DNA from: Thalassospira sp.
GTDB lineage: Bacteria > Pseudomonadota > Alphaproteobacteria > Rhodospirillales > Thalassospiraceae
Assembly (NCBI RefSeq): GCF_002709775.1
Contig: NZ_PAQR01000008.1
Coordinates: 1-64,000 of the forward strand
DNA: 64,000 nucleotides
Direction of reading: 5' to 3'
Below the pieces are notes generated by a model. That model was given only the letters and a program-made list of their open reading frames with translations, did no database searches and was not told where the DNA came from. Below are positions 1 through 64,000 of this stretch, piece after piece. Numbering within the stretch: the first letter of the stretch is position 1; every line of letters begins with the position of its first letter. The translations under genes and the position numbers were made by a program.

Positions 1-308
<308 letters not shown>

Positions 309-1193
309 ATGAATGCCTGGGACGGGATCAGCGAATTTATCGCCGTGTCCGAACGACAAAACTTTACCGCCGCTGCCAAGCAACTTGGCATTTCGGTCGC
401 CCAGGTCAGCCGACAGGTCACAGCGCTTGAGGAAAAGCTGGGCGTACAGCTTTTCTACCGCACGACGCGCAAGGTCAGCGTGACCGAGGCCGGGCAGATT
501 TACTATCAACATTGCCGACAGCTGCTTGATGGTCTGGACGAGGCAGAGCGCGCGATTGGTAATCTGACCGAGCTGCCGCGCGGCAAGCTCAAACTCACCG
601 CGCCGACCACCTATGGCGAGACGGTGATCGCCCCGCTGGTCAATGATTTCGTCACCCGCTATCCCGATCTGGAAGTGCAGTGCCGCTTTACCAACCAGAA
701 GCTTGATCTGGTGCTTGAAGGCTATGACATGGCGATCCGCCTGGGCCGATTGGAAGGCACCACGGGCAGCCTGATGACCCAGCAGCTTTCAACGCGGCGC
801 CTTTATGCCTGTGCCGCACCCAGCTACATCGCCAAGCGCGGCGAGCCCTATTCACTCTCGGAGCTGCACCACCATAATTGTCTGGTCGGGACACTTGATT
901 ACTGGCGCTTTGAAGAAGATGGCCGTGAACGCACGGTGCGTATTCACGGCTCCATCCACGCCAATAGCGGGCAGGCGCTTCTCGATGCGGCGCGCAAGGG
1001 CATCGGCATCGTGCAATTGCCCGACTATTACGTCGATCCATGGATTGCGAGTGGTGACCTGGTGCCAGTGCTGACCAAATACCAGCCATCCGATGAAGGC
1101 ATCTGGGCGATATATCCAACTAACCGCCACCTCAGCCCGAAAATCCGGATGCTGGTGGAGCATCTTGGGCGGTATTTGGGTCAGTCATCCTGA
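309..1193 (+). CDS. LysR-family transcriptional regulator
   Basis: A 294-residue protein of standard LysR length. Residues 1-60 form the winged helix-turn-helix: the stretch FTAAAKQLGISVAQVSRQVT is the recognition region, followed by LEEKLGVQLFYRTTRKVSVT, which is typical of the family. The remainder (about 90-290) is the periplasmic-binding-protein-like effector domain. The sequence resembles the subgroup often annotated as DNA-binding regulators near oxidoreductases (signatures PRGKLKLTAP and YDMAIRLG). The gene is divergent from frmA with a 121-bp spacer, so control of frmA in response to an aldehyde or glutathione adduct is plausible but only inferred. The ATG is preceded by a GGGG-rich weak ribosome site. 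Confidence 0.93.
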   Translation: MNAWDGISEFIAVSERQNFTAAAKQLGISVAQVSRQVTALEEKLGVQLFYRTTRKVSVTEAGQIYYQHCRQLLDGLDEAERAIGNLTELPRGKLKLTAPTTYGETVIAPLVNDFVTRYPDLEVQCRFTNQKLDLVLEGYDMAIRLGRLEGTTGSLMTQQLSTRRLYACAAPSYIAKRGEPYSLSELHHHNCLVGTLDYWRFEEDGRERTVRIHGSIHANSGQALLDAARKGIGIVQLPDYYVDPWIASGDLVPVLTKYQPSDEGIWAIYPTNRHLSPKIRMLVEHLGRYLGQSS

Positions 1194-1261
1194 TTTTCTG
1201 TCACAACTACTCTTCTCCTACGTCAAACCCTCAATGCATTTCGGTTTGAAGGAGGCGAGCG

Positions 1262-1444
1262 ATGTCAAAGTGCACTGGGTCGAAAGGTGATCTGTGGGAG
1301 CTTTATGAGGCAAAGGATGGCTGGCGTTGGCGGCGGACGGCGAGTAATGGCAATATCGTCGGGGCCGCGACACAGGGCTATTCGAATAAATCCGACTGCA
1401 TCGCAAATGCCAAGCGCAACGGATGTGATTGCGATTTGAGCTAG
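1262..1444 (+). CDS. Small DUF1508 (YegP-like) domain protein
   Basis: A 60-residue protein. The segment GWRWRRTASNGNIVGAATQG followed by YSNKSDCIANAKRNG matches the single-repeat DUF1508/UPF0339 fold (a beta-beta-beta-alpha unit with W-R-W-R and S/T-N-G-N motifs). Family members are small, often stress-related proteins of unknown function; E. coli YegP has two copies of the unit. A strong AAGGAGG site sits 7 nt before the ATG, which argues that this short frame is a real gene. It carries three cysteines near the C-terminus (C-D-C) and one at position 4, unusual for so small a cytoplasmic protein. It is followed by a shared terminator at 1469-1499. No function is assigned. Confidence 0.8.
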   Translation: MSKCTGSKGDLWELYEAKDGWRWRRTASNGNIVGAATQGYSNKSDCIANAKRNGCDCDLS

Positions 1445-1468
1445 GTCTCGTGCAATCGGCGCAAAGAA

Positions 1469-1499
1469 AAAGCCCCGCAGCTTGTGCTGGCGGGGCTTT
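1469..1499. terminator. Bidirectional rho-independent terminator
   Basis: A 10-bp perfect stem, AAAGCCCCGC (1469-1478) with GCGGGGCTTT (1490-1499), and an 11-nt loop. Read on the minus strand the stem is followed by TTTTTCTTT, so it best terminates bdhA; on the plus strand it can also serve the DUF1508 gene. Confidence 0.85.
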
Positions 1500-1521
1500 G
1501 GTGTTTTGGAGAGCCTGCGCG

Positions 1522-2304
1522 TTACTGCGCCGTCCAGCCACCATCGACCGAAAGGTGCGTGCCGGTCATTTGTGATGCGGCGTCTGAGCACAGGAAGAGG
1601 GCTGTCTGACCGATTTGTTCGGGGCTTACGAACTGTTTGGACGGGTGTTTGTCCGAAACAAGGCGGGTTGCAGATTCCTCGACCGAGATGTTGTTTTCCT
1701 TCGCGCGCGCCTCGATCTGGCGTTCGACCAGTTCGGTGCGCACCCAGCCCGGGCAGATGGCATTGGCCGTGATGCCGGTTTCAGCCGTCTCAAGCGCTGT
1801 CACCTTGGTCAGTCCGATCACGCCATGCTTGGCTGCGACATAGGCGGCCTTCTGGACCGATGCGACAAGGCCGTGGGCCGATGCCGTGTTGATGATGCGG
1901 CCCCAGTTTTTTTGGCGCATATAGGGCACGGCAAGGCGGGTGGTGTGGAAGACCGATGACAGGTTGATCGCAATCACTGCGTCCCACTTTTCAGGCGGGA
2001 ACTCTTCGACATTGGCGGTGTATTGGATGCCGGCATTGTTGATCAGGATGTCGACGCCGCCAAACTTGGCTTCGGCGTCCTTCATCATCGCTTCGATCTC
2101 GTCCGGTTTGGACAGGTCGGCACCGTTATAGTGCGCGGTGACACCGTAATCGGTTTCAAGGCCCTTGCGGGTTGCCTCGATCTCATCAGCATCGCCAAAG
2201 CCATTGAGCATCACATCCGCACCAGCGCCCGCAAGTGCCTTGGCCATGGCAAGGCCGATCCCGCTGGTTGAGCCGGTGACGAGTGCGCGTTTACCTGTCA
2301 GCAT
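1522..2304 (-). CDS. bdhA: 3-hydroxybutyrate dehydrogenase (SDR family)
   Basis: A 260-residue short-chain dehydrogenase. The NAD site TGSTSGIG is at residues 10-17, NNAG at 89-92, and the catalytic set is Ser142, Tyr155 and Lys159 (Y-V-A-A-K). These positions, the length and the segment SAHGLVAS match bacterial D-3-hydroxybutyrate dehydrogenases, which interconvert 3-hydroxybutyrate and acetoacetate in the polyhydroxybutyrate/ketone-body cycle in the cytoplasm. The C-terminal GTHLSVDGGWTAQ is also typical. The gene lies 109 bp downstream of the TyrR-like gene on the same strand, with only a small dyad (2325-2340) between them, so cotranscription is possible. A GGGAG site precedes the ATG. 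Confidence 0.95.
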   Translation of the reverse strand: MLTGKRALVTGSTSGIGLAMAKALAGAGADVMLNGFGDADEIEATRKGLETDYGVTAHYNGADLSKPDEIEAMMKDAEAKFGGVDILINNAGIQYTANVEEFPPEKWDAVIAINLSSVFHTTRLAVPYMRQKNWGRIINTASAHGLVASVQKAAYVAAKHGVIGLTKVTALETAETGITANAICPGWVRTELVERQIEARAKENNISVEESATRLVSDKHPSKQFVSPEQIGQTALFLCSDAASQMTGTHLSVDGGWTAQ

Positions 2305-2413
2305 TTTGTCTTCTCCCTGTATGTGAGGAGTTTGATCCTCTTGTTAAGTTAGGTGGATCATGCCGCAGTGCAATGTAAGTGGCAAGAAATGCTGTTGTGG
2401 GGCGTGCGGCTTT

Positions 2414-4039
2414 TTAGTTCCCGATACCGTATTTGCGCAGTTTGTTGGCGATTGAGGTATGTGAAACGCCCAGCCGATCGGCCAGTTTGCGCGAGCTTGG
2501 ATAATCCGGATAAAGTCGTGCGAGCATTTCACGTTCGAGCAAATCCATGCCGCTGTTGAAATCGCTTTGCGCGAGCGCGGTGGCGATCAGGTCGGGGGGC
2601 TCGGTTGTTTGGGTGGGGGTGTCTTGCACGGTATCGGATGTGCTCTGTGCCGGGGCTTCTGATGTGCGGGCGGTGCCGCTGGCAGCATCGGCGAGGTCGC
2701 GCGCACCAAGCGTGTTGCCATCCAGAAGGGCGACGGCGCGAAACAGGGTGTTTTCAAGTTCGCGCACATTGCCCGGCCAGTCATGGGCGCAGAGCCAGTC
2801 AAGCCCGTCACGCGCCAGGCGTGGTGTGCTGCGTTCGGTCTGCTGGGCGGTGCGGTCGATGAAAAAGGCAGCCAGATCGGCAATGTCTTCGACCCGATCA
2901 CGCAAGGGCGGCAGGGTGATGCCAAGAACGTTGAGGCGGAAATAAAGATCCTCGCGAAAGGTGCCGTCATGCGACATAGCTTCAAGATCGCGGTTGGTCG
3001 CACTGATGATGCGGACATCAACGGTGATTTCATCCGTGCCGCCCACACGCCGGAAGCGGCCATCCTGCAGCACGCGCAGAAGCTTTGCCTGCAGATACGG
3101 GGTCAGTTCTCCGATCTCATCAAGGAACAAAGTACCGCCATCGGCCAGTTCCAGAAGCCCCGGCTTGCCGCCGCGACGCGCCGACGTAAAGGCCCCGGCG
3201 GCGTAACCAAACAGCTCGCTTTCAGCCAGACCTTCGGGCATGGCGGCACAGTTAAGGGCGAGAAACGGTTGATCTGCGCGTGCGCTTGCGCGGTGACAGG
3301 CGCGGGCAAACAGCTCCTTGCCAGTGCCGGTTTCGCCCAGGATCAGGATCGGGGCATCAATGGCCGCCAGACGTTCGGCCTGTGATTTGACGCGCAGCAT
3401 CGCGCGGCTGGTGCCGATAATGTCGTCAAAGCCGGTATGGCTGCGATCCTGAAGGGCGGTGATCACGCGCCCCAATCGGGCCGGGCGGTGAAAGACCATC
3501 ACCCCGCCCCAAGGGGCATCATCGGCACTATCGGATCCGTCATCGACATGACCGATTGGTTCGACCTGCAAAAGATAGGTTTGCCCGCCCAGCGTGACTT
3601 CGCGTTCCGGCAGGTGAAAGCCGCCTTGGCGTAAATCTTCAATGGATGGTTCAACAAGAATGCTCGCAATATCCTGATCACGCAGAGGTTTTTCAGGGGT
3701 GGCTGAAATCGCCTGTGCGGCCGGGTTAGCCTGCGCGATCAGGCCGTTGGCATCGACCGCAATCACCGGATCGCCAAGGGCGGCGAGGGTTGCGTGCAAC
3801 TGTGCGCGACGGCGTTCGGTCGGCAGGCGGTCGATTTCGGTAATGTCGAAAATACCGGGAATTTGTTTGAGCGCGTGCGACAGAAGCAGAAAGCGTTCCG
3901 GGCGCACGGCGGGAATATCGGCATAGATATGATGGGTGGTGACTTCAAAAGCACGGATGTCCAGGCCCTGATCAGTCAGGACATTAATCACGTCGCGCGT
4001 AATGCCAAGCCTGTTTTCACCGCGAATTTCAAACCGCAT
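2414..4039 (-). CDS. TyrR/PhhR-like regulator with ACT, PAS, sigma-54-type AAA+ and HTH domains
   Basis: From the ATG at 4039 the protein is 541 residues and begins MRFEIRGENRLGITRDVINV, the ACT-domain start of TyrR; the open frame extends 31 codons further upstream but through the operator region, so the shorter start is chosen. Domains in order: ACT (about 1-75), PAS (about 80-190), AAA+ ATPase with Walker A GETGTGKE and Walker B GGTLFLDEIGE, and a Fis/TyrR HTH at the C-terminus (KLADRLGVSHTSIANKLRKY). The sigma-54 contact loop reads GAFTSA, one residue from the canonical GAFTGA; E. coli TyrR lacks this loop entirely. Family members bind aromatic amino acids and TGTAAA-N6-TTTACA boxes. Three such boxes lie in the divergent spacer. 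Likely target: the methionine gamma-lyase gene, plus itself. Confidence 0.9.
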   Translation of the reverse strand: MRFEIRGENRLGITRDVINVLTDQGLDIRAFEVTTHHIYADIPAVRPERFLLLSHALKQIPGIFDITEIDRLPTERRRAQLHATLAALGDPVIAVDANGLIAQANPAAQAISATPEKPLRDQDIASILVEPSIEDLRQGGFHLPEREVTLGGQTYLLQVEPIGHVDDGSDSADDAPWGGVMVFHRPARLGRVITALQDRSHTGFDDIIGTSRAMLRVKSQAERLAAIDAPILILGETGTGKELFARACHRASARADQPFLALNCAAMPEGLAESELFGYAAGAFTSARRGGKPGLLELADGGTLFLDEIGELTPYLQAKLLRVLQDGRFRRVGGTDEITVDVRIISATNRDLEAMSHDGTFREDLYFRLNVLGITLPPLRDRVEDIADLAAFFIDRTAQQTERSTPRLARDGLDWLCAHDWPGNVRELENTLFRAVALLDGNTLGARDLADAASGTARTSEAPAQSTSDTVQDTPTQTTEPPDLIATALAQSDFNSGMDLLEREMLARLYPDYPSSRKLADRLGVSHTSIANKLRKYGIGN

Positions 4040-4042
4040 AAC

Positions 4043-4079
4043 TGTACCGATAAATTTACACTGTAAGATAAAATATACA
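4043..4079. promoter_or_regulatory. Two imperfect TyrR boxes at the 5' end of the TyrR-like gene
   Basis: TGTACC-GATAAA-TTTACA (4043-4060) and TGTAAG-ATAAAA-TATACA (4062-4079) each match the TGTAAA-N6-TTTACA consensus at 10 of 12 fixed positions. They lie immediately upstream of the ATG at 4039, overlapping its ribosome site, a position suited to autorepression. Confidence 0.7.
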
Positions 4080-4137
4080 GTTTTAAGCTTCTGAAATCCA
4101 GCGTCTTTGACATGTGCGGCGTTGGAATGCACCAGAG

Positions 4138-4155
4138 TGTAAATAAAAATTTACA
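4138..4155. promoter_or_regulatory. Perfect TyrR box, upstream activating site for the gamma-lyase gene
   Basis: TGTAAATAAAAATTTACA matches the TyrR/PhhR consensus TGTAAA-N6-TTTACA at every fixed position. Its centre is about 88 bp upstream of the transcription start predicted from the sigma-54 promoter at 4209-4223, a normal enhancer distance for bacterial enhancer-binding proteins. Confidence 0.85.
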
Positions 4156-4208
4156 CCATCAAATCAGACAGTTTCGCCAAACTCTTGAAAGCAAACAATT
4201 TTTAAATC

Positions 4209-4223
4209 TGGCACGGTGCTTGC
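4209..4223 (+). promoter_or_regulatory. Sigma-54 (-24/-12) promoter of the methionine gamma-lyase gene
   Basis: TGGCACGGTGCTTGC fits the consensus TGGCACG-N4-TTGC exactly, with the -24 GG at 4210-4211 and the -12 GC at 4222-4223. Transcription would start near 4235, about 30 bp before the ATG at 4265. A sigma-54 promoter needs an AAA+ activator; the divergent TyrR-like protein is the obvious candidate. Confidence 0.87.
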
Positions 4224-4264
4224 GGTGATGTAGGCAGAATAAACGCATTTCAAGGAGCCTTCCG

Positions 4265-5491
4265 ATGTCTGCTCATGATAAACACAACAGTGCCAAAACC
4301 GGTTTTGCCACCCGTGCGATCCATCACGGTTACGATCCGCAAAGCCATAATGGCGCACTGAACCCGCCGGTTTACATGTCTTCGACCTTTGCGTTCGAAA
4401 CAGCCGAGCAGGGCGGGCGGTTCTTTGCCGGTGACGAGCAGGGCTTTATCTATTCGCGTATCGCCAACCCGACGCTGGATCTTCTCGAAAAGCGTTTGGC
4501 CGTGCTTGAAGGCGGTGAAGCTGCAGTTGCGACCGCATCGGGCATGGGCGCGATTACGTCGGTCTTCTGGACCTTTATCGAGCCGGGTGACGAGATCATT
4601 GTTGATCGCACGCTGTATGGCTGCACATTTGCCTATTTCCGTCATGGTCTGGAAAAGTTCGGCATCAAGCACACCCATGTCGATCTGACCGATCCGGCGG
4701 AACTGGAAAAGGCGATCTCGGATCAGACCAAGATTGTCTATTTCGAAACCCCGGCCAACCCGAACATGCGTCTGGTTGATATAGAAGCCGTCTCCGAAAT
4801 CGCGCACAAGCATGGGGCGAAGGTCGTTGTCGATAACACCTATTGCACGCCCTATCTGCAGCGCCCGATTGAGCTTGGGGCCGATATCGTTGTGCATTCC
4901 GCGACCAAGTATCTTGGCGGCCATGGCGATCTGATGGCTGGTGCGGTGATCGGAACGCTTGAAGACATGACGCAGGTGCGTCTGGTCGGGTTGAAGGACA
5001 TGACCGGTGCGGTCCTGTCGGCACAGGATGCCAACCTTGTGATGCGCGGTCTTAAAACGCTTGAGCTTCGCATGGAACGCCATTGCGACAATGCCGAAAA
5101 GATCGCCGATTTCCTCGCCAAACATCCGAAGGTCGAGAAGGTCTTCTATCCGGGGCTTGAAAGCGATCCGCACCACAAGCTTGCCAAAAAACAGATGGAC
5201 CGGTTTGGAGGCATGATCGCGTTTGAGCTTAAGGGCGGCATCGAGGAAGGCCGTAAACTGATGAACGGGCTTAACATGATCACCCGCGCGGTCAGCCTTG
5301 GCGATGCGGAAACCCTGATCCAGCATCCGGCATCGATGACCCATTCAACCTATACCGCCGAAGAACGCGCGGAATATCAGATCACCGATGGCCTGATCCG
5401 CCTGTCGGCCGGGCTTGAAAGCATCGGTGATATTCTGGCGGATCTGTCGAATGCGCTTGATCGTGATCAGATGGCGATTGCGGCCGAGTAA
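4265..5491 (+). CDS. megL: L-methionine gamma-lyase (PLP enzyme)
   Basis: A 408-residue Cys/Met-metabolism PLP enzyme. The protein aligns with Pseudomonas putida methionine gamma-lyase with a constant offset of 4: Tyr63 and Arg65 (phosphate contacts), Tyr118, the diagnostic Cys120, Asp190, the PLP lysine Lys215 in SATKYLGGHGD, and Lys244-Asp245. The active-site cysteine in TLYGCTF distinguishes methionine gamma-lyases from cystathionine gamma-lyases and gamma-synthases. The enzyme splits methionine into methanethiol, ammonia and 2-oxobutyrate in the cytoplasm. An AAGGAG site lies 7 nt before the ATG. It is monocistronic as far as can be seen, driven by a sigma-54 promoter and TyrR box. The MdeB-type gene at 7071 would handle its 2-oxobutyrate product. 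Confidence 0.94.
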   Translation: MSAHDKHNSAKTGFATRAIHHGYDPQSHNGALNPPVYMSSTFAFETAEQGGRFFAGDEQGFIYSRIANPTLDLLEKRLAVLEGGEAAVATASGMGAITSVFWTFIEPGDEIIVDRTLYGCTFAYFRHGLEKFGIKHTHVDLTDPAELEKAISDQTKIVYFETPANPNMRLVDIEAVSEIAHKHGAKVVVDNTYCTPYLQRPIELGADIVVHSATKYLGGHGDLMAGAVIGTLEDMTQVRLVGLKDMTGAVLSAQDANLVMRGLKTLELRMERHCDNAEKIADFLAKHPKVEKVFYPGLESDPHHKLAKKQMDRFGGMIAFELKGGIEEGRKLMNGLNMITRAVSLGDAETLIQHPASMTHSTYTAEERAEYQITDGLIRLSAGLESIGDILADLSNALDRDQMAIAAE

Positions 5492-5527
5492 CGCTTACGC
5501 GTGACGTTTCGCTGACTTTTAGCCTGT

Positions 5528-5571
5528 GCAGGTTTGCCATGCCCCGGATCATTTCGGGGCGGTGAACCTGC
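5528..5571. terminator. Hairpin terminator between convergent genes
   Basis: A long imperfect hairpin: outer arms GCAGGTT (5528-5534) and AACCTGC (5565-5571), inner arms GCCCCG (5541-5546) and CGGGGC (5555-5560). Only a short T run follows on the plus strand. It lies between megL and the convergent binding-protein gene. Confidence 0.5.
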
Positions 5572-5582
5572 CGGGCCTTTAG

Positions 5583-6485
5583 TTAGTCGTAGATGCCGTA
5601 TTGCCGCAGCGCTTCTGTCGATTGAGGCGTGATCTTGTCATTGCGGATGCGGAAAACCCGGATGTCGCGCAGCTTGATGTTCTGGAAGGACGGGGCGGTT
5701 TCCCAGTTGGTTTTCAAAAGGTCAAACAGCAGGCCGTTGGAATAGGCACGCTTTAATCCGGCCTCGATCGCATCGCGCAGGCGGGGTTCATTGGGGCTGA
5801 AAAAGAAATAGATCGGCTGGGGATAATAAAGCGCGATTTCCGGCGCAATCACGATGCCCTTGGCCTGTTCCTTCATCCAGTTCCATTCAGCATGAATTTG
5901 CCAATAGGCCCGCGGATACAGATCAAACCGGTTGGCCGCCAACATCCGGTGCAACGTGGCATAGCGCCCGACCGCAACCGAAAAACCGTTATCTTCCAGG
6001 ATGGCATTATCTGGCCAGCCAAGCCCCTGACCCATGGAGAATTTTTGCAAATCTTCGACCGATTGCACATCCGAAAGATCATCCAGCATGTCTTCGCGCG
6101 TCATGAACAGTCGCACGCCGGTCGTGCCAAGATAGATCGGCACATAGGCGGGCAGCAGAACCTCTTCACGTTTGGCGTTGGTACCAAAGAAGACGGTGTT
6201 GATTTCCTTGCCGGCCTGAAGCATCGGAATGCGGCGTTCCTCGGTCGGGTAATCCATGCAGATCGGGGTAATCGTGATGTCTTCGCTGCTCAGGCGTGCG
6301 GCAAGGCGCAAAAGATCAACATGATATTCCGAATACTGATCCCAGGCGACTTTGCGTTGGCAGTAATCGGATCCGACATCCATCGGCAGTTTGACGACAA
6401 GCGCGTCCGACCGGTTCTGGGCGATTGCCATGTTTGAAACACCCACCAGCATCAGCATCGCGACCACAAGAACGCGCGCAAGCAT
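5583..6485 (-). CDS. Periplasmic solute-binding protein (SBP family 3-like), orphan
   Basis: From the ATG at 6485 the protein is 300 residues and starts with a clear signal peptide: a hydrophobic run LARVLVVAMLMLVGV with probable cleavage after AIA. The open frame extends to a TTG at 6662, but that would bury the signal peptide behind 59 charged residues; neither start has a good ribosome site. The mature part resembles amino-acid-type SBP family 3 domains (DMYPRAYW-like segment RFDLYPRAYW, and the C-terminal AIEAGLKRAYSNGLLFDLLK typical of this fold). No permease or ATPase is adjacent, so it could feed a distant transporter or act as a sensor. Convergent with megL. A link to methionine or another sulfur compound is only suggested by location. 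Confidence 0.7.
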   Translation of the reverse strand: MLARVLVVAMLMLVGVSNMAIAQNRSDALVVKLPMDVGSDYCQRKVAWDQYSEYHVDLLRLAARLSSEDITITPICMDYPTEERRIPMLQAGKEINTVFFGTNAKREEVLLPAYVPIYLGTTGVRLFMTREDMLDDLSDVQSVEDLQKFSMGQGLGWPDNAILEDNGFSVAVGRYATLHRMLAANRFDLYPRAYWQIHAEWNWMKEQAKGIVIAPEIALYYPQPIYFFFSPNEPRLRDAIEAGLKRAYSNGLLFDLLKTNWETAPSFQNIKLRDIRVFRIRNDKITPQSTEALRQYGIYD

Positions 6486-7070
6486 GCCAAGCCAATCGGC
6501 ATGGTCACACGACGCAGTTTTTTGCGGGTCTGTGCTGGGCAGGTTGATCAATGAAGCACCGGTCGGGAGAAATCTTGAACGTTTGGTCAGGTTGCGGGGC
6601 GACCTATCCGTTTGGGAATGCGACTTTTGGCTAATAGGGCAGGCAAAGGCAAATCGTTTCAACGCATGGCTGGGGCGATTTTTTGCAAGTGGTGGCGTTG
6701 GTTTCGTTGGCTTTGCGCGGGTTTTTGCGCGCTCTGGCCTGAGTGCTCTTGGGTTGAAACGGTCGTTGAAAAATCCGCCTTTTTGCGAATCGTCCCACCC
6801 GAATGGGCGTTTTAGGGTGCGCGAAATAATGTTTCAGACCGGAAATTCGACAGTTTGCGCCCGATCGTCGCAGCCGATTCCAAGGCTTTGGTCAAACTGC
6901 CGCAGGTTTTGTGAAAAGCGGGGCCGGGTGCTTGATTTTCCTAAGCCCGCCTTAAAAATCGACCCTTGCAGCAAAACGCATCTGAAACACCGTGGGCAAA
7001 TCTGCGCTGCCTGCGGTGAATAAGCCAAAAAGCAGATAACTGACGCATCGAAAATAGGGAATATACGGAA
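6486..7070. other. Long intergenic region upstream of the MdeB-type E1 gene
   Basis: About 585 bp between the divergent binding-protein and mdeB-type genes. I found no sigma-54 promoter, TyrR box, RNA gene or terminator here. Several frames stay open by chance (for example 6391-7023 on the plus strand), but none has a ribosome site or family resemblance. A weak AGGGAA site precedes the ATG at 7071. Confidence 0.4.
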
Positions 7071-9455
7071 ATGTCAGCACAAGAAGCCGCACCGGAAATC
7101 GGTGAAATCATCGAAGCAAGCAGCACCGGCAACATCAATGCCAAGGACCTTGAGATGCTCGGTCTGCTTGAAAAGAAAGTGCGCTGGCTTTCAAGCTGGA
7201 CAATCCATAACGCCAACCATCTGCGCCCCAAGCGCGACGGCATCAAGGTTGGCGGCCATCAGGCCAGCTGTGCGTCGATGACGACCCTTATGACGGCGCT
7301 TTATTTCAATGTTCTGCGCCCGCAGGACCGGGTGGCGGTCAAGCCGCATGCAAGCCCGGTCTTTCATGCGATCAATTACCTGTTTGGCCGCCAGACCAAG
7401 GAAAAGCTTGAAAGCTTCCGCTCCTTTGGTGGGGCGCAATCCTATCCGTCGCGGACCAAGGATGGTGATCAGGTTGATTTCTCGACCGGTTCTGTTGGCC
7501 TTGGTGCGGCGGTGACGAACTTTGCAGCCCTCACACAGGATTACCTGCGCTACAAGGACATGCTGCCCAAGGGCGAAACACCTGGTCGCATGGTTGCCCT
7601 TGTCGGGGATGCCGAACTTGATGAAGGCAATATCTATGAGGCGCTGCTTGATACCTGGAAACATGACATTCGCAATGTCTGGTGGGTGATCGATTATAAC
7701 CGCCAAAGCCTTGATGGTATGATTGATGCCCATCTGTTCCGTGTCATTGGCCGGTTCTTCCGCGCGGTCGGCTGGAACGTGATCACCATCAAATATGGCC
7801 GCAAGCTGCATGATGCCTTTGCCAAGCCGGGCGGCAAGTCACTGAAAAAGTGGCTGAACGACGTGCCGAACGACATCTATTCCGCGCTGACCTTCCAGGG
7901 CGGCGCAGCATGGCGCAAACAGATTACCTCCGACATGCCCGGCGACAACGCGCTGGCAGATCTTCTGGGGCAGTATGACGATGATGCCTTGCATGATCTG
8001 ATGACCAATCTGGGTGGGCATTGCATGGAAGCGGTGCTGAGCGCCTTTGACGCAGTTCCCAATGACAAGCCGACCGTCTTTATCGCCTATACCGTCAAAG
8101 GGTATGGCACGCCGCTTCAGGGGCACAAGGACAACCATGCGGGCCTGATGAATGTGCCGCAAATGGACGCCTTCAAGCTGCAGAACAAGGTCGCCGACGG
8201 GCAGGAATGGGATATCGCAGCTGGCCTTGATATCAGTGCAGATGCACTTCGCGATTACATTGCCAAGGCACCGTTTAACGATGATGCCCCGCGCAACAAG
8301 TCGGCCAAGCACATCACCATTCCCGACATGCCCTATGCACGGACGGAAACATCAAGCACGCAGGAAGTCTTTGGCAAGGTTCTGAATGAACTGGCCAAGA
8401 TGAAGAACAGTGATCTTTCTGATCGAATTGTCACGACCTCGCCCGACGTGACGGTCTCGACCAACCTTGGCGGCTTTGTGAACCAGCGCGGTCTGTTTGG
8501 CCGCGAAGAACTGGCCGATGAGTTCAAGGAACGCAAGGTCCCCTCGGCCCAGAAATGGATCCGCTCCCCAAGCGGCCAGCATGTCGAGCTCGGCATTGCC
8601 GAAAACAACCTGTTCCTCAATCTCGCCGCCCTTGGCCTGTCGCACAGCCTGTTTGGCGAGCGCCTGTTTCCGATCGGCACGCTTTATGATCCGTTCATTG
8701 CGCGCGGTCTCGATGCGTTGAATTACGCGTGCTATCAGGATGCGCGTTTCATGGTCGTGGCAACACCAAGCGGCATTACGCTGGCGCCGGAAGGCGGGGC
8801 GCATCAGTCGATATCAACCCCGATGATCGGCATGGGCCAGCCGGGCCTGACCAGTTTTGAGCCAAGCTTTGGGGATGAACTGGCGGCCATCATGGGCTGG
8901 TCGTTTGACCATATGCAGGACCCGGAAGGTGGCTCGATCTACCTGCGTTTGTCGACCAAGCCGCTGTCGCAGCCGGAACGTGACCTGTCAGAAACGCAAA
9001 AGACCGAAATTATTTCGGGTGGATACTGGCTGCGCCAGCCGGGCGAGGATTGCAAGATGGCGATTGCCTATTGCGGTGCCATGGCGCCTGAAGCAATTGC
9101 CGCCTGGGAAAAGCTTTCCGAAGACCATCCGGGCTTGGGCCTGCTGGCTGTCACCTCGACCGATCGCCTTTACAATGAATGGCAGGATCTCGAACGTGCT
9201 CGTCTTGAGGGCAAGGCCGATGGCAAGATGTCGCATGTGGAAAACCTGCTCAAACCACTCGCCCCGGATGCCCGCCTTGTCACGGTGATCGACGGCCACC
9301 CGGCCGCCCTTGCATGGCTTGGCGGTGTGCGCGGTCACGCGGTCGCACCGCTTGGCGTCAATGCCTTTGGCCAGTGCGGCGACAGCATCGCCCTTTACGA
9401 TCACTACCAGATCGGCACCGAGGCCATCCTGCGCGCGGCGAAGCGTTGGGACTGA
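7071..9455 (+). CDS. mdeB: Homodimeric 2-oxoacid dehydrogenase E1 (MdeB / AceE-like; probable 2-oxobutyrate dehydrogenase E1)
   Basis: A 794-residue thiamine diphosphate enzyme of the transketolase/AceE superfamily. The TPP-magnesium motif is the segment VGDAELDEGNIYEALLDTW...DYNRQSLDG (G-D-x-E-x-x-E-G-N then N); the N-terminal GGHQASCASMTTLMTALYF and the C-terminal domain GHPAALAWLGGVRGHAVAPL are typical of single-chain E1 proteins. It is shorter than E. coli AceE (about 887). In Pseudomonas putida the mdeB gene, next to methionine gamma-lyase, encodes such an E1 with preference for 2-oxobutyrate. Here megL lies 1.6 kb upstream, which supports that role, but pyruvate dehydrogenase E1 activity cannot be excluded from sequence alone. 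E2 and E3 partners are not in the window. Confidence 0.8.
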   Translation: MSAQEAAPEIGEIIEASSTGNINAKDLEMLGLLEKKVRWLSSWTIHNANHLRPKRDGIKVGGHQASCASMTTLMTALYFNVLRPQDRVAVKPHASPVFHAINYLFGRQTKEKLESFRSFGGAQSYPSRTKDGDQVDFSTGSVGLGAAVTNFAALTQDYLRYKDMLPKGETPGRMVALVGDAELDEGNIYEALLDTWKHDIRNVWWVIDYNRQSLDGMIDAHLFRVIGRFFRAVGWNVITIKYGRKLHDAFAKPGGKSLKKWLNDVPNDIYSALTFQGGAAWRKQITSDMPGDNALADLLGQYDDDALHDLMTNLGGHCMEAVLSAFDAVPNDKPTVFIAYTVKGYGTPLQGHKDNHAGLMNVPQMDAFKLQNKVADGQEWDIAAGLDISADALRDYIAKAPFNDDAPRNKSAKHITIPDMPYARTETSSTQEVFGKVLNELAKMKNSDLSDRIVTTSPDVTVSTNLGGFVNQRGLFGREELADEFKERKVPSAQKWIRSPSGQHVELGIAENNLFLNLAALGLSHSLFGERLFPIGTLYDPFIARGLDALNYACYQDARFMVVATPSGITLAPEGGAHQSISTPMIGMGQPGLTSFEPSFGDELAAIMGWSFDHMQDPEGGSIYLRLSTKPLSQPERDLSETQKTEIISGGYWLRQPGEDCKMAIAYCGAMAPEAIAAWEKLSEDHPGLGLLAVTSTDRLYNEWQDLERARLEGKADGKMSHVENLLKPLAPDARLVTVIDGHPAALAWLGGVRGHAVAPLGVNAFGQCGDSIALYDHYQIGTEAILRAAKRWD

Positions 9456-9473
9456 TTAGGCGATATAGAACGC

Positions 9474-9504
9474 AAAAGGGAGGGCAGATTGCCCTCCCTT
9501 TTTT
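9474..9504. terminator. Bidirectional rho-independent terminator
   Basis: A 13-bp perfect stem, AAAAGGGAGGGCA (9474-9486) with TGCCCTCCCTTTT (9490-9502), a 3-nt loop and a T run on the plus strand. It serves the E1 gene and the convergent marC-like gene. Confidence 0.92.
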
Positions 9505-9526
9505 GTTTGGGTTGGTATCGGATATC

Positions 9527-10255
9527 TCAGAAAAACGCCTGTTTCACACCATCAATGATGAACTGGACGGCCAATGCGGCCAGGATCATGCCAAGCAGGC
9601 GCGATACGACGGTGGCGACCGTCGGGCTGAGGCGTTTGGCAACGACGTTTGCCAGCAGGAAGAAGACAAAGGCGATCACCATCACGACGGCGACAACGCC
9701 AATCACGCTGGCCTGCATGGCGATATTGTCTTCGAATTTGCCCATCAAAAGCATCACGGATGCGATGGCACCGGGACCTGACAGGAACGGGATCGACATC
9801 GGGAAGATCGAGATATCGTCGGCCTCGTCATCGGGGATGGTCGGGCCGTCTGCGGTTTTGGTGGCGGGTTTCTTGGCTTTGGCCTTGGCGGTTTTTGCGG
9901 CCTTTTCCGCCTCGTGGTCTTCTTCGAGTTCCTGATGGACCTGTTCGGCGCGCTCGTTACGTTTTTGGCTGCGTTTTTCAAACAGCATCTCAAGCGCGAT
10001 CAAAAACAGCAACGTGCCCCCGGCAATCCGGAAGGCGGGCATATGAATGCCAAACACACCCAGCAACCCTTCACCGATCAGGGCAAAGGCCGCGAGGATA
10101 AAGAAGCTGGTCAAGCAGGCCCGGATTGCCATGCGCCGACGATGGGCGGCACTTGTGCCCTGGGTCAGGACGATAAAGACCGGTACCAGACCCAGCGGGT
10201 CAATGATCACGAACAGGGTGACAAAGACCGGGATCAGTTCATTAAGCATTGGCAT
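9527..10255 (-). CDS. MarC-family (NAAT) integral membrane protein
   Basis: A 242-residue membrane protein. The N-terminal segment FVTLFVIIDPLGLVPVFIVL and the later FPMSIPFLSGPGAIASVML are signature stretches of the MarC family, which has six transmembrane helices. Its function remains uncertain; the old link to multiple antibiotic resistance was withdrawn. The family is usually near 210 residues. The extra length here is a charged insertion at about residues 90-140 (many Lys, Ala, Glu: for example KAAKTAKAKAKKPATK) between helices 3 and 4, probably a cytoplasmic loop. It stands alone between terminators, convergent with the E1 gene. Confidence 0.85.
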   Translation of the reverse strand: MPMLNELIPVFVTLFVIIDPLGLVPVFIVLTQGTSAAHRRRMAIRACLTSFFILAAFALIGEGLLGVFGIHMPAFRIAGGTLLFLIALEMLFEKRSQKRNERAEQVHQELEEDHEAEKAAKTAKAKAKKPATKTADGPTIPDDEADDISIFPMSIPFLSGPGAIASVMLLMGKFEDNIAMQASVIGVVAVVMVIAFVFFLLANVVAKRLSPTVATVVSRLLGMILAALAVQFIIDGVKQAFF

Positions 10256-10364
10256 CGGTGTTTCCTGCTGTCGGCGGTTTCGCGTTTGACGCGTATATTG
10301 CGCCTATCTTGGCAGGTAAATGGTTAAATTGGCAGTTCTTTCCCCCGCGCACCAACGCAGCAGC

Positions 10365-10700
10365 TTATCGGCGCTTGCCACGATTGCGGCCATAGCGCCC
10401 GGCACTTTCCGGCCAGTCGACATAATCATCGGGTTTCTTGCGCACCCATTTGACGAACTTGATGATGTCGGGATGGGCCAGAAGTTTTGCGGGGCTGTCG
10501 TAGTCGCGCGCCAAGGTGGCTTCATCAAACAGGCGATGGATCATGCGGTGGCACACCCGGTGCAGCCATTCGGTTTCGGTCCCGCCCTGCGATTTCGGGC
10601 GCCAGTGATGGCGATCCACACTGGGACCGGCGATCATCGCGCGCCCACAGATCGCGCAGGTGCCAAGATCAGAGCTGTTGGAGTTGTCCGCTGCTGCCAT
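10365..10700 (-). CDS. Small HNH-like zinc-binding protein
   Basis: A 111-residue protein with Cys15-x2-Cys18, a central His31-His32 pair (DRHHWRPKSQGG), and Cys50-His51 (LHRVCHRMIH). This layout fits a minimal HNH/beta-beta-alpha-metal fold with a structural zinc ribbon, as in small HNH nuclease-like proteins. The C-terminal half (about 60-111) is basic (KWVRKKPDDY, GRNRGKRR) and could contact nucleic acid. The gene begins 6 bp after the stop of the M48 peptidase gene on the same strand, so the two are probably cotranscribed. No toxin-antitoxin or restriction partner is nearby. Nuclease activity is inferred from the motif only. Confidence 0.65.
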   Translation of the reverse strand: MAAADNSNSSDLGTCAICGRAMIAGPSVDRHHWRPKSQGGTETEWLHRVCHRMIHRLFDEATLARDYDSPAKLLAHPDIIKFVKWVRKKPDDYVDWPESAGRYGRNRGKRR

Positions 10701-10706
10701 GGCCGA

Positions 10707-11600
10707 TTATTGCGGCGGCACGCGCCGGTTTTCAAAGAATTTCTGCCAGGTGCCGGGCTTAAGGTCACGGAGCGCCTTGATGCGTGAGCCGACGGATGGG
10801 TGAGTATCGAGCAGGCTGGGCGGCTGAGTGCTGCGATACGGAACAAGGCCAAGCCGCTTGCGATTGATCTGATCGATGTGAAGCAGGGCATCAATCATGT
10901 CTTCCGGGCCATTTAGCAAATCACTCGCCCCGTGATCGGCGGCAAATTCGCGGTCGCGGATAACGGCGCGCTGAAACAGGAAGCTGATGGTCGGCACGGC
11001 ACCAAACAGGACAATCATCCAGGCCGGTGGATTGAAATCGCCAAAGATAAAGATCGCCAGACCAAACAGCGCAATCGTCCATGTTGCGCGATAAAGCACA
11101 TCGGTAATCAGCAAAATGCGCGTGTCGCCATGCCAGGCATGCGCCACTTCATGGGCAAGAATGGCGCGCATCTGACGCGGGGAAAGGCCATGCACCGCAT
11201 CGCTTGAAATCGCAATCGTCGTGTTGTCATCGGTGCCCGTCGTGATGGCATTGACCCCCTTGCCGGGCAGCAAAAACAGCTTTGGCTTGTGACCAAGGCC
11301 GGCGCGTTCGGAAAGCAGGCGACTCATTTCGTGGATGGCGGGATAATCTTCACCCGATAGCGGACTCGCGCGCAGCATTTTCATGAGCACGTCCGGCGAG
11401 ATCATCGGCGACAGGGCCAGCATCAAGGCAACCGCAACACCGGCCGAGATCATCATCGATACTCCGCCCAGCATCCAGGCACAGGCGGCAAGCACACCGA
11501 TCATGCAGGCCATCAGCCCGCCCGCGTGAGAGACTCCGCCCGGCTCGATGGCGAGAAACCGTTGAATGAAGCCCGGAAGTTGCGGCGTGTTGTCAGCCAT
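10707..11600 (-). CDS. M48-family membrane zinc metalloprotease, HtpX-like
   Basis: From the ATG at 11600 the protein has 297 residues; an upstream extension of the frame to 11894 is rejected because it lacks family similarity. Residues 30-66 form two hydrophobic helices. The zinc motif HEVAH is at 150-154 (AILAHEVAHAWHGDTR), with a second glutamate expected from the segment REFAADHGASDLL. The sequence TTGTDDNTTIAISSDAVHGL just before it is also typical of M48B proteases. Two further hydrophobic segments follow at about 168-205. HtpX relatives degrade misfolded membrane proteins in the inner membrane. It leads a two-gene unit with the HNH-like gene. Confidence 0.88.
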   Translation of the reverse strand: MADNTPQLPGFIQRFLAIEPGGVSHAGGLMACMIGVLAACAWMLGGVSMMISAGVAVALMLALSPMISPDVLMKMLRASPLSGEDYPAIHEMSRLLSERAGLGHKPKLFLLPGKGVNAITTGTDDNTTIAISSDAVHGLSPRQMRAILAHEVAHAWHGDTRILLITDVLYRATWTIALFGLAIFIFGDFNPPAWMIVLFGAVPTISFLFQRAVIRDREFAADHGASDLLNGPEDMIDALLHIDQINRKRLGLVPYRSTQPPSLLDTHPSVGSRIKALRDLKPGTWQKFFENRRVPPQ

Positions 11601-12020
11601 GAAGGGTTTGCCTGTCGGGTTTGGTGTTGGCGCGATACCCCAAAGATAGGGCGCGAAGGGGCAATTGCGCAAATGGCACATCGCACGGGATTGAAAAAAG
11701 GCTATATCAGGCAGGGTGTTAAGGGCATTGATCCAGCACAGATTTTGGCAGGTCTTTGTGGCACAGGATTCGGTGCCAGAATTTGGCTGAAATGGTCCGG
11801 TCAGAGGATGCGGTAAGGCAATGAAATAAAGGGCTTTGCGGCAAAATTTTAACACATCCTTATATATTCGACTAGAATAGTGGGAGTATGCCATTGGCTA
11901 GGATACCCGTTGTGGCTTCGCTGCGCGGGTGGTTTGCCATGCGTGATTGGCAAATGGCCAAAGGCAACAAATATAAGGGTTTCGCCCATGTTTCATGGGT
12001 GGATATAGCGGAAGGAACGA
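11601..12020. promoter_or_regulatory. Spacer upstream of the type I secretion operon, with an inverted repeat
   Basis: A 420-bp gap between divergent genes. It contains a perfect dyad TTTGCCA-N8-TGGCAAA (11933-11954) and a CCCATG-TTT-CATGGG hairpin (11985-11999) just before the AAGGAA ribosome site of the ABC transporter gene. The first could be an operator and the second could affect translation; both roles are guesses. No gene is supported here. Confidence 0.45.
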
Positions 12021-14522
12021 ATGGGCCTGTTGGATAGAATCCGGCCAACCCGCAAATCGGATGCGGGACGCGAGGGGGATCGTACCCCGCTGGAACGGTT
12101 GTTCTGGCGGTCGATCGCGCTTGTCGGCGGATTCTCGATGGTGATCAACCTGCTCAACATGGTGATCCCGATCTATTCCATGCAGGTGTTTGACCGCGTT
12201 CTTTCCAGCCGGTCGGTTGATACGTTGGCCCTGCTCACACTTGGTATCGGTCTTGTTCTGGTCTTCATCGCATCGATGGAACAGCTGCGATCAAGGGTTC
12301 TGATCCGGGTCGGGACTGCACTTGATCTGCGCCTTGGTGGGGAGCTGTTTGCCCATGTCGTGCAGCAATCAGCCCGCGGCAGCCAGATGCGTCAGCGCCC
12401 GCTCCGGGATCTTTATGGATTGCGCGGTTTTCTGACCGGCAGCGGGCCCTTTGCCCTGATCGATTTCATGTGGGCGCCGGTCTATATCGGGGTGGTGTTC
12501 ATTTTCGACACCCGTCTTGGCATGGTGGCCTGTGGCGGTGCGTTGCTGTTGATCGTGATCGCGATCGCCAACGAGGCGGCCGCCAAAATCTCGGTCGACC
12601 GGTCGGAAGAAAGCCAGAACCGCGGCATTGCGCAGGAAGAAACCTATGTCCGCAATGCCGAGGCGATGGAAGCGATGGGCATGACCCAGTCGGCCCGTCA
12701 GCGCTGGCAGGCGGGCCAATCTGATTCGCTTTATTGGGAAGGTCAGGCCAGCCGCCGGGTCGGCACATCGACCACGCTTTCGCATTTTGTCCGACTTGCC
12801 ATGCAGGTCTGCTTTATCGGTGTCGGGGCCTATCTGGTTCTGTCCGAAAGCATCACAATCGGCATCATGGTGGCTTCCATGATCCTTGGTATGCGCGGCT
12901 TGGCACCCTTTGATGGGGCGGTGACCGCGTGGCGCAGCTGGAATGCAGCGCGCAGTTCGTTTGAGCGCCTTAACAACATCCTGCTTGAAAAACGTCAGAC
13001 CGTCCCGGCCCCGATGCCGCGTGGCCGTGGCATGGCGGTCAGTGTGGACCGGCTTGTCTTTGCGCCGCCCAACAGCCGCAATGTCTTGTTCAAGGGGTTC
13101 TCGTTCAAGGCGGGACCGGGGCAGATCATTGCGCTTGCCGGGTTTAACGGGGTTGGTAAAACCGCCCTTCTGAAACTGATCATGGGCATCTGGTTGCCCG
13201 GTTCCGGGTCGGTGAAGCTTGATGATGTTGAAGCATCACGGGTCGATCGCACCGAAATGGGGGCGCAGATCGGCTATCTGGCGCAGAACCCGTTCCTGTT
13301 CCCCGGTACGATTGCCGAAAACATTGCCCGTCTGGGCAATGCGGAAATGCGCGACATCATTCAGGCGGCTGAGCTTGCCGGTGCGCATCAGTTCATCCTT
13401 GATCTGCCAGATGGTTACGACACGCGGGTGGATCGCGGTGGGCGTAACCTTTCGGGTGGGCAGCGGCAATTGATTGCCTTGGCGGCCGCCCTGTTTTCGC
13501 GTCCGCGCCTGTTGCTGCTTGATGAGCCGACAACCGCCCTTGATGACAGTGGTGTCGCCCATATCAGCGAACTGATCGAAGTCTTGCGCCGCAATGGTAT
13601 TACGACCTTTATCGTTAGCCACGAACGCGAAATTCTGGCGCGTGCCGATGCCATTCTGGCACTAGCAGACGGTCAGATTCAGGTGGTCCCGGTCAAGGGT
13701 GGTGCCAAACCGGCAATACCGAAACCAGCCAGTGAAGACGATGAAATTACCGGCGCAGAAATTGCCCGTGGCCTGCCGCCAAGTGCCCGCCCGGCTGCGG
13801 CGGATGTGCCGCCGTCCGATGGGCAAATGCGGATCACGCCAAAACAGATCGCCGTTCCCAATCCGGATGCGCCGCGTCCGATTGTTGAAAAGAACAGCGC
13901 GCCCAACACCCATCTGGCAGCCGCTATGAGCGCCCCCGCGCCTGAAGCTGAGCCCGAGATCGAGGAAATGCCGGAAATTGCCGATTTCGGATCGACTGGC
14001 GAAACCGGATCGGGCCGGGCGCAGGCCGCCAAACAGGCCGCCGGGATTGCCAAAACGGAAATGAAGCCGCAGCCGACCCCGGGCGGCACGATGATGACCA
14101 TGCGCCCGGTACGCAAAAAGGAAGCGGCGACACAGGATGCCGCGCGCAAGGATCCGCCAGCCCGGCCGTCGCGTGAAGCCCGTCCGGCCAGTGCCGCCGA
14201 TCTTGCGGCCAAACGCCCTGCAGCCAAACCGAAAACACAGCCCGAACGCGCCGCCCAACCGGCCCGCAAGCCCGCAGCGCAGCGCAAAATGAGCGAGGCC
14301 GAAGCCATCGCCAAGGCGCGCGAAGAAGCGGCAATGCGCATGCGCAAAGTGCGTGAGGATGCCGAACGGGCCGCCGCCGCACGGGCGCCGCGCCGCAGAC
14401 CAGCAGATGCGGAAGATCGCCCGGCAGAACGCGAAAAGGTGCGGGCACAAACCGCACGACGCGGCCGCCCGCAATTGCGTGTGGTTGAAGGATCGGCCGA
14501 GCGTCGACAGGGTGGTGCCTGA
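12021..14522 (+). CDS. Type I secretion ABC transporter (PrtD-type permease/ATPase) with long C-terminal tail
   Basis: An 833-residue inner-membrane exporter. The transmembrane domain spans about 25-320. The nucleotide-binding domain has Walker A GFNGVGKT near 374, signature LSGGQ near 477, Walker B LLLLDEPT near 500 and the H-loop Ser-His near 533. There is no N-terminal C39-like domain, so it is PrtD/AprD type. PrtD proteins are normally about 570-590 residues; here about 280 extra residues follow, rich in Ala, Pro, Lys, Arg and Glu, ending in a probable coiled coil (SEAEAIAKAREEAAMRMRKV). The stop overlaps the start of the HlyD gene by 1 bp (TGATG), so the two are translationally coupled. 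The giant RTX protein encoded downstream is the presumed substrate. Confidence 0.93.
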   Translation: MGLLDRIRPTRKSDAGREGDRTPLERLFWRSIALVGGFSMVINLLNMVIPIYSMQVFDRVLSSRSVDTLALLTLGIGLVLVFIASMEQLRSRVLIRVGTALDLRLGGELFAHVVQQSARGSQMRQRPLRDLYGLRGFLTGSGPFALIDFMWAPVYIGVVFIFDTRLGMVACGGALLLIVIAIANEAAAKISVDRSEESQNRGIAQEETYVRNAEAMEAMGMTQSARQRWQAGQSDSLYWEGQASRRVGTSTTLSHFVRLAMQVCFIGVGAYLVLSESITIGIMVASMILGMRGLAPFDGAVTAWRSWNAARSSFERLNNILLEKRQTVPAPMPRGRGMAVSVDRLVFAPPNSRNVLFKGFSFKAGPGQIIALAGFNGVGKTALLKLIMGIWLPGSGSVKLDDVEASRVDRTEMGAQIGYLAQNPFLFPGTIAENIARLGNAEMRDIIQAAELAGAHQFILDLPDGYDTRVDRGGRNLSGGQRQLIALAAALFSRPRLLLLDEPTTALDDSGVAHISELIEVLRRNGITTFIVSHEREILARADAILALADGQIQVVPVKGGAKPAIPKPASEDDEITGAEIARGLPPSARPAAADVPPSDGQMRITPKQIAVPNPDAPRPIVEKNSAPNTHLAAAMSAPAPEAEPEIEEMPEIADFGSTGETGSGRAQAAKQAAGIAKTEMKPQPTPGGTMMTMRPVRKKEAATQDAARKDPPARPSREARPASAADLAAKRPAAKPKTQPERAAQPARKPAAQRKMSEAEAIAKAREEAAMRMRKVREDAERAAAARAPRRRPADAEDRPAEREKVRAQTARRGRPQLRVVEGSAERRQGGA

Positions 14523-15829
14523 TGTCTGGTGGTGTGCAACTTCCAACCGCGCGCGAGCTTAGCACTGACGTCAAGCCGTTGGTGCGGATCGGGTTTTTGA
14601 TCCTGTTTTTGGGGTTTGGCTCTGTCCTGCTGTGGGCGGGCACGGCCGAGGTCAATTCGGCGGCAACGGCAAGTGGCGTGGTCGCGCCATTTTCCGGCCG
14701 TCAAAGTGTGCAGCATCTTGAAGGCGGCATCATTCGTGAAATTCTGGTGCGCAATGGATCACGGGTTCAGGCGGGTGACGTTCTGGTACGGCTTGATGAC
14801 ACCCGATCGCGTGCTAGCTTTGATCTGCTCAACAACCGCTATCTCAATGCGCTGGCGACCCAGACGCGCCTTGTTGCCGAACGTGCGCAGGAAGATCATC
14901 TGACCTTCCCACAGCCGCTTGAAGACCCGCGTTACTTCTCGATCACGGATGCGCAAACCACCCTGTTTGAAAGCCGCCGCAGCGCGTTCAAGGGCGAGGT
15001 CGAGCTTTATGACGAGCGGATCAAGGAGCTACGGCGCGAGATTGTCGGCACGCGCGAGCAAAAGATTGCCGCCGAACAGCAGGTCGGCATCGTCAAGGAA
15101 GAGCTCGCCATGGTCAAACCGATGGTGGACCTTGGCTATGCCAGACGGACCCGCTTGTTGCAGCTTGAAAGCCGTTTGGTTGAGACCCTTGGCAATATTG
15201 GTCGCTATTCCGCCGATATCGCGCGGATCGAACAACAAATCCAGCAGGTCAAGGCCAGCCAGTCGCAGCTGATGCGCGATCATTTGCAGTCGATCAATAC
15301 CGAACTGCGCGACGTGCAAAGCGAGATTTCCGACCTGAACGAACGTCTGCGATCGGCCGAGGATATCCTGGTGCGGTCCGACATCAAGGCACCGCGCAAC
15401 GGCACGGTGACCAACATGCAGTTCACCACCGTCGGCGGGGTTATTCCGCCGGGTGCGCAGGTGCTTGAAATCGTGCCGGCCGATGATCGTCTTGTCATCG
15501 AAGCCCGCGTTTCGCCCAACGACATTGACGTCGTTTCGGCCGGACTTCCGGTCAATATCCGGGTGACCTCGTTCAGCCAGCGCTGGTTCGCACCAGTCAA
15601 GGGCACGGTCACCGACGTTTCACCAGACCGTCTGACGGACTCTGAAGGCCGATCCTATTTCCAGGCGATGGTCGAGATCGACGCAGAGAGCCTGGCCGAG
15701 CATGAAGGCATGATTCTTTCGCCCGGCATGCCTGCCCAGCTCGAGATCGTGACAGGGGCCAGAACGATTCTTGCCTATCTGTTTTCACCGATCACCACCA
15801 GCTTCGATCGCGCATTCCGCGAACAGTAA
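14522..15829 (+). CDS. HlyD-family type I secretion membrane-fusion protein
   Basis: A 435-residue periplasmic adaptor. One N-terminal transmembrane helix (about 20-40, IGFLILFLGFGSVLLWAG) is followed by a half lipoyl motif (VVAPFSGRQSVQHLEGGIIR), a long alpha-helical hairpin (about 100-270) and the second half motif with DIKAPRNGTVTNMQFTTVGG. The C-terminal beta-barrel carries GMPAQLEIVTGARTILAYL and SPITTSFDRAFREQ, the usual end of PrtE-type adaptors. It bridges the ABC exporter to an outer-membrane TolC protein, which is not encoded in this window. It is coupled to the ABC gene by a 1-bp overlap. After its stop an imperfect hairpin (15871-15890) and a T run may weaken read-through into the RTX gene. 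Confidence 0.94.
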   Translation: MSGGVQLPTARELSTDVKPLVRIGFLILFLGFGSVLLWAGTAEVNSAATASGVVAPFSGRQSVQHLEGGIIREILVRNGSRVQAGDVLVRLDDTRSRASFDLLNNRYLNALATQTRLVAERAQEDHLTFPQPLEDPRYFSITDAQTTLFESRRSAFKGEVELYDERIKELRREIVGTREQKIAAEQQVGIVKEELAMVKPMVDLGYARRTRLLQLESRLVETLGNIGRYSADIARIEQQIQQVKASQSQLMRDHLQSINTELRDVQSEISDLNERLRSAEDILVRSDIKAPRNGTVTNMQFTTVGGVIPPGAQVLEIVPADDRLVIEARVSPNDIDVVSAGLPVNIRVTSFSQRWFAPVKGTVTDVSPDRLTDSEGRSYFQAMVEIDAESLAEHEGMILSPGMPAQLEIVTGARTILAYLFSPITTSFDRAFREQ

Positions 15830-15988
15830 AGAAGCAAAGAACGTATAGGTCGGGGTGGGTCGATCTATACAACCTGACAGATTCTGACAGGCCGGGCTTT
15901 TTCCTTCCAAAGCGCCAGAAAACATGAGAAAAAACGAATTATCCGTCCCCGGGCGAGTCATTTGCTATTGCTGATTCGCAAATATCTA

Positions 15989-16008
15989 ATTTATACTACG
16001 GTATAAAT
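15989..16008. promoter_or_regulatory. Perfect 8-bp palindrome over the likely promoter of the giant RTX gene
   Basis: ATTTATACTACGGTATAAAT is an exact inverted repeat with a 4-nt centre. Its left arm contains TATACT (15992-15997), a fair -10 element placed 18 nt after a weak TTGCTG -35 (15968-15973). A dimeric repressor bound here would cover the promoter. A second dyad, GGCGGA-TG-TCCGCC (16018-16031), lies in the presumed leader. Confidence 0.5.
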
Positions 16009-16073
16009 CGATTCTGGGGCGGATGTCCGCCGCAGTACTGGTAAAAACAATTCCCATGTAGGGAGTATGTGCT

Positions 16074-19000
16074 TTGGTCTCGCCCGCCAACCAAGACGAT
16101 GGTGTTGGAATCACCGACACCGACATTGATCAGGTACTTGATGACCGCTCGGAAGGTGATTCTGACGCGGTCAAAACTGATTCTGGCGCCAGCGCTTCTG
16201 GCGAAGGCAATCCCCAATCTGCAGCAACCCAGGTTTTCACCAACATTCAGAACGTCATTGGCAGTGCCTATGACGATGTTCTGGTGGGCGATGGTGGTGA
16301 CAACACGCTGATTGGCGGCGAAGGCGACGACATCCTCGAATCGGGCGAGGGTCAGGATGTTGTGACCGGCGGCGAGGGCCGTGATACCTTTGTGCTCGAA
16401 AGCGGTTTCGAGCAGACCACAATTACCGATTTCAACGTTGATGAAGACGAACTTGCACTAAGCGATCTTGGTGTCGACAGCGTCAGCGAACTGATGGCTC
16501 TGGTCGATGAGGATGCGGCGGGCAATGCATTCATCGTCTTCTCGACCGGTGACAAGGTTATTTTCGAAGGCGTTTCGAAGGCAGAACTTGCCAACGTCAC
16601 GCTGGTTGAAGCACCGCAGATCAACGAAGTTTCTGTTGCCACCGACGGCGGCGATACTGCTGCCGAGGGCGAAGCCAACGTAATTGAGGGCAGCGAAGGT
16701 GATGACACCATCGTTGGCTCTGACGGCGATGATATCATTTCATCGGGCGGCGGTTCCGACAACATTGACGGCGGTGCCGGCGAAGACACCCTGTCGTTTG
16801 ACGGGGCGGCTGATGGCGTGCGCGCCGATATGTCGCAGGGCACCTCGACGGATGCCACCGGTGCGAACCGTACTTCGTTTGAAAATATTGAAAATCTGCG
16901 CGGTACGTCGGGGAATGACGTGCTTACCGGGGACTCCGGCAATAACAGCCTGTCTGGCGGCGCGGGTGATGACACCTTTGGCGCAAGTGACGGCGCGGAC
17001 GTTATCGACGGTGGTTTGGGCGAAAACACCCTTGATTACAGCCAGTCTGGTCAGGGTGTTGAGGTTAATCTCGATTCCGGCACCGGTCGCACCAGCGATG
17101 CCGAAGAGTCTACGTCCCAAGGCGACACCGGTTCGACAGCGGATGGCTCCACGGACGGTTCCGAGGGTGGTGACGCGACGGGTGAAACTGGCGCGGGTGA
17201 AACCGAGACCGGTGGCACGGAAACCGGTGCAGGCACTTCCGAGGAAACAGGCTCAACGGGTTCAACCGGATCCGGTGAAACCTCTGGCGAGCCTTCTGGT
17301 GATGAAGCCAGCGGTGCATCAGGCAGCGAAGAAACCGGTCAGACTGAAAGCGGCACCGACAGTGGTGCAAGCGACAGGGGCACGGGTGATTCCGGTGAAG
17401 CCGCCTCTGGCGATACGGGCGCTGAAACCGGTTCGACCGGCAATTCTGAAACGCAGGAAGATACCACCTCGGGCGAGGCCACTTCCGGCGGTTCGGAAAG
17501 CACGGGCGATACTGGTGAAACAGGCAGCACCGGCGATGCCGGCACTGACTCCGGTTCCGAAGGAACGGGTGAGGATACCAGTGCATCTTCTGGTGAAACC
17601 ACTGGCTCCACCGAAGGCGACAGCACAGGCGGCGAAACCGCATCCGGTGAGACCGAAACCACAGGTGAGTCCGGTTCCGGTGATGCCGCCGGCGGTGACG
17701 AAGTTGTTGCAGGTTCCGAGACCGACGCTGGTTCTGAAACCGGTACCGGCGCGGACAGCGAGACCTCCGGTGAAGGCGCATCTGGCGGTGACACGACGGG
17801 CGAAAGCGGTTCTGACAGCGCGGCGGGCAGCAGCGGTGATGATGCCCTTGGTTCCGGCGATGCTGGTTCGCAAGAATCTGGTGGCGATGCCGAAACTGGC
17901 GGATCGGAAACCGGCAGCACCGACTCCGGTGAGACTACCGGTGAAGGTTCAGAGCAGGCGGTAGACGAAGCAACCGGTGAAGAGACTTCCGGTGGTGACG
18001 CCGCTAGTGAAGAAACCACTGGCGAAGAAACTTCTGGCGCAGAAACCGGTACCGAAGGTGCGACGGGCGAGAGCGATCAGACCACCGAAGACAACACCAA
18101 TAGCGGTGCGCAGGCGGGTGTCGAAGCTGGCGCAGAAACCAGCGGTGAGACCACCGATCCGCAAGCCGGTTCCGAAACTTCGGGCGAGGGCAGCGAAGAA
18201 ACACCCGCTGAAGGCTCGGGTGAGACCGGATCGGGTGATGCTGGTGCGGCTGGGGATGAGACGTCCGGTGCGGATGCTTCTTCCGGCGAGACGACTGGCG
18301 AAGAAACCACGGTTGAAGAACCCGCATCTGGCGATACGCCGGTTGGTGATAGCGAAGCTGGTGCTGGTGAAGAAGGTGCTACTTCCGAAGGTGATGCCGG
18401 AAGCGATACTACGGGCGATACGACCTCTGGCGAGGATGCAGCCGCTGGCGAAGCATCCGGCGATGCCGAAGGTGAAGCCGATGGTGGTGTGGTTGACGCC
18501 GATGACGGCGACGCCAATGCCTATGACAATCAGCCGACAACTGGCGTTGACCTGGTTCAGGGTGGTGACGAGACCGATATTCTTGGCGGTGGCGCTGGCA
18601 ATGATACCCTTCAGGGCAATGACGGCGACGATACCCTTGAAGGCGGTTCTGGCGACGACCTGTTGCAAGGTGGTGGCGGTGACGACGTTCTGCGCGGTGA
18701 AAGCGGTAATGACATCCTGCAGGGTGGCGATGGCAGCGACAGCCTGTTTGGCGGCGACAATGACGACATGCTGCAGGGCGGTGCCGGCGATGACCTTCTG
18801 GTTGGTGGTTCCGGCAATGACGTGCTGGCCGGCGGTTCGGGCAATGACTTCCTGCGCGGTGGCGAAGGTGACGACCACATTCAGGGCGGCAGTGGTGTTG
18901 ATACTGTCAGCTACAGCGATGCCGAAAGTGCTGTAACCGTTGATCTTGCCAACGAAACCGCGACAGGCGGTGCGGGCAATGACGTTGTTCAGATGGTCGA

Positions 19001-22000
19001 AAACGTCGTCGGCTCCGACTATGACGATCACATTTCGGGCAACGATTCTGATAACGTTCTTGAAGGCGGTGCGGGTATCGATACGCTGACCGGTGGTGCG
19101 GGTGACGATACCCTGACCGGTGGTGCGGGCGCCGATGACTTTGAACTGACCGAGAATTTCGGCAACGACACGATTACCGATTTTGCCGGTTCGGAAGACA
19201 TTATCGATCTGTCCAAACTTGGCATTCAGGACTTCGCAACCCTGCAAACCATGATGTCCGATGATGGTAACGGCAACACCGTTATCGATTTCGGCGATCA
19301 GGGCACGCTCACCCTTGAAGGGGTTGGCAGCGACAGCCTGAGCGCGGATGATTTCCGCGGTTTCGGACGCATCTTTGAGACCGAAGACAATGACGTCGGT
19401 ACCGGCACGGACGGCAATGACGCACTGTATGGTTATGGCGGCGACGATACGCTCAGCGGTGGTGCCGGTGATGACGTTGTGTCGGGCGGCTATGGCGATG
19501 ACACGGTTTCGGGCGGCGCAGGCAACGATACCCTGCGCGGTCAGGAAGGTATTGATACCGTTGATTATTCGGGCGCAAACGGTGGCGTGCAGGTTGACCT
19601 CGGTGCTGGAACCGCGACCGGTGCTGATGGCGACGATGTCCTTGATCGCATCGAGAACGCGACCGGCTCGGACTATGACGACGAACTCTATGGGGACAAT
19701 GGCACCAACGTGCTGCGCGGTGGTGCGGGCAATGACACGATTGTCGGTCGCGGCGGCAATGACATCCTTGATGGTGGCGATGGCGACGACCTGTTCATTG
19801 GCGAAGATGGCGTCGATGTCATTATCGGTGGCGAAGGCAGTGATACCCTTGATCTGAGCGCGCGCGAAAGCAGCCAGGATGTCAATCTTGCTGGCGGTAC
19901 TGCGCGCGACAGTGCAACCGGTGAAACTGATACCCTGAGCAGCATTGAAAACGTCATTACCGGTGCGGGTGACGACACCGTTCTGGCTTCTGCAGATGAC
20001 AACGTCATTTCGACCGGGGCCGGCGACGACATCGTTCGCAATGTTGGTGGCAACGATACCGTCGATGGCGGCGAAGGTACTGACACGATCGGCTTTGGCG
20101 ATGTGACCGGCCTGAATGTCGATCTTGCAACCGGCGCGGTGAGCACGGATTCCGGTGCGTCCCAGGTTACCAACTTTGAGAATGTCATTGGTTCCGGCAA
20201 TAGCGATGTGATTTCCGGTGATGACGCTGCCAATACCCTTTCGGGTCTGGGCGGTGATGATATCATTTCCGGTGGCGGCGGCGACGACGTTCTGTTGGGC
20301 GGTGCGGGCAATGACACCATTTCCGGTGGTGCCGGTGATGATGATCTGTCGGGTGGTGACGGCATTGATACCGTCGATTACTCCGATGTTGATGGTGGTG
20401 TCACTGTTGACCTTGCCGGTGGCACGGCGACCGGTGATGGCAATGACACGATTTCAGGATTTGAAAACGTTGCTTCCGGCTCCGGCGACGATGTCGTCTA
20501 TGGCAATAATGAAGACAACATCATTGATACCGGTGCTGGCAACGATACGGTATTTGGCAGTGCAGGTGACGACACCCTTATCGGTGGCGAAGGCAACGAT
20601 ACGCTAAGCTACAGCTCCGGTGCCGAAGGTCTTGGCGCGGGTATCACGGTCGACCTCGAAGAAGGAACGGTCACCGGTAACACCTTCACCGATCAGATTT
20701 CCGGTTTCGAAGAGATTGAGGGTAGTGCTTCTGCCGACACCATGCTGGGCAGCAGTGGCAATGACAGCTTCGACGGTGGCGCAGGCGACGATACCTTTGA
20801 TGGCCGCGGCGGGGACGATACCTTCACCGGTGGTTTGGGTGCTGATACGTTCGTTGTCCGGTCTGACAGTGGCAATGATCTGGTCACCGATTTCGATCCG
20901 GCAAACGATATCATTGATATTCAAGGTATTGATGGGCTTGAGCTGTTCTCGGACATCGCCGATTTCATCGGTGAAGACGCAGCAGGCAACGCTACGGTCA
21001 CGGTTGGCGATGCTGTCATTACGCTTGAAGGTGTTGATCCCGACAGCCTGACTTTTGCAAACTTCAAGGGCATCCGCTCACTCGAAGGTACCGAAAACAA
21101 AGACATCCTTGTCGGTACAGACCGCAGTGATGTGATCACCGCCAAAGAAGGCAACGATACGGTTTCCGGCGGCGCAGGCAACGACACGATTGACGGCGGC
21201 GATGGCAATGATGTCATTTCCGGTGGAACCGGTACGGATACCATCACCGGTGGTGCCGGTAATGACGTGATCAGTGGCGGTGCTGGCAGCGACGATCTTG
21301 ATGGTGGCGAAGGCAACGATACGCTGAGCTATCAGGATGCTGCGGGTGGTGTTGATGTTGATCTTGAAACCGGTCAGGCAACCACGGGTGAAGACTCCGA
21401 TACGATTGCCAATTTCGAAAATGTCACGGGTTCCACGTCTGATGACACCCTTTCAGGCGATGACAATGCCAACGTCCTGAATGGCGGCAGCGGCAATGAC
21501 GTTCTGTCCGGACGTGGCGGAGATGATGTTCTTAATGGTGGTTCCGGCAACGACACGCTGGCCGGTGGCGCGGGCGATGATGTGCTTTCCGGTGGTTCTG
21601 GATCGGACACCGTTACATATGCGGACGCATCCGGTGGTGTAGAAGTTGACCTTGCGTCCGGTGTCGTATCGGGTGCGGATGGCAACGATACTCTGAACTC
21701 GATTGAAAACGTCATCGGGACGGACTTCGACGATGTTCTAAGCGGTTCCAGCGCCAATAACGTCCTTGAAGGTGGTGCAGGCGATGACACCATCAATGCA
21801 GGTTCTGGCGATGATGTCGTTTCTGGCGGTGAGGGTGCTGACACCTTTGTCTTTGATAACGAAGCCGGCAGAACAACCATCACAGATTTTGATCCGGCAG
21901 AAGACAAGATCGATCTTTCCGGCTTTGATGTGCCGAACTTCGAAGCGCTCAAGAAAATGCTTGGCACTGATGACGACGGCAATACGGTCATCACCGCCAA

Positions 22001-25000
22001 CAACAAAACGATCATTCTGAACGGTGTCTCTCCGGAAGATCTGACCGCCGATAACTTCATTGATATCGATTCCCTCGGTGCAACCGATGGCGATGACGTC
22101 TTGCAAGGATCCGAGGCGGCCGAAATCATTGATGGTCTGGCAGGCAATGACACCATTGACGGTGGTGCCGGCGACGACACCATTGATGGTGGTGCCGGCG
22201 ACGACATTATTAGTGGTGGCGCTGGCGAGGACGTCATTGATGGCGGTGACGGCGAAGATACGGTTGATTACTCGGCCGGTGGCGGTGTTTCCGTCAATCT
22301 GGAAACCGGTGCTGGTGGTGGCCTTGGCAACCAGGACACGCTCAGCAACATTGAAAACGTCATTGGTTCCGATCTGAACGACACCCTTATCGGGGACAGC
22401 GGGGCGAACACCCTGTCCGGCGGTGGCGGTAGCGATATCATTTCTGGTGGTGCCGGTGACGATGCGTTGCTTGGCGGTGCCGGGAATGACACGCTTTCGG
22501 GCGGTGAAGGTGATGACGAACTACTGGGCGGTGCCGGGAACGACACGCTTTCCGGTGGGGCTGGCAACGACGCCCTGGTGGGTGGTGATGGCTTTGATAC
22601 CGCCGATTACAGTGATGCAGACGGTTCGGTAACGGTTGATCTGTCGGCAGGGACTGCAAGCGGTGCAGCTGGCAACGATACGCTCGAAAGCATTGAGAGC
22701 ATTCGCGGCTCTGACCACGATGATACCCTGATCGGGGATGGCGCCAACAACACCTTGTCGGGTGGTGCGGGAAGTGACTCCATCGAAGGTGGTGCAGGCA
22801 ATGACACACTTTACGGTGGTGCTGGCGACGACATCCTTGATGGTGGTGCTGGTGACGACTTGCTGGTTGGTGGTCCTGGAAGCAACACCGTCGAAGGTGG
22901 TGCTGGCAATGACACCGTCACTTATGAAGGTGGCAGTGCAGTCAATATCGATCTGTCAGAAGGCACGGCAACTGATGCCGATGGCACCGATAGTATCAGT
23001 GGTGTCGAAAACGTTATTGGTTCGAGCCAGAACGACGTCATTACCGGTGATGCTGGCGATAACATCATCACTGCCGGTGCCGGCGCAGATACCATTTCTG
23101 GTGGTGGTGGCGACGACACCCTGAGCGGTGGTTCAGGTGCAGACGTCTATGTTGTCGGTCCGGAGGATGGCACAGACACCATCACCGACTTCGCGGTTGG
23201 CGAAGACCAGATTGATATTCGTGCGCTGGGTATTGATACCTATGGCGAGCTCTACGAAAACATGTACGAAAACGAAAACGGTGATCTAGTCATCGATTTT
23301 GCTGAAGGCACGTCGATGGTGCTCGAAGGTGTCAGCAAGGATGACATCACCGCAGATAACTTTATCGGTGTACGTGACATTGTCGGAACGTCGGGTGATG
23401 ACCTCTTGTCTGGTACTGATGGTCAGGACACCCTGTCGGGTCTTGATGGCGACGACATCATTTACGGTCTTGCAGAGGATGACAGCATCTTCGGCGGTGC
23501 TGGCGACGACACCCTGAACGGTGGTTCAGGCCGCGACATCCTTGATGGTGGCGACGGCATTGATACCGTCGACTATTCCGATGAAGCCGGTGACGTCGCA
23601 GTCAATCTTAAGGCGGGAACAACATTCGCCTATAGTGGCAACGATACCATTCGCAATATTGAAAATATTGTGGCCGGGACAGGCAACGATACGCTGACCG
23701 GTTCTGATGCCGACAACATCCTGATTGGCGGCGAAGGCGACGATATCCTTGAAGGCCTTGATGGTGACGACACCCTCTCGGGCGGCGAAGGCAGCGATAC
23801 TGCGAGTTATGCCAATGCCACGGGTGGTGTCACGGTTGACCTTGCTGCGCAAACCGCAACGGGTGCGGCTGGCGAAGATACTCTTGAAAGCATCGAAAAC
23901 GTTACCGGTTCGGCCTTTAACGATACGCTGATTGGTGATGGCGGTGACAATAAAATTGAAGCTGGCGTTGGCAATGACACCCTGATCGCAAGCGGTGGCG
24001 ATGACGTTCTGAACGGTGGTGCCGGCATCGATACCGTCGACTATGGCAACGCGGCCAAAGGCATTACGGCCGATCTTGCGGCCGGCACGGTTTCCGGGCT
24101 TGGCAACGATCAGATCCAAGACATCGAGAACCTGATCGGTTCCGACTATGACGATACCATCACCGGCAATCAGGGGAATAACGTCCTGTCCGGTGAAGAT
24201 GGCGATGACATCCTGTCGGGTGGCGGCGGTAATGACACCCTGCTTGGCGGTGCCGGTGACGATACGCTGAGCGGTGGCGCGGGCAACGACCTGATTGATG
24301 GTGGTGAGGGTATCGATACCGTTGATTACTCTGATGCCGAAGACGGCGTTACCCTTGATCTTGGCACCGGTAAAACGGATGCCGCGACCGGTGATACGGT
24401 TCTCAATGTCGAAAATGCCATTGGTTCGGATCAGGATGACACGATCACCGGTTCGGATGCGGATAACATCATTCTGAGCGGTGCGGGCAACGACACCATC
24501 AATGTCAGTGCTGGCGATGACGTGATTGACGGCGGTGCTGGTCAGGACGTGATTGATTACAGCAACAGCGAAACCGGTGTCGATGTTGACCTTGAAGCCG
24601 GTTCGGCCGCCAAGGCCGACGGTACCGATCTGCTGAGCAACATCGAAGACGTGCTTGGCTCGGACGCCGATGACAGCATCGGTGGTTCGGATGAGGCAAA
24701 CACCCTTTCGGGTGGGGCTGGCGATGACACGATTGAAGGCCGTGCAGGCAATGACGTGATTTCCGGTGGTGCCGGGGATGACACCCTGTCGGGTGGTGAG
24801 GGGACCGATACCCTTGATTATGCCGAGGCAACCGGTGGTCAGAACATCGATCTGTCTGCGGGAACCGCGACCGGTGCGGATGGCAATGACACGATTTCCG
24901 GTTTCGAAAACGTCACCGGCACAGAATATAACGACACCATCACGGGCGATGACGCCGATAACGTGATCAATGGTGGCGCCGGCAACGACATGCTGACCGG

Positions 25001-28000
25001 CGGTGCAGGCGACGACATCCTGGATGGTGGCGAAGGCGATGACAGCTTCGTCGGTGAACTTGGCGATGACACCTATATTGGTGGTGCGGGTGCCGATACG
25101 CTTGATTACTCGGACGCTGCGTCCGGTCTGAACATCAATCTGGGCACCAACACGGCAACTGGCGAAGATACCGGTACCGATACCTTCAGCGGCATCGAAC
25201 AGATCATTGCATCTGACCATGATGACGTAATTGCCGGTAGTGGCAGCAACGACACCATTCTTGCTGGCGACGGCGATGACATCGTGACCGGCGGTGCCGG
25301 CAATGACGTGATCGAAGGTGGTGCTGGGAATGATACCATTTCCGGCGGTGCTGGCATCGATACACTTGATGGCGGTGCGGGCGAAGATACCCTTTCCTTC
25401 GCAGATGAATCCGCTGTTTCGGTCGACCTGCAGACGGGCGTAACCAGCACCGGCGACATCATTTCGAACTTCGAAAATGTTACTGGTTCCGGAAATGCCG
25501 ATACCCTGCGCGGCGATAGCGGTCGCAACACCCTTTCGGGTGAAGCGGGCAATGACATCCTTGACGGTCGCGCGGGTGATGACGTTCTGCTGGGTGGTGC
25601 GGGCAATGATACGCTGCGCGGTGGTGCCGGTAGCGACACCATCGACGGTGGCACGGGCAACGATACCCTTGATCTCAGCGATCTTTCTGGCGATCAGACT
25701 GTCGATTTCACCAACGGTACGGCCTCTGACGGCACGGATACCGATACCTTTACCAACATCGAAAATGTCACCACCGGTGACGGCGATGACCTGATTATTG
25801 GCGATGACACGGGCAACGTGATCAATGCCGGTGATGGTGACAACACCGTCAATGCAGGCGAAGGCAATGACGTCATCACGACTGGCGAAGGTGCCGACAT
25901 CGTTGATGGCGGTGCTGGCAATGACATCATCAATACTGGCGAGGGTGCCGATACCATCACGGGTGGTGACGGCAACGACGTCATTTCGTCGGGCAGCGGC
26001 GATGACCTTGTCGAAGGTGGCGCTGGAAATGACACGATTTCCGGCGGTGCGGGTTCTGATACGCTTGATGGTGGTGACGGCAACGACACCCTTCTGGGCG
26101 GGGCAGGCGATGACCGCCTGATCGGTGGCGAAGGCTTTGATACCGCAAGCTATGCCGACTCTGAATCTGCCGTTACGGTGGATACCAGCAACCACACCGT
26201 TTCGGGCACGGCAACCGGCACCGATACGCTTGAGGGTATCGAGGCCATCGAAGGGTCTGACTTCAACGATACCTTTATCGGTGGTGGACAGAGCGACACC
26301 TTTATCGGTGGTGCGGGTGATGACACCTTTGATGCCGGTGCAGGCAATGACACCCTGACGCTCGGCGAAGGTGCCGACCAGGTGATCTTCAATCCGGGTG
26401 ACGGCAAAGACACGATCACTGATTTCAACCCGGCGGTCGATACCATCGACCTGACCAGCTTCAATATCGCGGGCTACGGTGCGCTGGAACAGATGTTTGG
26501 CACGGACGCCAATGGCGATCTGACCATCACGTTTGACAGTGGTGACACCATCACCCTGCAAGGGGTCATCCCGGCAGAGTTGAGTGCAGATAATTTCGTC
26601 GGTGTCGATGTTCGCCTTGGCTCTGAAAACGCCGATGAAATGATCGGCGGCAGCGGCGATGACATCATCAACGCCCTTGAAGGTGATGACAGCATCGATG
26701 GCGGTGCCGGTAATGACCGCCTGATCGGTGGCGAAGGCAATGACACCATCGATGGTGGCACCGGCGATGACACGCTGGTTGGAAATGCCGGCTCTGACGT
26801 GCTGCGCGGTGGTGAAGGCAATGACACCGCAGATTACTCGACCGAGGGTGCAGGCATTGTTGCCGACCTTGAGGCAGGCACTGTTACCGGTGGTGACGGC
26901 GATGATGTCCTTGAAGGCATCGAAAACGTCACCGGTACCCTGTTTGACGATACCCTGTCGGGTAACGCAGAAAACAACACCCTGACCGGCCTTGCCGGTG
27001 ACGACACCTTTGTTGGTGGCGCGGGTGATGACGTGCTGGATGGTGGCGAAGGTTCCGATACCGCCGATTACAGCAGTGCCGATCAGGGCATTGACGTTGA
27101 TCTGGCGGCGGGCACCGCAACCGGGCAGGGCAATGACACCCTGATCGATATCGAAGATGTCGTTGGTTCGGACTTCAACGACAAGATTGCCGGTGACGAA
27201 AACAACAACACCATTTCCGGCGGCGCTGGTGGCGACGCGATTGATGGTGGAGCCGGTGATGACGTCATTGATGGCGGCGAAGGTATCGACGAAATCAGCG
27301 GCGGTGCAGGCGATGACATCATCAATGGTGGTGCCGGTGGCGACATCCTTCTGGGTGGCGCCGGTGATGACACCATCAGTGGCGGCGAAGGTGACGACAT
27401 TGTCGAAGCAGGCGCTGGTGATGACTGGGTCTATGGCGATGCCGGCGATGACATCCTTGATGGTGGCGACGGTGAGCTCGATACCATTGATTACTCCAAT
27501 GTCGATGCCGGTGTGACCGTCGATCTGGTCAAGGAATATGCGACCGGCGGCGGTGGCGACGACGTTGTTCGCAACTTCGAACGCGTCATTGGTACCGATT
27601 ACACCGATACTCTGGTCGGCAGCGACGGGGTCAACACCCTTGATGGTGGTTCGGGCGACGATACCCTTGTTGGCGGTGCCGGCGATGATGTCCTGATCAC
27701 CGGCGAAGGCGAAGACCTGATCGTGCTGGAGCCGGGCGGCGGACATGACACCGCGACCGACTTTGACGTCGATAAAGACATCATCGATCTGTCTTCCTAT
27801 GGCATCGAGGATTTTGCCACCCTGCGTGACCAGATGGCCGATGATGAAAACGGCAATGCCGTCATCACCCTTGGCGATGGTGACAGCATCACGCTTGAAG
27901 GTGTCTCGGTCGACGATCTTGGTCAGAAGAACTTCTTTGGCTATGACGCCATCATTGGTACCGAGTTCGAAGATAACATCACCGGTAGCCAGCTCAGTGA

Positions 28001-31000
28001 TGAAATCTACGGCCTTGAAAGCGACGACATCATCGATGGTCAGGCTGGCAACGATGATATCCATGGTGACGAAGGCAACGACACCCTGATCGGTGGCGCA
28101 GGCGACGATACCCTGCGCGGCGGCGAAGGATCTGACACCGCCGATTATTCCGATACGACCGAAGGTGTTACCGTTGATCTCGGTGCTGGCACCGCGACGG
28201 GTGAAGCTGGCAACGATACGCTTGAAAGCATCGAAAACGTCACCGGCGGTGATGGCGATGATGTTCTGATCGGTGATGAAAACGCCAACATCCTTGATGG
28301 TGGCGAAGGGAATGACACGGTCTTTGGCAATGGCGGCGATGACACGCTGATCGGCGGCGAAGGCGACGACGTCCTGTCCTACGAAGACGCCGAAAGTGGT
28401 GTCAATGTCGACCTGGATGCCGGAACGGCAACCGGTGGTGCTGGTAATGACACGATTGACGGTTTCGAGACCCTGATCGGGTCCGACCATGATGACACGC
28501 TGGCAGGCAATGAATTCGACAACGTCATTGATGGCGGTGCTGGCAATGACACGCTTTCGGGCGGTGCTGGCAATGACACCCTGATCGGTGGCGAAGGCGA
28601 CGATATTGTCGATTATTCCGACCAGACAGACGGCGTTGTTGTTGATCTTGAAAACGGTACCGGTACGGCAACCGATGGCACCGATACCCTTGATGGTATC
28701 GAAGGTGCGACCGGTGGTGCCGGTGATGACACCCTGATCGGTTCGACCGGTGACAACGTCCTTGATGGTGGTGCCGGTGACGACACGCTTTCGGGCGGTG
28801 CTGGTAACGATACCCTTGCCGGTGGCGAAGGTGCCGACCTGCTTGATGGCGGTGCCGGTGATGACGTTCTGTCGTTCGAAGGTGACAGCATTGCCGCGGA
28901 CGGCGATACCACCGACCATGTCGGCAGCCCGACCACCGATGGTACCGGCGAAGTTGCCGATATCGCCGGCAAGAACCTGTCTGATGACAGCTTCGTTGGT
29001 GGCGAAGGCAATGACACGCTTGTGGCCGGCTCCGGCGACGATGCGATCATTCTTGATCGTGATCATGAAAACGGTGCGGCCAACCCGTCGATCGTTGATA
29101 TCGAAAACATCGATGCTGGCGACGGTAACGACGTCGTCGATCTGACCAGCAACACCCATTTCTATGGCGATGTCACGGTTGATGGCGGCGCGGGTGATGA
29201 CACCATCTGGTCAAACGATGGTGATGACGTCCTTCTGGGCGGCGAAGGTGCCGATAACATTAATGGCGGTGCTGGCAACGACACCCTTGATGGTGGTGCC
29301 GGTGACGACGTCCTGGATGGCGGCGAAGGTTCTGACACCATCGACGGTGGTGCTGGCAATGACACCATCGCAGCAGGTGCTGGTGACGATATCCTGATCG
29401 GTGGTGACGGCGACGATACGCTTGATCTGTCCGCTGCTGACGGCGCGACCATTGATCTTGCCGCAGGCACCGCAAGCAGCGATGAAACCGGCAGCGACAG
29501 CATCTCCGGCTTTGAAAATGTCATCGCGACCGATGGTGATGACACCATCACCGGATCGTCTGGCAATAACACGATTGATGCCGGCGCAGGCAACGATACC
29601 GTTACCCTTGATGGCGGCAATGACGACATCGATGGCGGCGACGGTATTGATACCCTTGATCTGTCTGGCACCACCGGTGGCGTGACGGTCGATCTGGCGG
29701 CGGGTACGGCAAGCGGTGCGAATACCGGATCGGACACCATTGCCAACTTCGAAAATGTCACCGGCTCGGATGATGCTGATGTCATTACCGGTTCGGACGA
29801 TGCCAACGTGATTGACGGTGGTGCGGGCAACGACACGCTTGATGGTGGTGCCGGCGACGACATTCTGTCTGGCGGCGCGGGTGATGACACCATCGCAGCC
29901 GGTGCAGGCAACGATACCCTTTCGGGCGGTGATGGTGCGGATACCTTCGTCTTCGAAGACGGCACCGATACCGACCTTGTCACTGATTTCGATCTGAACG
30001 CGGACGCTATTTCTCTGCCGGATCTGGGCATCTCGACCTGGACCGATTTGCAGCCGCTGCTGTCTGACGGCCCTGATGGTGCGGTCATTACCCTGCCATC
30101 CGGTGGCACGGTGACCCTGTCGGGTGTGGCCGTTGGCGACCTGACCCCGGATCACTTCACCGGTATCGACAATGTCGGCACGCCGGGTGAAGACACCCTT
30201 GGCGGTGGCGACGGCGATGACTCGGTCGACGGTGGTGCGGGTGATGACAGCGTCGATGGTGGTGATGGCAACGATACCGTTGATGGCGGTGACGGCGATG
30301 ACTCCGTTGGCGGTGGCAGTGGTAACGATTCTGTCGGCGGCGGCAGTGGCAATGACACGGTCGATGGCGGCGACGGCGATGATACCGTTGACGGCGGCGA
30401 AGGTAATGACTCCGTCGGTGGCGGTAGCGGCAATGATTCTGTTGGCGGCGGCGGCGGTGATGACACGGTCGACGGCGGTGACGGCGACGACACTGTTGAT
30501 GGTGGCGACGGCAATGACTCCGTTGGCGGTGGCAGTGGTAATGACTCTGTTGGCGGCGGTGCCGGGAATGACACGGTCGATGGTGGTGACGGAAACGACA
30601 CCGTAGACGGCGGCGATGGTGATGACACTGTCGGTGGTGGTTCGGGTGACGACACCGTCATTGGCGGTGGCGGCAATGATACGCTTGGCGGTGGCGAAGG
30701 AACCGACACCCTTGATGGTGGCGACGGTAACGACGTCCTTCAGTTCGAAGCCGACCGTATCGGTCAGGCTGGCGATGAAACCGACCATGCCGGTAGCCCG
30801 GGTGTGGATGGCACCGGTGATGTTGCCGATCTCGAAGGCCTTGGTCTGAGCGATGATCAGTTCGATGGCGGCGAAGGTATTGATACCCTTGTCGGTACGT
30901 CGGCTGGTGATGCGATCATTCTTGATAACGATCATGCAGACGGATCAAACGCACCGTCGATTTCCGATGTCGAGGTGATCGACACCGGTGCTGGCGATGA

Positions 31001-37000: not shown

Positions 37001-38420
37001 GGATCTGATCGGATCGAACTTCAACGATTACCTGTTCGGTGATGATGGCGCGAACCTGCTCTCGGGCCTTGATGGCAATGACATCCTTGGCGGTGACGAC
37101 GGGGATGACACCATCTGGGGCGGCGATGGCAATGACAGCATCAATGGCGGTCGCGGTTCGGATGTGATCGATGCCGGTGCTGGCGACGACTATATCGAAT
37201 ACCAGAAAGATGCGAGCTGGACCGGCAGCTATGCCGCGAAGAACGTTGGCGATCCGGGCATGGATGGCACCAACGAACAGATCAATCTGTCTGGCTACAA
37301 CCGTTCCGAAGACATCATTGATGGTGGCGATGGTACCGATACGCTGGCCATGACCAGTGGTAACGACGCCCTGTTCCTTGATGATACCCAAACTGATCCG
37401 GGCACCAGCCCGCGCATCTCCAACATCGAAGTGATCGATGCCGGCAACGGTGATGACATCATCGACCTGACCAGCGATACGCTGACCTATGGCGATGTCA
37501 CAATCATGGGTGGCACCGGCGATGACATCGTCTGGAGCAACGCGGGCGATGACGTGATCGATGGTGGTTCGGGCGACGACACCCTGTGGGGTGGCTCTGG
37601 CAATGACACGATCACGGGTGGTGCCGGTGAAGATGTTCTCAATGGCGGTGCCGGCGATGACGTTCTGCAATACAACGCAGACGGCGTCTGGGATAGCAGC
37701 TGGTATGCCGTGAATGACGGTTCGCCGGGCGAAGATGGCCATCAGAACGACAGTGGCTGGGGACATCATCACTATAACGGCAATGGCTGGGGCCATGACA
37801 GCGATGGTGATGAAGGTACCGGCGACTACGTCAATCTCGGCGGCTACAACCAGTCGAACGATGTCTTTATCGGTGGCGAGGGTGTCGACACCCTGCAGAT
37901 GACCGATGGCAATGATGCCCTGTTCATCCGCGACAGTGTCAGCGACGCGCATGACAATGTCCGCATCAGCGGCATCGAAGTGATCGAAGCCGGTGACGGT
38001 GATGACATCGTTGACCTGACCAGCGAAATCGAAACCTATGGCGACGTCACGATTGATGGCGGCTCGGGCAACGATACTCTGTGGGGCAATGCCGGTGATG
38101 ACTTGCTGCTTGGTGGTTCTGGCAATGACCATCTGTATGGCAGTGCTGGCGATGACACCCTGACCGGTGGCACTGGCTGGGATACGTTCCAGATTGGTAA
38201 AACCGATGGTCACGACATCATTACCGACTTCACGCCGGGCGAAGACATCATTGATCTGTCGGAGTGGAACTACAACAACTTCAACCAGATCCTCAATGAC
38301 ATGCACATGGATACCGATGGCAATGTCGTTATCGAGCTGGGCAATGATGCCTCTGTCACCCTGATGGGCATCAATGATCCGGATGATCTTGATGCCGATG
38401 ACTTCGGCTTTGGCAACTGA
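16074..38420 (+). CDS. Giant RTX calcium-binding protein, 7448 residues, presumed type I secretion substrate
   Basis: A single uninterrupted frame of 22.3 kb. The start is TTG at 16074, supported by GGGAG (16061-16065) at 8-nt spacing; the nearby ATG at 16067 is out of frame and 1 nt from that site. The product (roughly 0.7 MDa, very acidic, no cysteine seen) has no Sec signal. After about 100 residues it carries a cap module, then an acidic Gly/Ser/Thr/Glu-rich stretch (340-808), then RTX nonapeptides GGxGxDxLx to the C-terminus. I count 39 spacer units of the type VTVDLAAGTA...ENVTGSxxDD, 12 non-repeat caps and 5 longer VVDLTS modules. RTX repeats fold on calcium outside the cell and type I signals lie at the C-terminus, here ending in a cap (DDFGFGN). 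Adhesin or matrix protein is likely; no enzymatic domain or LapA-type retention domain was recognised. Confidence 0.95.
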   Translation: MVSPANQDDGVGITDTDIDQVLDDRSEGDSDAVKTDSGASASGEGNPQSAATQVFTNIQNVIGSAYDDVLVGDGGDNTLIGGEGDDILESGEGQDVVTGGEGRDTFVLESGFEQTTITDFNVDEDELALSDLGVDSVSELMALVDEDAAGNAFIVFSTGDKVIFEGVSKAELANVTLVEAPQINEVSVATDGGDTAAEGEANVIEGSEGDDTIVGSDGDDIISSGGGSDNIDGGAGEDTLSFDGAADGVRADMSQGTSTDATGANRTSFENIENLRGTSGNDVLTGDSGNNSLSGGAGDDTFGASDGADVIDGGLGENTLDYSQSGQGVEVNLDSGTGRTSDAEESTSQGDTGSTADGSTDGSEGGDATGETGAGETETGGTETGAGTSEETGSTGSTGSGETSGEPSGDEASGASGSEETGQTESGTDSGASDRGTGDSGEAASGDTGAETGSTGNSETQEDTTSGEATSGGSESTGDTGETGSTGDAGTDSGSEGTGEDTSASSGETTGSTEGDSTGGETASGETETTGESGSGDAAGGDEVVAGSETDAGSETGTGADSETSGEGASGGDTTGESGSDSAAGSSGDDALGSGDAGSQESGGDAETGGSETGSTDSGETTGEGSEQAVDEATGEETSGGDAASEETTGEETSGAETGTEGATGESDQTTEDNTNSGAQAGVEAGAETSGETTDPQAGSETSGEGSEETPAEGSGETGSGDAGAAGDETSGADASSGETTGEETTVEEPASGDTPVGDSEAGAGEEGATSEGDAGSDTTGDTTSGEDAAAGEASGDAEGEADGGVVDADDGDANAYDNQPTTGVDLVQGGDETDILGGGAGNDTLQGNDGDDTLEGGSGDDLLQGGGGDDVLRGESGNDILQGGDGSDSLFGGDNDDMLQGGAGDDLLVGGSGNDVLAGGSGNDFLRGGEGDDHIQGGSGVDTVSYSDAESAVTVDLANETATGGAGNDVVQMVENVVGSDYDDHISGNDSDNVLEGGAGIDTLTGGAGDDTLTGGAGADDFELTENFGNDTITDFAGSEDIIDLSKLGIQDFATLQTMMSDDGNGNTVIDFGDQGTLTLEGVGSDSLSADDFRGFGRIFETEDNDVGTGTDGNDALYGYGGDDTLSGGAGDDVVSGGYGDDTVSGGAGNDTLRGQEGIDTVDYSGANGGVQVDLGAGTATGADGDDVLDRIENATGSDYDDELYGDNGTNVLRGGAGNDTIVGRGGNDILDGGDGDDLFIGEDGVDVIIGGEGSDTLDLSARESSQDVNLAGGTARDSATGETDTLSSIENVITGAGDDTVLASADDNVISTGAGDDIVRNVGGNDTVDGGEGTDTIGFGDVTGLNVDLATGAVSTDSGASQVTNFENVIGSGNSDVISGDDAANTLSGLGGDDIISGGGGDDVLLGGAGNDTISGGAGDDDLSGGDGIDTVDYSDVDGGVTVDLAGGTATGDGNDTISGFENVASGSGDDVVYGNNEDNIIDTGAGNDTVFGSAGDDTLIGGEGNDTLSYSSGAEGLGAGITVDLEEGTVTGNTFTDQISGFEEIEGSASADTMLGSSGNDSFDGGAGDDTFDGRGGDDTFTGGLGADTFVVRSDSGNDLVTDFDPANDIIDIQGIDGLELFSDIADFIGEDAAGNATVTVGDAVITLEGVDPDSLTFANFKGIRSLEGTENKDILVGTDRSDVITAKEGNDTVSGGAGNDTIDGGDGNDVISGGTGTDTITGGAGNDVISGGAGSDDLDGGEGNDTLSYQDAAGGVDVDLETGQATTGEDSDTIANFENVTGSTSDDTLSGDDNANVLNGGSGNDVLSGRGGDDVLNGGSGNDTLAGGAGDDVLSGGSGSDTVTYADASGGVEVDLASGVVSGADGNDTLNSIENVIGTDFDDVLSGSSANNVLEGGAGDDTINAGSGDDVVSGGEGADTFVFDNEAGRTTITDFDPAEDKIDLSGFDVPNFEALKKMLGTDDDGNTVITANNKTIILNGVSPEDLTADNFIDIDSLGATDGDDVLQGSEAAEIIDGLAGNDTIDGGAGDDTIDGGAGDDIISGGAGEDVIDGGDGEDTVDYSAGGGVSVNLETGAGGGLGNQDTLSNIENVIGSDLNDTLIGDSGANTLSGGGGSDIISGGAGDDALLGGAGNDTLSGGEGDDELLGGAGNDTLSGGAGNDALVGGDGFDTADYSDADGSVTVDLSAGTASGAAGNDTLESIESIRGSDHDDTLIGDGANNTLSGGAGSDSIEGGAGNDTLYGGAGDDILDGGAGDDLLVGGPGSNTVEGGAGNDTVTYEGGSAVNIDLSEGTATDADGTDSISGVENVIGSSQNDVITGDAGDNIITAGAGADTISGGGGDDTLSGGSGADVYVVGPEDGTDTITDFAVGEDQIDIRALGIDTYGELYENMYENENGDLVIDFAEGTSMVLEGVSKDDITADNFIGVRDIVGTSGDDLLSGTDGQDTLSGLDGDDIIYGLAEDDSIFGGAGDDTLNGGSGRDILDGGDGIDTVDYSDEAGDVAVNLKAGTTFAYSGNDTIRNIENIVAGTGNDTLTGSDADNILIGGEGDDILEGLDGDDTLSGGEGSDTASYANATGGVTVDLAAQTATGAAGEDTLESIENVTGSAFNDTLIGDGGDNKIEAGVGNDTLIASGGDDVLNGGAGIDTVDYGNAAKGITADLAAGTVSGLGNDQIQDIENLIGSDYDDTITGNQGNNVLSGEDGDDILSGGGGNDTLLGGAGDDTLSGGAGNDLIDGGEGIDTVDYSDAEDGVTLDLGTGKTDAATGDTVLNVENAIGSDQDDTITGSDADNIILSGAGNDTINVSAGDDVIDGGAGQDVIDYSNSETGVDVDLEAGSAAKADGTDLLSNIEDVLGSDADDSIGGSDEANTLSGGAGDDTIEGRAGNDVISGGAGDDTLSGGEGTDTLDYAEATGGQNIDLSAGTATGADGNDTISGFENVTGTEYNDTITGDDADNVINGGAGNDMLTGGAGDDILDGGEGDDSFVGELGDDTYIGGAGADTLDYSDAASGLNINLGTNTATGEDTGTDTFSGIEQIIASDHDDVIAGSGSNDTILAGDGDDIVTGGAGNDVIEGGAGNDTISGGAGIDTLDGGAGEDTLSFADESAVSVDLQTGVTSTGDIISNFENVTGSGNADTLRGDSGRNTLSGEAGNDILDGRAGDDVLLGGAGNDTLRGGAGSDTIDGGTGNDTLDLSDLSGDQTVDFTNGTASDGTDTDTFTNIENVTTGDGDDLIIGDDTGNVINAGDGDNTVNAGEGNDVITTGEGADIVDGGAGNDIINTGEGADTITGGDGNDVISSGSGDDLVEGGAGNDTISGGAGSDTLDGGDGNDTLLGGAGDDRLIGGEGFDTASYADSESAVTVDTSNHTVSGTATGTDTLEGIEAIEGSDFNDTFIGGGQSDTFIGGAGDDTFDAGAGNDTLTLGEGADQVIFNPGDGKDTITDFNPAVDTIDLTSFNIAGYGALEQMFGTDANGDLTITFDSGDTITLQGVIPAELSADNFVGVDVRLGSENADEMIGGSGDDIINALEGDDSIDGGAGNDRLIGGEGNDTIDGGTGDDTLVGNAGSDVLRGGEGNDTADYSTEGAGIVADLEAGTVTGGDGDDVLEGIENVTGTLFDDTLSGNAENNTLTGLAGDDTFVGGAGDDVLDGGEGSDTADYSSADQGIDVDLAAGTATGQGNDTLIDIEDVVGSDFNDKIAGDENNNTISGGAGGDAIDGGAGDDVIDGGEGIDEISGGAGDDIINGGAGGDILLGGAGDDTISGGEGDDIVEAGAGDDWVYGDAGDDILDGGDGELDTIDYSNVDAGVTVDLVKEYATGGGGDDVVRNFERVIGTDYTDTLVGSDGVNTLDGGSGDDTLVGGAGDDVLITGEGEDLIVLEPGGGHDTATDFDVDKDIIDLSSYGIEDFATLRDQMADDENGNAVITLGDGDSITLEGVSVDDLGQKNFFGYDAIIGTEFEDNITGSQLSDEIYGLESDDIIDGQAGNDDIHGDEGNDTLIGGAGDDTLRGGEGSDTADYSDTTEGVTVDLGAGTATGEAGNDTLESIENVTGGDGDDVLIGDENANILDGGEGNDTVFGNGGDDTLIGGEGDDVLSYEDAESGVNVDLDAGTATGGAGNDTIDGFETLIGSDHDDTLAGNEFDNVIDGGAGNDTLSGGAGNDTLIGGEGDDIVDYSDQTDGVVVDLENGTGTATDGTDTLDGIEGATGGAGDDTLIGSTGDNVLDGGAGDDTLSGGAGNDTLAGGEGADLLDGGAGDDVLSFEGDSIAADGDTTDHVGSPTTDGTGEVADIAGKNLSDDSFVGGEGNDTLVAGSGDDAIILDRDHENGAANPSIVDIENIDAGDGNDVVDLTSNTHFYGDVTVDGGAGDDTIWSNDGDDVLLGGEGADNINGGAGNDTLDGGAGDDVLDGGEGSDTIDGGAGNDTIAAGAGDDILIGGDGDDTLDLSAADGATIDLAAGTASSDETGSDSISGFENVIATDGDDTITGSSGNNTIDAGAGNDTVTLDGGNDDIDGGDGIDTLDLSGTTGGVTVDLAAGTASGANTGSDTIANFENVTGSDDADVITGSDDANVIDGGAGNDTLDGGAGDDILSGGAGDDTIAAGAGNDTLSGGDGADTFVFEDGTDTDLVTDFDLNADAISLPDLGISTWTDLQPLLSDGPDGAVITLPSGGTVTLSGVAVGDLTPDHFTGIDNVGTPGEDTLGGGDGDDSVDGGAGDDSVDGGDGNDTVDGGDGDDSVGGGSGNDSVGGGSGNDTVDGGDGDDTVDGGEGNDSVGGGSGNDSVGGGGGDDTVDGGDGDDTVDGGDGNDSVGGGSGNDSVGGGAGNDTVDGGDGNDTVDGGDGDDTVGGGSGDDTVIGGGGNDTLGGGEGTDTLDGGDGNDVLQFEADRIGQAGDETDHAGSPGVDGTGDVADLEGLGLSDDQFDGGEGIDTLVGTSAGDAIILDNDHADGSNAPSISDVEVIDTGAGDDVVDLTSQTESYGDVTVNAGTGDDTVWTNEGNDSISGGDGNDHINAGAGNDIVDAGAGNDTVVGDAGNDTLSGGDGFDTLDMSDVEADIAVNLQDGTAHSSETGDDVISGFENVTTGAGDDTVTGSSANDTISTGDGADTIDGGDGIDLIDGGAGNDVISDGAGSDLVLAGAGDDTVIAGAGNDSLDGGDGIDTLDLSNASGDAVVDLGAGTASSADTGNDQFSNFENVTTGAGDDQITGSNGDNVINAGAGDDTIDGGAGDDTVAGGAGADTFIFADGTDDDVVSDFTPGEDKISIDDLGIDNWGDLVPLLSENSNGDAVLNLPAGGTVTFVDVALSDLSADDFNNITDGATPNDDILSGTDDDDTIDALAGDDTVAGGAGDDTLLGNDGADTLYGGTGNDSLDGGAGNDTLSGGEGDDALSGGADNDELSGGAGDDTLDGGAGDDVLNFEADETADSGDTTENTGSPGVDGTGDVADISGKNISDDTFIGGEGNDTLDMSEGNDALVLDGSKLGDGQTTTPTTETRTLGLTDPASSADVEAAWSDADLYAFDFGTSYVDGDGKLNLAAADDTVNFDGNGIGNDGGGTAGGQINHDAQSGESEAIVVDLGADASTATVQVSNLMANEGGGEIGSWQAFDADGNLVASGTLDDSTINYTSNGVGTATINATDGSGNPVEFRYIAFESEPYANGSTGSDSSDFFVRSISFDTTVDETTTDGARLDGVEVINAGSGDDVVDLTSDTISYGDVTINGGAGNDTLWGNAGDDTINGGLGHDNLDGGAGNDYLDGSYGDDIIDGGVGDDTLLGGTGEDTLSGGEGNDIIVGGADQDTVTYDDATAGVNVDLANYTATGGAGNDAIYQVENVTGSDHDDTISGDAKANILNGGAGDDTLAGGAGNDVLIGGDGNDTADYSDASSAVNADLATGTAQVGANETDQLSSIENLIGSDGNDTLSGSADNNTLTGGLGNDILSGRAGDDVLEGGAGDDTLDGGEGNDTINGGEGSDVIDAGAGADIVDGGAGNDTVMAGAGDDTLAGGEGDDTLDLTEATSGATVDLAAGTASSSETGSDTISGFENVIGSAAADTITGDAANNTIAAGDGADVIDDGAGNDVVDAGAGDDTLMAAAGDDTLDGGDGEDTLDMSAADGATVDLSAGTATSAETGSDTISNIENVIGSDGDDVLTGSDGDNTLLGGAGDDTIEGGAGGDYLDGGEGRDTISYEGSDAGVEIFLGDTDTHTHNPGEGGRAFGGDAVGDILANFEKVIASAHDDYVYGNSQNNEVDLGAGNDTFDNVEADISEDTVDGGEGNDLIWTGDGADTLIGGEGNDTLHGERGDDYLDGGTGNDKLYGGEGNDTLDGGEGDDEIHTGSGADVVQVTSLIGDKVVMDFNTSVDQISLDALDISTWSELAPLLSEVNGNTVIDLGDQGSVTLRGVRLNDVSSDMFIGIENDGGPTQFDDVLLGTSEDDYIDALAGDDTVDGGAGNDTLNGMEGDDTLSGGDGDDTITGGSGNDVISGGSGNDSLEGNEGDDVIEGNAGDDTLIGHAGNDVMDGGGGDDYIDGMEGDDTITGGDDTDTIYGSAGNDSLDGEGGDDVIYGGDDNDSIAGGAGNDLLSGDAGNDTLDGGIGNDTLLGGDGDDTLLGGEGDDVLSGGNGNDLLDGGAGNDTLTGTDGTDTLLGGSGNDTLDGGAGDDTYTGGSGADQIIVSNNSGDKVVTDFNVNEDTINLASLDIDDWGDLQDQMSQVGNDTVINLNGQGTLTLVGVSMSQLNADMFVGVEQSSGPTPYDDLLYGTSNNDTIAALSGDDTVYGLNGQDTITGMDGNDSLYGGDGDDTLSGDAGNDLIEGGSGQDSITGGTGDDTLDGGSGDDRVWGGEGADTITGGQGQDKLYGEAGNDTINGGTGDDSILGGAGNDVIDGGENNDRLYGGDGDDTIYGGNGDDKLYGDAGNDTLDGGAGHDSLYGGAGRDTASYASSTTAVAANLETGTASSSNGNDKLNSIEDLIGSNFNDYLFGDDGANLLSGLDGNDILGGDDGDDTIWGGDGNDSINGGRGSDVIDAGAGDDYIEYQKDASWTGSYAAKNVGDPGMDGTNEQINLSGYNRSEDIIDGGDGTDTLAMTSGNDALFLDDTQTDPGTSPRISNIEVIDAGNGDDIIDLTSDTLTYGDVTIMGGTGDDIVWSNAGDDVIDGGSGDDTLWGGSGNDTITGGAGEDVLNGGAGDDVLQYNADGVWDSSWYAVNDGSPGEDGHQNDSGWGHHHYNGNGWGHDSDGDEGTGDYVNLGGYNQSNDVFIGGEGVDTLQMTDGNDALFIRDSVSDAHDNVRISGIEVIEAGDGDDIVDLTSEIETYGDVTIDGGSGNDTLWGNAGDDLLLGGSGNDHLYGSAGDDTLTGGTGWDTFQIGKTDGHDIITDFTPGEDIIDLSEWNYNNFNQILNDMHMDTDGNVVIELGNDASVTLMGINDPDDLDADDFGFGN
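17092..18498 (+). repeat. Low-complexity acidic Gly/Ser/Thr/Glu-rich segment of the RTX protein
   Basis: About 470 residues (340-808) with almost only Gly, Ser, Thr, Glu, Ala and Asp, built from short variants such as TGETGS, SGEAT, GDAGS and ETTGEE. It lacks the GGxGxD signature and any hydrophobic core, so it is probably disordered: a stalk, spacer or secretion linker. It interrupts an otherwise typical RTX start (residues 1-340). Confidence 0.85.
30285..30716 (+). repeat. Higher-order tandem repeat, 108-bp period
   Basis: Four nonapeptides (GGDGDDSVG, GGSGNDSVG, GGxGxDTVD, GGDGxDTVD) repeat as a block. Block starts are 30285, 30393, 30501 and, degenerating, 30609; the GAC codon opening D-S-V recurs at 30300, 30408 and 30516. 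Blocks are much more alike than other RTX repeats in the gene, which points to recent expansion by unequal crossing-over or slippage. Confidence 0.85.
32569..33150 (+). other. Non-RTX domain inserted in the giant RTX protein
   Basis: Residues about 5498-5692 lack GGxGxD repeats and read like a beta-sandwich: alternating hydrophobic strands (EAIVVDLGADASTATVQVSN, GSWQAFDADGNLVASGTLDD, EFRYIAFESEPY, FFVRSISFD). It sits inside the third VVDLTS module. It resembles in style the C-terminal beta domains found in other RTX/VCBS proteins and could be a ligand- or sugar-binding domain, but I do not recognise a named family. Confidence 0.6.
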
Positions 38421-38446
38421 TCCAAGCCTGACAGTCTGATCGAATA

Positions 38447-38477
38447 AAAACGGGCGGTCATGACGACCGCCCGTTTT
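38447..38477. terminator. Bidirectional rho-independent terminator
   Basis: A perfect 13-bp stem AAAACGGGCGGTC (38447-38459) with GACCGCCCGTTTT (38465-38477), a 5-nt loop and T runs on both strands. It ends the RTX gene and the convergent dusC gene. Confidence 0.93.
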
Positions 38478-38506
38478 CTTTTAGGGTTATTGGCTCGATA
38501 GATTGG

Positions 38507-39505
38507 CTATTCCGCAGCAATCAGGTCATTTGTCCGTTGATTTTCCGGTAATGACATATCAAAGCGCAGCTTGGCGCGCAGTTCGTCAATCGCGCGGATG
38601 CGTTTGATCTCGTCAAAGCAGGTTTCGCCCTGCGGATGGCTTTTGCGGATCAGGGCCATCCATTGTTTGATGCGCCCGGCCTGATGGTTTTCCGATGCAC
38701 CGTCTGACGCCATCAAATCGCAATAGGCCAGCAGCATCGCCAATACATCAGACCAGCTTTCGCGTGGCACCCGCGTACCATTTTCAAATGCCTTGATGCG
38801 GCTTGCAAGATCGGGTGCGGCAATCGCACCACGGCCCAGCATGAAGCTGTCGCAGCCGGAAATGTCGCGGCATTTCTCGTAATCCGCCACATCCCAGATT
38901 TCGCCATTGCCGGTCATGCCGATCGAAATGGCTTCGCGGATGCGCGCAAGGTATTCCCAATGGGCTGGCGGTTTATAGCCTTCCATCTTGGTGCGCGCAT
39001 GCACGGTCAGATGCTGTGCCCCGCCGGCCTCGACCGCACGCGCGATATCAAGGAACATCTCCTTGTCGGAATATCCAAGCCGAACCTTGGCGCTGACCGG
39101 GATGTGGTCCGGGACCGCTCGGCGCACGGCCGAGACGATTTCATAAAGATTTTCCGGGCATTTCAAAAGCGACGCACCGGCTTCGCGCTTGTTCACGGTC
39201 TTGGACGGGCAGCCGAAATTGATATCAATGCCCGGTGCACCAAGCTCGACCGCAACAACGGCGTTTTCGCCCATCAGTTCCGGGTCATGACCCATCAACT
39301 GTACCAGAACCGGCACCCCCGAAAGCGTCTTGCCGCCATTGAGAAGTTCCGGGCAATAGCGATGAAACACGTGGGCTGGAAACAGGTTCTGCGACACCCG
39401 GATAAACTCGGTCACGCACAGGTCGAACCCGCCGGTCGCACTCAGCAATTGCCGAACGCGCCAGTCAACAAGTCCCTCCATTGGTGCCAGCACCAGGTGC
39501 GTCAT
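38507..39505 (-). CDS. dusC: tRNA-dihydrouridine synthase, DusC type
   Basis: A 332-residue FMN-dependent TIM-barrel enzyme that reduces specific uridines in tRNA to dihydrouridine. The start LVLAPMEGLVDWRVRQLL is the FMN-binding strand of the DusC subgroup (APMEG rather than APM(A/V)G of DusA/B). The catalytic cysteine is Cys99 in INFGCPSKTVN. Further conserved segments are VSAKVRLGY, LTVHARTKMEGY, and GNGEIWDV with MLGRGA for phosphate binding. The length matches the family. It is alone on its strand between the RTX terminator and the small gene at 39711. Confidence 0.93.
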   Translation of the reverse strand: MTHLVLAPMEGLVDWRVRQLLSATGGFDLCVTEFIRVSQNLFPAHVFHRYCPELLNGGKTLSGVPVLVQLMGHDPELMGENAVVAVELGAPGIDINFGCPSKTVNKREAGASLLKCPENLYEIVSAVRRAVPDHIPVSAKVRLGYSDKEMFLDIARAVEAGGAQHLTVHARTKMEGYKPPAHWEYLARIREAISIGMTGNGEIWDVADYEKCRDISGCDSFMLGRGAIAAPDLASRIKAFENGTRVPRESWSDVLAMLLAYCDLMASDGASENHQAGRIKQWMALIRKSHPQGETCFDEIKRIRAIDELRAKLRFDMSLPENQRTNDLIAAE

Positions 39506-39710
39506 CGCGGTTTAACCCAGTCTCAGAAAATCAGTTGGCGGCTTTTACCATAATTGGCCCAAACCTGCCGGTGAAAAATCACAGACCAGCCTTGCCGTCC
39601 TGCGCGTACGCTTTGCGAAATGCGGCAGAAATAGCGCATTGCTGACACGGTTTCAGCGAATTTAAGCGCTAGCTTTGAACCATCAAAAACAACAATGAAA
39701 GGGCAACTTC

Positions 39711-39860
39711 ATGCTCTATATCTTTGAAAGCGCGCTTGACGAAGTCGAAGCTGTATCACGCGAAACCCGCGAAAAACTATCCGGCCTTGATCAGATCCTG
39801 CAATCCACATCCGAGAGCCTTCAGGTTCTAAAAGAACGTCTCGAACAGACCGCAAGCTGA
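39711..39860 (+). CDS. Tiny coiled-coil protein, 49 residues, first of a paralogous pair
   Basis: The ATG at 39711 opens a 49-codon frame ending with TGA at 39858-39860. The product starts MLYIFESALDEVEAV and continues as a predicted amphipathic helix (REKLSGLDQILQ, SLQVLKERLEQ). It is a clear paralogue of the protein at 40004: about 22 of 49 residues agree (MLYI-E-ALDE-EAV, RE-L--LDQ, L--LKE-L). Two independent copies with the same start and end argue strongly that both are real. A GAAAGGG stretch lies upstream as a weak ribosome site. Acidic, no signal peptide. No known family recognised; a small dimerising or partner-binding protein is a guess. Confidence 0.7.
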   Translation: MLYIFESALDEVEAVSRETREKLSGLDQILQSTSESLQVLKERLEQTAS

Positions 39861-40003
39861 CAGTTTCGGATTATTCTTGATCCATGTCTTGGAATTTAAA
39901 CATCGGTTGGTCCATGCTAGGTGCTATGTTAACCAGCGTGAACGTTCGTGGTGCGCAAGCACCAATGTAACGTCGCCGATATCGAAATAAGGAGGATCGT
40001 GGG

Positions 40004-40156
40004 ATGCTGTATATCGTAGAAAAAGCCCTGGATGAACTCGAAGCCGTGCCGAGCGAAAAGCGCGAAGGCCTCAAGCATCTTGATCAGGAAATCAATGATG
40101 CGGTGGCAAAGCTTAAAATCCTGAAGGAAAAGCTCAAGGCTGAAGAAAGCAAGTAA
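40004..40156 (+). CDS. Tiny coiled-coil protein, 50 residues, second of a paralogous pair
   Basis: The ATG at 40004 opens a 50-codon frame ending with TAA at 40154-40156. A very strong AAGGAGGA site lies 8 nt upstream. The product starts MLYIVEKALDELEAVPSEK and ends in a charged heptad-like helix (AVAKLKILKEKLKAEESK). It resembles the 39711 product through its whole length. A good terminator follows at 40179-40208, so the pair is a self-contained plus-strand unit between the minus-strand genes dusC and meaB. The spacer between the pair (39861-40003, 143 bp) could hold a separate promoter. Function unknown. Confidence 0.78.
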   Translation: MLYIVEKALDELEAVPSEKREGLKHLDQEINDAVAKLKILKEKLKAEESK

Positions 40157-40178
40157 GCTGCTGACCATCCAGCTCGTT

Positions 40179-40208
40179 AAAGGCCGTATCGCTTTGCGTG
40201 CGGCCTTT
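40179..40208 (+). terminator. Rho-independent terminator after the tiny paralogue pair
   Basis: Stem AAAGGCCG (40179-40186) with CGGCCTTT (40201-40208), partly paired loop, then TTGTTTT on the plus strand. On the minus strand it could weakly end the mutA-mutB-meaB operon. Confidence 0.75.
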
Positions 40209-40216
40209 TGTTTTGC

Positions 40217-41272
40217 CTATTTGGCAGCGGTCTTGATGAGACCCAGCAATTCCTCGACCGCGGCGGTCGGGTTGGTGGTGCCGGATAACACGTCATCCTC
40301 AAGCGCCTGAAGCCGGCTTGCCACGTCATCACGCGCGGTAAAGGTTTCAAGCAACCGGTCGCGCAGCATCGTCCACATCCAGTCATGTTGCTGACGCGCA
40401 CGCTTGGCGGCGAATTCGCCTTCCTTTTCCATCACCGTGCGGTGCTGGTTGATCAGATCCCAGATGTTGTCAAGCCCGTCATTGATGAGGGCCGAAACCA
40501 TCACCGATTGCGGCCGCCAATGCTTGCTGGTTGGCTGCATGATCCGAAGGGCAGACGAATATTCACGTTTGGCTTCGCGCGCCTTGGCCGGATCGGCATC
40601 GGCCTTGTTCACCGCGATCAGATCGGCAATTTCAAGAACGCCCTTCTTTATGCCCTGAAGCTCATCGCCCGCACCGGGCAACATCAGAACAAGGAAGAAG
40701 TCGGTCATCTGCGCGACCATGGTTTCGCTTTGCCCGGCCCCCACGGTTTCAACCAGAACCACATCAAAACCGGCCGCCTCACAAAGCAGGATCGTCTCAC
40801 GCGTCATGCGATTGACCCCACCCAGATAGCCACTGCTGGGGGATGGGCGGATATAGGCATTGGGATCAATCGAAAGCTCGTTCATCCGGGTCTTGTCGCC
40901 CAGGATGGAGCCACCTGATCGCGCACTGGTCGGATCAACCGCCAGCACGGCAACCTTTTTACCAGCCTTGGTCAGGTTCTTGCCAAATGCCTCGATAAAA
41001 GTCGATTTGCCGACACCGGGCACACCGGTAATGCCAATGCGCTGCGACCCGCCCGTGTCGGGCATCAATTGCGCCAGCACGGCTTGCGCCTGCTCGAAAT
41101 GTTTGGGATTGCGGCTTTCGACCAGCGTGATGGCCCGCGACAAAATGGTGCGATCACCTGCAAGAACACCTTTGACGATTTCATCGGTCGAAAGCACACG
41201 TCTGCGCACGGCCTTGCGCGGGCTGACCGTGCGGCCCGAGCCTGCAGGTATGGTACGCAGCGTTTCTTTCAC
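40217..41272 (-). CDS. meaB: Methylmalonyl-CoA mutase-associated GTPase MeaB (ArgK family)
   Basis: A G3E-type P-loop GTPase that protects and reloads adenosylcobalamin in methylmalonyl-CoA mutase. The G1 motif GVPGVGKST is preceded by RIGIT, and later motifs include VLAVDPTSARSGGSILGDKTRM, the glutamate in VVLVETVGAGQSE, and NKAD for guanine. The open frame reaches a TTG at 41311, but a GTG at 41272 has an AAGGA site at 7-nt spacing, so I place the start there (351 residues), close to the family's usual 330. It is the last gene of the mutA-mutB-meaB operon, 68 bp after mutB from this start. The C-terminal about 60 residues form the dimerisation region. Confidence 0.9.
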   Translation of the reverse strand: MKETLRTIPAGSGRTVSPRKAVRRRVLSTDEIVKGVLAGDRTILSRAITLVESRNPKHFEQAQAVLAQLMPDTGGSQRIGITGVPGVGKSTFIEAFGKNLTKAGKKVAVLAVDPTSARSGGSILGDKTRMNELSIDPNAYIRPSPSSGYLGGVNRMTRETILLCEAAGFDVVLVETVGAGQSETMVAQMTDFFLVLMLPGAGDELQGIKKGVLEIADLIAVNKADADPAKAREAKREYSSALRIMQPTSKHWRPQSVMVSALINDGLDNIWDLINQHRTVMEKEGEFAAKRARQQHDWMWTMLRDRLLETFTARDDVASRLQALEDDVLSGTTNPTAAVEELLGLIKTAAK

Positions 41273-41340
41273 CAGGCGTTCCTTAGAATTTGGCGCGTCT
41301 TCTGCCAGCAAAGCGGGGTATCGTGGCAGGGAAGGGGCGG

Positions 41341-43494
41341 TTAAGCCGCTTCCTCACCAGACTGATTAAGCTTTTCTAGCAGGTCGCCCGCAGCTTCGGC
41401 AATGACCGTTCCGGGCGGGAAGATCGCCTCGGCCCCGGCTTCGAACAGTTTGTCGAAGTCCTGCGGCGGGATCACGCCCCCGGCAACAATCATGATGTCT
41501 TCACGGCCAAGCTTGTCCAGTTCCGCCCGCAATTGCGGCACAAGCGTCAGGTGACCAGCCGCAAGCGAACTTGCCCCAACGATATGAACATCGTTTTCAA
41601 CCGCCTGCTTTGCGGCTTCTTCCGGGGTCTGGAACAGCGGGCCGATATCAACATCAAAGCCCAAGTCGGCAAAGGCGGTGGCAATCACCTTCTGACCACG
41701 GTCATGACCATCCTGACCCATCTTGGCGATCAGGATACGCGGACGGCGGCCTTCATTGGCCTCGAACGTTGTGATCAGGCGATCAACCTTGGCCAGCGCT
41801 TCGTTATCGGCCCCGACTTCGGTTTTATAAACGCCCGAGATGGAGCGGATCACCGCCTGATGACGGCCATAGACCTTTTCAAGCGCATCGGAAATCTCGC
41901 CCACCGTGCATTTTGCACGGGCAGCTTCGACAGCAAGCTCAAGCAGGTTGCCATTGCCGCCATCGGCCGCATTGGTCAGCGCCGTCAGCGCACTTTCAAC
42001 AGCAGCGTTATCACGTTCTGCGCGCAAGCGTTCAAGTTTCGCGATCTGCTGGCGACGGACTTCGGCGTTATCGACCTGAAGAACATCGACCGGGCGATCA
42101 TCGGTCACACGGTATTTGTTTACGCCCACAAGGCTCTGGCGGCCGCTATCGATGCGGGCCTGCGTGCGTGCCGCGGCTTCTTCAATGCGCATTTTCGGAA
42201 TGCCGGCCTCAATCGCCTTGGCCATGCCACCCTGTTCTTCGACTTCCGCGATATGCGCCCATGCCTTTTCGGCCAGATCGCGCGTCAGGCGTTCGACATA
42301 ATATGAACCGCCCCACGGATCGATGACATTGGTGGTGCCGCTTTCCTGTTGCAGGAACAACTGGGTGTTACGGGCAATCCGGGCCGAGAAATCGGTCGGT
42401 AGCGCCAATGCTTCATCCAGTGCATTGGTATGCAGCGACTGGGTGTGGCCCTGTGTGGATGCCATCGCCTCAACACAGGTACGGATGACGTTGTTAAACA
42501 CGTCCTGTGCGGTCAGCGACCAGCCCGAGGTCTGGCTGTGGGTGCGCAGCGACAGCGATTTCGGGTTTTGCGGATCGAACTGCTTGATCAGCTTGGCCCA
42601 GATCATGCGTGCGGCACGCATCTTGGCGATTTCCATGAAGAAGTTCATCCCAATCGCCCAGAAGAACGACAGACGCGGTGCGAATTTATCAATCGGAAGA
42701 CCCGCCGCCTGACCGGCACGGGCATATTCAATGCCATCAGCCAGTGTATAGGCCAGCTCAAGATCGGCCGTCGCACCGGCTTCCTGCATGTGATAGCCGG
42801 AAATCGAGATCGAGTTGAATTTCGGCATGTTTTGCGAGGTAAAGGCAAAGATGTCCGAAATGATGCGCATCGATGGTTTCGGCGGATAGATATAGGTGTT
42901 GCGCACCATGAATTCTTTCAGAATGTCATTCTGAATGGTGCCCGAAAGCTGTTCATGCTTCACGCCCTGTTCTTCGGCGGCTGCGATATAAAGCGCCATG
43001 ACGGGCAGAACCGCACCATTCATGGTCATGGAAACCGACATCTGATCAAGCGGGATGCCATCAAAAAGGGTGCGCATGTCATAGATGCTGTCAATCGCCA
43101 CACCGGCCATGCCAACGTCGCCCGCAACGCGCGGATGATCACTGTCATAGCCACGGTGGGTGGCCAGATCGAAGGCAATCGAAAGGCCCTTTTGCCCGGC
43201 GGCAAGGTTACGGCGATAAAACGCGTTGGATTCTTCTGCGGTCGAGAAACCGGCATATTGGCGGATCGTCCATGGACGCTGCACATACATGGTCGGATAA
43301 GGACCGCGCAAGAACGGCGGCATGCCCGGCATGGTGTTTAAATGGTCAATCCCGTCCAGATCCCTGGGCCCATAGGATGATTTGACATCAATCCCTTCTG
43401 GCGTGGTCCAGGGCGTGCTTTCAAACGGGTCCTTGGCACCGGCGGATGCGCCATCAAACAGCGGAAGGTCGGAGAAATCAGGAATGCGGGTCAT
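41341..43494 (-). CDS. mutB: Methylmalonyl-CoA mutase, large (catalytic) subunit
   Basis: A 717-residue adenosylcobalamin enzyme that converts (R)-methylmalonyl-CoA into succinyl-CoA. The N-terminal TIM barrel contains the substrate-tunnel segments [20 protein letters not shown] and [20 protein letters not shown]. The C-terminal B12 domain carries the base-off signature D-x-H-x-x-G in [13 protein letters not shown], with SSLAAGH and GGVIPPQDF further on. Length and motifs match the large subunit. Its start is 2 nt after the mutA stop, with a GGGGAG site inside mutA, so the two subunits are coupled. It closes the propionyl-CoA route used for odd-chain fats, some amino acids and 2-oxobutyrate. 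Confidence 0.97.
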
Positions 43495-43496
43495 GG

Positions 43497-45545
43497 TTAT
43501 TTCTCCCCCTGTTTGCCAAGAAGATGATCAAGTGCGGCACCGCAAATGCCAAGAACGTCGGCCCCGACAAAGACAAATTCATCAATGCCGGCGGCCTCGT
43601 AAGCGGACCTCGCATCGCCGGGATTGCCGGCAAGATAAACGAGGCTGGCCCCTTTGGATTTAAGTGCCTTGGCAACGTCGGCTGCCATGTCTGCGTATTG
43701 CGGGTCGGACCCGCAAATCACGGCGATTTTGGCGCCACTTTCGGCAAAGGCGGATGCGAGCGCATCGGCCGTTTCAAAGCCGTTATTGGTGATGGCTTCA
43801 ATGCCGCCTGCTTCAAAGAAGTTGCGTGCAAAGGTCGCGCGTGCGGTGTGCTGGGCGACCTTGCCAAGATTGGCGAGGAAGACCTGCGGGAAGGCACCGG
43901 TCTTTGCCTTGTGGCTATCGGAGCGCTTGCGAAGCGCCTCATAACTTTCCGAAAGACGATGGGCAGGCAGTGCGCCGATACGGGTCGCAGCACTGGTACC
44001 ATAAAGATCGGTAAACATATGCCCGATGGTGGCGCCTTCGCGGGCGGCCTCGATCATGGCCGAAAGGCTTTTGCCGACCGTGCCGTCAAACTTGGTCTGG
44101 CGCGCCTTGGCATCGGCAATGATCGCATCAAGGTCGGGGGCTTCGCACGCGACCTTGGCTTCCGCGATATTGGGGAATTCCGAAACACCGGTCAGCGGAT
44201 CACGACGGGTGGCAAGGCGTTTTTCACGTGCGTTCCAGACGGTCTCGATCTCGGTCTTCAGGCTGCCATCGGCAAGCGCACTCAGGATCCCGCCAGATGA
44301 TTCAAGTGCCTGGAACTTCGACCATGCGGTCTTTGCCAGTTCCTTGGTCAGGTTTTCGATGAACCACGAACCCCCTGCCGGGTCGATCACCCGGTGCACA
44401 TTGCTTTCTTCCTGCAAGATCAGTTGGGTGTTGCGCGCAATGCGGCGTGCAAAGCCATCGGGCAGGCCGACCAGATGATCATAGGGCAGGCAGGTCACAC
44501 TATCCGCACCGCCCAGACCGGCGGCAAAGCTTGTGACTGTGGTGCGGAGCATATTGACCCACGGATCAACCTTGGTCATCGCCATTTCGGCCGAAACCGC
44601 ATTGATCGTGATCGTCGCATCTTGTGCACCCGATGCCGAAAGAACGCGGCTCCACATCATGCGAAGCGCACGCAGCTTGGCGATCCCGGCAAAGAAGTCG
44701 GTGCCGATGGCAACGTTAAACACCATCGCACCTGCGGCCTGATCAACGGCCATCCCGGCATCGGTCAGGGCCCGCAAATAGGTCACCCCGCTTGCCAGCA
44801 GGCAGGCCAGTTCCTGACCATCGGTGGCACCGGCATTATAATAAGGTGCACCATTCACCGAAATCGCAGTTGCTAGCGGGAACAGATCAATCAGCTCAAC
44901 CGCGACACTTGCCGCATGATCAACCGCTTCCTTGGCGCCACAGGGCAGGGTGCCGGTCGCGGCCAGGGTTCCGATCGGATCGATGTTAAAGGTCGGTGCT
45001 GCTTCATCTGCACCATCGGTATTGGCAATATGTGCGGCCAGAAGGGCTGCGGCCGGGACGCCAGCCGCCCCGCCATCAAGCCCGACGGTGGCAAGGTCGG
45101 TGTAAACATCATCAAGGGCAGCATCGAGATCGGCCAGACAATGAATGGCAATGCCGTCCACGCCCACTTCTGCAGAACTGATTTCGCGCCCGGCGCGGGC
45201 AGCGGCATCAAGTTTCAGCGTGATCGAAGTGGCGCCGTTTTCAAGATCCTCAAGGATCGCGGCATTGGTCGCCTTGGGATCGGGATGGGTATGAAGCTGG
45301 CGGATGTCCCACCCGGTAACGGTTTCGCGCGGCTCGACCGTGGCATTAAGAACTTCATGGATCAGCCGGGTCGCGTCATCCTGATCATCGGCGGTATAGA
45401 TCGGCTGGACGGAAAAACCATCAAGCGTATTGGTGACAAGCTTCTTCTCGAACGGGGCGCCTTTAAGGGCCTCCTCGGCAAGCTTGCGCCAACTTGCGTA
45501 ATCAGCAGATGGAAATTCGGATGCGAGCTTTAGCGGGTCGGACAT
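43497..45545 (-). CDS. mutA: Methylmalonyl-CoA mutase, small (non-catalytic) subunit
   Basis: A 682-residue partner of MutB. The barrel domain is recognisable ([35 protein letters not shown]), but the C-terminal B12 domain lacks the D-x-H-x-x-G motif: the matching place reads [14 protein letters not shown]. This is the usual sign of the small subunit, which does not bind cobalamin. It is the first gene of the operon, with a GGGAG site before the ATG. Organisms with one homodimeric mutase lack it, so this species uses the heterodimeric form. Control is likely from the 587-bp region upstream. Confidence 0.95.
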
Positions 45546-46132
45546 GGTTTCTCCCGGCTTGGTTTGTTCCGGCCATTATGCGACTCCATATGGGGTCTCT
45601 GCCCGGAACGTTGCCAAATTCTATTCTACTACGGATTCCCAGTACCCGGTACACCCCGCCCGGCCCATTCATGCCAAGAAAACACCATCGGTATTCTGAC
45701 TCGTGCAAACGCCTGCAAATAAGGCCTTTGCGCTTACAGTTGCGGGGGCAGTTCCGGGCTTGGCCACCCGTAAAAGGGCAGGGCCGCACCAGATTCCCGA
45801 CCATGTTTTCCGGTCACATTCGCGACATGGCGGTTTATAGCACCTGCTCCTAATTCCGTAAATAGGCATGGAAATACCTATTTAGGCGGATATGCCACCC
45901 GGCAAATCAGGTTTCCGTAACGTTATGTCGCCGGAAACATTGGGTTTTACCGGGTCTGGTGAGATTGGCGTGCCACGTGGCGAGGTTCATAACGGCCTTA
46001 TACTTTCGCGGAACAGGTGCAAGATCGGGATGAAGGCAGAACATTGCGTGGCAAAAATTTGGCGGGTTTAACCAATTTGACATTTTCATCTGCCAGTTTG
46101 GACTTGTCCCAATTCTCGGAGTATCGCCATCC
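45546..46132. promoter_or_regulatory. Divergent control region of the mutA operon and the receiver gene
   Basis: A 587-bp spacer without a credible gene. It holds a perfect inverted repeat TAAATAGG-N10-CCTATTTA (45859-45884) and a direct repeat TGCAAA-CGCC-TGCAAA (45704-45719) followed by TTTGCG (45727-45732). The latter recalls the TTTGCAAA-type sites described for propionyl-CoA regulators in alphaproteobacteria, but the spacing differs by 2 bp, so the identity is uncertain. Confidence 0.45.
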
Positions 46133-46555
46133 ATGAACGCGCTCAGCGCCATGCCGTCGCAATTCTGTCCTGATGGACTTGTTGCGTTCGCCGACGACAG
46201 TCCCAGCGCCAAGGCAGCCCTTGAAACAGTGCTGCGCCGCGCCGGATATGACGTGGCCGGTTTTGATTGTGCCGATGATCTGATCGATCAGCTTGACGGC
46301 ATGTGTCCGAATGCCATCATTCTGGATATCGAAATGCCGGGCATGAGCGGCTTTGAAGCCTTCTGCGAAATCCGCCGCCGCTATCCCAATAGCGAAAATG
46401 TGCCGGTCTTCTTCTTCTCGGCCCATTATGACGCCGATACCCGGGCACAGGCCGATGCGCTGGGGGCTGCTGATTTCATCAGCAAGGATGCCAGCCCGAA
46501 GGTTGTACTCGAACAGCTCAACCGCGTTCTGGGCAATTCCATGAGCGCCTGTTAA
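46133..46555 (+). CDS. Stand-alone response-regulator receiver protein (CheY-like)
   Basis: A 140-residue single receiver domain without output domain. The acidic pair is Asp21-Asp22 (FADDSPSAK), the phosphorylation site Asp65 in AIILDIEMPGMSG, and the switch lysine Lys118 in DFISKDAS. The conserved Ser in FFFSAHYD takes the Thr/Ser position. Such proteins act as phosphate shuttles or by protein contact in the cytoplasm. No kinase is adjacent; the nearest is the PAS kinase 2 kb away on the opposite strand, separated by ansA-like and ynfA-like genes. A terminator at 46583-46613 follows, so it is probably monocistronic. Confidence 0.9.
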   Translation: MNALSAMPSQFCPDGLVAFADDSPSAKAALETVLRRAGYDVAGFDCADDLIDQLDGMCPNAIILDIEMPGMSGFEAFCEIRRRYPNSENVPVFFFSAHYDADTRAQADALGAADFISKDASPKVVLEQLNRVLGNSMSAC

Positions 46556-46582
46556 GCGCGTATATCATCATATTAAGGCGAC

Positions 46583-46613
46583 AAACGCTCTGCATCTGGC
46601 AGGGCGTTTTTTT
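46583..46613 (+). terminator. Rho-independent terminator after the receiver gene
   Basis: Stem AAACGCTCTGC (46583-46593) with GCAGGGCGTTT (46599-46609), one mismatch, followed by seven T residues. Confidence 0.88.
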
Positions 46614-46726
46614 ATATCTGCAAAGGCTGGTCTTGCTTGCCTTCATTCCCATATTTCGGGCATAGCATGATCGGGGTTCATACCCCGGTCCACCGCCAAA
46701 TCCATCAAGTCCCGGAGCTCCCCGCA

Positions 46727-47737
46727 ATGCCCCAGTCTATTGCTGCCAACCCGATCCTTGTCGAAGCCACCCGTGGTGCGATGGTCGAAAGTTTTCACCG
46801 TGGTCGTTACGTGGTGATGAAATCGGATGGCACGGTAATTGATGAAGGCGGCGATATTGACGCGCTGATGTATCCACGTTCTGCCATCAAGCCGCTTCTG
46901 GCGATCCCGCTGATTGAAAGTGGTGCGGCCGATGCCTTTGGTCTTGAGGATAAACACATTGCATTGGCCTGCTCCTCGCATAATGGCGAGGAAGAACATG
47001 CCAATACGGTTGCTGCATGGCTTGACCATGTCGGGCTGTCGGTTGATACGCTTGAATGCGCACCGCATTATTCACTTAGCCTGAATGCCGCGATCAAGCA
47101 GGCCGCTGATCATGTCAAACTGACCAAGGCGCATAATAATTGCTCGGGCAAGCATGCCGGGTTCCTGTCGACCGCGCAGCATCTTGGCGAAGATCCCGCA
47201 GGCTATATTGAAGAACAGCACCCGGTGCAGCAGCGCCTGATCAAGGTGCTTGAGGAAATGGGTGATTGCGATCTGTCTTCCAGCCCGCGCGGTATTGATG
47301 GCTGCGGCATTCCGGTGATCGGTATGCGCCTTCGTGATCTGGGTCTTGCTATGGCCCGCATGGCCGATCCTGCGGGTCTTTCCGAAACGCGCGCAAATGC
47401 CATCAAACGCATTCGCAAGGGCTGCGCAAAAGCACCGTTCATGGTGGCGGGGACCGGGCGGTTCTGCAGTGCGATCATGGAAGAATGCGGCGAGGACGCG
47501 CTGGTCAAGGTCGGGGCAGAGGGCGTTTATTGCGCGGCCTTCCCGAAACAGGGACTTGGTGTGGCGCTCAAGATTGACGATGGCACCCAGCGCGGGGCAG
47601 AGGTTGCGATGGGCGCGATCTTGCGCAAACATGGCGTGATTGATGATGCCCGTGCCGAGGTGCTTAAAAAACATCTCACCCCGGTTCTGACCAACTGGGC
47701 GGGCAAATATGCGGGTGACTTGCGCCCGGCCTTCTGA
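46727..47737 (+). CDS. L-asparaginase of the Rhizobium etli ReAV type
   Basis: From the ATG at 46727 (GGAG site 10 nt upstream) the protein has 336 residues; the longer frame from 46637 adds an unsupported leader. Sequence positions match the R. etli ReAV enzyme with an offset of 4: the Ser52-x-x-Lys55 tandem (RSAIK), Ser84, Cys139 and Lys142 (NNCSGKHAG), and Asp191 with Cys193 (GIDGCGIP). In that family the cysteines and lysine hold a zinc ion and a serine is the nucleophile. This class is unrelated to E. coli asparaginases I and II. It hydrolyses asparagine to aspartate and ammonia, probably in the cytoplasm as no signal peptide is seen. The ynfA-like gene follows after 25 bp. Confidence 0.9.
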
Positions 47738-47762
47738 TTGCTCATCACCAAACGGGGAACGA

Positions 47763-48083
47763 ATGCAAAGCATTGCGGCCTATATCGTTGCGGCCATTGC
47801 CGAAATTGCCGGATGTTTTGCCTTCTGGGCCTGGCTGCGGTCCGGCAAATCGATCCTTTGGGTCGTGCCCGGTGTCCTCTCGCTCATTGTCTTTGCCTGG
47901 CTTCTGACCCGGGTTGAAGCCGACTTTGCCGGGCGGGCCTATGCCGCCTATGGCGGGGTTTATATCACCGCCTCGATCTTCTGGATGTGGGTGGTCGAAC
48001 GCAGCATGCCCGATCGCTGGGATGTGACCGGTTTGCTGGTTTGCCTTTTGGGGGCGGGCATTATCCTGTTTGCCCCGCGATAA
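47763..48083 (+). CDS. YnfA-family small membrane protein
   Basis: From the ATG at 47763 the protein has 106 residues, as expected for YnfA (108 in E. coli); GGGGAA lies 3 nt upstream. Four hydrophobic helices are visible (about 5-25, 30-48, 58-78, 85-104). Typical signatures are [33 protein letters not shown] and the C-terminal [20 protein letters not shown]. The family belongs to the small multidrug-resistance superfamily and has been linked to efflux in some bacteria. It lies 25 bp after the asparaginase gene, so the two may be cotranscribed. Its stop is only 5 bp from the stop of the convergent kinase gene. Confidence 0.9.
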
Positions 48084-48088
48084 CGTCT

Positions 48089-49504
48089 TCAGGCTTTCGC
48101 TGCTTTTTCCTCGGGCTTTTTGCCGGTCCTGTCTTCGGCGGGCAGAAGGACATGGAATGTCGTTCCCTTGCCGATTTCGGTTTCAAACCAGATGCGCCCG
48201 CCATGCCGCACAGTGACGATGTCATGGGTGATCGAAAGCCCTTGTCCCGTGCCCTTGCCGACTTCCTTGGTGGTGAAGAACGGGTTGAAGACCTTTGACC
48301 GATCTTCCTTGGCAATGCCGGTGCCGTTATCGGAAATCGAAATCAAGATGCTGTCATCAAGCGATGTCGTCTTGACCGTGATATGGCCTTCATCGGGTTT
48401 GCGCCCGGCGGCCTGAATGGCCTGCGCGGCATTGACGATCAGGTTGAGGAAGACCTGATTGACCTCGTTGATATGGCACGGGATATGCGGGATTTCCGGA
48501 TCGAACTTTTCAGTGATGTCGGCATTGTGCTTCCATTCATTGCGCGAAATCACGATCACGTTCGAAAGAACCCGGTTGATATCGGTGGTGGTTTTCTCGG
48601 CCCCGCCGGGGTGGGAGAATTCCTTCATCGACAGCACGATCCGGGCGACCTGATTGATCCCGTCAAGCGACTGCTGCGTCGCGTGCGGGATTTCCTCAAG
48701 CAGGAATTCCAGATCGGAACTACGCATTTGGCGGGCGAAATCCTCAAACGTGTTGGGCGGCAGATGCGCACGGTTCTTCCAAAGCGTTTGAAGTGCTGAC
48801 CCCAGCATCCGTGACAGCGATCCATAGCTGTCATTAAGGAATTTCAGGTTATCGCGGATATATTGGCTGGGCGTGTTGATTTCATGCGCAATGCCGCCAG
48901 CCAGATGACCAATCGCTTCAAGCTTGAGTGCCTCGCGCAGGTCTTCCTCAAGCTTCTTCTGTGCTTCTTCGGCGGTTTTGCGGCGGGTGATATCGCGGAA
49001 GATGTAAAGATAGCTCATCTCGGAGCTGAAATTGGCCGGGCTGACGATGATTTCCATCGGGAAGCTGTCACCATCAAGGCGCTGGGCCATGGTTTCGGTA
49101 TAATCATATTTCAGAACGCCACTGCTGATATTGATGCAGCGGTTCAGAAGTTTGTGGCGCACGGTGGCCTTGCGATCAATGAACATGACATCGACCGATG
49201 TCCCCAGAAGCTCATCGCCGGTCGCGCGCAGGATTTCCGCCGCCGATTTGTTGAAATCCTGAATCATCCCCGTGGCATCAATAATCAGGATACCCTCGAC
49301 AACGCTATCAAGAATGGTCTTGAGCCGTTGTGTAGTTTCCTGTTTGCGGCGTTTTTGCTCGGTCAGAAGCGCCATGAAACGTGCGCGGACATCCTCAGGT
49401 GCGTCAATTTCCTGTGCCGCCTCAAGCAGATCCGAGCCCAATGAGAGATCGGAGGTGCCGCTCAGGATCTTGGTGTCGTGCAAGTTTTCAATCTTGTCAG
49501 ACAT
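48089..49504 (-). CDS. PAS-domain sensor histidine kinase
   Basis: A 471-residue soluble kinase without transmembrane helices. Residues 1-58 are a linker, 60-175 a PAS domain (GILIIDATGMIQDFNKSAAE) that ends in a PAC-like FRDITRRK stretch, followed by a short coiled coil. The phospho-acceptor His207 sits in GHLAGGIAHEINTPSQYI, the HPK4-type H box. The catalytic domain has N box NLIVNAAQAI, G1 SDNGTGI and G2 GKGTGQGLSI. It starts 1 bp inside the stop of the receiver/HD gene (49504), so it is translationally coupled to it, and it is the last gene of a signalling operon with two receiver-HDOD genes upstream. The PAS ligand is unknown. Confidence 0.94.
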   Translation of the reverse strand: MSDKIENLHDTKILSGTSDLSLGSDLLEAAQEIDAPEDVRARFMALLTEQKRRKQETTQRLKTILDSVVEGILIIDATGMIQDFNKSAAEILRATGDELLGTSVDVMFIDRKATVRHKLLNRCINISSGVLKYDYTETMAQRLDGDSFPMEIIVSPANFSSEMSYLYIFRDITRRKTAEEAQKKLEEDLREALKLEAIGHLAGGIAHEINTPSQYIRDNLKFLNDSYGSLSRMLGSALQTLWKNRAHLPPNTFEDFARQMRSSDLEFLLEEIPHATQQSLDGINQVARIVLSMKEFSHPGGAEKTTTDINRVLSNVIVISRNEWKHNADITEKFDPEIPHIPCHINEVNQVFLNLIVNAAQAIQAAGRKPDEGHITVKTTSLDDSILISISDNGTGIAKEDRSKVFNPFFTTKEVGKGTGQGLSITHDIVTVRHGGRIWFETEIGKGTTFHVLLPAEDRTGKKPEEKAAKA

Positions 49505-50709
49505 CAGGCTGCTCCGCCTGCGGAAACCGGGTCATCGCCGCCGCGCCGGACGCGAATGGGCTCGTGGAACTGATGCAGTTCCTGAAACACGCGCAGCCGC
49601 TGCAGCTGAATTTCGGAAACATAATTGCCGTGTGTCAGCAGGATATGCCCCTGACGGGTTTCAATATCGGTCAGCAGGAAATCACCCATGCGCAGGTTCT
49701 TGAGCAGGATGTCATGTTCGGTCCCTTGCGGATAGGCGACCTTGTCATAAGACGGGTCTTCTGTCGCAAGGATGGCCTCGATCTGATCCAGCAAGTCCGG
49801 GTCATAGCGTTCAGGTTTATGGCGCAGCTCGTCAAAGTGCTGTTTGACGACAAGATCACTATCCACAATCTTGCCAAGGTCATTGAAGATCCGAAGCACA
49901 CGCGCACCCAGCGGAATGTTCGTGCCTACCGGGCCCTCGGCCGGGAAGCCTGATCCATCAAAATTGCGGTTCTGCAAATAGACGATGCCTGCAACCTGTT
50001 CGAGGCGCGGGATATTGGAAATAAGACCGCGCGCGACTTCCGGCGTGCGCCGAACCACATCGCGCTCAAGCGGCTGAAGCGGCTTTTCATCCCCAAGGCG
50101 CGCAAGGATTTCCGGCGGCAGGGAAACATAACCAATCGGGGCGAGCAGTGCGGCCAGCCCCAATTCCCACGGATGGGGATATTGGATTGCCTTTGCAATC
50201 TTATCGCACCAGGTCTTGGCACGCATCGCCTTGCCAAAAATCGTCGGGTTGAGTTGGGCAAGGACCTCGGTCAGGACCTTTACACTGCCGGCCAAGGTCT
50301 GCTCGATCAGGGCCTTTTCGGCCGTGATCAGTTGGTACTGACGCAATCCCGCATTTACCCCGGCAATCAGGTCTTCATCTTCGCAGGGCTTGTTGAAAAA
50401 GCGAAAGATATGGCCGCGATTGATCGCCTCGACCGCGGTGTGCTGATCAGCATTACCGGTCAGCATCATGTTCACCGTATCGGGGCTCAGTTTGGCGACC
50501 TCGGCAAGCAGTTGCACACCATCCATTTCGGGCATGCGCATGTCGGCAACGCAGACGGCATATTTCCGGCCAGCCTTGATTTTATCAAGTGCCTGAAGCG
50601 GGCCGACGGCCGTGTCGACTTCGAATTTGCCGCGCAATTTGCGCTTGAGCCCCATCAGCAAATTTTCATCGTCATCAACAAAGAGTACAGGGGGATTCTG
50701 TGTCATCAT
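49504..50709 (-). CDS. Response regulator with degenerate HD-GYP domain
   Basis: A 401-residue protein. The receiver domain (1-125) has Asp12-Asp13 and phospho-Asp56 in CVADMRMPEMDG. The second half has the length and pattern of an RpfG-like HD-GYP domain, but the catalytic residues are changed: the usual L-H-D-I-G reads LLAPIG, and the H-H...GxGYP motif reads QNRNFDGSGFP. It therefore probably does not hydrolyse cyclic di-GMP and may instead bind it or act as a scaffold. It starts 9 bp after the HDOD gene (50719) and overlaps the kinase start by 1 bp, so the three form an operon. Two start codons, ATG-ATG, lie at 50709 and 50706. Confidence 0.88.
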   Translation of the reverse strand: MMTQNPPVLFVDDDENLLMGLKRKLRGKFEVDTAVGPLQALDKIKAGRKYAVCVADMRMPEMDGVQLLAEVAKLSPDTVNMMLTGNADQHTAVEAINRGHIFRFFNKPCEDEDLIAGVNAGLRQYQLITAEKALIEQTLAGSVKVLTEVLAQLNPTIFGKAMRAKTWCDKIAKAIQYPHPWELGLAALLAPIGYVSLPPEILARLGDEKPLQPLERDVVRRTPEVARGLISNIPRLEQVAGIVYLQNRNFDGSGFPAEGPVGTNIPLGARVLRIFNDLGKIVDSDLVVKQHFDELRHKPERYDPDLLDQIEAILATEDPSYDKVAYPQGTEHDILLKNLRMGDFLLTDIETRQGHILLTHGNYVSEIQLQRLRVFQELHQFHEPIRVRRGGDDPVSAGGAA

Positions 50710-50718
50710 CTGTCTCCC

Positions 50719-51942
50719 TCACTTGTCCATTTCGCGGTATTTCTGTTCGACAACGCGCGCGGTTTCGCGCCAGACCGGCAACCGGTCGGCCTTGCCCAGA
50801 CGTTCAAGATATTCAAGATCAATCCGGCTTTCCGGTGCCTTGCCAGTCCTGCCTTCAATCGCGACTTCGCGCGCCAGATGCTGCGCAACATAAATCGTGC
50901 TCAGCGCATTCATTTCGCTGTGCGGGGTATCTTGCGGGCGATGGTGATAGGCAACCGTTTGCACCATCGCACTCGGAAAGCCCCAAAGCCCCAGAAGGTA
51001 GGCGCCGATTTCCGGATGAGCCGCGCCAAATTGATCACGCTCGGCGACATAGATCGGGATGTTTTCCGCCTCGACCCGTTTGACGACCTCGGCCATTTCA
51101 TTGGCGCGATAGGCATAAAGGATCAGGCTGCCGGTGTGGCTAAGCATGCCGACCGCGGCCATCACGTTGATCACTTCCTTGGGCAGTTTTTCCTGTTCGG
51201 CAATCAGGGTCGCCACCACGCCAAGCTGCTGGCTGCGCTGGCAAAGCTGCATCATGCGCGCGACAGCGGGTTTGGGGCCATCAAAGCTTCTAAACAGGCC
51301 GATAAACAGCGCCAGCGCCTTAAGCGTATCAATCCCGATCATGCGGATCGCCTGCGAGATCGAGGTGATTTTCATGCTGACCGCAAAATAGGCCGAATTG
51401 GTCAGCTTCAGGATCTCGGCGGTCAAGGCAATGTCGGATGCAACAATCGCAGTCAGCTGATCATTGCTGACCAGCGGGTTTTCAAGTGCCTTCACAAGAT
51501 TGGTATAGGTGGTCGGCGGTGATGCCAGTGCATCGATCCCGCCAACAAGTGCACGCAGTTCCGGATTGGTCAGAAGGTTACGCAGATCAAGGGCGTTCTC
51601 GATGGTTTCAATCAGCATCTGATCATCGCATGGTTTGGCCAGATACTGGTGTGCCGGGCCAACCGTGCGCAAAATGGCTTCTTCCTCGGCAAAGCCCGAC
51701 AGGATGATACGCGCGGTATGCGGGTGTCTTTCCTGCATGATCGTCAAAAGCGCAGCGCCATCGGTTCCGGGCATGCGCATGTCCGAAACCACCACATCGG
51801 GTTCGATCTCGTCCGCCTTGGCAAGCGCGCTTTCCGCGTCATGGGCGAACAGCAGCTCCCACCCCGCGCGGACAGACCGGAACCGGCGGCGCAAGCCATC
51901 CAGAATATTTTTGTCATCATCGACAAAAAGGATGACGCTCAT
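50719..51942 (-). CDS. Response regulator with HDOD output domain (copy 1)
   Basis: From the ATG at 51942 (GAGG site 5 nt upstream; the longer frame to 51966 has none) the protein has 407 residues. The receiver domain has Asp8-Asp10 and phospho-Asp54 in VVSDMRMPGTDG. The HDOD domain (about 145-345) shows the expected ASDIALTAEILKLTNSAYFA, LGIxTL-like MIGIDTLKALAL and VAYHHRPQ segments. HDOD domains lack nuclease or phosphodiesterase residues and act in signalling. It is a close paralogue of the gene at 52072: same length, same domain order and many identical blocks. It is followed after 9 bp by the receiver/HD-GYP-like gene. Confidence 0.92.
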   Translation of the reverse strand: MSVILFVDDDKNILDGLRRRFRSVRAGWELLFAHDAESALAKADEIEPDVVVSDMRMPGTDGAALLTIMQERHPHTARIILSGFAEEEAILRTVGPAHQYLAKPCDDQMLIETIENALDLRNLLTNPELRALVGGIDALASPPTTYTNLVKALENPLVSNDQLTAIVASDIALTAEILKLTNSAYFAVSMKITSISQAIRMIGIDTLKALALFIGLFRSFDGPKPAVARMMQLCQRSQQLGVVATLIAEQEKLPKEVINVMAAVGMLSHTGSLILYAYRANEMAEVVKRVEAENIPIYVAERDQFGAAHPEIGAYLLGLWGFPSAMVQTVAYHHRPQDTPHSEMNALSTIYVAQHLAREVAIEGRTGKAPESRIDLEYLERLGKADRLPVWRETARVVEQKYREMDK

Positions 51943-52033
51943 TTTCACCTCATGCGTGTGCTCCATGTTTCATACATGGGGCCTGCAAGAGGTCTTTGAT
52001 AGTCCGCATATGTGGAGGGTTGTGGTCTTTGGA

Positions 52034-52069
52034 CCGCTTTTTTTATCCGTCACCCTGACGGCTAAGCGG
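52034..52069. terminator. Nested hairpin between the two HDOD genes
   Basis: Inner arms CCGTCA (52047-52052) and TGACGG (52056-52061), outer arms CCGCTT (52034-52039) and AAGCGG (52064-52069). On the minus strand it directly follows the stop of HDOD copy 2, but no T run comes after it, so it may be a processing or attenuation hairpin and not a full terminator. Confidence 0.4.
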
Positions 52070-52071
52070 CC

Positions 52072-53295
52072 CTAGCTGTTGGTCAGTTCGCGATACTTTT
52101 CCGAAACCACGGCGGCGATATTGGCCCACTCGTCAAGATGGCCGTCCTTGCCGATCTGGGTCAGGTAATCGTGGTCGATTGTGCTTTCAACTGCGTGGCC
52201 GGCATCGCGGTCGGCGATTTCCCGGGTCAGATGTTGCGCAACATAGATCGCGGTCAGTGCCGTCATTTCCCGGTGCGGCAAATCCATTGGCCGATGGTGA
52301 TAGGCAACCGCCTGAATGACCGGGGCAGGGAACCCCCAAAGCCCAAGCAGATAGGCACCGATTTCGGCATGCCCGGCACCAAATTGTTCGGCCTCGGCCT
52401 GATCGATTGAAATGCCTTCCTTTTCGACCCGTTCAACAACTGCCTGCATTTCATCGGGCCGGTTGGTGTAAAGGATCAATGTCCCGATGTGGCTCAACAT
52501 CCCGATCGATGGCACCGCATGGCAAATCTCACGCGGCAGGTGTTCATATTCGGCAATCAGCGCGGCTGTGACGCCAATCTGCTGCGATCGATGACACAGG
52601 CGCTTAAGGTTGGCCGCCTGACTGGGCGGGCCGTTAAACCCGCGATACAGCCCGACAAAAAGCGCAAGCGCCTTAAGCGTTTCCATGCCCAGCATCCGCA
52701 CCGCATGTGCCACCGATGACACATTCTGTGTGACCGCAAAATAGGATGAATTGGTCAGTTTCAGAACTTCGGTGGTTAGCGCGATGTCGGATTCAACGAT
52801 CTTGCTGATGGTCTCAAGCGAGTAGTTCGGATCGGAAAACGCGGTTTCAAGCCGCATATAGGTATCAGGCGGCGATGCCAGGCTTTTGGAACCCGCAACA
52901 AGGGTGCGAAGTTCGGGGCTGCGCAACAACTGACGCAGGCCAAGCGCGTTCTCGATGCTTTCGATCAGCGTTTCATTGTCGCACGGCTTGCTTAGAAACT
53001 GATGCGCCGGGCCGATGGTACGCAGATAGGATGCGTTGTCGGCATGACCGGTCAGAATGATGCGCACCGCATCCGGATGGGTTTTCTGCAAGGTTTCCAG
53101 CAAGGTCACCCCATCCATGCCCGGCATCTGGATGTCCGAAACGATAACGTCAAAATCCCGACTTTCGGCAAGTTCGATGGCCTCTGGTCCGCTATTGGCG
53201 AAATACAAATTCCAGTCGGGACGCGCACTGCGCAAGCGCCGGCGCAAGCCGCTCAGGATGTTGGTATCGTCATCGACAAACAGAATGTGGTGCAT
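52072..53295 (-). CDS. Response regulator with HDOD output domain (copy 2)
   Basis: From the ATG at 53295 (AAGG 5 nt upstream) the protein has 407 residues, exactly the length of its neighbour; the frame extends to 53439 without support. The receiver has phospho-Asp54 in VIVSDIQMPGMDGVTL; the HDOD half shows ESDIALTTEVLKLTNSSYFA, RMLGMETLKALALFVGLYRGF and AVAYHHRPMD. It starts the cluster of four signalling genes and is separated from HDOD copy 1 by 129 bp with a hairpin. Tandem copies with the same phospho-site suggest that both are served by the PAS kinase at 48089, possibly in competition (inference). Confidence 0.92.
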   Translation of the reverse strand: MHHILFVDDDTNILSGLRRRLRSARPDWNLYFANSGPEAIELAESRDFDVIVSDIQMPGMDGVTLLETLQKTHPDAVRIILTGHADNASYLRTIGPAHQFLSKPCDNETLIESIENALGLRQLLRSPELRTLVAGSKSLASPPDTYMRLETAFSDPNYSLETISKIVESDIALTTEVLKLTNSSYFAVTQNVSSVAHAVRMLGMETLKALALFVGLYRGFNGPPSQAANLKRLCHRSQQIGVTAALIAEYEHLPREICHAVPSIGMLSHIGTLILYTNRPDEMQAVVERVEKEGISIDQAEAEQFGAGHAEIGAYLLGLWGFPAPVIQAVAYHHRPMDLPHREMTALTAIYVAQHLTREIADRDAGHAVESTIDHDYLTQIGKDGHLDEWANIAAVVSEKYRELTNS

Positions 53296-53609
53296 CGGAC
53301 CTTGTTCTTCTTGGGGTAATTTGCAGATGGCAGAACGGCGGAGCGACTCGATCCTTAAGGATAACAGATTTTCGAAGATTTTGCCCTTCTCCGCACAGCA
53401 ATTGACTGTCACGCGCAGGTTTTGCCTTCGGAAACACATACGTCAGTATAAGTAAAGCAACATCAACCACTTACATAAAGGTTGTTTGTGGTGTGAATGT
53501 CATATTTTGTCAGAATGTAACATGCAAAGCACGGGTACAATTTTAACGACTTTAAAACGTAAGGCGATCAATCGCCGTTTTTGATCGACCGGGGGGTACG
53601 ATCTCCTAA
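53296..53609. promoter_or_regulatory. Divergent control region of the HDOD cluster and pentapeptide gene 1, with leader hairpin
   Basis: A 314-bp AT-rich spacer. Near its right end the perfect dyad GGCGAT-CA-ATCGCC (53563-53576) is followed by a T run at 53578-53582, terminator-like, 28 bp before the ATG of the pentapeptide gene. It could be an attenuator in the leader of that gene. No small gene seen. Confidence 0.45.
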
Positions 53610-54875
53610 ATGACAACGCGTACGGAACTGGTTGATGCCATCAAAAAGCATCAGCTCTATGTGATGAAGCAACCGGGTGGGCGGCGATTGCAATTGCGCA
53701 ATGGCAACCTGTCACGAATCAAGATGAGCAAGATCAGTCTTGAAGATGCTGTATTGCCCGGTGCCAACTTCATCCAGGCCGCAATCCGCGACGTCAAATT
53801 CGATTTCTGTGATCTGTTCGGCACCAACTTCGTCGAGGCCGACCTCGAAGGGTCAAGCTTCATGCGGGCTGATTTGCGCGGGGCCAACATGGCACGTGCA
53901 AAGCTGCGCAACGCCAACCTCAAGGGGGCGGACCTTCGATCCGGGGTTATGGTCATCGTTGATGCCGGACGCGAACGCAAGGTCAAACGCAACACCGATC
54001 TGGCCAATGCCGATCTGCAGGGCTCGGTGATGTCGGGTGCCAACCTGTCGGAAAGCAACATGTCCGGTGCGCGCCTTGCCGATGCGGATCTGAGTGACGC
54101 CAACATGTTTGCCGTCAACCTTGCCGGGGCGGATCTTTCGGGCTGTAACCTTTCGGGGGCAAAGCTCAAAAACGCCAACCTCAAGGGGGCCAAGCTCAAG
54201 GACTCCCTTCTGTTGGGAACAGATCTGTCCGGGGCCAATCTGCGCAATGTTGATTTGTCCAATGTCGATCTGTCGCAGGCCAATACATCGAACTCGATCG
54301 GCAGCAAGGCGGTAACACCGCTTCCCGAAGACATTCGTATTTTGCTCAATGCCCATACCGAATGGTTGACCAGCGGCGGGGTTGCGGGTGCGCGCCTTGA
54401 TGTGACGGGGCGCGATCTGACCGAACTTGATTTCACCGGTTTTGATCTGTCAGCCGCTTGCTTTGATGATTGCATCCTGCGCGGTGTGTTGCTGGTTGAT
54501 ACCATTCTGGTGATGGCATCAATGCGCAATGCCGATCTGTCCCGTGCGCGGCTGAGCGGATCGGTCATGAATGGTGTGCGCATGTCCTATGCCAACTGCA
54601 CAAAATCGGTGTTCCAGGGGGTCAAGTTCGGCGGGGTCGAACAACGCGATGCCAAGGGCCAGAAAACCGGTGAAGTCTGGCGGGCCGATTTGCAATCAAC
54701 CGATTTCTCCCATGCCGATCTTCGCAATTCGGTCTTTGATGAACCGCGCATGAAGGGCGCGAATCTAAGTAAGGCCAATGTCGCCGGTGTCGCGTTTGGC
54801 GAGACGGATCTTAGCGAAGTCGAACTTGAAGGGGCCAATATCGGCTCGATTCTGACCGGAACCATCCCTGACTAG
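53610..54875 (+). CDS. Pentapeptide-repeat protein, paralogue 1
   Basis: A 421-residue protein. Residues 1-35 (TELVDAIKKHQLYVMKQPGG) form a short helical head, followed by runs of A(D/N)LxX pentapeptides from about 45 to 230: GANFIQ, FVEADLEGSSFMRADLRGAN, and so on. An interruption at about 235-275 (PEDIRILLNAHTEWLTSGGV) looks like a helical insert, then repeats resume to the end. Such repeats fold as right-handed beta-helices; some relatives mimic DNA and bind gyrase, most have no known role. No signal peptide or membrane segment. The start ATG has a GGGGGG stretch about 11 nt upstream, the same layout as in paralogue 2. It stands next to the HDOD cluster, divergent from it. Confidence 0.9.
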   Translation: MTTRTELVDAIKKHQLYVMKQPGGRRLQLRNGNLSRIKMSKISLEDAVLPGANFIQAAIRDVKFDFCDLFGTNFVEADLEGSSFMRADLRGANMARAKLRNANLKGADLRSGVMVIVDAGRERKVKRNTDLANADLQGSVMSGANLSESNMSGARLADADLSDANMFAVNLAGADLSGCNLSGAKLKNANLKGAKLKDSLLLGTDLSGANLRNVDLSNVDLSQANTSNSIGSKAVTPLPEDIRILLNAHTEWLTSGGVAGARLDVTGRDLTELDFTGFDLSAACFDDCILRGVLLVDTILVMASMRNADLSRARLSGSVMNGVRMSYANCTKSVFQGVKFGGVEQRDAKGQKTGEVWRADLQSTDFSHADLRNSVFDEPRMKGANLSKANVAGVAFGETDLSEVELEGANIGSILTGTIPD

Positions 54876-55063
54876 GTGTAGGTCTTTACACCGCTTTCTG
54901 GCAGATATGCTGTGCATCCGGATAGGGCTTTGGCCCAAATACCCCAACAATCCAGAAACGTTTCCATACAACGCGTTAAACATATTGCGTTGCGGGCGTT
55001 CTGCTGCTTTCTATAATGCTTAATAATAAAAAACTGATTTAGAGCTTGGGGGCTATCCGCCAC

Positions 55064-56338
55064 ATGTCATCGCGTTCGGAATTGATCGATGCGATCAAGA
55101 AGCATCAATTATATCTCAATCAAAAGCCGGGCGGCGTGCGCATGCAATTGCGCAATGGCAACCTTTCCCGCATCAAGATGAACAAGATCAGCCTGAAAGA
55201 AGCTGTCCTGCCGGGCGCGAACTTCATTCAGGCAAGTGCGCGCGATGTCTGCTTTGATTTCTGCGATCTTTTTGGCGCCAACTTTGTCGAAGCCGATCTT
55301 GAAGGATCGACGTTTGAACGTGCCGATTTGCGCGGTGCAAACATGGCGCGGACCAATTTGCGCAATGCCAACCTGAACGGTATTGACCTGCGCGCGGGCA
55401 TCATGGTGGTTCTCGAAGGCACGCGTGAGCGTACCGTCAAACGCGAAACCGATATGTCGAATGCCGACCTTGAAGGCGCGATGATGTGGGGGGCCAATAT
55501 GGCTGGCACCAACATGTCTGGTGCGCGTCTTGCCAACACCGATATGAGTGACGCCAACATGTTTGCCGTCAACCTCGAAGGTGCCGACCTGACCGGGTGC
55601 AAGATGAATGGCGCCAAGCTTCGCAATGCCAACCTCAAGGGCGCGAAACTTGCCGGAACGGAACTTGTCGGTGCGGATCTCAGTGGTGCCAACCTGCGAA
55701 ATGTTGATTTGCAGGATGTCGATCTGACCCAGGCCAACACGTCCTATTCCATTGGGGGCGGCACGCCGAGTGCACCCTTGGTCGACGACATCCGTGCTCT
55801 GGTCAATGGCCATAGCGAGTGGCTGTCTACCGGTGGCAAGACCGGCATGCCGATGATTGCGGCGGGCCGTGACCTTTCGGGGATGGATTTCTCGGGCATG
55901 GATTTGTCCGGTGCGGTGTTTGACAAATGCATCATGCGCGGCACGCTTTTCATCGACACCATCCTTGCCATGTGTTCGATGCGCGAAGCCGACATGCAAA
56001 AGATCCGCATGAATGGCGCGGTACTTGATGGCGTGCGCATGGCGGGATCGGATTGCACCGAAGGCGTGTTTCAGGGGGTTCACTTCGGCGGTGTCGATCA
56101 GCGCGACAAAAAGGGTGAGAAAACCGGAACCGTTTGGCAGGCCGATCTGTCAGGCGTCAATTTCGAACAGGCGGATTTGCGGAACTCTGTCTTCCACGAA
56201 GCCAAGATGAAGGGTGCCAACCTGACCAAGGCGAACGTTGCCGGCGTGGCCTTTGGCGCAACCGACCTGACCGAGGTCGAACTCGAAGGGGCCAATGTCG
56301 GCCTTATCCTGAATGGCTATATCCCCGGCAAGAAATAA
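55064..56338 (+). CDS. Pentapeptide-repeat protein, paralogue 2
   Basis: A 424-residue protein starting MSSRSELIDAIKKHQLYLNQ, aligned with paralogue 1 from residue 1, which fixes the ATG at 55064 and not the TTG at 55046. It has the same plan: helical head, pentapeptides (ANFVEADLEGSTFERADLRG), the break at about 240-280 (VDDIRALVNGHSEWLSTGGK), and a second repeat block that ends VELEGANVGLIL. The two proteins agree through their whole length, so they come from a tandem duplication with 188 bp between them. It is rich in Met where paralogue 1 has Leu or Ser (for example MMWGANMAGTNMSG). A terminator follows at 56366-56396. Function unknown. Confidence 0.9.
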   Translation: MSSRSELIDAIKKHQLYLNQKPGGVRMQLRNGNLSRIKMNKISLKEAVLPGANFIQASARDVCFDFCDLFGANFVEADLEGSTFERADLRGANMARTNLRNANLNGIDLRAGIMVVLEGTRERTVKRETDMSNADLEGAMMWGANMAGTNMSGARLANTDMSDANMFAVNLEGADLTGCKMNGAKLRNANLKGAKLAGTELVGADLSGANLRNVDLQDVDLTQANTSYSIGGGTPSAPLVDDIRALVNGHSEWLSTGGKTGMPMIAAGRDLSGMDFSGMDLSGAVFDKCIMRGTLFIDTILAMCSMREADMQKIRMNGAVLDGVRMAGSDCTEGVFQGVHFGGVDQRDKKGEKTGTVWQADLSGVNFEQADLRNSVFHEAKMKGANLTKANVAGVAFGATDLTEVELEGANVGLILNGYIPGKK

Positions 56339-56365
56339 CCTTTCTTGCGCAGTCCCCGGAAATGC

Positions 56366-56396
56366 AAAACGCCGCCCTCATCGAAGGCGGCGTTTT
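56366..56396. terminator. Bidirectional rho-independent terminator
   Basis: An 11-bp perfect stem AAAACGCCGCC (56366-56376) with GGCGGCGTTTT (56386-56396), a 9-nt loop, and a T run. It serves pentapeptide gene 2 and the convergent argJ. Confidence 0.92.
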
Positions 56397-56419
56397 TGAT
56401 TTTTTGCGATCTTTGATCG

Positions 56420-57649
56420 TTAGCTGCGGTAATCCGCATTGATCGAGATATAGCCATGCGTCAGGTCACAGGTCCAGACCGTGGCTGCACCATCGCCAAA
56501 GCCAAGATCGGCATCAATATCGATATACTGACCCTTGATATGGGCTTCGACCGGGCCTTCGTCGTAATCGGCAACGCGTTCGCCATTTTTGGCAAGCGTA
56601 ATGCCACCAATGGCAACGGTCAGTTTGTTCGGATCGGCCGTAACACCGCATTTGCCAACCGCCATGACGATACGGCCCCAGTTGGCGTCTTCACCGGCGA
56701 TGGCTGTTTTAACCAGCGGGGAGTTTGCAATCGCCTTGGCGGCAGTCTTGGCTTCTTTCTCGCTCACCGCACCGGTGACATTAACCGTGATGAACTTTGA
56801 TGCGCCTTCGCCGTCACGCACGATCTGATGGGCAAGATCACGCAGCACGTCTTCAAATGCCGCTTTAAACGCCGCCAGTGCCGGATCGTTGACATCATTG
56901 ATGACGTCATTGCCCGCCTTGCCTGTGGCTGCCACCAGAAGCGTGTCCGAGGTCGAGGTATCGCTATCAACCGTGATCGCATTGAAGCTGCGATTGTTGC
57001 AATCGGCCAGAATGGTCTGCAGAACGCTGTGCGGCAGGGCGGCATCAGTAAAGACAAAGCTCAGCATTGTCGCCATGTTCGGCTCGATCATGCCAGATCC
57101 CTTGGCGATCCCGGCGATGGTGACGGTCTTGCCATTGATGGTCGCGGTGGCCGACGCGCCCTTGGGGAAGGTATCGGTGGTCATGATCGCCTTGGCGGCA
57201 TCAAGCCAGCTTGCGTCATTGGCCAGAATGTCATCCATCGCATCGGTGATGCGGTTTGCCGTGGTCGGTTCGCCAATCACCCCGGTCGATGCGGTAAAGA
57301 TTTCGGTCTTGGCGCAGCCAAGTGCCTTGGACGCGGTTTCGACCTTGTCGGCGACGAACTTTTCACCCGCCTTGCCGGTAAAGGCGACCGAGTTGCCCGC
57401 ATTGACAAAGAATGCACGGCCACTGCCACCCTTAAGTGCTTCACGGCCCCAGCGCACAGCAGCCGATGCTGTGGTCGATGTGGTGAAAACACCTGCGACC
57501 TGGGTTCCGGCTTCAAGTTCTGCCAACAGCACGTCCGGGCGGCCCTTATAGCGGATGCCAAGGGTCGCGGTATGCAGTTTGACACCGGCAATCGCCGGAA
57601 GATCGGGGAATGCCGCAGGGGCAAGCGGTGAAATGGCAGTCGCAACCAT
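56420..57649 (-). CDS. argJ: Bifunctional ornithine acetyltransferase / N-acetylglutamate synthase
   Basis: From the ATG at 57649 the protein has 409 residues, the normal ArgJ size; the frame stays open to 57784 but without similarity. ArgJ moves the acetyl group from N-acetylornithine to glutamate in the cyclic arginine pathway. The self-cleavage site is in KGSGMIEPNMATMLSF, where the chain splits before the Thr of A-T-M-L to free the nucleophile of the beta subunit. Other conserved stretches are FVNAGNSVAFTGKAG, STGVIGEP, TVDSDTSTSDT and EDANWGRIVMAVGK. The neighbourhood argJ - parvulin - secA is common in alphaproteobacteria, although here two extra genes lie between the parvulin and secA. 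Confidence 0.97.
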   Translation of the reverse strand: MVATAISPLAPAAFPDLPAIAGVKLHTATLGIRYKGRPDVLLAELEAGTQVAGVFTTSTTASAAVRWGREALKGGSGRAFFVNAGNSVAFTGKAGEKFVADKVETASKALGCAKTEIFTASTGVIGEPTTANRITDAMDDILANDASWLDAAKAIMTTDTFPKGASATATINGKTVTIAGIAKGSGMIEPNMATMLSFVFTDAALPHSVLQTILADCNNRSFNAITVDSDTSTSDTLLVAATGKAGNDVINDVNDPALAAFKAAFEDVLRDLAHQIVRDGEGASKFITVNVTGAVSEKEAKTAAKAIANSPLVKTAIAGEDANWGRIVMAVGKCGVTADPNKLTVAIGGITLAKNGERVADYDEGPVEAHIKGQYIDIDADLGFGDGAATVWTCDLTHGYISINADYRS

Positions 57650-57759
57650 CGGTGCAAATTCCTTTATTGAACAAGTAGCTTTATCCTGCCGCAATGGTGG
57701 CGAAAAGCAAGCGGCAGAATCAGTTTGCGGATCACAGTGACCTGCAAAGTGATCTGCAA

Positions 57760-57794
57760 AAAACGGGGTGAAGCCAATGGCCACACCCCGTTTT
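57760..57794. terminator. Rho-independent terminator after the parvulin gene
   Basis: Stem AAAACGGGGTG (57760-57770) with CACCCCGTTTT (57784-57794), with a partly paired loop. On the minus strand it is followed by a T run, so it ends the parvulin gene and separates it from argJ. Confidence 0.85.
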
Positions 57795-57849
57795 GATCTT
57801 TTGGAAAGTCAGGGGCGGTCAGGACAATGCGACCGCCGTGTTTCCTGTC

Positions 57850-58716
57850 TTATTCAGCCGGTGCTTCCTTGGCAGCTTCTTCTGCTGCTTTCTCGGCTTC
57901 GATTTCGACGAAGTTGACGATTTCGGCATCATCGCGCAGGTCTTCGACAAGACCGTTAAACGCATCGCGGCTGATTTCAGCCACCAGCTGCTGACGGACT
58001 TCGTCGATTGACGGCTGGGTGCCTTCCTTGACTTCCTCAACCTTGATCACGTGCCAACCGAACTGGGTCTGAACCGGCTCGCTGGAATAGGTGCCTGCAT
58101 CCATGGCAAAGGCGGCATCGGCAAACGGTGCAACCATGTCGCCACGGTTAAAGAAGCCAAGATCGCCACCGTTCGGGCCGGACGGACCGGTCGATTTTTC
58201 CTTGGCGAGTTCTTCGAAGTCGGCACCATCATCAAGCTCGGCGATGATCGCCTGTGCGTCTTCTTCGCTTTCAAGCAGGATGTGGCGGGCGTGAACCTGC
58301 GGCTCCGGCTCATTCGTGGCGATGAATTCTTCGTATTTCGCGTTAACCGCTTCATCGGTGATCGCATCATTCAGTGCGCGATCAAGATAGGTTTCCGCAA
58401 TCAGGCGGCGCTCAAGCGCTGCGATCTGTGCTTTGACTTCCTCGTCATCGGCAAGACCGGCGTCGCTGCCGGCTTTCATCAGCAGGCGCTGGTTAATCTC
58501 GCGGGTCAGAAGATCCGCCTTGAGCATTTCAAACGGAAGCTGGCGATACTGTTGCGGCAGGCCCTGCTGGGTTGCGCGGACTTCGGATTCAAGGATTTCC
58601 TCACCATTGACCGTCGCCAGCACCGGGTCTTCTGCCGGTGCAGCGTCCTGCGCCATGGCAGGGGATGCAAAAATGACGGTTGCCAGGGACGCGGCAAGAA
58701 GGGATTTGCGCAGCAT
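57850..58716 (-). CDS. Periplasmic parvulin-type peptidyl-prolyl isomerase
   Basis: From the ATG at 58716 (GGAG 6 nt upstream) the protein has 288 residues; a longer frame to 58845 is unsupported. The signal peptide is 1-22 (SLLAASLATVIFASPAMA), cleaved before QDAAP. A SurA/PrsA-like N-terminal helical region (NGEEILESEVRATQQGLPQQ) is followed by the rotamase domain (about 135-235): VHARHILLESEEDAQAII, KSTGPSGPNGGDLGFFNRG and QTQFGWHVIKVEE are parvulin signatures. The C-terminus is an acidic, Ala/Glu-rich tail. Such proteins assist folding of secreted and outer-membrane proteins, which fits the nearby secA gene. Confidence 0.94.
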   Translation of the reverse strand: MLRKSLLAASLATVIFASPAMAQDAAPAEDPVLATVNGEEILESEVRATQQGLPQQYRQLPFEMLKADLLTREINQRLLMKAGSDAGLADDEEVKAQIAALERRLIAETYLDRALNDAITDEAVNAKYEEFIATNEPEPQVHARHILLESEEDAQAIIAELDDGADFEELAKEKSTGPSGPNGGDLGFFNRGDMVAPFADAAFAMDAGTYSSEPVQTQFGWHVIKVEEVKEGTQPSIDEVRQQLVAEISRDAFNGLVEDLRDDAEIVNFVEIEAEKAAEEAAKEAPAE

Positions 58717-58921
58717 AGTTTCTCCAGACTTTAATTTCAGACGGGCTTGTGCCCGATGCCTCTGCCCACGGGTAAAACACATAAGTGTTGCCTGCACAAG
58801 GCTTCGCCGTGGATGACGCACCTTTTGACAAAGCATTCTGTCCAAAATGTGAAACGCTTAAGTATGAAGTTTGATATATGCGCAATGATCCGCCGTGGTT
58901 GAACCGGGCGCCGCAAAACGA

Positions 58922-58956
58922 TCATCGCCCGCGCGCTTCAAAACGCCGGGCGATGA
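58922..58956 (-). terminator. Probable terminator of the calcium-binding pair operon
   Basis: A 10-bp stem, TCATCGCCCG (58922-58931) with CGGGCGATGA (58947-58956), lies 38 bp after the stop of the 58994 gene; a short TTTT follows on the minus strand. The rest of the 58717-58993 spacer shows nothing clear. Confidence 0.55.
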
Positions 58957-58993
58957 GATGACGGTTAGATGAAATCTGATGAAGGGGAGCGGC

Positions 58994-60127
58994 TCAGGCT
59001 TTAACGTCAAAGAAGACTTCGCCGACTTGCCCGGTGCTGCCATCTTCGCGTTCAAAACGTGATCCGGCCACCAGATTGCCGCCAACAAGACGCTCATCAA
59101 GCGGGGTGATCAGCGATAGCGAGATCGACTTGATCCCGGCATCGGCAAGGCTTTGCTGGCTGCCATCCGCACGCAGCAAAACAAGCGAGCTGAACACGTC
59201 ATCGGTGGCATCAATCACGCCATCAAGGTTGTCGTCATATTTCGCCAGTTCCGCAAAACCATCCTTGGCACCGTTCTGATCGCCAAACAGCTCGCGCCCG
59301 TCATTGATGACCCCGTCGCCATTGCGATCAAGCGCAAGCAAGGCATCATTGCCCGAAACCCAGGCGGTCTGATCAAGGTTGCCATCGCCATCAATGTCAA
59401 AACGCTTGCCGTCCATCACGCTGGTGATGTCGATCCCGTTGCCATCCAGATCAAGGATCAGCGGGTCCTGCTGGAACATCTGGGAAATCTCGATGCGGAT
59501 CAGTTCGATATGGGCATGAAATTCCGAGATCGAGATATCCGTCGTCCCGGCAAGGCTCGAAAAGCGGGTTTCGATCGCGCTGAAATCAATCTCGAAACTG
59601 CGCGAGGATACGGAAACCTGACCCAGATTGATCGAACTGTTGCCCTGGGCGATGTTGATCGAAAGATCCTGCATCGATATCGCCGCTTGCGCACCTGTCG
59701 CACCAACCGCCTTAAGCTCGGCCGGATCACCGCCGGTCATGGCATTGGCAATTTCGCGCGCCTTTGCGGGTGGCACGCCCATCATCGCCAGAATGATAAA
59801 GGCATCGCGGTTCATCCGCGTCTGGGCTTCATCAAGGGCGGGTCGAAGCCCCTTGAAGGCTTCAAGCGGTGCGGTATTGATTTCAAATACCGGGCGCTGG
59901 AATTCACCAAGGGCACTTTCGATGCGCTCGTTGGCTTCCATGCTCAGATCAATCTGATCGGAAATGGTGCGCTGTCGCGCCAATGCTGCTTCGGTTTGGT
60001 CCGTAGCATCCGCATCGGTATGCGCGCTGCTTGCTGTCACGGCACTGTTGGCAGTCGCGCGCAAGGCGGCGATCCCGGCGGCACTATCCGCTGCGGTATG
60101 GTTTGAAGCTGTTGTGTGCTCAAACAT
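58994..60127 (-). CDS. Uncharacterised protein with EF-hand/RTX-like calcium-binding motifs
   Basis: A 377-residue protein starting with an AAGGAGG-preceded ATG at 60127. Residues 1-60 are Ala/Thr/Ser-rich and probably disordered, with no Sec signal. A helical part (about 60-140) and a strand-rich part (about 150-215) follow. From about 220 it has LILDLDGNGIDITS, FDIDGDGNLDQTAW, LALDRNGDGVINDGRELFGD and KYDDNLDGVIDATD: repeated DxDxNG loops that are found in secreted calcium-binding proteins, often type I secretion substrates. It is the second gene of an operon with the 60182 gene. Export by a type I system, perhaps the one encoded at 12-15.8 kb, is possible but unproven. Confidence 0.75.
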   Translation of the reverse strand: MFEHTTASNHTAADSAAGIAALRATANSAVTASSAHTDADATDQTEAALARQRTISDQIDLSMEANERIESALGEFQRPVFEINTAPLEAFKGLRPALDEAQTRMNRDAFIILAMMGVPPAKAREIANAMTGGDPAELKAVGATGAQAAISMQDLSINIAQGNSSINLGQVSVSSRSFEIDFSAIETRFSSLAGTTDISISEFHAHIELIRIEISQMFQQDPLILDLDGNGIDITSVMDGKRFDIDGDGNLDQTAWVSGNDALLALDRNGDGVINDGRELFGDQNGAKDGFAELAKYDDNLDGVIDATDDVFSSLVLLRADGSQQSLADAGIKSISLSLITPLDERLVGGNLVAGSRFEREDGSTGQVGEVFFDVKA

Positions 60128-60181
60128 TCAGCGCCTCCTTCCTGAAGGGCTGCGGGATGTCGGGTCGACATCCCGTTGCTG

Positions 60182-61297
60182 TTAAATCAGAACATCCTGT
60201 TCCTGTGTCGGGTCAATGACGGGCACGGTTTCACCATTCGGGAAGGTGAAGGTCGCATTGCCGTTATCCTGACCAAATCGGCCCATCGGCATCATCATAT
60301 CAACCGTCAGCTGAAGCGGGCCGTTACCTTCGCCGGCTTCCGGTGCGGGCTGATTGATGCTGCGTACAATCAGGGTAGCCTGTTCCATGAACTGTTCGGT
60401 GATCTGGGCATTCAGCGCTGCCATACGTTCGGCCGCAAGCGCCTGACCACTGGTCTGGGCTGCACCGGCTGCGGCACCGTCTTCGCCGTCTTCCGATGCA
60501 TCATCACTGCCGACCGTTGCGTTCATCAGTTCACGGATGAATTCGGCGACTCCGTTATCATTGATATCAAACAGAAGCCCGCCATCACCGGCACTGGCCG
60601 GGTTGCCCAGCATATCGACAAGCGATCCGCCACCCAGTCCGTCCATGACAGTGCCAAGTGCGCCAAGGGCGGCACCCATGCTGTTGCCAATCGCGACCGC
60701 TTCGGTGCGAACAACCTCAACCTTCGCAGCCTCGTAATTGAACGAGAATTCGCCGGTTTCATTGTTAATGCTGATATCAAGCGACTGAACCGCCATCATC
60801 GCGGATTCCGAAACACCGACGGCAGCACCATTGGCACCGGCATATGAAATGGCGGTTTTGCTATGGCTTGCGATTGCCTGATCAAAGGAAAATTCGAACT
60901 GGTCCTGGCCGCTGGCGGCATCGCGAATACCATTGAACATGGCATCGGTTGCGGCAATGGCGTCTTCTTCGGACATACCCGAAAGCGCAAACATTTCCTC
61001 GACACTGCCGCGGATCAGTTCAAGCGACGCATCAAGTGCGCGTTCAAACAGCTCGTCTGTGGTCAGTGGTTCGCTGGAAAGCGCCTTGCTCGTCGCAGGG
61101 GCAAGCTTTTGGCTATCGTTGTGTGCGGCAAGGGCGTCATCAGAAAGGGCCACCGGATCAATGCGCGTGCGCGCATCCGGGCGCGCTTGTGCTGCGGTAT
61201 CACCGGCATCGGGACTGTTTTTGCCAAGGGGCTGACGCGCATCCTGCAGGGCGGATTGCCCCTGTCGAAACGGATTAAGCGCTGAGAAATCGACCAT
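60182..61297 (-). CDS. Uncharacterised Ala/Gly-rich protein, operon partner of the calcium-binding protein
   Basis: From the ATG at 61297 (AGGAGG 5 nt upstream, outstanding) the protein has 371 residues. Residues 1-75 are low-complexity, then a helical stretch (EEMFALSGMSEEDAIAATDA), a strand-rich part (SLDISINNETGEFSFNYEAA), a Gly-rich turn region (GAALGALGTVMDGLGGGS), a GLLFDINDNGVAEFIREL segment that looks like a single calcium loop, and an acidic Ala-rich linker. The strand part resembles the corresponding part of its neighbour (SMQDLSINIAQGNSSINLGQ), so the two may be distant relatives. No Sec signal. No known family recognised. It is 54 bp upstream of the calcium-binding gene and probably cotranscribed with it. 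Confidence 0.7.
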   Translation of the reverse strand: MVDFSALNPFRQGQSALQDARQPLGKNSPDAGDTAAQARPDARTRIDPVALSDDALAAHNDSQKLAPATSKALSSEPLTTDELFERALDASLELIRGSVEEMFALSGMSEEDAIAATDAMFNGIRDAASGQDQFEFSFDQAIASHSKTAISYAGANGAAVGVSESAMMAVQSLDISINNETGEFSFNYEAAKVEVVRTEAVAIGNSMGAALGALGTVMDGLGGGSLVDMLGNPASAGDGGLLFDINDNGVAEFIRELMNATVGSDDASEDGEDGAAAGAAQTSGQALAAERMAALNAQITEQFMEQATLIVRSINQPAPEAGEGNGPLQLTVDMMMPMGRFGQDNGNATFTFPNGETVPVIDPTQEQDVLI

Positions 61298-61632
61298 AAT
61301 CCTCCTCCTGAGGATGTGATTTGGCAGCGTATCGGAAATGCCGTTGCGCGCCAAAACGAGCTACATGCTCTGTTAGGGTGTAAAACTATGACGCGAATAA
61401 TACGACTATTCTTCGCATTTCTCAAGCAAGAAGGGATCAAACAGCAGAAACGAAAACGTGAAGATGCCCGGATTTGCCTGCGATCCGGTGCGAAAACGCC
61501 TAATTTCCCGCTCTGCATTAGCGATATTGGTTCGTTCCGTTGACAGATGGCAGGCAGGGTTCTATCTGTGATCGGGCTCCGCTTTCTGTCGGTGCCTATT
61601 GTGTCTTAATTTATTTGTTCAGGAACGTATTA
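61298..61632. promoter_or_regulatory. Divergent region upstream of secA with a sigma-70-like promoter
   Basis: A 335-bp spacer. TTGACA (61540-61545), a 17-nt spacer and TATCTG (61563-61568) form a good candidate promoter for secA, with a leader of about 60 nt. The small frames here (for example 61316-61543) lack a ribosome site and resemblance, so no gene is called. The promoter for the minus-strand pair must also be here but is not obvious. Confidence 0.6.
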
Positions 61633-64000
61633 ATGCTCGGCGCTATTGCCCGGAAAATTTTCGGTTCAGCTAACGATCGTGAAGTCAAAGCCCTGCGGGC
61701 CACGGTCGAGCAAATCAATGCCCTGGAACCCGAAGTCGAAAAGCTTTCTGATGACGAACTGCGCGCCCGTACCGATTGGCTGCGCGAACGTCTCAAGAAT
61801 GGCGAGACTCTGACCGATATCCTTCCTGATACCTTTGCCACCATCCGCGAGGCATCCAAACGTGTCCGCGGCGAACGTCATTATGATGTGCAGCTTCTGG
61901 GCGGCATGGTTCTGACATCCGGCAAAATTGCCGAGATGAAAACCGGTGAAGGTAAAACCCTTGTTTCGACCCTTCCGGTCTATCTGAACGCGCTTGAAGG
62001 CAAGGGCGTTCACGTGGTGACCGTGAACGACTATCTGGCCCGTCGTGACGCGGAATGGATGGGCGAGGTCTATGGCTTCCTTGGTCTGACCGTTGGCGTG
62101 ATCATGCACGGCATGACCGATGACCAGCGCCGCGAAGCCTATGCGTGTGACATTACCTATGCGACCAATAACGAGCTCGGCTTTGATTATCTGCGCGATA
62201 ACATGAAGTTCCGTCTCGAAGACATGGTGCAGCGCCCGTTCAACTTCGCCATCGTCGATGAAGTCGACTCGATCCTGATTGACGAAGCCCGTACCCCGCT
62301 GATCATTTCCGGCCCGGCCGAAGACAGTTCGGAGCTGTATCGCGCGATTGATGCACTGATCCCGAAACTGGTTGAGGAAGACTTTGAGAAGGATGAAAAG
62401 GCGCGCGCCGTCACCCTGACCGAAGAAGGCACCGAACACGCCGAACAGCTTCTGATGGAAATGGAAATCCTGACCGAAGGCACGCTTTATGACGTTGCCA
62501 ACGTTCACCTTGTCCATCACGTCAACCAGGCCCTGCGGGCGCACAAGCTGTTCCAGAAAGACACCGACTATATCGTCAAGGACGACAAGGTCGTCATCAT
62601 TGACGAATTCACCGGTCGTATGATGGAAGGCCGCCGCTATTCCGATGGCCTGCATCAGGCACTCGAAGCCAAGGAAAAGGTCAAGATCCAGAACGAAAAC
62701 CAGACTCTGGCATCGATCACCTTCCAGAACTATTTCCGTCTGTATCCGACCCTTGCTGGCATGACCGGTACGGCGATGACCGAGGCCGAAGAATTCGAGG
62801 AAATCTACAACCTTCAGGTTGTCGAAATCCCGACCCATCGCCCGATCGCCCGTAAGGATGCCGATGACGAAATCTATCGTACCGCCAATGAAAAGTGGAT
62901 TGCGATCTCCGAACAGCTCGAAGACTGCCACAAACGGGGCCAGCCGGCCCTTGTCGGTACCGTCTCGATCGAGAAATCGGAAATCCTTTCGGACCTTCTG
63001 AAAAAGAAGAAAGTCCCGCACGAAGTTCTCAACGCCAAACAGCATGAACGCGAAGCATTGATCGTGGCCCAGGCCGGTGCGCCGGGTGCGATCACCATTG
63101 CGACCAACATGGCCGGCCGTGGTACCGACATCAAACTTGGCGGTAACGTCGAGATGCGTGTCGAACACGAACTGGCCAACGTCACCGACGAAGCCAAACG
63201 TGCAGCCGCGATTGAAAAGATCAAGGCAGAGGTCAAAGCCGATCAGGAAAAGGTCCTGGCGGCTGGCGGTCTGTTTGTGATCGGTACCGAACGTCACGAA
63301 TCACGCCGTGTTGATAACCAGCTGCGTGGTCGTTCCGGCCGTCAGGGTGACCCGGGTGGTTCGAAATTCTATCTCTCGCTTGAAGATGACCTGATGCGCA
63401 TCTTTGGCTCCGAGCGCATGGACAGCATGCTCCAGAAACTGGGTCTGCAGGAAGGTGAAGCGATTTACCATCCGTGGATCAACAAGGCGCTCGAAAAGGC
63501 CCAGCAGAAGGTTGAGGCCCGCAACTTCGACATTCGTAAGAACGTCCTGAAGTTTGACGATGTCATGAATGACCAGCGTAAGGTCGTTTATGAACAGCGC
63601 CGCGATCTGATGCAGGCCAAAAACGTCGCCGAAGACGTGGCCGACATGCGCGCCGAAGTCATCGAAGACATGGTCGACAAATATTGCCCGGCCAAGGTCT
63701 ATCCGGAGCAGTGGGAAACTACCAGCCTGCACGAAGAAGTCACCCGTCTTCTGGGCCTTGATCTGCCGATTGCAGATTGGGTCAAGGAAGAAGGCATCGA
63801 TCAGGAAGTCATGCGCGAACGCCTTGAAAAGGCGTCAGACGAAAAAATGGCGGCCAAGGTTGCCAACTATGGTGCTGATATCATGCGCCAGGTTGAAAAA
63901 AGCCTCGTCCTGCAGCTGCTTGATCAGTCCTGGAAAGAACATCTTCTGGCACTTGATCACCTGCGTCAGGGCATTGGCCTGCGTGCTTATGGTCAGCGTG
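61633..64000 (+). CDS. secA: Preprotein translocase ATPase SecA, 3' end missing
   Basis: The gene runs off the right edge; 789 codons are present of about 900. The ATG at 61633 opens [20 protein letters not shown]. SecA drives protein export through SecYEG at the inner membrane. Seen in order: Walker A in [17 protein letters not shown], the [15 protein letters not shown] block, [16 protein letters not shown], Walker [18 protein letters not shown], the preprotein-crosslinking region, [23 protein letters not shown]2 with [37 protein letters not shown] and [17 protein letters not shown], and the start of the helical scaffold ([15 protein letters not shown]). All the helicase motifs look intact. 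Confidence 0.98.

Follow-up and report, generated by a model that had tools for sequence, protein, structure and literature searches.

Within the window (the whole 64,000-nucleotide stretch of Thalassospira sp. DNA that was analysed), a gap of 225 bp (4039 to 4265) parts a minus-strand regulator gene (2414..4039, encoding 541 aa) from a plus-strand gene for methionine gamma-lyase (megL, also called mdeA; 4265..5491, 408 aa). The enzyme is identified by two NCBIfam equivalog models, both above their cut-offs: NF005695 (714.3 bits; cut-off 666) and TIGR01328 (620.5 bits; cut-off 549.7). The product of the other gene has the domain order of TyrR-like enhancer-binding proteins (ACT, PAS, AAA+ and a TyrR-type HTH): the Pfam families PAS, Sigma54_activat and HTH_50 match above cut-off, ACT matches at 19.7 bits (under its cut-off of 27), residues 1–170 align with the Escherichia coli TyrR structure 2jhe (E 3e-18) and 41 residues near the C-terminus match structure 1g2h (HTH). 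Like other enhancer-binding proteins of the sigma-54 type it has Walker motifs (GETGTGKE and LFLDE) and a GAFTGA loop, here GAFTSA, a variant at position 5. The top NCBIfam model for this protein is TyrR (NF008085), but the score of 469.9 bits (417.4 for the main stretch) is below the curated cut-off of 576; the regulator is therefore not an equivalog of enterobacterial TyrR. We placed its start at the ATG at 4039. The GTG at 4132, given by a mechanical list of open reading frames, was rejected because residue 1 counted from ATG 4039 corresponds to residue 1 of E. coli TyrR, and because some relatives have gaps of 2–3 bases just upstream of this ATG.

Three TyrR-type boxes and one promoter element can be read in the gap. 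Ahead of the regulator start lies a tandem pair of near-boxes, TGTACCGATAAATTTACA at 4043..4060 and TGTAAGATAAAATATACA at 4062..4079, spaced 19 bp apart, both of which keep TGTA-N10-TACA. The third box (TGTAAATAAAAATTTACA; 4138..4155) is an exact TGTAAA-N6-TTTACA and the promoter-proximal putative enhancer site. Downstream of it, on the plus strand, is an exact -24/-12 element of sigma-54 promoters, TGGCACG-N4-TTGC (TGGCACGGTGCTTGC; 4209..4223), supported by direct reading and by a consensus count. From the position of the -12 half, the megL transcript would start at 4234..4236 (+), with the centre of the third box at about -88, and AAGGAG at 4252..4257 (+) is the likely ribosome-binding site of megL (a GGAG-type sequence is found here in the aligned loci of the genus). 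A first-pass annotation, made from the letters alone, had pointed out the exact box, the promoter consensus and the two near-boxes within 4043–4079, and direct reading confirms all three. The gap thus appears to carry the TGTA(A)-type 18-bp boxes that mark targets of TyrR-like enhancer-binding proteins; the promoter is of the type that sigma-54 activators act on, and the genome encodes one RpoN, above its family cut-off.

The arrangement is kept throughout the genus. At E<=1e-90 the regulator was detected in 30 out of 60 genomes: the own genome, 28 congeners and one outgroup (G050). None of the 29 genus genomes searched has lost the gene pair, the promoter or recognisable boxes, and megL is divergent from the regulator in 29 of the 29 loci (in one, G015, the regulator is split across contigs). 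The third box is exact in 22 loci and off by one or two positions in the other seven; boxes 1 and 2 have the full TGTA-N10-TACA in part of the genus loci only, and the half TTTACA of box 1 (4055–4060) is invariant in 29/29. The start-to-start distance between the third box and the -24 element is 71 bp in 22 of the 29 loci, 72 bp in four, 73 bp in two and 60 bp in one.

The loop of the regulator also recurs. Where the fetched piece of a genus regulator includes the loop, it reads GAFTSA in 28 out of 28 cases; piece two of the split regulator has it too, and so do the megL-linked regulators of G571, G525, G463 and G431, each with a -24/-12 element before megL. Other forms occur elsewhere: GAFSGA in G227, G228 and one of two homologues in G366 (G366b), GAFEGA in PhhR of Pseudomonas aeruginosa, and no loop in E. 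coli TyrR. Both the reading GAFTSA and the absence of the loop from the E. coli protein had been noted in the first-pass annotation and agree with the translated sequence and the alignment, respectively; the comparison of loops among related regulators, which it had suggested as a check, found GAFTSA to be fixed within Thalassospira and present in four further genera whose regulator is linked to megL. Serine at position 5 of the loop is given only as a 'putative' functional variant in PMC3162934, and NorR with serine at that position is described as active without its signal and still partly regulated (PMC2941729). The word GAFTSA had no match in the papers searched, which were mostly open-access ones. 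As a -24/-12 element lies before megL beside every GAFTSA regulator examined, the comparison argues that the loop is functional.

Outside the genus, 13 homologous proteins turned up in searches of 317 genomes of the order (E<=1e-100) and 385 genomes of the class (E<=1e-90). By genomic context they fall into two kinds: seven are divergent to megL (G571, G525, G463, G431, one of the two in G366, G227 and G228) and six are beside dadA (G660, G221, G050, G151, G209 and the other one in G366). A gene for Alr precedes dadA in G660, G221, G050 and G151; none was found in the dadA locus of G209 or the dadA-linked locus of G366. TyrR-type boxes and a -24/-12 element lie ahead of the target in 13 out of 13 of these loci, some with altered promoters (e.g. 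TGGCCCG or CTGC): the match to the -24/-12 pattern is weakest in G431 (9 of 11 positions) and reaches 10 of 11 in six others from outside the genus. In G227 the megL promoter (L132:3281-3310) has TGGCACGGAGA/TGGCACGGTTCCTGC in duplicate, so that the -24 half forms a short tandem repeat. Matches to the regulator were also found in 86 plasmid records; among the loci examined in eight of those listed (H9, which had no annotation, was left aside), Azoarcus sp. KH32C and four named Azospirillum plasmids carry the dadA form of the locus. In a tree of 31 regulators (including 12 of the 29 genus rows and leaving out H3 and H4), one branch with 100/100 support splits the megL-linked from the dadA-linked rows, not counting three ungrouped rows (PhhR, E. 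coli TyrR and the Polaromonas homologue H8). The dadA-linked regulators group in a single clade. The megL-linked rows fall outside it, and the tree does not resolve them into a second one. An open fork joins G463, G431, the Polaromonas row, the group of G366b, G227 and G228, the dadA clade and the group with Thalassospira, so the megL-linked regulators may not be a clade; the tree program flagged long branches (G463, G431, G571, PhhR and E. coli TyrR among them) and warned and of uneven composition for G571. Eleven positions separate the two groups, six of them (7, 9, 27, 29, 36 and 61) within the ACT region (residues 1–61); this excess has a hypergeometric P of 5e-4, to be read in the light of the relatedness of the rows, whose shared ancestry also makes the counts across loci non-independent.

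These features suggest a local activator switch, in which the TyrR-like protein drives megL through the sigma-54 promoter. The same design recurs in relatives belonging to several other bacterial families. The regulator would bind the three 18-bp sites (the 19-bp-spaced pair and the exact box ∼88 bp before the start) and, once its N-terminal ACT/PAS sensor is occupied, would assemble its AAA+ ring; the boxes would act as an enhancer, brought by DNA looping to the sigma-54 polymerase at 4209–4223, and the GAFTSA loop would remodel this waiting polymerase, so that transcription starts near 4235 and methionine gamma-lyase is made. We regard such a switch as highly probable. Its elements had already been put together in the first-pass annotation as a TyrR-like regulator acting through TyrR-type boxes at a sigma-54 promoter of megL, which is now supported by 29 out of 29 genus loci, seven megL loci of other genera and the single RpoN.

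Could the motifs be chance matches in an intergenic stretch that is AT-rich around the boxes? Genome-wide the motif is not enriched: in the own assembly (4.24 Mb and 93% complete, so that genome-wide counts could miss sites) TGTA-N10-TACA has nine sites against 40 for a reversed control pattern. But three of the nine lie inside this one stretch of 113 bp, so that the enrichment is in this gap only; the exact box has one site in the assembly, and the exact sigma-54 consensus has eight against two for its reversed pattern. When the 29 genus loci are aligned, no variation is seen in 26 of the 37 columns of the core motifs, compared with 5 of the remaining 156 columns of the gap (P about 1e-18 by Fisher's test, a guide only, as the core columns were chosen by us and the rows are related). 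On these genome counts and the footprint in the genus we rejected chance, whose probability is close to negligible. It is also very improbable that the regulator acts as E. coli TyrR does, whose targets have sigma-70 promoters (PMC1173090), and that the -24/-12 match is a coincidence: TGGCA and TTGCG are invariant in 29/29 genus loci at a fixed spacing and recur in other genera, the loop is kept, and a consensus scan of 4000–4300 found no sigma-70-like promoter. That scan bears likewise on the claim, made in the first-pass annotation, that the regulator represses itself, with the near-box pair at 4043–4079 serving mainly as its own operator. The pair does lie directly before the regulator start codon in the 29 genus loci (4–40 bp in the window), and its start-to-start spacing is 19 bp in all 29 and in 15 out of 16 others examined (13 homologues and three named; the exception is G571, with 16 bp). 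However, in the four co-directional loci (G050, G151, G209 and G221), where the regulator is upstream of dadA, the pair follows the regulator stop codon in 4/4 with the 19-bp spacing, although its second member is weak in G050 and G151 (matching only 6 and 7 of 10 positions). There the pair cannot sit on the regulator promoter and, judged by position, cannot be a self-operator; its persistence suggests that the three boxes together are to be read as an enhancer. The claim of self-repression is thereby weakened, and a mainly self-regulatory role of the pair is unlikely; negative autoregulation in the divergent loci is possible as a by-product of the enhancer pair. We also looked at the helical phasing between the last box and the -24 element in 18 loci: R was 0.52 at 10.5 bp and higher at 11 and 11.5 bp, with wrong automatic box picks for G525, G209 and Azoarcus KH32C. 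After correction by hand, seven selected distances away from ∼70 bp fall in a 4-bp arc of the 10.5-bp turn (P about 0.03), a post hoc and weak result on selected data that we do not rely on.

The alternative that deserves most attention accepts the sigma-54 activator and differs in its signal: not methionine, but perhaps alanine or some other hydrophobic amino acid, a D-amino acid or a 2-oxo acid, megL being one of the responses. Every row retains R10 of E. coli TyrR, one of two ligand-binding positions of that protein, which points to a partly shared pocket; the other, D103, is not conserved in the rows, but its loss says little because it is absent from PhhR as well. In related regulators the linked gene is dadA, in many cases accompanied by alr, and the TyrR of Azospirillum brasilense controls dadA and the use of D-alanine (PMC6375630). 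Furthermore, in G228 and G227 (L206 and L207), which have a megL-type regulator, megL is followed on its own strand by dadA, at a distance of about 3 and 1 kb, respectively. Against this, the ACT-region positions split cleanly between megL- and dadA-linked regulators, and contig C12, which holds the best dadA homologue of the own genome, yielded no TGTA-N10-TACA site. A non-methionine signal is a possibility to be taken seriously, if not one that we would expect. The clean difference in the ACT region would favour a changed ligand, without naming it; we infer methionine, or a breakdown product of it such as 2-oxobutyrate, as the signal. A bolder reading, slightly less likely than not, is that Alphaproteobacteria have methionine-dedicated, TyrR-derived sigma-54 activators whose ACT domains have changed relative to the D-alanine-type clade, and of which the GAFTSA subset may have a raised basal activity.

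Exact boxes away from megL were searched for in nine genus genomes and the outgroup G042. The genus genomes have eight other sites on seven loci (two sites in G007, three in G018, one in G024 and two in G027), and G042 has no exact match. By blastn (1e-10), the flanks of these seven loci align neither among themselves nor with the six further TGTA-N10-TACA loci in the own genome. On this comparison of flanking sequences we rejected a wider regulon, though the regulator may have a second target. Two loose sigma-54-like matches occur near such boxes, one in L179 and one in L115 beside the box pair of G027; both are inside long open frames, as is the box in L176. The pair in G027 (L115:1501-1562) consists of two exact TyrR boxes 44 bp apart.

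The regulator was not found beside every megL. Among 15 other genomes of the order with megL at E<=1e-130, 13 have no such regulator in the fetched stretch around megL (three of the 13 stretches break off close to the megL start, two within 400 bp of it and one within 1.5 kb). In four of the 13 (G085, G285, G288 and G289) a divergent Lrp/AsnC regulator is next to megL instead, and no sigma-54 element was found by the pattern used within 300 bp of megL. With 13 loci showing no TyrR-like regulator in the fetched stretch and four of them carrying Lrp/AsnC in its place, control of methionine gamma-lyase seems to have been exchanged between regulator families.

In Pseudomonas putida the local regulator of methionine gamma-lyase is MdeR, which is of the Lrp type and belongs to a protein family unrelated to that of the Thalassospira regulator. 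PhhR of P. aeruginosa is, like the latter, a TyrR homologue divergent beside its catabolic target (phhA), though it differs in its aromatic target and in its loop. For PhhR a sigma-54 promoter is stated (PMC1173090). Also close by description is the TyrR of A. brasilense (PMC6375630): a TyrR-like protein with a described sigma-54 loop, three TyrR boxes, a -12/-24 region beside the target and a non-aromatic amino acid target. It is required for the dadA transcript, and sigma-54 activation has been proposed (PMC6375630); its target is D-amino acid dehydrogenase and not methionine gamma-lyase, and the likeness is one of description. In four other named Azospirillum the regulator is divergent from dadA, and the two of these placed in our tree fall in the dadA clade. 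GcsR of P. aeruginosa (PMC4894688) is another TyrR-like enhancer-binding protein with three 18-bp sites and an RpoN promoter, concerned with a non-aromatic amino acid (glycine); again likened by description and not by sequence, it differs in its target operon and in the box centre (TGTAACG-N4-CGTTCCG; PMC4894688). Methionine gamma-lyase itself has been brought under TyrR control in the predicted regulon of Shewanella, which is unlike the present case in being wide, with many catabolic genes, and predicted only (PMC5343134). In Clostridiales a predicted sigma-54 activator of mdeA (mdeA-metT), also called MdeR, is assigned a site among TGT and ACA repeats 10–12 bp apart (PMC6615313); this is a Firmicute protein, 'TyrR' is absent from the main text of that paper, and the likeness is by description and not by sequence. 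The novelty that the first-pass annotation saw in coupling TyrR to methionine catabolism was therefore overstated, given the Shewanella and Clostridiales predictions. For each separate part of the design there are earlier published predictions or data: TyrR with mdeA, sigma-54 with mdeA, and TyrR with dadA. No paper that joins a TyrR-type regulator, sigma-54 and methionine gamma-lyase was found among the matches listed, in a search of mostly open-access papers.

One sensor-activator scaffold may thus be re-aimed at different substrates: aromatic amino acids (PhhR), glycine (GcsR), D-alanine (Azospirillum TyrR) and, here, methionine. With so few positions behind the clean split between megL- and dadA-linked regulators, a change of ligand in a TyrR-type ACT domain can be tested directly. 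The loop variant GAFTSA, fixed beside conserved -24/-12 promoters, is in turn a natural test of a form listed as no more than putative in PMC3162934. It is also a natural version of the substitution that loosens signal control in NorR and, if this holds, the basal activity of the switch may be raised. Control of megL in Thalassospira also has some ecological bearing, because methionine gamma-lyase makes methanethiol, a marine sulfur compound.

Several neighbours of the gene pair may be mentioned. Downstream of the regulator is a gene of the 3-hydroxybutyrate dehydrogenase type (1522-2304, minus strand), which is near the regulator in 18 out of 19 loci (the contig ends in the remaining one). 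Downstream of megL, an AceE/transketolase-like E1 protein (7071-9455, plus strand; TIGR00759 at 187.8 bits against a cut-off of 859.9) is encoded in 18 out of 19 Thalassospira-type loci (the contig of the remaining one ends), and its gene adjoins megL in G525, G085, G034 and G285; it may be the E1 component of an MdeB-like 2-oxobutyrate dehydrogenase, presumably comparable to MdeB of P. putida. Between megL and the E1 gene lies a gene for a fast-evolving protein without a Pfam family (5583-6422, minus strand): it was not found in three of the 19 loci, and in 15 of the 16 loci having it the identity is 53–64%, compared with about 79% or more for the neighbouring genes. Finally, the family match of a MarC-family membrane protein (9527-10255, minus strand) falls in two stretches, which suggests that this protein carries an insertion in its middle.
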